Positions 1-36,229 of a stretch of DNA of 36,229 bases are shown here, piece after piece. Every line of letters begins with the position of its first letter. Position 1 is the stretch's first letter. The notes below the pieces were generated by a model. That model saw only the letters and a program-made list of their open reading frames with translations. It was not told the DNA's origin and did not search any database. A program made the position numbers and the translations under genes. This stretch comes from Chromatiales bacterium. GTDB taxonomy: Bacteria; Pseudomonadota; Gammaproteobacteria; Chromatiales; Chromatiaceae. Location of the stretch: assembly GCA_024762475.1 (NCBI GenBank), contig JANTHJ010000019.1, forward strand, positions 1-36,229, in the 5' to 3' direction.

Positions 1-2
1 TA

Positions 3-791
3 GAGAGCAGCGACGAGGTGCTGGTGGTCGTCCCCAGCCACGCCTTTGCGGCCGTACTCGAACAGGTCGCCGCAATAGCACCTGGACTCACCAGCCTCGC
101 TTGGGCCACCAAAGGGTTTGACCCTGGAACAGGAAGGCTTTTGAGCGAAGTGGCCACCCACTATATGCCTCGAGCCTCGCGTGCGGTCCTCTCCGGCCCC
201 ACCTTCGCGGCGGAGGTAGCTCGCGGCCTGCCCACGGCCATCACGGTGGCGTCTGACGCCGCAGAGCATGCCGAACGACTCGCCACCCGCCTGCGCAGCG
301 AGCACTTCCGACCCTACACCTCCGACGATTTGGTCGGGGTACAGGTCGGTGGCGCGGCCAAGAACGTCATGGCCATCGCGGCCGGCATCTCCGACGGTCT
401 GGGCTTCGGCGCCAACGCCCGCGCCGCGTTGATCACCCGCGGGCTGTCCGAGATCACCCGCCTCGGCCTGGCGCTCGGAGGGCAACAGGAGACCTTCATG
501 GGACTGGCCGGCCTCGGCGACCTGGTACTGACCTGCACCGACAATCAGTCACGCAACCGGCGCATGGGTCTGGCACTCGCGGCCGGGCAATCGATCGTCC
601 AGGCAAAGGAACAGATCGGTCAGGAGGTCGAAGGGATCAATACCGCACAGGAGGTGCGCAACAAGGCCCTCGCGCTGGGTATCGAGATGCCCATTACCGA
701 GCAGACCCACCGGGTGCTGTTCGAGGGGCTTGCCCCGCACGAGGCGGTGCATAACCTCCTCGCCCGCCAGCCCCGGGCCGAGGGCCTTTGA
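3..791 (+). CDS. gpsA: Glycerol-3-phosphate dehydrogenase [NAD(P)+], 5' end outside the window
   Basis: GpsA reduces dihydroxyacetone phosphate to sn-glycerol 3-phosphate in the cytoplasm, supplying the backbone for phospholipids. The frame is open from base 3, so the N-terminal Rossmann fold is partly missing and the GTG at 18 is internal rather than a real start. Visible family features are the TKGF segment, LSGPTFAAEVA, the GVQVGGAAKNVMAIAAGI block with the catalytic Lys, and the C-terminal GLGDLVLTCT and SRNRR substrate-binding stretch. About 260 of a usual 330 or so residues are present and the C-terminus looks intact. It is followed by about 200 bases without a convincing gene. A GC-rich hairpin near 876-891 has no T-run, so no intrinsic terminator is claimed. 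Confidence 0.96.
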   Translation, partial: ESSDEVLVVVPSHAFAAVLEQVAAIAPGLTSLAWATKGFDPGTGRLLSEVATHYMPRASRAVLSGPTFAAEVARGLPTAITVASDAAEHAERLATRLRSEHFRPYTSDDLVGVQVGGAAKNVMAIAAGISDGLGFGANARAALITRGLSEITRLGLALGGQQETFMGLAGLGDLVLTCTDNQSRNRRMGLALAAGQSIVQAKEQIGQEVEGINTAQEVRNKALALGIEMPITEQTHRVLFEGLAPHEAVHNLLARQPRAEGL

Positions 792-972
792 TCCAGGGAT
801 CCGCGGGCAAAGAGATGCGAGACTTTCACAAAACGTCGATAGTCTTCCATTCAGCGCGACAAACCAGGGGCACTGGGGGGCTTGCTCCCCACCCTGCGAC
901 CGTGCCCATCCACTTGGGGATCCCCTGCCCCCACATGAACATCCCTTCGCGCAACGCCGGTCAACCCGACCA

Positions 973-1001
973 TTGACGGTCGTATATAAGGGTGCTCTAA
1001 T
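973..1001 (+). promoter_or_regulatory. Predicted sigma70 promoter with a palindrome over the -10
   Basis: TTGACG (973-978), a 17-base spacer and TCTAAT (996-1001) match the sigma70 consensus at 5 of 6 positions each. The inverted repeat TGCTC-TAATG-GAGCA (993-1007) covers the -10, as an operator would. The expected start is near 1008, which gives a short leader before the small ORF beginning at 1030. Seen in sequence; function is inferred. Confidence 0.5.
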
Positions 1002-1029
1002 GGAGCAATTCCCAACCGCTGGACGCAAT

Positions 1030-1197
1030 ATGCTTAAGGCCATTCGCAAGACATTTTCCCTGCGTATCCGCAACCGGGTCATGGTGTGCCTGCCGAACCG
1101 GCAGATGCCTGAGGCCCTGCGCAGGCGCGTGCGTCCCAAGGTCTTCCTGTGCCTCGCCTGCTGGATGGACCGCATCGTGCCGGACAAGGCCGCCTGA
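1030..1197 (+). CDS. Possible small basic protein, 55 aa, unrecognised
   Basis: A short frame begins with ATG at 1030 (MLKAIRKTFSLRIRNRVMVC) and ends at 1197. An in-frame ATG at 1000 would lie inside the predicted -10 and upstream of the expected transcript start, so 1030 is preferred. The product would be very rich in Arg and Lys, with three Cys, and has no recognised domain or signal peptide. Its support is the well-placed promoter upstream and the absence of another gene between gpsA and trmL. Its ribosome binding site is weak. It could equally be a leader or a noncoding transcript. Confidence 0.3.
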   Translation: MLKAIRKTFSLRIRNRVMVCLPNRQMPEALRRRVRPKVFLCLACWMDRIVPDKAA

Positions 1198-1212
1198 CTA
1201 CCGCCGAAATCC

Positions 1213-1677
1213 TCAGCTGCCGCCAGCGAATCCCTGCTGGCGCCACGCCTCGTAGAGCACGACCGCCACCGCATTGGAGAGATTCATGCTGCGCTGTCCC
1301 GGCCGCATCGGAAGCCGCAGCCGCCCGCCCGAAGGAAGACCCTCGAGGACCGCTGCCGGCAGACCCCGGGTTTCGGGGCCGAAGAGCAAAGCGTCCCCTG
1401 CGCCAAAACTCGCCTCGTCGTAACGGCTCGACCCGCGGGTCGAAAAGGCAAACAGTCGCGGTCCCCCGAGTCGCTCGAGACAGCCGGCGAGCGACCGGTA
1501 CTGCACGACGTCGGCAAATTCGTGATAATCCAGGCCTGCCCTGCGTAGCCGCCGGTCGTCGAGCTCGAACCCGAGAGGACCGATCAGGTGCAGGGCGCTG
1601 CCGCTGTTGGCACACAGTCGGATGATATTGCCCGTATTGGGTGGAATCTCCGGCTGATACAGAATGACATGGAACAC
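1213..1677 (-). CDS. trmL: tRNA (cytidine(34)-2'-O)-methyltransferase TrmL
   Basis: TrmL methylates the 2'-O of the wobble nucleotide in tRNA-Leu isoacceptors using S-adenosylmethionine. The 154-residue product has the small SPOUT-family form: FHVILYQPEIPPNTGNIIRL at the N-terminus, then LRRAGLDYHEF, LFGPETRGLP and the knotted C-terminal segment RSMNLSNAVAVVLYEAWRQ. The start is placed at GTG 1677 because the family begins right at this motif; an upstream TTG at 1698 would add seven unconserved residues and overlap the divergent pyrD start. A GGGGAG lies about 11 bases upstream. It is divergent from pyrD with only 20 bases between start codons. Confidence 0.93.
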   Translation of the reverse strand: MFHVILYQPEIPPNTGNIIRLCANSGSALHLIGPLGFELDDRRLRRAGLDYHEFADVVQYRSLAGCLERLGGPRLFAFSTRGSSRYDEASFGAGDALLFGPETRGLPAAVLEGLPSGGRLRLPMRPGQRSMNLSNAVAVVLYEAWRQQGFAGGS

Positions 1678-1697
1678 CTGGAACTCAGCTCCCCGCA

Positions 1698-2666
1698 ATG
1701 ACTACCGCCGACCCCCGCCTGCACGTCGATTTCTGTGGCCTGGACTTTGCGTCACCACTGGTGCTGCTGTCAGGCTGCGTCGGCTTTGGCGAAGAATACA
1801 CGCGGGTGCAGGGCTTCTCCAACCGTGATGCCGGCGCCATCTGCCTGAAGGGGACTACGGGCCCCGCCCGCCTGGGCAATCCCGCGCACCGGGTCTATGA
1901 AACCCCGGGTGGCATGCTCAATGCGATCGGCCTGCAGAACCCGGGGGTCGATCGGGTCGTGGACGAAATCCTGCCGGCGCTCGACTTCTCCGAGACCCGC
2001 TTTATCGCCAACGTGTCCGGTTCCAGCATCGAGGAATATACCGCGGTCACCCGCCGCTTCGACAACTCGCCCATCGATGCGATCGAGATCAATATCTCCT
2101 GTCCCAACGTGAAGGAGGGTGGGGTGGCCTTTGGCAACGATCCGGAGATGTCGGCCCGGGTGGTCACGGCCTGCCGCGAAGTCACCGACAAGCCGCTGAT
2201 CACCAAGCTCTCGCCGAACCAGACCGACATCGCGGAGAACGCGCGCCGCTGTATCGAGGCCGGCACCGACGCCTTTGCGGTGATCAATACCCTGATGGGT
2301 ATGGCGATCGACATCGAGTCGCGCACCCCGGTCATCGGCAACAACCAGGGCGGCCTCTCCGGGCCGGCGATCAAGCCGGTGGCGATACTCAAGACCCATC
2401 AGGTCTATCAGGTGGCGCGCGCGCACGGCGTGCCGATCATCGGGCAGGGTGGGGTGACCAGCGCAGAAGATGCCATCGAGTTCCTGCTCGCCGGTGCCAG
2501 CGCGGTCGGGGTGGGAACCGCACTGTTCTACGACCCGTTGATTCTGCCCCGGATCAACGAGGGCATCCTCGACTACATGACACGCCACGGGCTCGAGCGC
2601 GTCTCCCAGATCACCGGCGCCCTGGTGCTGAATGAGAACCGTCCGACCCCTGGATGCGGCTGCTGA
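1698..2666 (+). CDS. pyrD: Dihydroorotate dehydrogenase, class 1B-like catalytic subunit
   Basis: The 322-residue TIM-barrel flavoprotein oxidises dihydroorotate to orotate in pyrimidine synthesis. The N-terminus has the FMN-binding SGCVGFGEEY, and the active-site loop reads NISCPNVKEGG, with the catalytic Cys of class 1 enzymes; the VKxGG continuation is typical of the 1B (PyrDB) type. KLSPNQTDI, GGLSGPAIKP, the IGQGGVTSAEDA phosphate loop and GASAVGVGTAL follow. Class 1B enzymes normally work with the iron-sulfur flavoprotein PyrK, which is not adjacent here. Most gammaproteobacteria use the membrane class 2 enzyme instead. The C-terminus ends in an unusual GCGC. No clear Shine-Dalgarno sequence precedes ATG 1698, but the N-terminal alignment supports this start. 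Confidence 0.92.
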   Translation: MTTADPRLHVDFCGLDFASPLVLLSGCVGFGEEYTRVQGFSNRDAGAICLKGTTGPARLGNPAHRVYETPGGMLNAIGLQNPGVDRVVDEILPALDFSETRFIANVSGSSIEEYTAVTRRFDNSPIDAIEINISCPNVKEGGVAFGNDPEMSARVVTACREVTDKPLITKLSPNQTDIAENARRCIEAGTDAFAVINTLMGMAIDIESRTPVIGNNQGGLSGPAIKPVAILKTHQVYQVARAHGVPIIGQGGVTSAEDAIEFLLAGASAVGVGTALFYDPLILPRINEGILDYMTRHGLERVSQITGALVLNENRPTPGCGC

Positions 2667-2685
2667 TCTATCTCTTTCGGGCAGG

Positions 2686-2715
2686 TTCGCAGCAACATTA
2701 GCATCGTGTTATATT
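2686..2715 (+). promoter_or_regulatory. Predicted sigma70 promoter for the 73-aa protein
   Basis: TTCGCA (2686-2691) and TATATT (2710-2715), separated by 18 bases, lie about 55 bases before the small gene at 2771. The -10 is good and the -35 matches at 4 of 6. With the terminator at 3017 this would make a single-gene unit. Confidence 0.4.
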
Positions 2716-2770
2716 CGGCTTCCGTGATCAATCCCGGTCACGGCATTGCAACGACGTTCGGAGATTGACA

Positions 2771-2992
2771 ATGAGCGACGTGGACGCACTGAAGGCCGAG
2801 AAGGAAAAACTGATCGGCGAAATGCTCGAACTTCAAAAGAAGTTCATCGAGCGCGAGCACAACGGTGGCATTTCCGGCAAGGACTACTGGGCCAGCGACG
2901 AGGGCCTGCTGAAGGACTATCGCCAGCAGTACATGGAAAAGGCCATGCGCGTTGTGGAACTCTCGCACCAGATCGTGGGATCCCATCCCTGA
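2771..2992 (+). CDS. Small acidic/basic helical protein, 73 aa, function unknown
   Basis: ATG 2771 is preceded by CGGAG with a 7-base spacing. The product starts MSDVDALKAEKEKLIGEML and is rich in charged residues in a heptad-like pattern (roughly residues 5-30). A central GISGKDYWASDEG turn and a second amphipathic helix follow. It has no signal peptide, membrane segment or cysteines, so a cytoplasmic helical hairpin that may dimerise or bind a partner is likely. An own promoter and a strong terminator flank it, which argues that it is a real, independently expressed gene. I do not recognise the family. Confidence 0.8.
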   Translation: MSDVDALKAEKEKLIGEMLELQKKFIEREHNGGISGKDYWASDEGLLKDYRQQYMEKAMRVVELSHQIVGSHP

Positions 2993-3016
2993 TCGCTGGG
3001 CCACAAGCCTAAAAAG

Positions 3017-3038
3017 ACCCGCCAATGGCGGGTTTTTT
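3017..3038 (+). terminator. Rho-independent terminator
   Basis: ACCCGCC (3017-3023), loop AAT and GGCGGGT (3027-3033) form a perfect 7-bp stem followed by a run of Ts to 3038. It ends the 73-residue gene. Confidence 0.9.
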
Positions 3039-3124
3039 CGTTTCTGGACAGGTTCGCAACCGGCTAAAGGGATCGCCCGACCGGCCGCTAGACCGGGTAT
3101 GAACGCATCTGACCGGTAAAATCC

Positions 3125-4378
3125 ATGCTGCAGACCGCCCAAACCACCGAGCATCCATCGGTGGAGGAACTCCGCCGCCTCAGCCCGCTGGACACCCTCG
3201 CACCCGAAACCCTGAGCGCCTTGGCGCGTCAGGCGCCGCGTCTACACGCCTCGCCCGGGGCCACCCTGTTGCAGATCGGTGAAGTCGAGCCGAATATTCT
3301 CTACCTGTTGCGCGGCGAGGTGGAACTGCGCGCCCAGGACGGGGCCGTGCAACGGATATGCCACGACGATCCCTCGGCCCTGGCACCTATCGCGCGGCTG
3401 CGGCCCTCCCACTACGAGGTGGTGGCCCGCACGCCTGTCACCTATCTGCTGATTCCCGAGCCCCTGCTGCAACGGGCACCCGCCCAGGCGCCGACTGGCG
3501 GGCTCGATCTCTACGAGGTCGTGGAAGAAGACGGCGAGGCAAAGGACGAGGTGAGCGACCAACTCATCTACCGCCTGTACGAGGACCTCAACAGCAACCA
3601 GTTACTGCTGCCGAGCCTGCCCGAAGTGGCGATCCGGGTCGGGCAGGCAGTGAACCACGAACTGGCGGACGCCAAGCGTGTCGCGAAGGTGATCGAGAAC
3701 GATCCGGTGATCACTGCAAAATTGCTCCGCGTCGCCAACAGCGCACGCTATGCCGGTAGTGCGGCCATCGCCTCCCTGCCGGAGGCGATCGCACGCATCG
3801 GCCTGTCGACGACGCACCGGCTGGTGATCACCTTCGCCCTGCGCGAACTGTTCCGAACCCAGTCCCCGAGGCTCAAGGCGCTGATGCACCGACTGTGGAA
3901 CGACGCCCGACACGTCGCCGCCATTGGTCATGTGTTAGCCCGCCATTGCGAGTCCCTCGATCCCGAGACGGCCCTCATCGCCGGTTTGGTACACAACATC
4001 GGCGAGGTGGCCGCACTGTCCTATGCCCGCCAGTTCTCGGCCCTGACGACAGATCCGCAGGCGCTGGTGCAGGCAGTATCCCAGGCTGGACCAGCACTCG
4101 GGCCCAGGATGCTGGAGAAATGGGACTTTCCGGCCATGCTCGTGAAGGCGGTAAAGGACCTCGGCGAAGAAAATGACGACCGCCAGGGCGACTGCGACTA
4201 TGGGGACCTTCTGGCTGTCGCACGACATCAATACCGGCGGCGCCACGATCCCGACGCGCCCGTCCCCGCCGCCTGCAGGCGTATTCACGTCCCCGACGGC
4301 GATCCGGAGGATATAGCCGCCCTCCTGGACGAGGCCGAACAGGAACTGCGGGAGATGCTGAGCCTGCTGGATGATTGA
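3125..4378 (+). CDS. cNMP-fold/HDOD two-domain protein (first of a tandem pair)
   Basis: This 417-residue cytoplasmic protein has an N-terminal cyclic-nucleotide-binding-type beta barrel (about residues 25-125, with NILYLLRGEVELRAQDG) and a C-terminal HDOD domain (about 155-350, LPSLPEVAIRVGQAVN, DPVITAKLLRVANSARYAG, AIARIGLSTTHRLV, GLVHNIGEVA). HDOD domains are catalytically inactive HD relatives used in signalling, motility and cell-cycle control. The barrel lacks the canonical phosphate-binding cassette (Gly-Glu-Leu with downstream Arg-Ser/Thr-Ala); that stretch reads PIARLRPSHYEVVARTPV, so cAMP or cGMP binding is doubtful. A second copy follows after an 87-base gap. The start has no strong ribosome binding site. 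Confidence 0.88.
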   Translation: MLQTAQTTEHPSVEELRRLSPLDTLAPETLSALARQAPRLHASPGATLLQIGEVEPNILYLLRGEVELRAQDGAVQRICHDDPSALAPIARLRPSHYEVVARTPVTYLLIPEPLLQRAPAQAPTGGLDLYEVVEEDGEAKDEVSDQLIYRLYEDLNSNQLLLPSLPEVAIRVGQAVNHELADAKRVAKVIENDPVITAKLLRVANSARYAGSAAIASLPEAIARIGLSTTHRLVITFALRELFRTQSPRLKALMHRLWNDARHVAAIGHVLARHCESLDPETALIAGLVHNIGEVAALSYARQFSALTTDPQALVQAVSQAGPALGPRMLEKWDFPAMLVKAVKDLGEENDDRQGDCDYGDLLAVARHQYRRRHDPDAPVPAACRRIHVPDGDPEDIAALLDEAEQELREMLSLLDD

Positions 4379-4410
4379 TTGGCGGAGAAAGATCGAGCAA
4401 AATGCCGATT

Positions 4411-4435
4411 GGCGAATTGCATTCCTGCAATCGCC
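4411..4435. repeat. Hairpin between the HDOD paralogues
   Basis: GGCGA-A-TTGCA, loop TTCC and TGCAATCGCC form a 10-bp stem with one bulged A. No T-run follows, so it is not a classical terminator; it may slow polymerase or protect an mRNA end. Confidence 0.5.
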
Positions 4436-4464
4436 CCTCTCCATTGACTCACCGATCGCAAAAA

Positions 4465-4480
4465 TGTGAACATGATCACA
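4465..4480. promoter_or_regulatory. CRP/Vfr-type binding site
   Basis: TGTGA-ACATGA-TCACA matches both pentamer half-sites of the CRP consensus exactly, with the correct 6-base spacer. The flanking AAAA on the left extends the match. It ends 27 bases before the ATG of the second HDOD gene. A TTGACT at 4445 lies just upstream but no clean -10 was found, so activation or repression cannot be decided. Confidence 0.7.
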
Positions 4481-4507
4481 CTAGCGAGTCGTGCAAAGGA
4501 TTCAAGG

Positions 4508-5779
4508 ATGCGCATGCCAGAGACAACAGGAACCCGTCTGACTCCGGACCTGCTGAACCATTTCCAACGTTTTCAATCGCTCACCACGGACGAACGTGTC
4601 GCCCTCGCACGGCGCCTGGAGATCACCACGGCGAAGGCCGGTGACTGCCTGCTGGAGCTTGGGAGTACCGCCGACACGACCCTCTATCTTATCGAGGGCA
4701 AGGTGGAACTGCGTGCCGAAGACGGCCTCACGCGGATCATCAATGCCGGCGACCCTGCGGCCCAGATGCCGATCAGCCGGCTGCGCCCTTCGCTGTACCG
4801 GGTGACTGCGCGCACGCCGGTACGCTACATCAGCATTGACAATACCCTGCTCGAAGAGATGCTGCATTTCGAACGCGCCTCTTCGATCCTGGTGCAGGAG
4901 AGCTATCTGGTCGAAGAAACGGGGTTTGACGAGACTTCCAGCCAAAGTGAGCAGTTGCTCACCAGCCGCATTCTCGAGGACCTGCGCCAGGGGCGGCTGA
5001 TGATGCCCTCGCCACCAGAGGTCGGCGAAAGGGCGGGGCGCGCCATACTGGCGGCCGGCGACGACGAAGAACAGGTGGTCAAGGCCTTGATGATCGAGCC
5101 GGTACTGGCCGCCAAGATGGTCCAGGCCGCCAATCGCGCCTTTGGTCATGAGGGGGTGGAGAGCGTGGCACGAGCGGTCCGCCTGCTCGGTACCGCGAAG
5201 GTTGCGTCCGCCGCAGTCAACTGTGTGCTCCGCGAGAGCCTGCGCAGCCGCAACCCCGCCATCCAGGCTGCTATGCGCAGCTGGTGGGAGCGCAGCCTGC
5301 GCGTCTCGGCCATCAGCTATGTACTGGCGCGCCTGAGCGAGCGATTCGACCCGGACCTGGCGGCAACAGCCGGTCTGCTGCACCGCATCGGCGAGCCGGT
5401 GCTCCTTTGCTATGCCAATTCGCTACAGGAACGGATCGATGCCCAGACCCTGCAGCAGATCCTCTCCGACCACACCGCCGAAGTGACCCGGATCATTGGA
5501 TCGATGGGCTACTACGGTCCGGAACTGAAGGTGGCCCTGAGCGAGTCGGGCGACCCTTCGCGCTCACACCCGGGTGCAGCCGATTATGCAGACATCCTGG
5601 TCGTGGCCGACCGCCATGCCGATATCGGCCAGCCCGAGGCGGCCGCCGGCCCACCGCTCGACCAGATGCCGGCGATCAAGCGTTTGGGGCTGGGAGAGAT
5701 ATCGCCCGAACTCAGTCTCAAGATCATGCAGGCGGCGAAAGACGCGGTGGCTCGCGCCAATTCGCTGCTCGGCACCTGA
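4508..5779 (+). CDS. cNMP-fold/HDOD two-domain protein (second of a tandem pair)
   Basis: The 423-residue paralogue of the preceding gene has the same order: a cNMP-type barrel (about 25-125, TTLYLIEGKVELRAEDG, PISRLRPSLYRVTARTPV) and an HDOD domain (about 150-345, MMPSPPEVGERAGRAI, EPVLAAKMVQAANRAF, GLLHRIGEPV). The usual HD pair is replaced by HR, as expected for a non-catalytic HDOD fold, and the ligand cassette of the barrel is degenerate. Start ATG 4508 is chosen because AAGGA (4496-4500) sits 7 bases upstream; the in-frame GTG at 4466 lies inside the CRP-type palindrome and is unlikely. The stop lies 3 bases from the stop of the convergent gene at 5783. It is likely a signalling adaptor; the partner is unknown. 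Confidence 0.88.
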   Translation: MRMPETTGTRLTPDLLNHFQRFQSLTTDERVALARRLEITTAKAGDCLLELGSTADTTLYLIEGKVELRAEDGLTRIINAGDPAAQMPISRLRPSLYRVTARTPVRYISIDNTLLEEMLHFERASSILVQESYLVEETGFDETSSQSEQLLTSRILEDLRQGRLMMPSPPEVGERAGRAILAAGDDEEQVVKALMIEPVLAAKMVQAANRAFGHEGVESVARAVRLLGTAKVASAAVNCVLRESLRSRNPAIQAAMRSWWERSLRVSAISYVLARLSERFDPDLAATAGLLHRIGEPVLLCYANSLQERIDAQTLQQILSDHTAEVTRIIGSMGYYGPELKVALSESGDPSRSHPGAADYADILVVADRHADIGQPEAAAGPPLDQMPAIKRLGLGEISPELSLKIMQAAKDAVARANSLLGT

Positions 5780-5782
5780 CCC

Positions 5783-6187
5783 CTATTCAGGGCGGATGTG
5801 CTCGATATAGTGGGGCACGCCCTCCATCTTCAGGGCGACCCCTCCGGCCCGTACCGAGATCCGCCTATCACTCCCAACCAGCCTGAGCTCGCAGTGGGCC
5901 TGACCGGCACTTTCCAGGGGCACTGGCAGCATGTCGCGATAGGTATAGATATTCTCACCGACATCACCACCGGCGCATTCGGCGGGCAGCTCGGCATGTA
6001 CACTGGAGTCTTCCAGTTCGGCCTCATCGAACACCAACCAGCCATTCTGCCACCAACGTGTGCGCTCCACCGAGCCGGTCATCGTCTTGACCAGGTAGGC
6101 AGGCTCTAGCCGGACGCTCACCTGGCCCTGTTCGCATTTCACTTCACTGATCTTTGACCCGACCAGGTCGATACTGGTGCTGTCCAT
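5783..6187 (-). CDS. Hypothetical protein, 134 aa
   Basis: I do not recognise this family. The product begins MDSTSIDLVGSKISEVKCEQ and looks like a compact, mostly beta protein with alternating hydrophobic residues (VSVRLEPAYLVKTM, WWQNGWLVFDEAEL, CELRLVGSDRRISVRAGG). It has no signal peptide or membrane segment, so it is probably cytoplasmic. GGAGAG lies just before ATG 6187, which supports the start. It lies 82 bases downstream of ntrC in the same direction and could be read through from ntrBC. Its 3' end nearly touches the convergent HDOD gene. Confidence 0.75.
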   Translation of the reverse strand: MDSTSIDLVGSKISEVKCEQGQVSVRLEPAYLVKTMTGSVERTRWWQNGWLVFDEAELEDSSVHAELPAECAGGDVGENIYTYRDMLPVPLESAGQAHCELRLVGSDRRISVRAGGVALKMEGVPHYIEHIRPE

Positions 6188-6269
6188 GCCACTCTCCGCG
6201 TAGGCAAAAGGCGAATTATACCCAGCGGATATCTTGCCTGGACCCCGGTCCCATCAGGGTTGGACGCGC

Positions 6270-7691
6270 TCAGCCGGCATCCCGAAGCTCGTCTTCCAGT
6301 CCAAGCTCCTTGATCTTTCTAGTGAGGGTATTGCGCCCCCACCCGAGTAACCGGGCCGCGTCCTGACGGCGCCCGCCGGTATGCTCCAATGCGGCCCGGA
6401 TCAGGACAGTTTCGAACGCCGGGAGCGCCTCTCCGAGCAGGTCGGCACGCCCGTTGGCCAATGCCGAGCGCGCCCAAGCCTGCAGATCCTCCTGCCAGTC
6501 TCCCAGCGCGCGACTTCCCTCGGCGGCCTTCTCGCGCAGTTCCGGTGGCAGGTCGTCCGGGTGGATCTCGCGGCCAGAGGCCATGACCGTCAACCAGCGT
6601 GCCGTGTTCTCCAGCTGGCGAACATTGCCCGGCCAGTCCATCTGCTCAATCAGCACCTCGGTCTCCGGCAGCAGCGTCTTCGGTTCCACCTGCAGCTCCT
6701 GTGCGGCGAGCTTGAGGAAATGGCGCATCAGCAGCGGAATATCCTCGCGTCGTTCGCGCAACGCCGGTATATGGATACGGATCACGTTCAGGCGATGGAA
6801 CAGGTCCTCGCGGAACCGACCGTCAGCCACCAGACCTTCTAGGTCCTGGTGGGTGGCGGCGATGATGCGCACGTCCACCTTGACCATTTCATGACCGCCG
6901 ACGCGATAGAACTCCCCATCGGCCAATACCCGCAGCAGACGGGTCTGCAACTCGAAGGGCATGTCCCCGATCTCGTCGAGGAAGAGGGTCCCGCCGTTCG
7001 CCTGTTCGAAGCGACCGGCGCGACGCCCCTGGGCCCCGGTAAAGGCGCCCTTCTCGTGGCCGAACAGTTCGGACTCCAGCAGATCGTGGGGAATTGCCGC
7101 CATGTTCAGGGCGATAAAGGGTCCTTCGGCACGCGGGCTGTGGCGGTGCAGGGCGTGTGCGACCAACTCCTTGCCGGTACCCGACTCCCCATTGATCAGA
7201 ACCGTGATATTGGATCGCGCCAGGCGGCCAATAGCACGGAAGACCTCCTGCATCGCCGGCGCCTCGCCGATGATCTCCGCCTCGGGCTCTTCTCCGCCAC
7301 CGCCATCTGCACGGCCCTCGCGGTGCAGCCGGCAGGCACGCTGCACCTGGTCGACCGCCTCGGTCACATCGAAGGGCTTGGGAAGGTACTCGAATGCGCC
7401 ACTATGGTAGGCGGACACCGCGCTGTCGAGATCGGAGTGGGCCGTCATGATGATGACCGGCAGGTCGGGGTAGCGCTCCCGCACCTGTTCCAGCAAAGCG
7501 ATGCCATCCATGCCGGGCATGCGGATGTCCGACAGTATAGCGTCGGGTCGCTCTTTCTCCAGAGCGCGCATCACGCCATCCGCCCGCTCGAAGGTACGCA
7601 CAGTCATCCCGGCCTTTTGCAGCGCTCTTTCAAGAACCCACCGGATCGATCGATCATCATCGATGACCCAAACGGTATTCGGCCTGTTCAT
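6270..7691 (-). CDS. ntrC: Nitrogen regulation response regulator NtrC
   Basis: NtrC (473 aa) is the sigma54-dependent activator of nitrogen-limitation genes such as glnA. The receiver domain (1-120) has the acidic pocket DDD (11-13), phospho-acceptor Asp55 in LSDIRMPG, and Lys105. The AAA+ domain has Walker A GESGTGKE (168-175), the sigma54-contact loop GAFTGA (215-220), Walker B GTLFLDEIGD and the GNVRQLEN motif. A Fis-type helix-turn-helix (GRRQDAARLLGWGRNTLTRK) ends the protein. AAGGAG precedes ATG 7691. It lies 23 bases after ntrB in one operon. All residues needed for activity are present. Confidence 0.98.
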   Translation of the reverse strand: MNRPNTVWVIDDDRSIRWVLERALQKAGMTVRTFERADGVMRALEKERPDAILSDIRMPGMDGIALLEQVRERYPDLPVIIMTAHSDLDSAVSAYHSGAFEYLPKPFDVTEAVDQVQRACRLHREGRADGGGGEEPEAEIIGEAPAMQEVFRAIGRLARSNITVLINGESGTGKELVAHALHRHSPRAEGPFIALNMAAIPHDLLESELFGHEKGAFTGAQGRRAGRFEQANGGTLFLDEIGDMPFELQTRLLRVLADGEFYRVGGHEMVKVDVRIIAATHQDLEGLVADGRFREDLFHRLNVIRIHIPALRERREDIPLLMRHFLKLAAQELQVEPKTLLPETEVLIEQMDWPGNVRQLENTARWLTVMASGREIHPDDLPPELREKAAEGSRALGDWQEDLQAWARSALANGRADLLGEALPAFETVLIRAALEHTGGRRQDAARLLGWGRNTLTRKIKELGLEDELRDAG

Positions 7692-7714
7692 CTCGATACT
7701 CCTTGATTCAAACC

Positions 7715-8770
7715 TCAGGGCAGGGGCAGCAGCAGGGTAAATACGGTCTCACCCTCCTTGCTTTGACACTCCACCAGGCCCTGGTGCCGCGTGATCAGCG
7801 ACTGGGCGATCGACAACCCCAGCCCGGTCCCGCTTCCCGAGGTCACCATCGGCAGGAACAGCGTCTCGGCAATCTCTTCCGGGATGCCGGGACCGTTGTC
7901 GCGGATCTCGATCTTTGCCACCAAGCGGTGGCGTACCTCACCGATTGTGAAATTGCGTGCAACCCGCGTCACCAGGCGTATACGGGGCGCGTCCACACCC
8001 TGCATCGCCTGGATGGCATTACGTACGATATTCAGCACCGCCTGGATCAACTGATCGGCGTCGCCGACGACGTCTGGGATACTGGGGTCGTAATCGCGTT
8101 CGATCTCGAGGCGTTCATGGCCCGGCTCGGCCAGGACCAGGCTACGGACCCGCTCCAGTACATGGTGAACATTAACCGACTGCATCTCCGGGCGCCGGTT
8201 GGGGCCCAGCATGGCGTCCACCAGGGATTTCAAGCGATCGGCTTCCTCTATGATGATCCGGGTATATTCCTCCAGGTCCGGATCGGGCAGCTCGGCGGCC
8301 AGCAACTGGGCAGCGCCCCGCAGGCCGCCCAGCGGATTCTTGATCTCGTGAGCCAGGCCCCGCAACAGATCGCGCGTCGCCGCCTGTTGGGTGATCAACT
8401 GGGTCTCCCGCCGAATGCGCAATTGCCTGTCCACCTGCTGCAATTCGGCGATGGTGCGCGCCTGGTCCCCCTCCGAGTGGGTGATGGTGCAATCGACGGT
8501 GATCTCTTCCCGGTCCGCCCGCACCAGGGAGGCACCACGCTTACCGACTACCTCGCCCTGCTGAACCGACGCGACGATCGCTACCAATGGTTGGTCGTCA
8601 CAGCGAATATGGGTATCCAGCACGCTGCCAACCGCGTGCCGTGCACTGATACCGAGCAGGAACTCCGCCATCTGGTTCAGATAGGCGACCCGGCCTTCGG
8701 TATCGAACACGACCACCCCCGTCGTCAGGTTGTCGAGAATCTGGGTTTCGGGGCACGGGTTCTGGGTCAT
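7715..8770 (-). CDS. ntrB: Nitrogen regulation sensor histidine kinase/phosphatase NtrB
   Basis: NtrB (351 aa, also called GlnL) is a soluble two-component kinase that phosphorylates NtrC at low glutamine and, with PII, dephosphorylates it when nitrogen is sufficient. A PAS domain (about 10-110) is followed by the dimerisation/phosphotransfer helix with His141 in LAHEIKNPLGG, then the ATPase domain with N-box NIVRNAIQAM, G1 DNGPGIPEE and G2 GSGTGLGLSIAQ. There is no membrane segment, as expected for NtrB. The ribosome binding site before ATG 8770 is weak. The promoter region to the right holds an NtrC-type site, consistent with autoregulation. Confidence 0.97.
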   Translation of the reverse strand: MTQNPCPETQILDNLTTGVVVFDTEGRVAYLNQMAEFLLGISARHAVGSVLDTHIRCDDQPLVAIVASVQQGEVVGKRGASLVRADREEITVDCTITHSEGDQARTIAELQQVDRQLRIRRETQLITQQAATRDLLRGLAHEIKNPLGGLRGAAQLLAAELPDPDLEEYTRIIIEEADRLKSLVDAMLGPNRRPEMQSVNVHHVLERVRSLVLAEPGHERLEIERDYDPSIPDVVGDADQLIQAVLNIVRNAIQAMQGVDAPRIRLVTRVARNFTIGEVRHRLVAKIEIRDNGPGIPEEIAETLFLPMVTSGSGTGLGLSIAQSLITRHQGLVECQSKEGETVFTLLLPLP

Positions 8771-8946
8771 GCCTGATCGTCAAGCAAAAAACAGACCAAC
8801 AACGAAAACGGACGGATCGGCAAGACCGAGGCTGCCCTTCTCCCGCCCTTGGTTCTCACGGTGGGTCTGGGGACAGAGGGAACTGGAACAAGGGTCGGGA
8901 ATCGGTTGCCCCCATAGGCGGCCTAGGTCCAGGCAGGGACGTTCGC

Positions 8947-8961
8947 GCACCATAATAGTGC
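8947..8961. promoter_or_regulatory. NtrC-binding site upstream of ntrBC
   Basis: GCACC-ATAAT-AGTGC fits the NtrC consensus (GCAC, 5-7 central bases, GTGC) and closely resembles the glnA-distal site at 12062. The minus-strand hexamer TATTAT within it could be a -10 for ntrB, so bound NtrC would block the promoter, as known for glnL in enterics. No convincing -35 or sigma54 element was found. The rest of 8771-8979 holds no gene I can support. Confidence 0.7.
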
Positions 8962-8979
8962 CCTACACAAATCCAAGCT

Positions 8980-9231
8980 CTAGCCCGGATATTTCACCCG
9001 GGGACGCGATGATCGTGCCGAGATGGGCGTTCTCGGGCGGATTTCCGACCGAATCAATAGCCAGCCTATTGATGAGGAAGGAAATACCGCGCGAGGGTGG
9101 CCAGATCGGTGCGAGGGCGCGTCCAGCGTCGGCCGCGTGACACTTCGTTACCCACCTGTATACGAAGACTATCGCGAGTAGCCCGTGAGTTGTCGGCATC
9201 TTTCAGCGACCGGGTGAAATATCCGGGCTAG
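8980..9231. mobile_element. MITE-like element with perfect 21-bp terminal inverted repeats
   Basis: The left end CTAGCCCGGATATTTCAC... (8980-9000) is repeated exactly in inverted form at 9211-9231, giving a 252-bp element with 21-bp perfect ends. CTAG at both outer edges could be part of the repeat or a 4-bp target duplication. No transposase is encoded; the one longer frame inside (8963-9199, minus) has no recognised motif. It sits between the ntrBC promoter and the DUF4124-type gene and covers that gene's stop codon. A non-autonomous transposon remnant is the likely reading; a large terminator-like structure is less likely. Confidence 0.75.
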
Positions 9232-10256
9232 TTCCTTGCCGGCGCCTTGAATTGGGGTGTTGGCGGGCTATAAGCTGGATGCTTGCCCTTAGGGAACTGG
9301 GGAATGGGCCCACTCTTGGGAGCAGCTCGATAATCGAGTTCCTTCGGCTCTCCCCGCTCGGTCCGTGTCGATTCGAGCGGATCGTAGTTCTTTAATTCGT
9401 TCCGTCTGCTTGGTGAACGTTCACGTTCCTTGGCCTTGAGACTCTCTGCCTCCGATCGATAGCGCTCGTCCTGAGGGGATGCGGCCCTAGGCAGCCGAGG
9501 AAACGCCGGGCTGGTTTCGCCGGGGCTGGCCGGTTCAAAGACTGGTGTCGTTCCTTCGGCGGTGAAATCACTCTTGCGCTGCGCGTTTTGGCGCTGGCGC
9601 TGTTGGCGAATGTCCTTTTCGGTCTGTTCTTTCAGTTCACGGCGTTCCTTGTCCAGCTTTTCCTTGCGCTTAAGCTGTTCCTCGGTCAGACGCTGCTCCT
9701 CGCGCTTGTTCGCCGCTTCCCGCTCCGCCTCGGTCAGCCTGTGCATGAAAAAGGTTACGGTCTGCGACTCGGCGAGCTGGTTACCCTGCGCGTCGACAGT
9801 CACTGCTCGCAAGGAGTGGCGCCCGCGTTCGACGTTGTTTACCTGGCCGCTGCTAGTAGCCAAAGGTGGCTCCAGTTCCCGGCCGTCGAGAATGATCTTT
9901 ATCAAATCGCCTTCACGGAGACCGGGCTCTATCTTGAAATAGATATCGAGGCGTCCGGTTTCATCATGAACGCTGCTGCCATCCTTAGGTGATTCTATGA
10001 CGAAGTTCTTATATCCCAGGAACGCCTCGCCGCCAGCTGACTGATCCGAAGTACCGACGGGTTTTCCAACGCCCTGTTGCACTACCGGGCGCGGAGAATA
10101 GCGCGAATAATCGGGTAGTTGCACCGGTTGAGGACATTCGTCCGGCGGCAAATCGGAATAGGACACGACACCCTGCGCATCGACCTGCTTGCAGATGACC
10201 GCGTCAGCAGGATTCAGCACAAGGGTGAGAACGATGAACAGGGCAACTCTAGACAT
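9228..10256 (-). CDS. DUF4124-type exported protein with coiled coil
   Basis: The 342-residue product has a signal peptide (MSRVALFIVLTLVLNPADA) followed directly by the DUF4124 pattern VICKQVDAQGVVSYSDLPP, in which two Cys (ICKQV and DECPQ) may pair. A beta-rich region (about 85-175) follows, then a strongly charged helical stretch of Glu, Lys, Arg and Gln (about 180-235) and a disordered Pro/Ser-rich tail. It is probably periplasmic or envelope-associated; function unknown. Genes of this type are often found between glnA and ntrB in gammaproteobacteria. The stop TAG is formed by the terminal CTAG of the inverted-repeat element, so the original C-terminus may have been longer. Confidence 0.85.
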   Translation of the reverse strand: MSRVALFIVLTLVLNPADAVICKQVDAQGVVSYSDLPPDECPQPVQLPDYSRYSPRPVVQQGVGKPVGTSDQSAGGEAFLGYKNFVIESPKDGSSVHDETGRLDIYFKIEPGLREGDLIKIILDGRELEPPLATSSGQVNNVERGRHSLRAVTVDAQGNQLAESQTVTFFMHRLTEAEREAANKREEQRLTEEQLKRKEKLDKERRELKEQTEKDIRQQRQRQNAQRKSDFTAEGTTPVFEPASPGETSPAFPRLPRAASPQDERYRSEAESLKAKERERSPSRRNELKNYDPLESTRTERGEPKELDYRAAPKSGPIPQFPKGKHPAYSPPTPQFKAPARN

Positions 10257-10303
10257 GCCTCGAGCATAGAGGACTGGCCAGGCGCTGCCAAGAAGCCGAT
10301 CAC

Positions 10304-10334
10304 AAAAAGGCCCGCGACCGGTAGGTCGCGGGCC
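10304..10334 (-). terminator. Rho-independent terminator of glnA
   Basis: On the minus strand GGCCCGCGACC, loop TACC and GGTCGCGGGCC form a perfect 11-bp stem followed by TTTTT. It starts about 28 bases after the glnA stop. Confidence 0.95.
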
Positions 10335-10362
10335 CTTGCGGCCAAGGTCGGGCCGACAGTCT

Positions 10363-11772
10363 TCAGAGGCTGTAGTACATATCGAACTCGATGGGATGGG
10401 TGGTCATACGCAGCTGTGTAACCTCCTCCATCTTCAGATCGATATAGCCATCGATCAGGTCGTCGGTGAACACGCCACCTGCCTTGAGGAAGTCGCGATC
10501 TGCATCCAGTGCCTCAAGGGCCTGGTCGAGGGCGTGACAAACGGTCGGAATGGCAGCCGCCTCTTCCGGCGGCAGGTCGTACAGATCCTTGTCCGCGGCG
10601 TCGCCTGGGTGGATCTTGTTCTGGATGCCGTCCAGGCCCGCCATCATCATGGCCGCGAAGGCCAGGTAGGGGTTGGCTGTCGGATCCGGAAAGCGCACCT
10701 CGATGCGGCGGCCCTTGGGACTGGAGACCCAGGGAATGCGGATCGATGCGGAACGGTTACGTGCCGAATAGGCCAGCATGACCGGCGCCTCGAAGCCCGG
10801 AACCAGTCGCTTGTAGCTGTTGGTCGAGGCGTTGGTGAAGGCATTCAGGGCACGGGCGTGCTTGATGATGCCGCCGATGTAGTACAGCGCGATCTCGGAC
10901 AGGCCGCCGTACTGATCGCCGGCGAAGATGTTCTCGCCATCCTTGCCCAGAGACTGGTGGACGTGCATGCCGGAACCGTTGTCACCCACAATCGGCTTGG
11001 GCATGAAGGTGGCCGTCTTTCCATAGGCATGCGCGACGTTCCAGATGCAATATTTCATGATCTGGTTCCAGTCGGCGCGCTTCACCAGGGTGCTGAACTG
11101 GGTGCCGATCTCGCACTGGCCGGCGGTGGCCACCTCGTGGTGATGCACTTCGACGGTCACACCCATCTCTTCCATGGCAGCGCACATGGCGCCACGCAGA
11201 TCGTGCAGGGAGTCGACGGGCGGGACTGGAAAGTAGCCGCCCTTCACGCCCGGACGGTGACCGACGTTGCCATCCTCGTAGACCTTCTCGGAGTTCCACT
11301 CTGCCTCCTCGGAGTCGATCTGCACCATGGAGCCGGCCATGGTCACGCTCCAGCGCACGTCGTCCAGGACGAAGAACTCGGGTTCGGGGCCGAAGTAGGC
11401 GGTATCCGCAATGCCGGTGGACTTGAGATAGGCCTCGGCTCGCTTCGCTACCGAGCGGGGGTCGCGCTCATAGCCTTCCATGGTGGACGGCTCAAGGATG
11501 TCGCAGCGCAGGTTGAGGGTGGACTCGTCGGTGAACGGATCCATCACCGCGGTGTCTGCATCCGGCATCAGTATCATGTCGGACTCGTTGATGCCCTTCC
11601 AGCCCGCGATGGAGGAGCCGTCGAACATCTTGCCATCCTCGAACAAGTCCTCGTCAATGGTGGAGGCCGGCACGGTAACGTGCTGCTCCTTGCCGCGGGT
11701 ATCGGTAAAACGGAAATCGACGTACTTGACGTCATTGTCCTTGAGCATTTTCAGGACGTTCTTTGCGGCCAT
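10363..11772 (-). CDS. glnA: Glutamine synthetase, type I
   Basis: GlnA (469 aa) makes glutamine from glutamate, ammonia and ATP as a cytoplasmic dodecamer. It is the same length as the enterobacterial enzyme. Visible signatures are DGSSIAGW, the catalytic-core block [33 protein letters not shown] and the adenylylation loop DLYDLPPEE with Tyr398, so control by GlnE is expected. Start ATG 11772 is set by GGAGAG (11779-11784) and by family length; the frame remains open upstream without homology. Upstream lie a sigma54 promoter and paired NtrC sites, and downstream a strong terminator, so it is a single-gene NtrC-controlled unit. Confidence 0.98.
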
Positions 11773-11883
11773 CTCGATCTCTCCAAGAAGGTTTCCAAGA
11801 ATGGGCTGCCGATTGGCAGGCCCGGTCAATATTGCGTTCCCGCCGAGTCCGGTAGTGCGGGCAGGGGGGCTCGCAGTTGCAGG

Positions 11884-11898
11884 GCAAACAACGTGCCA
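11884..11898 (-). promoter_or_regulatory. Sigma54 (RpoN) promoter of glnA
   Basis: On the minus strand TGGCAC-GTTGT-TTGC matches the -24/-12 consensus (TGGCAC, 5 bases, TTGC) with no mismatch. Transcription would start near 11873, giving a leader of about 100 bases before ATG 11772. Confidence 0.92.
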
Positions 11899-12061
11899 CG
11901 CCCAAAGAAATTGCCTCGGGCGGCTATTCGCTTGCCCCAAATCGCTTTTTTCGACTGAAACTATAAGGAAATTCGCAATACCTGGCATCAACAGATCTGT
12001 TTATGAGCCCATGGACCCGACCCGGCAGCAAGGATCGATGCAATCTACCGTCCCCTGGAGC

Positions 12062-12106
12062 GCACCATTATTGTGCCCCACTCGCCAAGGTGCACTACAA
12101 TGGTGC
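12062..12106. promoter_or_regulatory. Two NtrC-binding sites forming the glnA enhancer
   Basis: GCACC-ATTAT-TGTGC (12062-12076) and GCACT-ACAAT-GGTGC (12092-12106) are NtrC-type palindromes whose centres are 30 bp apart, about three helical turns, as needed for cooperative binding. They lie about 195-225 bp upstream of the predicted sigma54 start. The second overlaps the stop codon of the upstream CDF gene. The remaining bases between 11773 and 12094 hold the glnA leader and promoter and no gene. Confidence 0.9.
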
Positions 12107-13252
12107 GCTTGTCCGGTATTTCAGTCGAACCACCCCGAAACGCGGATCCTCTCCCAGTGCCCCCTGCAACCGCTGGCGTAATTGTTCCGCCTGCTCTGGC
12201 TGGCAGTCGACCACCGGCAGTTCGAGATCGATCTCTATGCGGCCGGACAGGTAATGGAGCACGACCTCCCGGTCCTCCGGCAGATCATCGGGCCAGCGCT
12301 GACGCAGAAGCTGCAGTACCTCGCCCCGCAGCGGCAGATCGGTACAGGGTGGCGCCTGCTCGTCGTTCTCAGGGTCGACATGCACCGTGACGTCATTGAT
12401 GGTCTCCACCGCCTCCTTGAGCCGTTCCTCCACCGCGATGCTGATCATGTGGCCTTCCGACACCGAGAGCCGGGGATCGACCTGGACATGCACATCGGCC
12501 GAGGCCTGGTGGCCATGGCGACGGGTCCGCAACATGTGAATCGAACGCACCCCGTCGACCGACAGAATGGCCCGCCTCGCGATACTGACCTGCTCAGGGT
12601 CGAGCGCCGAATCCACCAGCTCCTGCATCGCCTCCCAACCCAGGTCCCAGCCGATCTTGGCGACCATGGCACCGACGACGACCGCGGCAACTGCATCCAG
12701 GTAGGGCCAGCCGGCCATGGCGCCGAGAATGCCCAGCAACACCACGATAGATGAGATGGCATCGCTGCGATGATGCCAGGCGTTGGCCTCGAGCATGCGT
12801 GAGCGGACCCGGCGCGCCACCACGATGGTGTACCAATAGAGCGCCTCCTTTGCCAGGATCGAGACGGCCGCGGCCCAGACCGCCAACACACCCGGGGTCG
12901 GGTAGGCGCCTGCGGCGACCCGCTCTACCGCATCCCACACGATACCCAGCGCCACCAGGCCCAGCAGGATGCCCAACCCCAGTGTCGCCGCGGTCTCGAA
13001 GCGACCGTGCCCGTAGGGGTGTTCCTCATCCGGCTCCTCGCCGGCGTGGCGCGCCGCGAACCAGACCAGGGCATCGGAGGCCAGGTCGGAGAGCGAGTGA
13101 ATCCCGTCTGCGACCAGCGCCGCGGAACTGGCCATGACGCCGACTACGAGCTTCAGCGCCGAGAGCAGCAGATTGACGACTGCCCCGACCAGGGTCACCC
13201 GCTGGCTGGCGCTGGCGCGCTCCTGGAGCAGGGGAGTGGCCGTTCCATTCAC
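12095..13252 (-). CDS. Cation diffusion facilitator (CDF) family transporter
   Basis: This 385-residue inner-membrane protein exports a divalent metal (Zn, Fe, Mn or Co; not decidable here) in exchange for protons. Six membrane helices fit residues 20-205. The metal-site motifs are DGIHSLSDLASD in helix 2 and NAWHHRSDAISS in helix 5, with HPYGHGRFE before helix 3. A cytoplasmic dimerisation domain follows (about 210-295). A further segment of about 90 residues (LRGEVLQLLRQRWPDD to the end) looks like a second ferredoxin-like domain, longer than typical CDF proteins. GTG 13252 overlaps the tusA stop as GTGA, indicating coupled translation. Its stop lies within an NtrC site of glnA. Confidence 0.93.
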   Translation of the reverse strand: MNGTATPLLQERASASQRVTLVGAVVNLLLSALKLVVGVMASSAALVADGIHSLSDLASDALVWFAARHAGEEPDEEHPYGHGRFETAATLGLGILLGLVALGIVWDAVERVAAGAYPTPGVLAVWAAAVSILAKEALYWYTIVVARRVRSRMLEANAWHHRSDAISSIVVLLGILGAMAGWPYLDAVAAVVVGAMVAKIGWDLGWEAMQELVDSALDPEQVSIARRAILSVDGVRSIHMLRTRRHGHQASADVHVQVDPRLSVSEGHMISIAVEERLKEAVETINDVTVHVDPENDEQAPPCTDLPLRGEVLQLLRQRWPDDLPEDREVVLHYLSGRIEIDLELPVVDCQPEQAEQLRQRLQGALGEDPRFGVVRLKYRTSAPL

Positions 13253-13485
13253 GTGCCACCCCCAACTCGCACAACCAAGATGTACTCGTCGCCCTGCTCA
13301 CGCAGTTCCAGCACCTGGTGGCCATTGATACGGCACCAGGCAGGGATATCGTTCATTGCCCCGGGATCGGTACAGACCGCCTCCAGCTCTTCGCCTGGTG
13401 CCAGCTCCGCAACCCGGTCCTGGACGCGGATTACCGGCATTGGGCAGAGTAGGCGGCGACAGTCTAGGGAATGGCGTGACGGCAT
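13249..13485 (-). CDS. TusA-family sulfur carrier protein
   Basis: The 78-residue protein is a small cytoplasmic sulfur carrier of the TusA/SirA fold. It has the defining CPMP motif with active Cys14 (RRLLCPMPVIRVQD), the ELEAVCTDPGAMNDIPAWC segment and a terminal beta strand. TusA relays persulfide sulfur to tRNA thiolation or, in sulfur oxidisers, to the Dsr/Hdr pathway; which applies cannot be told here. It overlaps the following CDF gene by four bases and lies 65 bases after the lipoprotein gene, so it may belong to the same transcript. Another Cys is at position 9. Confidence 0.9.
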   Translation of the reverse strand: MPSRHSLDCRRLLCPMPVIRVQDRVAELAPGEELEAVCTDPGAMNDIPAWCRINGHQVLELREQGDEYILVVRVGGGT

Positions 13486-13550
13486 GGGGCAGGGCAGGGC
13501 GGTGCGGATGGCACCGGATTATACCCTGCCTCCCGGCGCGGGGGGCGAGC

Positions 13551-13988
13551 TCAGGGACGGAAGCGTGTTGATCGAGGCCACTTGCCCGCGGGCAGGGGGA
13601 TACGATTCCCGTCGAGAAAGGTGCGGTAGCGCACCAGCCGCACCAGTCGGCCGCTCTTGCGTTTCACCTTGGCGTAGCGATCGCCTTCGGCGAGAATGTA
13701 GCGGCAACGCTCCCGTTCGAACTTCAGACAGATCCTGCCCTCCGGCGTCACCCGCCAGCTGCCGGCTCGCCAGGACCAGAATCGCTGCTGCACCACCCGC
13801 CCGTCCGGCCGGTAGTAGGTGAAGCTGCTCAGGCCCGTGTTGACATTGTGCGATTCCACCGTTCGACCGCCAAACAACGCCTCCACCTCACCGCGAGATA
13901 GCAGACGCTCGCTCTGCAGCACGGGTACCGTCACGCACCCGGCCAGGATCAACGAAAGGGCCAGGCCCGAGAGACATCGGAGCTTCAT
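13551..13988 (-). CDS. Predicted lipoprotein, 145 aa (last gene of the five-gene block)
   Basis: A lipoprotein signal sequence (MKLRCLSGLALSLILAGC) places the lipidated Cys at residue 18; the next residues VT do not include the Asp that signals inner-membrane retention, so outer-membrane sorting is likely. The mature part is a small beta-rich domain: LSRGEVEALFGGRTV, FTYYRPDGRVVQQRFW, GSWRVTPEGRICLKF, CRYILAEGDRYAKVKR. This pattern resembles DUF995-like stress or envelope proteins, tentatively. It overlaps the gene before it by four bases (ATGA). The C-terminus is basic. Exact function unknown. Confidence 0.82.
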   Translation of the reverse strand: MKLRCLSGLALSLILAGCVTVPVLQSERLLSRGEVEALFGGRTVESHNVNTGLSSFTYYRPDGRVVQQRFWSWRAGSWRVTPEGRICLKFERERCRYILAEGDRYAKVKRKSGRLVRLVRYRTFLDGNRIPLPAGKWPRSTRFRP

Positions 13989-14644
13989 CGATCCGTTCCC
14001 TTATTACGGTTCACCGATTGCAGCAATTGGATCACTCTTTGATAACGGTAGGCACGCGGCGGGAGTATGCCGATCAGCCCGCGCTCTCGATGCGATTTGC
14101 GCGTCTGGCGTTCCAGCCGCGTCTCTACCCCCAGCCGCGGCGACCACTCGATGAATCGGGTCTCCAATACCTTGCGGGTCCAGAGCTTGGGATGAATCTT
14201 GTAGCGCTCGCAGCGAAAGCGCCGAACCCTCTCGGTCCGCCCTGCAACCGCCCTGCGGACCTCACCCAGTGCGGTGCACTCATAGTTTCGCCGCTCGCGG
14301 TTGCCACGCCGGTCACTGCGGTCCATGACAAATTCTATCTTTGTACCGGATTGGGCCCGGAGCAGGCGAGCGGGGCTCCCCTGAACGAGCCGATGCCGAT
14401 AGCGGACGGTACCATCCAACCCCTTTCGTTCGAGCGGTGGCAACAGCGGGTTGGCGGACCGCCGCTCGGTGCGCAGGCGCTGGTCCTGCCAGACCTGCTC
14501 ACCACCTCGGGTCTGTTGCAACCGGTAGACAGAGCCATCGGAGTACACCAGTACCGTCCCCGGCGTCGGGGCGGCAGCCACCTTCGCCCCCAGCATGCAA
14601 CCTGCGATCAGGATGAGCCACTTCAGGCGGTAAATTGGTTTCAT
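13985..14644 (-). CDS. Secreted protein of unknown function, 219 aa
   Basis: The signal peptide (hydrophobic LKWLILIAGCMLGAKV, cleavage likely after VAAA) directs this to the periplasm or beyond; a Cys in the hydrophobic part makes a lipoprotein reading possible but less likely. The mature protein starts with beta strands (GTVLVYSDGSVYRLQ) and is very Arg-rich, with a probable disulfide pair (NYECTALGE and FRCERYKIH) and the segment RFIEWSPRLGVETR. I do not recognise the family. Both ends overlap neighbours as ATGA, so it is translated together with the hydrolase and the lipoprotein and probably acts with them in the envelope. Confidence 0.8.
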   Translation of the reverse strand: MKPIYRLKWLILIAGCMLGAKVAAAPTPGTVLVYSDGSVYRLQQTRGGEQVWQDQRLRTERRSANPLLPPLERKGLDGTVRYRHRLVQGSPARLLRAQSGTKIEFVMDRSDRRGNRERRNYECTALGEVRRAVAGRTERVRRFRCERYKIHPKLWTRKVLETRFIEWSPRLGVETRLERQTRKSHRERGLIGILPPRAYRYQRVIQLLQSVNRNKGTDR

Positions 14645-15540
14645 GCCACCTCTCCCGCTACCGGCCGAGAGGGTCGAGCCTCCATCGCGCTATTCTCCGA
14701 AGGAATCGACCCCTGGTCGGTACGGCCAGGCGTCCAATCCTCGTCATAGAACGCCTGGAAGAGGCGTTGTGGCAGGCCTCCGGGCCTGACCATCCGGGTA
14801 AAGTCGTGCCCCACGCCCGGCAGAATATCCAGGTCCACCCTGGGTGAGAGTCCCCGCTCCCGCGCCTCCCCGCGCATTGCCACAACCCAGTTACGCGCCC
14901 GCTCGAAGCGGCTTCGACCCTCCAGGCGATCGATCTTCTCCCGCGTATTGAACGAGGCATCGCGATGTCGGTCACGCTCTCCCACGAACACGAGCACCCG
15001 CTTGCGCAACAGCGCCGGCAGGTCGAAGGACGCCCGCAAAGTCGAACTTGACCCGATGCCCAGTGGGTAGCGAACCCGCTCGTCCGGCCAGGTGTACCAA
15101 CCGGCAGAACCCAGGGCCAATCGCCGTACCCGTTCCGGGTGAACCAGGGCAAAGCGATGGGCGAACTGTGCCCCGCCCGAAAAGCCGAACAGATCGAAGG
15201 GCGGCAAATCCCACCCGAACATCTGCTCGATCTCCTCGATCGCCTGCAGCAGGGCGAGATCGGCGCGCGGGCCACGTCCGCGTCGACCCAGACGCTGGTA
15301 GTCGGAGAAGTCGCCGCGTCCGAAGCGGGGCACCAGCATGGCCACGCCCCGCGAGGCCGCAAACGGCGCGAAGGCCTGCAGATGTTCCCGGTCATTGCGC
15401 GAGATACCGTGCACGCTGACCAGCCACCTGCGCGGTGCCATCCCGACAGAGGGAAGCAGCAGGGTGCAGGGCAGGGCAGGATCACCCTCGGTACGGATAT
15501 GGTAGAGGCAGGCTCGCGGGGCACCCGAAAGCCTGCTCAC
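14641..15540 (-). CDS. Alpha/beta-hydrolase fold protein
   Basis: The 299-residue product has an alpha/beta-hydrolase core with a complete likely triad: Ser121 in the nucleophile elbow GFSGG, Asp190 in VFVGERD, and His245 in GVGHDF. HG at 44-45 after WLVSV fits the oxyanion turn. No signal peptide or membrane helix is visible, so it is cytoplasmic. Esterases, thioesterases and peptidases all use this fold; the substrate cannot be deduced. The Ser region, LVHPERVRRLALGSAGWYTW, resembles plant- and bacterial-type esterases only loosely. It overlaps the ABC gene upstream and the secreted-protein gene downstream by four bases each. Confidence 0.85.
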   Translation of the reverse strand: MSRLSGAPRACLYHIRTEGDPALPCTLLLPSVGMAPRRWLVSVHGISRNDREHLQAFAPFAASRGVAMLVPRFGRGDFSDYQRLGRRGRGPRADLALLQAIEEIEQMFGWDLPPFDLFGFSGGAQFAHRFALVHPERVRRLALGSAGWYTWPDERVRYPLGIGSSSTLRASFDLPALLRKRVLVFVGERDRHRDASFNTREKIDRLEGRSRFERARNWVVAMRGEARERGLSPRVDLDILPGVGHDFTRMVRPGGLPQRLFQAFYDEDWTPGRTDQGSIPSENSAMEARPSRPVAGEVA

Positions 15541-17288
15541 AACTGGCCTCCCAGTGACACTGCGCGCAGCGTCGGCACGTCCGGTTCGGAGGCAAGCCCC
15601 AGCAACCGCCGCATCGCGTCGTCTCCTTGGAGCAGTGCACCCGGCTCGCCGGTAGCGACCAGGTCACCATTCTCCAACAACCAGAGCCCGTCGGCGGCAA
15701 GCATCAGATCGCGCCGGTGGCTGGCCATCAGCACCGTACCCGGAAATTCCGCCACCACCCGCTCGAGGGCCCTACGGGCCGCCATGTCCAGGTGCGCATC
15801 GGCCTCGTCCAGCAGCAGGATCTTCGGCGCCGCGATCAGCGCCCGGGCCAGGCTCAGACGCACCCGCTGACCCTGGGAGAGATTGCTTCCCCCCTCATTC
15901 ACACGGGCCTCCAGACCCTTGGGGAGCCGGGCTGCAAACTCGGTCACACCACACAGCTCGGCCACCTGCTGCAGTCGCGCCACGGTATCGGCAGTCGCCT
16001 TGCCCGGCAGGCCATAGAGGATATTACTGCGCAGGGTGCCCCGCAGCAGGGGTGCCTCGGGCCCCACATAGCCCACCAGGCCGGCCAACTCGTCGCTCGG
16101 CAGGTCCTCCAGGTCAACCCCGCCCAAGAGGATCCGGCCTGTACGCGGACGCCGCAGGCCGGCAAGCAGGCACAACAACGTGCTCTTCCCTGCCCCGTTC
16201 GGGCCGGCGATCACCACTTTTTCGCCGGCCGCGGCAGAGACGGTCAAAGCGTTCAGTGCGCCCTGCGCGGACACCGCCTCCAGCCGGATTTCGCCGTCCA
16301 CATCCGCTGGCACTGCCGGCACAGCCGGCGCGGGTTGCCGGTCGAGCCGACCTGCAAGGCGCTGGAGGTTCTCCAGGGCCACCTCCGAGCCAAGACGATA
16401 TTCCTGGGCACGCCCCAGATGACGCAGCGGCGTCGCGAGGAAGGCCACCAGGAAGAACACCGCCAGCAGATCTCCCGGCGAGCTCAGTCCGACCGGCACC
16501 AGTTGTCCCGCCGCCACAAAGGCGGCGACTAATGTGATCCCGACGCCCACCTCCACCGTCGCGCGCAGGTCACCGATGCGCGCGGCCTTGGTGCGCGCGG
16601 CCTCGATCAGGCGGCGGTTCTGCCTCGCCAGATGTCGGCGTTCATGCTCGGTCCGGGCGAACAATCGTATCGTCGGGACGACCGAGACCTTCTCCGTGAG
16701 ATTGGCCGCCAGCTGCCCCTGTCGGCGGCGCGCCTCTCCTACCGCCTGGCGCAGCCTGACGCCCTGGCGAACCAACACAGCGGCAGTGACGCCCAGGCCC
16801 ATGCCGACGGACAACGCATAGTAGGGGTGCAGGCTCCACAGGGCCACAAACACCACTGTGAAGGCAATGAATGCGACCAACAGTCGAGCCGCACCAAGGC
16901 TGATCCATTGGCGTACCGCGTTGAGATCGCCGACCAGGCGATACAGCAGCTGCCCCTTGCGCAAGCCACTGAGGGACCCGGTGTCACTGAGCAGGATACG
17001 GTTGAAAAGTCGCTTGCGGAGATCCCGCACATACAACTGCCCCAGCAGTTCCGCTTCCACCCGCTCGCGCCGCCGCAGCAGCCCGATGGCCAGTGCAATC
17101 AGCGGGAGTCCCAGCGCCTGCAGCCAGAGACTCGGGCCGCCGCGCACCGGCGCCATAAGGTAGGCCTCGAACAAGTGGCGGCCCTCCCAAGCGAACAGGA
17201 TGGCCAGCAGCGGCTGCGCCACCCCGACGGCCAGCAACAGCCCGAAATGATGCCGGCGGCGTCCCCTAAACAGCCTGGGCAGTCTCAT
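15537..17288 (-). CDS. ABC exporter, fused membrane and ATPase domains
   Basis: This 583-residue half-transporter has an exporter-type membrane domain (about 1-310, roughly six helices) and a C-terminal ATPase. The ATPase shows Walker A GPNGAGKST (362-370), signature LSQGQ (470-474), Walker B ILLLDEAD (490-497) and the switch His in MASHRR (524). The Q-loop reads YVGPEAPLL, so Pro or Glu replaces the usual Gln; the catalytic Glu is retained. It should act as a homodimer. Start ATG 17288 has AGGGAG upstream and overlaps the P-loop gene by 23 bases; the frame is open further upstream without homology. The substrate is unknown, but the partners suggest export of something handled by the hydrolase. 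Confidence 0.92.
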   Translation of the reverse strand: MRLPRLFRGRRRHHFGLLLAVGVAQPLLAILFAWEGRHLFEAYLMAPVRGGPSLWLQALGLPLIALAIGLLRRRERVEAELLGQLYVRDLRKRLFNRILLSDTGSLSGLRKGQLLYRLVGDLNAVRQWISLGAARLLVAFIAFTVVFVALWSLHPYYALSVGMGLGVTAAVLVRQGVRLRQAVGEARRRQGQLAANLTEKVSVVPTIRLFARTEHERRHLARQNRRLIEAARTKAARIGDLRATVEVGVGITLVAAFVAAGQLVPVGLSSPGDLLAVFFLVAFLATPLRHLGRAQEYRLGSEVALENLQRLAGRLDRQPAPAVPAVPADVDGEIRLEAVSAQGALNALTVSAAAGEKVVIAGPNGAGKSTLLCLLAGLRRPRTGRILLGGVDLEDLPSDELAGLVGYVGPEAPLLRGTLRSNILYGLPGKATADTVARLQQVAELCGVTEFAARLPKGLEARVNEGGSNLSQGQRVRLSLARALIAAPKILLLDEADAHLDMAARRALERVVAEFPGTVLMASHRRDLMLAADGLWLLENGDLVATGEPGALLQGDDAMRRLLGLASEPDVPTLRAVSLGGQL

Positions 17289-18381
17289 CGCGCGCTCCCT
17301 GGCGGGTTGCCGCTGCGAGCAAGGCCGCAGCCTGATGTGGATTCGACAGGTCGGTCTTTTCCAGCACGGGGACATCAAGATGCGCCGCCACCTCCGTCAT
17401 TGCCAGCGGCGCCGCAGTAAAGGCCCCGCTCACCCCGAGCACACGGTGGCCCTGGTGTCGGAGCATGGCCACGCCGTTGAGGGCGCCCATGGCATCGGCG
17501 CCGGCAAAGATGACTCCGTCGATGCGCTCGCGCAGATCGCGACTTTCTGCAAGCAGCGCCGTCTCCCGTTGCAAAAGCCCATCGGCGATCTCGATCAGCA
17601 CCACATCCGGGGATGCCGCGTGGGCGTGAGCGATCAGCCCAGCTGCGAGCGCCTCGATGCGCTCGCGCGACAATGACACCGTGGTGGCATGGCCCATATC
17701 GGTGAAGTCACCGACCCAGACGGCGCCCGCATCATGCATCATCCAGTAGTCACCGCCGGCACCGGTCCCGGTAACCTTGATACAGGCGACCCGCTTGCCA
17801 GCCCGGGCCAGGCCCAATGCCAGCCGCGCGAGGGCAGTGGTTTTGCCCGCGTTCATGCTGTTGCCGAAGACCGCCAGGGCGGGAATCGGGCGCGCTTCGG
17901 TGGGTAGGTCGTCCGGCGCTACCGCATAGCGCATCAGGTTCAGGACATGGCCGTTGGAATCGGCCAGCAGGCCTACCGGTTCGAGGACCGTGGGCGCAGA
18001 TACCGCCCGGTGGCGACACTGCTCCTGGGCGGCGATGCCACCGGCGGCCACCAGAGCGCACTGTTCCAGATCGGCCGGCAGCACCCCGCCAAACTGGTCG
18101 GGCGCATAACGCTCTCCGTAAGCGACCACGACATGGTCCCCGGCGAACAGATGCGCGCGCCTGCCATCGGGTCGTTCCAGGCGCTTGTGGTGGCCAATCC
18201 GACCCACCCTGGCCAGCAGGAGATCCCCGCTGCGCGGGGCATGGCCAGCAGTCACCAGGCCCGACACATCCGACAGCTCGACCCGGCGCGTGACGAAGCT
18301 GCGCTTGGCCCGGGCGAGAGGATTTTCCGAATCGAAGGGCTGAAATTCTTCCCGTGCCCCGGGGTAGGTCATCACATTCAT
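17266..18381 (-). CDS. P-loop NTPase, DUF1611-like in organisation (tentative)
   Basis: The 371-residue cytoplasmic protein has an N-terminal beta-rich domain (about 30-135) and a C-terminal P-loop domain. The nucleotide loop reads GNSMNAGKTT (173-182), followed by KRVACIKVTGTGAGGDYWMM, a possible Walker B at DVVLIEIADGLL, and GVIFAGADAMGA. This layout recalls DUF1611/DgcN-type and MobB/CobB-type P-loop proteins, but the match is by eye only. It is the first gene of the overlapping five-gene block and lies right behind a promoter with a palindrome in its spacer. It may couple ATP use to transfer or ligation of a small molecule; that is inference. Confidence 0.8.
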   Translation of the reverse strand: MNVMTYPGAREEFQPFDSENPLARAKRSFVTRRVELSDVSGLVTAGHAPRSGDLLLARVGRIGHHKRLERPDGRRAHLFAGDHVVVAYGERYAPDQFGGVLPADLEQCALVAAGGIAAQEQCRHRAVSAPTVLEPVGLLADSNGHVLNLMRYAVAPDDLPTEARPIPALAVFGNSMNAGKTTALARLALGLARAGKRVACIKVTGTGAGGDYWMMHDAGAVWVGDFTDMGHATTVSLSRERIEALAAGLIAHAHAASPDVVLIEIADGLLQRETALLAESRDLRERIDGVIFAGADAMGALNGVAMLRHQGHRVLGVSGAFTAAPLAMTEVAAHLDVPVLEKTDLSNPHQAAALLAAATRQGARDETAQAV

Positions 18382-18415
18382 CAGGCGCTGCTCCTGCCAC
18401 TATCTTGTGTAGGAG

Positions 18416-18443
18416 AGCATAGTGGGAAAATATCCCATGTCAA
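18416..18443 (-). promoter_or_regulatory. Sigma70 promoter of the five-gene block with an internal operator-like palindrome
   Basis: On the minus strand TTGACA (18438-18443) is a perfect -35, and TATGCT (18416-18421) lies 16 bases downstream. The spacer is almost filled by the perfect inverted repeat TGGGA-TATTT-TCCCA (18423-18437), the usual place for a repressor site. A loosely Fur-box-like stretch (GATATTGAGAACGGTTTC, 18455-18472) lies just upstream. Confidence 0.6.
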
Positions 18444-18480
18444 GTCCCCGAAACGATATTGAGAACGGTTTCGAAAAAAG

Positions 18481-19236
18481 TCAGAAATTTCTCATTAGAG
18501 AAACCCCTCCCGCTAGGTCCGCGGTGGCATCGCCGAAGCCCTTGATGATATAGGTCTGGAAGCGCCAGGCAGGGTCTGGCTTCCAGACATGAAACACCAT
18601 CAGACTGCGCCGGTCATCCTTGCCGTTGCGGTTGTTCTGCCGATAGCCGGCACTCACTCCGATATCCTGCTCCGGGCCCACAGGGTGGGAGAGCCCGGCA
18701 CGTGCCAGCCACACATCGCGGTAGTCAGTGGTTGCCGTGTCTCCATAGACGCGATAGCCGAGGGCGCCGAAGAGGGTGGTGCGGGAGAGCAACGCATAGG
18801 GCGCCAATTCGACAGTAAAGTCCGCCTTCCCCGTACCCAGCGCCTCGTCGTCGTCCGCAGTCGGCAGCTTGACCTTGCCGCGTAGCGAGGCGCCCACTCG
18901 GCGCCCACGATCGTAGAACAGGCGATAGCCGGCACTCAGCACGATATCGCCGAGGCCCTCGCGCACCCCTGTGCTCCCCGAGCCCGACAAGACCGTACCG
19001 TCGGGCAAGACGTTGCCGGCACCCTCGATGCGCAGCCAGGGAATGCTGGCCTTGAAGGTCCAGGGGCCGGACTTGTGCCGGATCCCGAACGACAGACTCT
19101 GGATATCGGTATCGGTGTTGGTGCCGTAGTCACCAGTGGAAAAGTAGGCACTCACTGACAATCTGGTTTGATCTGCCGCCGCACTGGCGCCAGTCCACAG
19201 CGCCAAAGCCATGCAAAACCCTAACACCCTGTTCAT
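18481..19236 (-). CDS. Predicted outer-membrane beta-barrel protein, 251 aa
   Basis: A signal peptide (MNRVLGFCMALALWTGASA) is followed by repeated amphipathic strands: TRLSVSAYFSTGDYG, SLSFGIRHKSGPWTFKASIP, GDIVLSAGYRLFYD, GASLRGKVKLPTA, LFGALGYRVYGD, DIGVSAGYRQNNRN, and a final SLMRNF ending in Phe, the sorting signal of barrels. The pattern of about 10-12 strands suits small transporter-like or unknown outer-membrane proteins; no substrate can be given. Start ATG 19236 has GGAGAA upstream. It is 132 bases downstream of the repeat-rich secreted protein, in the same direction, and next to the promoter of the five-gene block. Confidence 0.82.
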   Translation of the reverse strand: MNRVLGFCMALALWTGASAAADQTRLSVSAYFSTGDYGTNTDTDIQSLSFGIRHKSGPWTFKASIPWLRIEGAGNVLPDGTVLSGSGSTGVREGLGDIVLSAGYRLFYDRGRRVGASLRGKVKLPTADDDEALGTGKADFTVELAPYALLSRTTLFGALGYRVYGDTATTDYRDVWLARAGLSHPVGPEQDIGVSAGYRQNNRNGKDDRRSLMVFHVWKPDPAWRFQTYIIKGFGDATADLAGGVSLMRNF

Positions 19237-19368
19237 CTTGTTCTCCTCGAGTCCAGCCTTTGGTGTATTGACACTGCGTCGCGCGCAGGCTACCGGAAGG
19301 GGATTTTGCGCAGGACCGGCAAGCTCTTCTGTGACCTCGGACACGCAGAGCCGATTCGGCCGGAGCCC

Positions 19369-21165
19369 TCAATCAGAATCGGTGCCACTGTCGTCCGGTA
19401 CGTCGGGCACGTCCGGGGTATCGGGCTCATCCGGGGTGTCGGGCACATCCGGGGTATCGGGCACGTCCGGGGTATCGGGCACGTCCGGGGTATCGGGCAC
19501 GTCCGGGGTATCGGGCACGTCCGGGGTATCGGGCACGTCCGGGGTATCGGGTTCGTCCGGGGTGTCGGGCTCATCCGGGGTATCGGGTTCGTCCGGGGTG
19601 TCGGGCACGTCCGGGGTGTCGGGCACGTCCGGGGTATCGGGCTCATCCGGGGTATCGGGCTCATCCGGGGTATCGGGTTCGTCCGGGGTGTCGGGCACGT
19701 CCGGGGTATCGGGCTCATCCGGGGTATCGGGTTCATCCGGGGTCTCGGGCTCATCCGGGGTCTCGGGCTCATCCGGGGTGTCGGGCTCATCCGGGGTGTC
19801 GGGCTGATCCCGGCCCGCGTGTTCGCCCGGATCTCCGTGGTCATCCAGATCTTCGGCGGCTTCTGCGCTCCGCCCGGAAGGGTCGCCCTCCGGCAATTCT
19901 GGCCCCCGATGCTTTCTGCCGCGATCCTCGGCGTCGGCATCTCCACCCGCCACGCGCCGGAGCTGCTCGGTGGATTCGTCGGACGCTCTTTCCGATCCCG
20001 TCTTACCAGGATCTTCATCTTTTTCTCTTCGGTCGTGTTCAGAATGCCTGGTGGCAGACGCGGCCGCACCCCTGTCACGGCCGCCATCATCTCGCCCGCC
20101 GCCGCTGACCGAACCACGCCCTGATCGGGTTTCCGAATGCCGTCCGGTGCCAGTCTCCGACGCTTTGCCAGGACCCCGCTGCTCACGCGATTCTCTGTCT
20201 TCCAGACCCGGTCGAGCGGCGCCGGCCTGATCGTGCAGATCATCGAAATCCTGCTCTACCAGTACCTCGGCGGCGCCGTCACGCACCAGCAGCGTCACCG
20301 GCTCGCCCGGCGTTGCCCTCACACCTCGGGGCGCTGCGACGCTCGGGCCCTCGACCAGTTGCAATTCACCCTGCTGGGCTCGGGCCACAACGGCCTGAAT
20401 CACCGCGATACCCGCGTCCGGCAATCGCAAGGGCCTTGGCCGGTCTATGACCAGGCCCGGTGGCGCCGAATCGATACGGGTTGCGTGGATACCCCCATCC
20501 GGCCGTTGCAATCCGCTGACCGCCACGGTCTGGCCGGCGTTCAGTTTGGCCATCGCAGATGCCGGCACATCCACCGGCACGCCCGCCACCCGGATTCGGG
20601 CGGCGAGGGGATCTACGGCCTCGATCGCCCCGGCCACGGCATACTCGATGCTGATGTCCTCGGCCACGAATCCGCGCGGCGCCCGAATGGCACGGATATC
20701 AACCAACTGACCGACCGCCAGCTCATTCGCCGCAATAGGGCGCCCGTCGATGCGTACCGGCGTGTCGCTGGCGTAGTGGATTTCCAGACCATTGACACAA
20801 ACGCTGCCGAAGCCGGTGACCACGCCGCGCACGAACAGTTGGTTTGGACGACCGGTACCACCCAGGCCCCCCCGCTCGGCATGTCCGGTGCCACCAAAGC
20901 CTTCCGGCAACACCGCACCAACCCGGCGCCCGGTACCCCCGAGGCCCTCGCCCCGATGCCCGGTTCCCCCCAAGCCACCCCGGTCACGGCGCAACCCGGT
21001 ACCGCCGATGCCATCGGTGTCTCCCTTTTCCTCGCGCAGGCCGGTGCCACCCAGGCCATCGTAGATAGCGGCAAGCTCCGGCAATTGACAGGGGTTGGCC
21101 ATGGCCGCTGCCCAAGGCAGCCACCACAGCAATAAAGCGGCAAACAGCGCGTTACGGCTGATCAT
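19369..21165 (-). CDS. Secreted DUF5666-type protein with GGTG motifs and a hexapeptide-repeat tail
   Basis: The 598-residue product starts with a signal peptide (MISRNALFAALLLWWLPWAA, cleavage near AMA). Six GGTG motifs follow (GLGGTG, GIGGTG, GFGGTG) within about 80 residues, then about two DUF5666-type beta modules (VRGVVTGFGSVCVNGLEI, AVGQLVDIRAIRAPRGF, VAVSGLQRPDGGIHATRI). A long hydrophilic, probably disordered region rich in Arg, Asp, Glu and Gly follows. The last part is 22 hexapeptides PDTPD[E/V] before DDSGTDSD. It is very acidic at the end and likely extracytoplasmic, perhaps spanning or binding cations. Start ATG 21165 overlaps the DUF6502 gene by 14 bases, which indicates coupled expression. 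Confidence 0.85.
   Translation of the reverse strand: MISRNALFAALLLWWLPWAAAMANPCQLPELAAIYDGLGGTGLREEKGDTDGIGGTGLRRDRGGLGGTGHRGEGLGGTGRRVGAVLPEGFGGTGHAERGGLGGTGRPNQLFVRGVVTGFGSVCVNGLEIHYASDTPVRIDGRPIAANELAVGQLVDIRAIRAPRGFVAEDISIEYAVAGAIEAVDPLAARIRVAGVPVDVPASAMAKLNAGQTVAVSGLQRPDGGIHATRIDSAPPGLVIDRPRPLRLPDAGIAVIQAVVARAQQGELQLVEGPSVAAPRGVRATPGEPVTLLVRDGAAEVLVEQDFDDLHDQAGAARPGLEDRESREQRGPGKASETGTGRHSETRSGRGSVSGGGRDDGGRDRGAAASATRHSEHDRREKDEDPGKTGSERASDESTEQLRRVAGGDADAEDRGRKHRGPELPEGDPSGRSAEAAEDLDDHGDPGEHAGRDQPDTPDEPDTPDEPETPDEPETPDEPDTPDEPDTPDVPDTPDEPDTPDEPDTPDEPDTPDVPDTPDVPDTPDEPDTPDEPDTPDEPDTPDVPDTPDVPDTPDVPDTPDVPDTPDVPDTPDVPDTPDEPDTPDVPDVPDDSGTDSD
19408..19803 (-). repeat. Tandem 18-bp repeat, 22 copies
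   Basis: The unit encodes PDTPDE or PDTPDV (two PETPDE). The copies differ mainly at the codon for E/V and at one synonymous base, so the array is young or homogenised. Unit length is a multiple of three, so copy-number changes keep the frame. No stop occurs in most frames, which explains the long false ORFs on both strands. Confidence 0.97.
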
Positions 21166-21973
21166 CTCGCGCGGGTTCGTCGTAGTAATAGAGACCGACC
21201 GCGAGCAGTCGGCGGTCGGGCGCCTCCGGGTCCTTGGCCGCGCTGGCCTGACGGTTGATCTCCTTGAGCAAGGCCATGCCCTGCTCCTCGAGCAGGTCAC
21301 GGATGGCCGGAAGGGCCTCGGGCGGAATGCTGTGATATTGCACCACCCGGTCGAAATACGGTGGTTCCTGTCCCTCCAGGTTGCGCACGCCGGCCATCAG
21401 ATGGGCATACCCGGCCTGCTCGAAGTAGTAGAGCTTCTCACCCTCCGACTGGGTCGGGACGAAGGCCTCGGTGACCAGTCTTACCCGGTCATCCTCGAGC
21501 GCGACCACGCCCACCCGCAGCAGTTCGTCGAGGATGGCACGCGGGCGTACGTCGCTGCTGATCTCGTTCGACAACATGTCGAAATCTCTCTCCCCCTCCA
21601 CCTTGGAGTCGCGCGGCAATACCAGCGGGTGACCCTGCTCGTCCTGCCAGCCGGGCGCAGTCATCCAGGCATTCACCAACTGCACTCCCACCGACACCCG
21701 CTTCGGCACATCGTTCCTTTGGAATCCCATTTCGCGGAAGCGCTTCACGTCCTTGCGATGCACCCCGGTCAGGACGCTGATGCGACTGTCGGTGGTACGT
21801 TTGCCCTCCACCGGAAAATCATGGATGGCGACATCCACCATGACCTGTTTGAATAGCTCGACGATGGCCGGCAGAGTAATGCCATGGCGGATCATCAGCC
21901 GCGCAAGGGGGCGCAACAGGCGTCGTACCGCCCCCATCACCCGCTTCGGTAGTTCGTCCAGTGCCTCTTCCAT
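21152..21973 (-). CDS. DUF6502 family protein
   Basis: The 273-residue cytoplasmic protein shows the DUF6502 pattern: an N-terminal helical part (LARLMIRHGITLPAIVELFKQVMVDVA), a winged-helix-like segment (TDSRISVLTGVHRKDVKRF), AWMTAPGWQDEQGHPLVLPR, then a region with VGVVALEDDRVRLV and a C-terminal stretch containing GLYYYDEP. The HTH-like segment suggests nucleic-acid binding, but no function is established to my knowledge. DUF6502 genes commonly sit before DUF5666 genes, as here with a 14-base overlap. It starts 29 bases after the PP-loop gene, so three genes may form one transcript. No good ribosome binding site precedes ATG 21973. Confidence 0.87.
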   Translation of the reverse strand: MEEALDELPKRVMGAVRRLLRPLARLMIRHGITLPAIVELFKQVMVDVAIHDFPVEGKRTTDSRISVLTGVHRKDVKRFREMGFQRNDVPKRVSVGVQLVNAWMTAPGWQDEQGHPLVLPRDSKVEGERDFDMLSNEISSDVRPRAILDELLRVGVVALEDDRVRLVTEAFVPTQSEGEKLYYFEQAGYAHLMAGVRNLEGQEPPYFDRVVQYHSIPPEALPAIRDLLEEQGMALLKEINRQASAAKDPEAPDRRLLAVGLYYYDEPARDDQP

Positions 21974-22002
21974 GGGCGAAGTCTAGCAAATGTGGGAAAT
22001 TT

Positions 22003-23046
22003 TTACAGAATCCACGCCTGGGGAAGCTCGTGTGCGGGCAGCGGCGCCACCGCCAGCTGGTGCGGATTTCCTTCCGCGTCCACATATTCCAGCTGCACCT
22101 GCTCGGCCTGCTTGCCCTGGCTGTATCGGGCGACGATGCGGGCAGCGAGTTGCAGGTCGTCCTCGCTGATGTCGCCGTCGATGAGGGTCAACGGGCCGCC
22201 ATGGCTGACCGTCCGCAGGTGGGGGTATTGCTTGCGATAGCCCTGCAGGAATTTTCCTTCGCCTTCCTCCCGCGCCACGATCAGCTTGTAGTGCGGTGCC
22301 GGGCGGATATGGCGCCCCACTTTGAGCAGCATGATGTCGTCCAGCTCGTAGCGGCGCTCGCCGCGTGCCTGCCACAGATCGCTCAATTTCACCGAGTACT
22401 GCTCATCGGTGAGAAAGCAGCAGCCGCCCGCCGGCTGGGCATAGTCCTCGAATCCGTATCTCGCCGCCAGGGCCATCTGCGGCTTGCGCGAGCGCCCCGA
22501 GAAGTCGAACAGCTGCTCACGGTCGACCCAGCCTTCGCGCTCGGGCAGGGTAGGGGGCAGGTTCTTCGCGCACAGCGGGCGCAGCAGGTGGTCGCCGATC
22601 CCCGAGTCACGCTGGACCACCGGCATGGTGTCCTTGCGCTGTGATTTGGGACGCTGGCCGACGACCTCGCCGGTGATGACGAAATCGAAGCCATGGGCAT
22701 GGATCCATTCAGCCGCCTTCTTCACCATGAAGATCTTGCAGTCCAGACACGGATTGAGGTTGGCCCCGTATCCGTACTTGGGGTTGAACACCACGTCCTT
22801 GTATTCCTCGACGATATCGATGATGTGGAGCTTGATGCCCAGCTGCTCGGCCACCCACAGGGCATTGTTGCGCTTGGGCCTGGCCTTGTCTTTCTTGCGG
22901 ATGGCATGGGTATGGCCCTCGACGCAGAAGCCGGTGAAGAAATTCACGCCCTCGACGTGGATCCCCTGCTCCTGGACCGCCTTGGCGGCGAGCAGGGAAT
23001 CGAGCCCCCCTGAGATCAGGGCGAGTGCCTTGCGCTGTTCGGTCAT
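22003..23046 (-). CDS. PP-loop ATP-pyrophosphatase, tRNA-thiolation-like
   Basis: The 347-residue enzyme begins with an adenylating PP-loop (ALISGGLDSLLAAKAV, motif at 12-17), related to the MnmA/ThiI group that activates tRNA uridines for sulfur insertion. A CxxC (Cys100, Cys103 in NPCLDCKIF) and AGGCCFLTD add further Cys that may carry sulfur or an iron-sulfur cluster. The C-terminal part (GRHIRPAPHYKLIVARE, EQVQLEYVDAEGN) resembles the NFACT-R/DUF814 RNA-binding fold seen in relatives. Such proteins are often annotated as 2-thiouridylate methyltransferases, which the motifs do not support. Start ATG 23046 fits the PP-loop position. Divergent from glyQ; the target tRNA is unknown. Confidence 0.85.
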   Translation of the reverse strand: MTEQRKALALISGGLDSLLAAKAVQEQGIHVEGVNFFTGFCVEGHTHAIRKKDKARPKRNNALWVAEQLGIKLHIIDIVEEYKDVVFNPKYGYGANLNPCLDCKIFMVKKAAEWIHAHGFDFVITGEVVGQRPKSQRKDTMPVVQRDSGIGDHLLRPLCAKNLPPTLPEREGWVDREQLFDFSGRSRKPQMALAARYGFEDYAQPAGGCCFLTDEQYSVKLSDLWQARGERRYELDDIMLLKVGRHIRPAPHYKLIVAREEGEGKFLQGYRKQYPHLRTVSHGGPLTLIDGDISEDDLQLAARIVARYSQGKQAEQVQLEYVDAEGNPHQLAVAPLPAHELPQAWIL

Positions 23047-23174
23047 ATCGGTCTGCGATCGCAAAAACACGCATTATAAGGAGTACCGGCCGGATCAGCG
23101 GTTATAATCCCCGGTTTTTAGCCGGGTTCCCATAGGGAGACCGTGAAACCCGTAAGCGGAGACATTCCATCAAG

Positions 23175-24101
23175 ATGAGCCAGGAAACGGACGTATCGAC
23201 CTTTCAGGGGCTGATTTTCGCCCTGCAACGCTACTGGGCCGAGCAGGGCTGCGTGATCCTCCAGCCCTACGACATGGAAATGGGCGCGGGCACCTTCCAC
23301 ACCGCCACCTTCCTGCGCTCCATCGGGCCCGAACCCTGGAACGCCGCCTATGTGCAGCCCTCCCGGCGTCCCACCGACGGCCGCTACGGCGAGAATCCCA
23401 ACCGCCTGCAGCACTACTACCAGTTGCAGGTGGTGATGAAGCCCTCGCCGCTGGATATCCAGGATCTCTACCTGGGCTCATTGAAGATGCTGGGGATCGA
23501 CCCGCTGGTGCACGACATCCGTTTCGTCGAGGACAACTGGGAATCGCCCACGCTGGGCGCCTGGGGACTGGGCTGGGAGGTCTGGTTGAATGGCATGGAG
23601 GTCACCCAGTTCACCTACTTCCAGCAGGTGGGCGGCCTGGACTGCCGGCCGGTGACCGGTGAGATCACCTACGGCCTGGAGCGCATCGCCATGTATCTGC
23701 AGGGCGTCGAATCGGTCTACGATCTGGTATGGACGCGCGGCCCGCAGGGCCCTGTGAGCTACGGCGACGTGTTCCACCAGAACGAGGTGGAACAGTCGCG
23801 CTACAACTTTGAAGAGGCGGACGTGGATTTCCTGTTCGCCCTGTTCGACCAATGCGAGAAGGAGTCGCAGCGGCTCAACGAGCTGGGCCTGCCGCTGCCC
23901 GCCTATGAGCGCGTGCTCGAGGCATCGCATGCGTTCAATCTGCTCGATGCCCGGCACGCCATCTCGGTCACCGAGCGTCAACGCTACATCCTGCGCGTGC
24001 GCGCCCTCGCCCGCGCCGTGGCCCAGGCCTACTACGAGTCCCGCGAGCGGCTCGGCTTCCCCCTGCTGAAGCCGACGCAGCAGGAGGTGGCCAATGCCTG
24101 A
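23175..24101 (+). CDS. glyQ: Glycyl-tRNA synthetase alpha subunit
   Basis: GlyQ (308 aa) is the catalytic subunit of the bacterial tetrameric glycyl-tRNA synthetase, class II. It holds the class motifs: [19 protein letters not shown] at the N-terminus, [19 protein letters not shown], the motif-2 Arg segment [19 protein letters not shown], and motif 3 [16 protein letters not shown]. Length and ends match the family. A perfect -10 (TATAAT, 23103-23108) lies about 67 bases upstream, although its -35 is poor, and a small hairpin follows it. The stop overlaps glyS by 8 bases. Confidence 0.98.
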
Positions 24102-26184
24102 GCACGCCGACATGCTGTTCGAACTGGGCACCGAGGAGCTGCCGCCGGTCGCCCTGAAACGCCTTTCCGAGGCACTGTGCCGCGAATTCGAGGCCGGCCT
24201 GGCCGATGCCTCGCTGACCCACGGAGAGGTGATCGGCTACGCCACGCCGCGGCGCCTGGCAGTGCTGGTCAAGGACCTCGCCGCACGCCAACCGGACCGG
24301 GATATCGAGCGCCGCGGGCCGGCCATCAAGGCGGCCTTCGATGCCGAGGGCAGGCCGACCAAGGCGGCCGAGGGCTTTGCCCGCTCCTGCGGCACCACGG
24401 TGGATCGACTACAGCGCCTGCGCACTGACAAGGGCGAGTGGCTGGTCTACCAGGTCCACGAAACCGGTAAGGCGGCGGGGGTGTTGCTGCCCGCGATCGC
24501 GGAGCGGGCACTCGAACGCCTGCCCATTCCCAAGCGCATGCGCTGGGGCCAATCGGAGGCCGAATTCGTCCGCCCGGTGCATTGGCTGGTATTCCTGCAT
24601 GGTCAGGAAGTGGTGGACTGCACCCTCCTCGATGCGACCGCCGACCGGGTCACCTACGGCCATCGTTTCCATCATCCGCAGGGCATCACGCTCTACGATC
24701 CCGCAGACTATTCCGCGATCCTGGAGACAGTGGGGAAAGTGGTCGCTTACTTTCCGGATCGCAAGTCACGCATCCGCGCACAGGTCGAGGCCAAGGCCCA
24801 CGAACTGGGTGGACGGGCCGACATCGACGAGGCCCTGCTGGAGGAGGTGACGGCGCTCAACGAGTGGCCGATCCCCATCGCGGGCAGCTTCGAGGCCGAC
24901 TTCCTCAGCGTGCCCCACGAGGCCTTGGTTACCACCATGAAGACCAACCAGAAGTACTTTCCGGTCTTCGACACCGAAGGGCGCTTGATGAATCATTTCA
25001 TCACTATCGCGAATATCGAGAGCCGCGATCCCTCGGTGATCCGCGCCGGCAACGAGCGGGTGATCCGCCCGCGCCTGGCCGATGCCATGTTCTTCTGGCA
25101 GCAGGATGCCAAGAAGCGCCTCGAGGATCACATCGAGTCCCTCAAGGAGGTGGTATTCGAGAAGCGCCTGGGCAGCATGTACGACAAGTCCCAACGGGTC
25201 GCGGCACTGGCACGGTATATCGCCGAAGAGATCGGCGCCGACCCGGCCAAGGCCCAGCGCGCCGGTGAACTCAGTCGCTGTGACCTGATGACCGAGATGG
25301 TCTACGAGTTTCCCAGCATGCAGGGCATCATGGGCCGCTACCAGGCGCTGCGCGACGCTGAGGACCCGGAACTTGCCCAGGCATTGGACGAGTTCTATAT
25401 GCCGCGCTTCTCCGGTGACCGCCTGCCGCAGACGCCCACCGGGATCGCCATTGCCCTGGCCGAGCGTATCGATACCCTGGTGGGGATCTTCGGCATCGGA
25501 ATGAAGCCTACCGGCGACAAGGATCCGTACGCGCTACGTCGCGCCGCACTCGGTGCGCTGCGCATTCTGCGTGAGCACTCACTTCCGCTGAATATCCGTG
25601 AGTTATTGATACTTTCAGCAGAACGCCTGGCAGACCGTCTGACCGAGCCGGACGTCATAGACCAGGTCGAGCTGTTCATGCTGGAACGCCTGCGGGGGCT
25701 GTATGCGGAGCAGGCGATCCCTGGCGACGTGTTCGACGCCGTCAAGGCGGTGGACCCGCCCCATCTCGGTGACTTCGACCGGCGGATGGTCGCCGTGGAA
25801 CAGTTTCGCCATCTGCCGGAGGCCGAGGCCTTGGCGGCCGCCAACAAGCGCATCGGCAATCTGTTGAAGAAGGTCGAGGGCGAGTTGCCCAGCGAGATCG
25901 ACCCGGCGCGCTTCGAGGCCCCCGCCGAGCACGAACTCTATGGCGTGGTACAGCGCCTGGCCGGCGAAGTCCGGCCGATGCTGGGGGAGGGCGATTATGC
26001 CGGCGTACTCAAGGCATTGGCCGGTTTGCGCCAGCCAGTCGATCATTTCTTCGACGACGTGATGGTGATGGCCGAAGATCCCGCGCTGCGCGACAATCGC
26101 CTGGCACTGCTGGCGCGGGTTCAGGGCCTGTTCCTCAAAGTGGCCGATATCTCCCATCTACAATCCCTGGACAGGGAGGGATGA
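24094..26184 (+). CDS. glyS: Glycyl-tRNA synthetase beta subunit
   Basis: GlyS (696 aa) binds tRNA-Gly and supports the alpha subunit in the alpha2beta2 enzyme. The N-terminal [38 protein letters not shown], the [19 protein letters not shown] motif, the HD-like region [19 protein letters not shown] and the C-terminal DALR anticodon-binding part ([20 protein letters not shown]) are all visible. Length is typical. It starts within the end of glyQ and stops three bases before the next gene, in a tight operon. Confidence 0.98.
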
Positions 26185-26187
26185 TCG

Positions 26188-26535
26188 ATGCACAACACCG
26201 ATGACCGCGATAGCTGGGACGCCATGCTTGCCGCGGTCCAGGCGTTTCACGACAAACACGATTTTCGCAACACCGGGGGCGAGGAGCTCACCTATCGCGT
26301 CGCACTCATGGCCGAAGAGCTCGGGGAGATCTCCAGCTGCGTGACGAAAGGGAAAAGTAAAGACTCACTTTCCGAAGAAGTTGCCGACCTCTTGATCCTA
26401 TTGATGGGTACCGGGATCGCGGCGGAGTTCGATCTCAAACAGGCCTTTTGGGACAAGATGGGCAAGTTGATGCAGCGCGACTCGCGGATGGTCAACGGCC
26501 GCATCCGGGTCTCCGAGTTCCGGGATATGGAATGA
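26188..26535 (+). CDS. MazG-like nucleotide pyrophosphohydrolase
   Basis: The 115-residue protein has the all-alpha NTP-pyrophosphatase pattern: EELGE (43-47, giving the ExxxE metal ligands) and EEVADLLILL (63-72, ExxD). Such enzymes hydrolyse (d)NTPs to monophosphates to clean the pool; a relation to the shorter MazG-type (dCTPase-like) group is likely. GGAGGG precedes ATG 26188 with about 8 bases spacing. It lies in the glyQS transcript, three bases after glyS. Substrate is unknown. No sign of a toxin partner, so a mazEF role is not suggested. Confidence 0.85.
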   Translation: MHNTDDRDSWDAMLAAVQAFHDKHDFRNTGGEELTYRVALMAEELGEISSCVTKGKSKDSLSEEVADLLILLMGTGIAAEFDLKQAFWDKMGKLMQRDSRMVNGRIRVSEFRDME

Positions 26536-26545
26536 GATCTGTGTA

Positions 26546-27079
26546 ATGACCCGACTCGCCCTGCTTGGCCGTGATGGCGTCATCCTCGAGTCGCGCGAAG
26601 GCGGCATTTGCTCGCTGGAGGATATGCAGATTATCCCGGGGAGTTTGGAAGCCGTGGCGCGGCTCAACCACGCCGGCTATCGCGTCGCAGTCGCAAGTAA
26701 CCAGCCCGCGCTGCAGGAAGGCGGGCTGGATATCGATACCCTGAATGCGGTCCACGCCCGGCTGAACGAGCTGTTGACCCGGGCCGGGGGCCACCTGGAC
26801 GCGCTCCTCGTGTGTCCCCATGGGCCCAAGGCACGCTGCGGCTGCCACAAGCCCGATACAGGCCTGTTCGAGGAAATCGCCCACCGCCTCGATCTCTCGC
26901 TCGAGGGAGTGCCCGTGTTTGGCGACGATAGCGCCGACATGGACGCCGCACATCGACTGCGGGCCCGGCCTTTCCTGTTAGCGACCGGAAATGGCGAACA
27001 GACCCACCGCAGCTATCCCCATCTGGCCCTGTATGACGACCTGACGCATGCCGTATCATCGCTGCTGGATCCCCAATGA
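26546..27079 (+). CDS. gmhB: GmhB-like HAD phosphatase lacking the nucleophile Asp
   Basis: GmhB removes the 7-phosphate of D-glycero-beta-D-manno-heptose bisphosphate in LPS heptose synthesis. The 177-residue product has HAD motif II SNQ, the zinc loop CPHGPKARCGC (Cys-x-His ... Cys-x-Cys), HKPDTGLFEE and the acidic motif IV GDDSADMDAA. Motif I, normally LDRDG, reads LLGRDG: residue 8 is Gly (codon GGC at 26567) where the phospho-accepting Asp belongs, though Asp10 remains. As read, it should be inactive or have changed function. Gene order (glyS, gmhB, plsC) is the usual one for this family. It overlaps plsC as ATGA. Confidence 0.88.
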   Translation: MTRLALLGRDGVILESREGGICSLEDMQIIPGSLEAVARLNHAGYRVAVASNQPALQEGGLDIDTLNAVHARLNELLTRAGGHLDALLVCPHGPKARCGCHKPDTGLFEEIAHRLDLSLEGVPVFGDDSADMDAAHRLRARPFLLATGNGEQTHRSYPHLALYDDLTHAVSSLLDPQ

Positions 27080-27798
27080 TCCTGATCCGTTCCTTGCTCT
27101 ACTTCATCTTCATGTCGCTGACCGTGGTAACCCACGGCACCGCAATTGTTCTGTTGGGACGATTTCTCGGCTCGTCCTTCAGCGACAGGGTCGCCACCCA
27201 CTGGGGGCGAATCAATATCTGGCTCCAGCGAGTCATTTGCGGCCTTAAGGTACACATCGTCGGGCGAGAAAACCTGCCGGAGGCCAGCGCCATCGTGATG
27301 TCGAAACATCAATCCACCTGGGAGACCATCGCGCTGCGCGGGCTGTTGGCACCGCCACAATCGTGGGTGCTTAAACAGGAACTATTGAAAGTGCCTTTCT
27401 TCGGTTGGGCGCTCGGCTATTGCCGGGCCATTCCGATCGACCGGAAGGCGGGACGCCGCGCGGTATTGCAGGTGGTCAAGGAGGGTAAACGGGCGCTCGA
27501 TGACGGCCGCATCGTGGTGATCTTTCCGGAAGGGACGCGAACCGCCCCGGGGCAACGCAAAAAATATGGTGTCGGCGGGGCCATTCTTGCGGAAAAATCC
27601 GCCTATCCGGTGATCCCGATTGCGCACAACGCCGGTGTCTACTGGAGGCGACGCGGTGTGAAGAAATATCCAGGGACCATCGAGGTCCGGGTCGGTGCTC
27701 CCATCCCAAGCGAAGGGAAGAAGGCCCAGGAAATCATCCAGGAAGTAGAGAAGTGGATCGAGGGGGAGCTGGAAAATCTCCCTAAAGAACCTGCTTAA
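27076..27798 (+). CDS. plsC: 1-acyl-sn-glycerol-3-phosphate acyltransferase
   Basis: PlsC (240 aa) acylates lysophosphatidic acid at the inner membrane to make phosphatidic acid. An N-terminal membrane helix (about 5-35) is followed by the acyltransferase box HQSTWE (78-83), an Hx4E variant of the usual Hx4D that I recall as common in this subgroup, then PFFGWALGYCRAIPIDR and FPEGTR (150-155). The ATG overlaps the gmhB stop by four bases. It uses the glycerol phosphate made by GpsA elsewhere in the window. The gene closes the plus-strand operon; the hairpin after it is oriented to stop minus-strand transcription. Confidence 0.94.
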   Translation: MILIRSLLYFIFMSLTVVTHGTAIVLLGRFLGSSFSDRVATHWGRINIWLQRVICGLKVHIVGRENLPEASAIVMSKHQSTWETIALRGLLAPPQSWVLKQELLKVPFFGWALGYCRAIPIDRKAGRRAVLQVVKEGKRALDDGRIVVIFPEGTRTAPGQRKKYGVGGAILAEKSAYPVIPIAHNAGVYWRRRGVKKYPGTIEVRVGAPIPSEGKKAQEIIQEVEKWIEGELENLPKEPA

Positions 27799-27821
27799 AA
27801 AGTAAGTGTTCGCTCACTTAC
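27797..27821 (-). terminator. Rho-independent terminator for gyrB transcription
   Basis: On the minus strand GTAAGTG, loop AGCGAA and CACTTAC are followed by TTTTT. It lies about 205 bases after the gyrB stop and touches the plsC stop on the other strand. Confidence 0.7.
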
Positions 27822-27902
27822 AAATTGATTGCCTGCTTCCTGTTGTGCCTCGATCAATATACTTCACGGCCTCGCTACTTCCCCTGAAAGGATCCTGAAC
27901 CC

Positions 27903-27923
27903 TGTGGATAACTCTGGGGATAA
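27903..27923. promoter_or_regulatory. Two tandem DnaA boxes downstream of gyrB
   Basis: TGTGGATAA (27903-27911) is the reverse complement of the perfect box TTATCCACA. TGGGGATAA (27915-27923) has one mismatch. They are in the same orientation, 12 bp apart. The rest of 27799-28024 shows nothing else. Confidence 0.65.
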
Positions 27924-28024
27924 TATTGTCAAGCCGGAAACGCCAGAGTAACGTCTCGGTAGGAACCGGCGACACGTCGAATCGCATTCAATCCCTGCGC
28001 TTTCCCGCCAACATAGATAGATGG

Positions 28025-30445
<2,421 letters not shown>

Positions 30446-30483
30446 TTAGCTTCAGTGACAGAAAACGTAAGATCGATCAATTA

Positions 30484-30489
30484 ATTATA
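30484..30489 (-). promoter_or_regulatory. Putative -10 element of gyrB
   Basis: Minus-strand TATAAT lies 42 bases before the gyrB start. The possible TTGTCA -35 is too close (11 bases), and the hexamer at correct spacing is poor, so the promoter assignment is tentative. Confidence 0.4.
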
Positions 30490-30506
30490 CATTATTCTGC
30501 TGACAA

Positions 30507-31565
30507 CTACGGGACCAGCCTGCCTTGTTCCACGTGGAACAGGCGCCCCGAGTTGATGGGCAGATCTTCCGCGGCCAAAGCGGTTAGGAGCACCTGCGGA
30601 TAGCTGTCCACAATCCCAGCCAGAAGCCGTTCGCGGTTGCCCCTATCCAGCTCCGAAGGAAGATCGTCGAACAACAAGACCGGAACCGCCCTGCCGCGTT
30701 CCTTTAGCATCTCGGCCTGAGCCAGATGACAGGCACCGACCAACATCTTTAATTGGCCGCGCGAAAGTGTCTTTCCGCTACGCGTCGTCGCGCCCACGAG
30801 GACCCAGTCCGCCCGATGGGGCCCGCAGCTCGTGAAATGCTGTAGACGATCAGTCGCGCCCAAGCGCTCAACTGCCTGGGCGAGTGTTTCAGTCTGCGCC
30901 CAGCCTTGGCGATAATGAAAGTCAACGGATACCCCGAGCTCCCACCGAGCGAGCCAAGATCGAATCTGTTCCTCCAGTTCTTCGAGATAGCGCTTGCGGG
31001 CGGAATCAATCGTGACGCCATAGTCGACCAGTTGATCGTCCCAATGACGAAACTCGGGCCGATCCTCCCTCAGCGCCCTGTTGCGCTGATCGAGGGTCCG
31101 TTGATATCGCTGCAAAACTTTCAGATGCCCAGGTTCCACGTGGAACAACCCGGCATCGATGAAACTTCTCCTTAGCCTCGGCTCCCCGGAAACCAGTTCC
31201 GCCGCGTCCGCGCCAACCAGTTGAACTGGCAATAGACCCAGGATCTCGGAGCGTTTAACCTTGGTCCGACCATCGAGTCGCACCAGGCTATCCGACCTCG
31301 AACGGCGCGTGCCGAGCACATGCCTCGCACCCACGCCCTCACGGAATCTGCCTACCACCTCCAGGTGATCGGTGCCCTCCCGAACCAACGGCGCTACCTC
31401 ACGGTGCCTGAAACTCTTCCCCCTGGCCAGCAGGTAGACGGCCTCCAGTACGGTCGTCTTACCCGCTCCATTTTCGCCACTTACAACATTGAGTCCCTCG
31501 CTGAGACTCAGCTCGAGTGCTTCAACGATCCTGAGATTCTTTATCGAAAGGGACTCGATCATCAC
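30507..31565 (-). CDS. recF: DNA replication and repair protein RecF
   Basis: RecF (352 aa) is an SMC-like ATPase that helps load RecA at gaps through RecOR. It has Walker A GENGAGKTTVLEAVYLLARG, the signature-like segment TLSRGQLKMLVGACHLAQ and Walker B VLLFDDLPSELD. The start is GTG 31565 or ATG 31562, which are adjacent; neither has a Shine-Dalgarno sequence, and a terminator hairpin ends 1-2 bases upstream. Two parS palindromes lie in the coding sequence and are read as LFHVE(Q/P). It is downstream of dnaN in the classical dnaA-dnaN-recF-gyrB order. Confidence 0.97.
   Translation of the reverse strand: MMIESLSIKNLRIVEALELSLSEGLNVVSGENGAGKTTVLEAVYLLARGKSFRHREVAPLVREGTDHLEVVGRFREGVGARHVLGTRRSRSDSLVRLDGRTKVKRSEILGLLPVQLVGADAAELVSGEPRLRRSFIDAGLFHVEPGHLKVLQRYQRTLDQRNRALREDRPEFRHWDDQLVDYGVTIDSARKRYLEELEEQIRSWLARWELGVSVDFHYRQGWAQTETLAQAVERLGATDRLQHFTSCGPHRADWVLVGATTRSGKTLSRGQLKMLVGACHLAQAEMLKERGRAVPVLLFDDLPSELDRGNRERLLAGIVDSYPQVLLTALAAEDLPINSGRLFHVEQGRLVP
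30526..30541. promoter_or_regulatory. parS centromere site, perfect palindrome
   Basis: TGTTCCACGTGGAACA is a 16-bp perfect palindrome identical to the gammaproteobacterial ParB target. It sits near the 3' end of recF, within the codons for LFHVEQ. Confidence 0.93.
31132..31147. promoter_or_regulatory. parS centromere site, one outer mismatch
   Basis: GGTTCCACGTGGAACA contains the full GTTCCACGTGGAAC core and differs only at the first base. It lies in recF, 606 bp from the other copy, within the codons for LFHVEP. Confidence 0.88.
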
Positions 31566-31566
31566 G

Positions 31567-31587
31567 AAAAAGGGGCCACCCGGCCCC
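31567..31587 (-). terminator. Intrinsic terminator between dnaN and recF
   Basis: On the minus strand GGGGCC, loop GGGT, GGCCCC, TTTTT form a strong hairpin with a T-run ending 1-2 bases before the recF start codon. It would stop most dnaN transcripts and hide any recF ribosome binding site. Confidence 0.8.
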
Positions 31588-31624
31588 TGCTATGCATCCA
31601 CGTGGCCTGCTCCGCGTATGCCGT

Positions 31625-32725
31625 TCACAGCCGCATCGGCATGATCACATAACGACATTCCGCGGACCCGTTAGCAGTTATCAGGCAACTTGAATCGGCA
31701 TCGATCAAAGCCATACTCACCTGCTCCGTATCCAGAACGCCCAACACATCCAACAGGTAACTTACGTTGAAACCTATCGTGATCGGCGGCCCATCGTATT
31801 CCACCTGCATCTCCTCCTCGGCTTCATCCTGCTCAGGGTTGTGGGCTTGCAGGTGCAGTCCCTCCGGGGAGAGTCGAAAGCGGATACCCCGATAATTCTC
31901 GTTGGACAGTATGGAGGTCCGGGTTAAAGACTGGCGAAGCAGCTCTCTATCTGCAATCAGCTGCTGAGTAGGGCCAGCCGGCATTACCCGCTCGTAGTCA
32001 GGGAAACGCCCATCGATCAACTTGGATGTGAACACCGTGCCTTCAGTGCTTATGCGGATATGGCTGCTGCTTACCTCCAATTCCACGTGCTCGTCGTTAT
32101 TCTGGAGTAGACGACCCAACTCGAGTACCGCTTTGCGCGGGAGGATAACCTGCAGGTCACTGCCAACCTCCATCTGCTGATCGGCATCGCACACTGCAAG
32201 CCGGTGGCCATCTGTGGCAACCGCACGAACCCGCTTTGAGCTGATCTCCAGGAGAAGTCCGTTCAGGTAGTAGCGCACATCCTGATGCGCCATCGAAAAC
32301 GCTGCCTTATCGATCAGCCGCTTCAGCAGCGACTGTGGTAGCGAAAGGCTTTCACTTGCAGCCGTCGGTTCGATATTGGGATAGTCCTGAGCCGGCAACA
32401 TTCCCATGGTAAATCGGGCTCGACCGCTGCGTAAGGTTGCTTTTTCGCCTTCTATCTCCAACTCGAGCGGAGCGCCCTCCGGCAGCGCCTTGACGATATC
32501 GACCAATTTGCGTGCCGGGAGCGTGAACGCTATATCCCCTTCTCCCTCCGCTGGACCAGAGGTACTCAATTCCACCTCCAGATCCGTGGCGGTAAACCTG
32601 ATTCCATGGGAACTGCCCTCGATCAAGACATTGGCAAGGATCGGCAGGGTCTGTCGCCTTTCCACTACATTGCTCACCTTCAGCAATGGGGTGAGCAGGT
32701 CGTCTCTGTTCGCCTTGATTTTCAT
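31625..32725 (-). CDS. dnaN: DNA polymerase III beta sliding clamp
   Basis: DnaN (366 aa) is the ring-shaped clamp that tethers polymerase III to DNA. Three clamp repeats are visible, with LLKVSNVVERRQTLPILANV at the N-terminus, FTMGMLPAQDYPNIE, RAVATDGHRLAVCD, LIDGRFPDYERVMP and the C-terminal YVIMPMRL. Length is exactly that of enterobacterial DnaN. Start ATG 32725 has a weak ribosome binding site. Unlike E. coli, a 229-base AT-rich gap separates it from dnaA. Confidence 0.99.
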   Translation of the reverse strand: MKIKANRDDLLTPLLKVSNVVERRQTLPILANVLIEGSSHGIRFTATDLEVELSTSGPAEGEGDIAFTLPARKLVDIVKALPEGAPLELEIEGEKATLRSGRARFTMGMLPAQDYPNIEPTAASESLSLPQSLLKRLIDKAAFSMAHQDVRYYLNGLLLEISSKRVRAVATDGHRLAVCDADQQMEVGSDLQVILPRKAVLELGRLLQNNDEHVELEVSSSHIRISTEGTVFTSKLIDGRFPDYERVMPAGPTQQLIADRELLRQSLTRTSILSNENYRGIRFRLSPEGLHLQAHNPEQDEAEEEMQVEYDGPPITIGFNVSYLLDVLGVLDTEQVSMALIDADSSCLITANGSAECRYVIMPMRL

Positions 32726-32954
32726 CGGTCAGATCTCGTCTTAATGATAAATAAAGTTTTTATATAAAAGACTTATTGTTGCTATTAGGCCTGGGGATAA
32801 CCGTTGACAAGAAATAAATATCTTTTTTTATCAATCACTTACGACGTAAATTGGCTTGCTCAAACGACTGTATGGATCATCCATACGCTGGGGAACGACT
32901 GTGGATAGATTCGCTTGATAACCTGCTTGCCAATTTCTGCCGTGGTTATCCCCG
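32726..32954. other. AT-rich dnaN-dnaA gap, candidate oriC
   Basis: This gap is far richer in A and T than its surroundings, especially 32740-32850. It contains DnaA-box-like 9-mers: TGGGGATAA (32792-32800) and TGTGGATAG (32900-32908), each with one mismatch, and TTATCCCCG (32946-32954) with two. The beginning, GATCTCGTCTTAATG, resembles an unwinding 13-mer only loosely. An unwinding element plus boxes fits an origin of the dnaA-dnaN type, known as a second origin-like region in Pseudomonas. The dnaN promoter must also lie here. Confidence 0.55.
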
Positions 32955-34376
32955 TCAACTGCTCAGGGTTCTCAACAGGTTGTTGTAGTCTTCTGCCACA
33001 TGTACATCTGCATCCCGCAGCTCGGCCACCTTACGCGTGGCATAGAGCACAGTCGTATGATCCCGGCCACCGAAGGCCTCGCCGATCTCCGGCAGACTGT
33101 GATTGGTCAACTCTTTGGCCAACGCCATGGCGATCTGTCTCGGCCTGGCAATGGTGCGGCTACGCTTGCTCGAGAGCAGATCCGAAACGCGGATCTTGAA
33201 GTATTCAGCGACAGTTTTCTGAATGTTGTCAAGGGTGACCATTCGCGCCTGCGCGTCGATCATGTCCCGCAGGGCCTCGCGGGCGAAGTCGATAGTAACG
33301 GCTTGTCCGGTAAAGGTGGCGTTGGCGTTGATTCGGCGCAGGGCACCCTCCAGTTCCCGGATATTCGAGCGCACGTGCTTGCCAATGAAGAAGGCGACCT
33401 CACTGGGCAGTTCGATATCGAACAGCTGCTGTGACTTGCTCATCAAAATGGCGACGCGCGTTTCCAGATCGGGTGGATCGATCGATACCGTGAGGCCCCA
33501 GCCGAAACGCGATTTCAGCCGGTCCTCCAGACCGTCAACCTCCTTCGGGAAACGGTCACTGGTGAGGATGATCTGCTGTCGGGTCTCGAAAAGGGCATTG
33601 AAGGTGTGAAAGAACTCTTCCTGTGACCGTTCTTTGCCGGCAAAGAACTGGACGTCATCGATCAGGAGCGCATTGACACCGCGCATTCGGCGTTTGAACT
33701 GGTCGATGGTGCCATGCTGCAAGGCCTTGACCATTTCCGCAACGAATCCCTCGGAATGCATATAGAGCACCCGGGCACCGCGGTTCTTTTCCTGGATGAG
33801 ATTGCCGACCGCGTGCATCAGGTGTGTCTTGCCCAGCCCTACTCCGCCATAGATGAACAGCGGGTTGTACATGCGACCGGGATTCTCGCCGACCTGGATA
33901 CCCGCGGCACGTGCCAATTGGTTGGATTTTCCCTCCACGAAGGTATCGAAGGTGAAATCGGGATTGGTCGTAGTCGGCTCGCGTACAGATGACTCGGTAT
34001 CGCGAGTGCTTTCAGCCTCAAGCAGGACCGGCTGGTTTGGTGCTGTCTGCGCCTGCCCAGGTGACGAGGGTGCGGTTCTTCCGGACTGCTGCCTGGGCCC
34101 GGTTGGGCGTGGAGCGCTGCCGATCTCCAGGGTTATCTGTGGTACGTCGTTGCCCGGACCCAGGTCCTGCAGGTAGTTTTCGAGTTTCCCCAGGTAGTGC
34201 TTTTTTACCCAGTCGAGTACGAAGGCATTAGGCGCCATCAGGCGCAGTTGGTCCGGCTGTTCAATGCACTGCAAAGGCCGGATCCAGGTATTGAACTGTT
34301 GTTCGGGAATGTCGTTGCCGAGCCGTTCCAGTAGATTGTTCCAGGTATTGGTGGTCAAGGTGCTTTGTTGGATCAT
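32955..34376 (-). CDS. dnaA: Chromosomal replication initiator DnaA
   Basis: DnaA (473 aa) binds DnaA boxes and opens the origin. Domain I (1-85, [20 protein letters not shown]) is followed by a Pro/Gln-rich linker (about 100-150), the AAA+ domain with Walker [14 protein letters not shown], Walker [11 protein letters not shown] and sensor regions, and the DNA-binding domain ending with [14 protein letters not shown] and the signature [15 protein letters not shown]. No Shine-Dalgarno sequence precedes ATG 34376; the minus-strand leader instead carries CCTCC, so low translation is likely. Start is set by domain I length. A DnaA box overlaps the predicted promoter. Confidence 0.99.
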
Positions 34377-34507
34377 GTTCTGTAAGGAGGGCCTGAATCG
34401 TTCGGGTTCTCCCTGGATTTATTGGTGCCCGATCTCTGCTGAAGCCAAGCCCGACGATCGCTCGTTGGAGAGCATTTAGCGCATTCACCCCAGCCCGGGA
34501 GGGGGTG

Positions 34508-34538
34508 ATTCTAGCGCCGAGGGAGAAAGTTATCCACA
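34508..34538 (-). promoter_or_regulatory. Predicted dnaA promoter overlapped by a DnaA box
   Basis: Minus-strand TGGATA (34531-34536) and TAGAAT (34508-34513) are 17 bases apart. The perfect DnaA box TTATCCACA (34530-34538) covers the -35, the classic arrangement for autorepression. The leader would be about 125 bases. Confidence 0.65.
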
Positions 34539-34818
34539 GCCGAATGAAAATGAGGGGCCTTACTTAGATTCAGGGCATTTAATGATAGTGTTCACTTACT
34601 CTTGACTTTGGCCATGTGCAGCCGGCAACGATTCCCGCGGCTTCCCTGTCAGCTTTGACAGTCCCTGAGCAAGAAACGAACGATTTTCCTCGAATCGCAG
34701 AGGCAATCATCCAGGATCGCGCCGCGAGCCAGGAGGGCTTTCTCATATTCCGGGCTCTCGATACACGAGCGTCCTGCGTCGTCACATGTCGTAGTCGGAC
34801 ATGAACCGGACCGCTGCC
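34539..34818. other. dnaA-rpmH intergenic region, no gene seen
   Basis: Together with the flanking promoters this 34377-34939 gap is 563 bases long. It contains a CTGT-N8-ACAG palindrome at 34646-34661 (LexA-like spacing) and short AT-rich patches near 34560-34600. One 62-residue frame (34616-34804, plus) has no recognisable product or ribosome binding site. Only one clean DnaA box was found, so this is a weaker origin candidate than the dnaN-dnaA gap. Confidence 0.5.
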
Positions 34819-34847
34819 TTGACACGAGGCCGCGCATTGGGTACGGT
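34819..34847 (+). promoter_or_regulatory. Predicted sigma70 promoter of rpmH-rnpA
   Basis: A perfect TTGACA (34819-34824), a 17-base spacer and TACGGT (34842-34847) are about 90 bases upstream of rpmH. The -10 is weak (3 of 6) but spacing is ideal. Confidence 0.55.
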
Positions 34848-34939
34848 TCGCGCCTTTCCGATTTCCACCTCCTTATCTCCAATGGCGAGATGGGGTGGTT
34901 CTGCGGTATCCAGATTCCATATAGATTAGGGTGGACGTG

Positions 34940-35074
34940 ATGAAACGTACCTTTCAACCGAGCAACCTGAAGCGCGCACGCACCCACGGTTTCCGGGCAC
35001 GCATGGCGACCAAGTCCGGGCGCAAAATCATCAACGCCCGTCGCGCCAAGGGTCGAGCCCGTCTGGCTCCCTGA
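34940..35074 (+). CDS. rpmH: 50S ribosomal protein L34
   Basis: The 44-residue product starts [18 protein letters not shown] and ends [11 protein letters not shown], the complete L34 sequence pattern (RxxR-rich, MATKSGRKI). L34 is a small basic component of the large ribosomal subunit. ATG 34940 has AGGGTGG upstream. It is the first gene of the conserved rpmH-rnpA-yidC order, divergent from dnaA. The stop region CCCTGA directly precedes, or overlaps, the possible CTG start of rnpA. Confidence 0.98.
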
Positions 35075-35487
35075 GCAAGATTCCCTTACAGCCGGACTTC
35101 CGAAAGGCCGGGGATGGGCAACCGTCCCGGGCCTTTTCGCGTGCGCGTCGTTTACTGCGACCAATCGACTATGGTCGTGTATTCAAGGTCGCTCAGCGAT
35201 CTTCCGACCGTTATTTCACTGTTTTGGCACGAACACGCCAGCCATCAGATGCGAAGCAGGGCACTTCGCGACTGGGTCTGGCGATCGCCAAGAAGCAGTT
35301 GCGCCGCGCGGTCGACCGTAACCGGATCAAACGGCTGGTACGCGAGTATTTTCGTACCGAAGTCCTCCCGGCCGAGGAGACTATGCGCGACTATGTGGTG
35401 ATGGCGCGGTCTGCGGTCAAACTGGCCGGCAATGCCACTCTGCGGGCCTCTCTTTCGAAGCATGTCCGGCGCCTGCGCGAGCGCTGA
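35071..35487 (+). CDS. rnpA: Ribonuclease P protein component, start uncertain
   Basis: RnpA is the protein cofactor of RNase P, which trims the 5' leader of tRNAs. The frame encodes [18 protein letters not shown], then [20 protein letters not shown] and [10 protein letters not shown], the RNR-type signature. The frame has no ATG, GTG or TTG between rpmH and RRLL; the first is a TTG at 35224, which would delete the essential N-terminal strand. Possible starts are CTG 35071 (overlapping the rpmH stop) or ATT 35080. If the T-run at 35134-35137 had five Ts, ATG 35114 (after AAAGGCCGGGG) would open the frame. The coordinates given use CTG 35071. Confidence 0.8.
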
Positions 35488-35579
35488 CCGAGTGACACCC
35501 TCACCCCGGTGGCTTAAACTTCGCTTCCTCGTGGAGTCTCTGCCGATCCCCCGGTTATCAAGTTCAGGATTTCTTTCCA

Positions 35580-36229
35580 ATGGATAACATACGTCTGCTG
35601 CTTTTCATGGCGCTTGCTTTTGTCTCTCTGTTGCTGTGGGAGGCATGGCAAAAGGACTATGTGCTGCCGCAACAGCAGGCCCAACAGACCAGCAGTGAAC
35701 AGGCGGTTGGGTCAACCGGAGACGCGGCAGTCCCTGAGGTCTCTGCGGTGCAGACAGACACCGGAGTACCAGTGGCGCCCCAGGCGGCTGGTTCCGAATC
35801 GGCTCAGGCGAAATTAGTCGAGATCCGCACCGATACGCTCAGGCTTCTCATCGACACGCAGGGGGCCACCATCGTCGAGGCGGACCTGATCAAGTATCCC
35901 GTATCAGTGGACCAGCCGGACGTCCCGACGCGCCTGATGAGCCGGGATCCGAAGGATTTCTTTATCGCTCAATCCGGTCTGATAGGAGACAAGAACTCAC
36001 CCGCGCCCACTCACAAGGCGTTCTTCGAGACCTCGCAGAAGGAATATCGGATGGCCGACGGCAGCGATACGCTTTCGGTGGACTTCCAGTGGCGTTCTCC
36101 TGCAGGTGTCGAGGTGGTGAAGCGCTTTGTCTTCACCCGTGGCAAACATTCGTTCCGCATGGAGCAGTTGGTCAGGAATGGCAGCTCGCAGCCCTGGCAG
36201 GCGCGTGAGTATCGCCAGCTACAGCGAGG
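35580..36229 (+). CDS. yidC: Membrane protein insertase YidC, 3' end outside the window
   Basis: YidC inserts and folds inner-membrane proteins, alone or with SecYEG. The visible 216 codons cover the N-terminal membrane helix (NIRLLLFMALAFVSLLLWEAW), a Gln/Ala/Val-rich linker and the beginning of the large periplasmic P1 domain (LRLLIDTQGATIVEADLIKY, VVKRFVFTRGKHSF). The conserved core helices lie beyond the window. AGGA precedes ATG 35580 by 10 bases. The gene follows rnpA after 92 bases; yidD, usually between them, is not present. Confidence 0.97.
   Translation, partial: MDNIRLLLFMALAFVSLLLWEAWQKDYVLPQQQAQQTSSEQAVGSTGDAAVPEVSAVQTDTGVPVAPQAAGSESAQAKLVEIRTDTLRLLIDTQGATIVEADLIKYPVSVDQPDVPTRLMSRDPKDFFIAQSGLIGDKNSPAPTHKAFFETSQKEYRMADGSDTLSVDFQWRSPAGVEVVKRFVFTRGKHSFRMEQLVRNGSSQPWQAREYRQLQR

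Follow-up and report, generated by a model that had tools for sequence, protein, structure and literature searches.

A mobile proteobacterial operon of a SIMIBI NTPase-fold protein, a transporter and a hydrolase, with a possible role in modifying and exporting a small acidic amino-acid compound

Described relatives of the encoded proteins

An operon located in the window, the 36,229-nucleotide stretch of DNA from a Chromatiales bacterium analyzed here, brings together genes whose products, here named A to E, resemble members of several described systems. Protein A has a C-terminal SIMIBI fold in common with DUF1611 proteins, such as DgcN, the D-glutamate N-acetyltransferase that occurs with DgcA, and this relationship places glutamate-type chemistry among the relatives of A. 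However, A falls below the Pfam cut-off for DUF1611, possesses a beta-rich N-terminal half, and is partnered with a transporter and a hydrolase rather than with the DgcA epimerase. The C-terminal fold is likewise similar to that of dethiobiotin synthetase (BioD), from which A differs by its additional N-terminal domain, by an identity of only ∼20%, and by the lack of biotin genes nearby. The hydrolase C has the same nucleophile and the same GWYTxPD, QGxxR, and catalytic His motifs over the hydrolase domain as the PahZ1/LpqC family, some members of which are known under the second name. C nonetheless represents a separate subfamily whose genes keep a fixed operon context with those for A and a transporter, and no signal peptide was seen in the copy from the window.

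The transporter B has the half-transporter build of ABCB-type exporters (similar to MsbA, Sav1866, and P-glycoprotein), in which a membrane domain (TMD) is followed by an ATPase domain (NBD). In contrast to these exporters, the B family lacks the Q-loop Gln in all aligned members, and its NBD has repeatedly been degraded or deleted. For LmrA, truncation to the membrane domain leaves a protein able to work as a secondary transporter without an NBD, and in ArsA-ArsB, a SIMIBI ATPase serves a carrier. Both examples belong to families different from those of A and B.

Five overlapping genes on one strand

The five open reading frames lie on the minus strand of the window, and a check of the reading frames returned exactly the successive overlaps of 23, 4, 4, and 4 bases that had been claimed in an earlier note on this DNA. 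A (17266 to 18381, 371 amino acids) is a SIMIBI P-loop NTPase-fold protein with the Walker A motif GNSMNAGKT. B (15537 to 17288, 583 amino acids) is the ABCB-type half-transporter (TMD plus NBD), with an ATG start codon that yields the 23-base overlap with A; a longer reading frame starting from TTG at position 17378 was unneeded, and the ATG at 17288 is preferred. C (14641 to 15540, 299 amino acids, GTG start) is an alpha/beta hydrolase of the PahZ1/LpqC family. D (13985 to 14644, 219 amino acids) is a basic envelope protein (pI 11.4) that has a signal-peptide-like N terminus and matches no known family, and E (13551 to 13988, 145 amino acids) is a basic lipoprotein (pI 11.1) with the lipobox LAGC and a match to DUF995 just above the threshold (21.2 bits against a cut-off of 20).

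A sigma-70-like promoter (TTGACA-16-TATGCT, positions 18416 to 18443 of the minus strand), which is a consensus match only (10/12), is present just 5′ of A. On the same strand, a gene for an outer-membrane beta-barrel protein (Phenol_MetA_deg, 18481 to 19344) precedes A by approximately 100 bases. The barrel gene is closed by a terminator-like hairpin (18483 to 18508, minus strand), also a consensus match only, and shuffled sequences gave as many. The barrel gene occupies this place at eight loci of two classes (the window, L021, and six Novosphingobium/Sphingomonadaceae loci). Despite this conserved place, a single transcript spanning the barrel gene and A was not adopted because the terminator-like and promoter-like sites intervene.

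Protein A, hydrolase C, and the predicted substrate class

Profile searches of Pfam and NCBIfam yielded weak matches of A to MobB and CbiA. DUF1611 was weakly matched by 8/12 aligned members of the A family (best E value, 2.2e-4), short of the curated cut-off of Pfam PF07755, and A itself gave no listed match; the labels assigned by NCBI to plasmid homologues of A are DUF1611 and, for one of them, dethiobiotin synthetase. In an AlphaFold2 model of A (mean pLDDT, 81.5), residues 162 to 362 form the SIMIBI fold, which matched dethiobiotin synthetase 3fmi (Z of 16.0, rmsd of 3.0 over 180 residues), the DUF1611-type protein TM0796 (2g0t; Z of 16.0, rmsd of 3.0 over 170), and 2obn (Z of 13.9, rmsd of 3.3 over 178). 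Many other SIMIBI proteins score close behind the first two, and thus the fold alone assigns no function to A. The beta-rich N-terminal half includes a RYAPDQF motif that is invariant among the aligned homologues. Modeled alone, this domain reached a mean pLDDT of 62.6 and had no PDB match at an E value of ≤0.001. Among the DUF1611 proteins, those adjoining an enolase-superfamily epimerase-like gene matched the NCBI model of the N-acetyltransferase DgcN slightly below its cut-off, and a profile-profile comparison of A with DgcN-type sequences gave no match, with a DUF1611 profile of three sequences only.

C matched 9o7u (E = 1.8e-37), 6ve6 (7e-36), and 3d0k (2.4e-33) in the PDB over the full domain. 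The complete Ser121-Asp190-His245 triad attributed to it in the earlier note withstood comparison: the Ser and His are invariant and the Asp is nearly so among 13 homologues, and all three residues align with those of poly(Asp) hydrolase-1, the closest PDB relative. Signal peptides were recognized by eye in the C proteins of two other loci (L037 and L040), so the compartment of C differs between loci.

The genes found beside members of the A family encode a RimK-like ATP-grasp ligase (L070), Asparaginase_2 (L075 and L076), and M20 peptidases (L049, L050, and L058). More distant relatives, which are related to A over the full length (hhalign probability of 100 for the pooled distant set), are located inside arginine operons with ArgR, ArgC, ArgB, and N-acetylornithine carbamoyltransferase (L044, 8820 to 9929; L048, 8570 to 9676; and also L045, L046, L047, and L057). 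Neither ArgJ nor a GNAT-bearing ArgA was found in the six arginine-associated genomes tested, where the ArgA model matched the kinase part only, except for two short stray matches. The A-type genes of these operons, which are without known N-acetylglutamate synthases, are therefore a concrete candidate for the missing enzyme, although a different sort of GNAT synthase, for instance that of Caldithrix type (PMC7311316), may be present in the six genomes.

Taken together, the neighbors of A and the kinship of C to poly(Asp) hydrolase point to amides or N-acyl derivatives of acidic amino acids, from which we infer that the substrate is a small acidic amino-acid derivative. We estimate a probability of roughly 40% that the locus is an undescribed proteobacterial operon for the modification, trimming, and export of such a compound (Asp- or Glu-type; amide- or isopeptide-linked or N-acylated). 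In the proposed pathway, A, as an enzyme similar to dethiobiotin synthetase and DUF1611 proteins, would modify or activate the compound in the cytoplasm, and C, as a serine hydrolase similar to poly(Asp) hydrolase, would cleave the compound at an amide or ester bond. Transport across the inner membrane would fall to B, and in relatives to an MFS transporter or to a TMD devoid of ATPase. The compound would leave the cell through an outer-membrane barrel or Porin_O_P protein, and in the lineage of the window, the basic proteins D and E would bind it at the envelope. The position of A below the DUF1611 cut-off and the null result of the DgcN profile comparison weaken this reading, and gene neighborhood speaks only indirectly to the chemistry and the substrate.

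Conservation and mobility of the operon

Homologues were searched for in genome contigs, in Gammaproteobacteria, in the phylum, in a second class, and in the family of a Novosphingobium genome, which together represent a partial sampling. In total, 50 loci, including the window, had a homologue of A at an E value of <1e-60 (A is the same in L065 and L066), and A was present in 18/369 (∼5%) of the sampled genomes of the window's class. At 40/50 loci, which are distributed over the Alpha-, Beta-, and Gammaproteobacteria, the next gene after A on the same strand is B, and the two genes overlap or abut at most loci. Of these A-B loci, 35 have 4.2 kb or more of sequence following A; among them, C is next in line at 23 and absent from 12, and a Porin_O_P gene lies behind C at 17. 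ECF sigma genes are present near 12 loci and S8 subtilase genes near 12, and a set of ECF sigma, anti-sigma, and subtilase genes often adjoins A-B-C. The order C-A-B is also carried by a conjugative Sulfitobacter plasmid and, with subtilase and ECF sigma genes, by Paracoccus plasmids. The recurrence of A-B-C in three classes and on plasmids indicates that the adjacency is more than chance, and there is little doubt that the conserved operon is real.

The earlier note had proposed a five-gene layout for making or trimming, exporting, and surface handling of a product. The parts fit such a layout, and the order of A, B, and C recurs, but D and E have homologues at only three of the 50 loci (the window, L021, and L056). 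The core is A-B-C plus an outer-membrane protein, with D and E as accessories. The order D-A-B-C-E at L056 indicates that D and E are able to travel with the module; they are uninformative on the substrate. The absence of C from 12 A-B loci and its varying compartment further weaken the case for a pathway of modification, trimming, and export. As supposed in that note, the gene set matched no named system in Pfam or NCBIfam, and no description of the operon was found in the literature searched on its protein families and gene set. The conservation and mobility of this apparently undescribed operon suggest a novel secreted metabolite or resistance route in environmental Proteobacteria.

The patchy distribution and the carriage on plasmids, one of them conjugative, are also consistent with a detoxification, resistance, or immunity module under ECF sigma control, in which A and C would inactivate a toxic amino-acid-like compound that is expelled by B or an MFS transporter. 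Such a module would be compatible with the interchangeable exporters and with the ECF sigma genes, but the conserved outer-membrane porin or barrel and the subtilase are atypical of resistance modules, no known resistance family was matched in Pfam or NCBIfam, and PADLOC returned only generic ATPase matches, on B, leaving this explanation unlikely. On the same PADLOC result, a defense system was rejected.

Repeated loss of the ATPase domain of transporter B

B contains an ABC_membrane domain (3.5e-16) and an ABC_tran domain (1.7e-25) in one chain. In the window, the Walker A motif, the signature, Walker B with its catalytic Glu, and the H-loop are all intact, and the Q-loop has Pro instead of Gln; none of the 13 aligned B proteins has this Gln, its position being taken by Pro, Ala, Ser, or another residue. 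The label of ABC exporter given in the earlier note calls for caution, because relatives repeatedly lose the NBD or have an MFS transporter in the place of B. Across the 38 loci where its state could be judged, the NBD, with Walker A and Walker B as the criterion, is intact at 24, degraded at 9, and missing at 5, where B is a TMD only (14/38 lost). The TMD-only genes are those of L022, L024, L029, L077, and L080, with no NBD found nearby. Since the open frames are long and occur in several species, sequencing error is an unlikely cause of the loss. Beyond these 38 loci, all NBD motifs are gone from the two Paracoccus plasmid copies of B, and Walker A and Walker B are both retained on the Sulfitobacter plasmid.

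When the intact and lost states were mapped on a tree of A, which was built by a quick, low-effort method, at least three separate changes were required. Well-supported branches separate the losses in a sphingomonad clade, in L055 (beside the intact L073), and in L042/L043/L086. At L030 and L031, which carry A-C-MFS operons, an MFS transporter takes the place of B, which argues that the substrate is small.

An ABC transporter that sheds its ATPase beside an intact NTPase is the most surprising element of the operon. The Walker A motif of A is intact in 50/50 homologues, including those beside a degraded or deleted NBD, and together with the separate losses and the close spacing of A and B, this pattern would be expected if A were the motor or gatekeeper of B, that is, a detached SIMIBI ATPase that energizes or controls a decaying ABC transporter in the manner of ArsA-ArsB, with C and the porin handling the cargo. 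However, members of the A family also occur without B (beside ligases, peptidases, or arginine genes) or with an MFS transporter, and because a truncated TMD can serve as a secondary transporter, as in LmrA, a new motor would be unneeded. We consider this role of A distinctly improbable. To the same limited degree, A may have replaced the ATPase of B or made it unnecessary, giving a mixed system in which the TMD is kept while the NBD decays or vanishes in several lineages. The repeated loss is likewise odd for an exporter and counts against the modification and export pathway favored above. Through the natural series, in which an ABC transporter loses its ATPase stepwise beside an intact NTPase, it becomes directly testable what powers the dead ABC engine or takes its place.

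The decay of the NBD could also reflect an envelope sensing or stress system, in which a B protein with a dead NBD would sense a ligand whose level is set by A and C, with the ECF sigma, anti-sigma, and subtilase proteins as the output. Both alpha and gamma lineages, as well as plasmids, carry the ECF sigma and subtilase genes, as such a system would predict, but neither gene lies beside the operon in the window or at many gamma loci, and replacement by an MFS transporter would be unexpected for a sensor. This explanation is accordingly very unlikely.

Flanking genes

A tusA gene and a CDF transporter gene (12095 to 13485) overlap each other by 4 bases and begin 65 bases after E. The suggestion that they might be part of the operon was not borne out: the pair follows the operon only in the window and in L021, its nearest relative, and the two genes were set aside as lineage-specific neighbors. 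Overlaps without wider conservation, such as theirs, are no evidence of shared function by themselves, but the chance co-transcription of unrelated housekeeping genes in this genome, though possible for D and E, is contradicted for A-B-C by the recurring order and can hardly account for the operon.

Upstream of the barrel gene, the window encodes a DUF5666 protein (19369 to 21300) that contains GGTG repeats and a long tail of acidic DTPDEP repeats, beside a DUF6502 protein (21152 to 21973). Both families are present near the operon in the window, L021, L037, and L040, with the pair preceding the operon in the latter two, and DUF5666 is also found near the operon in L083 and L085. The secreted S8 subtilases beside the operon in L070 and L090 possess long Asp/Gly-rich tracts at the N terminus.
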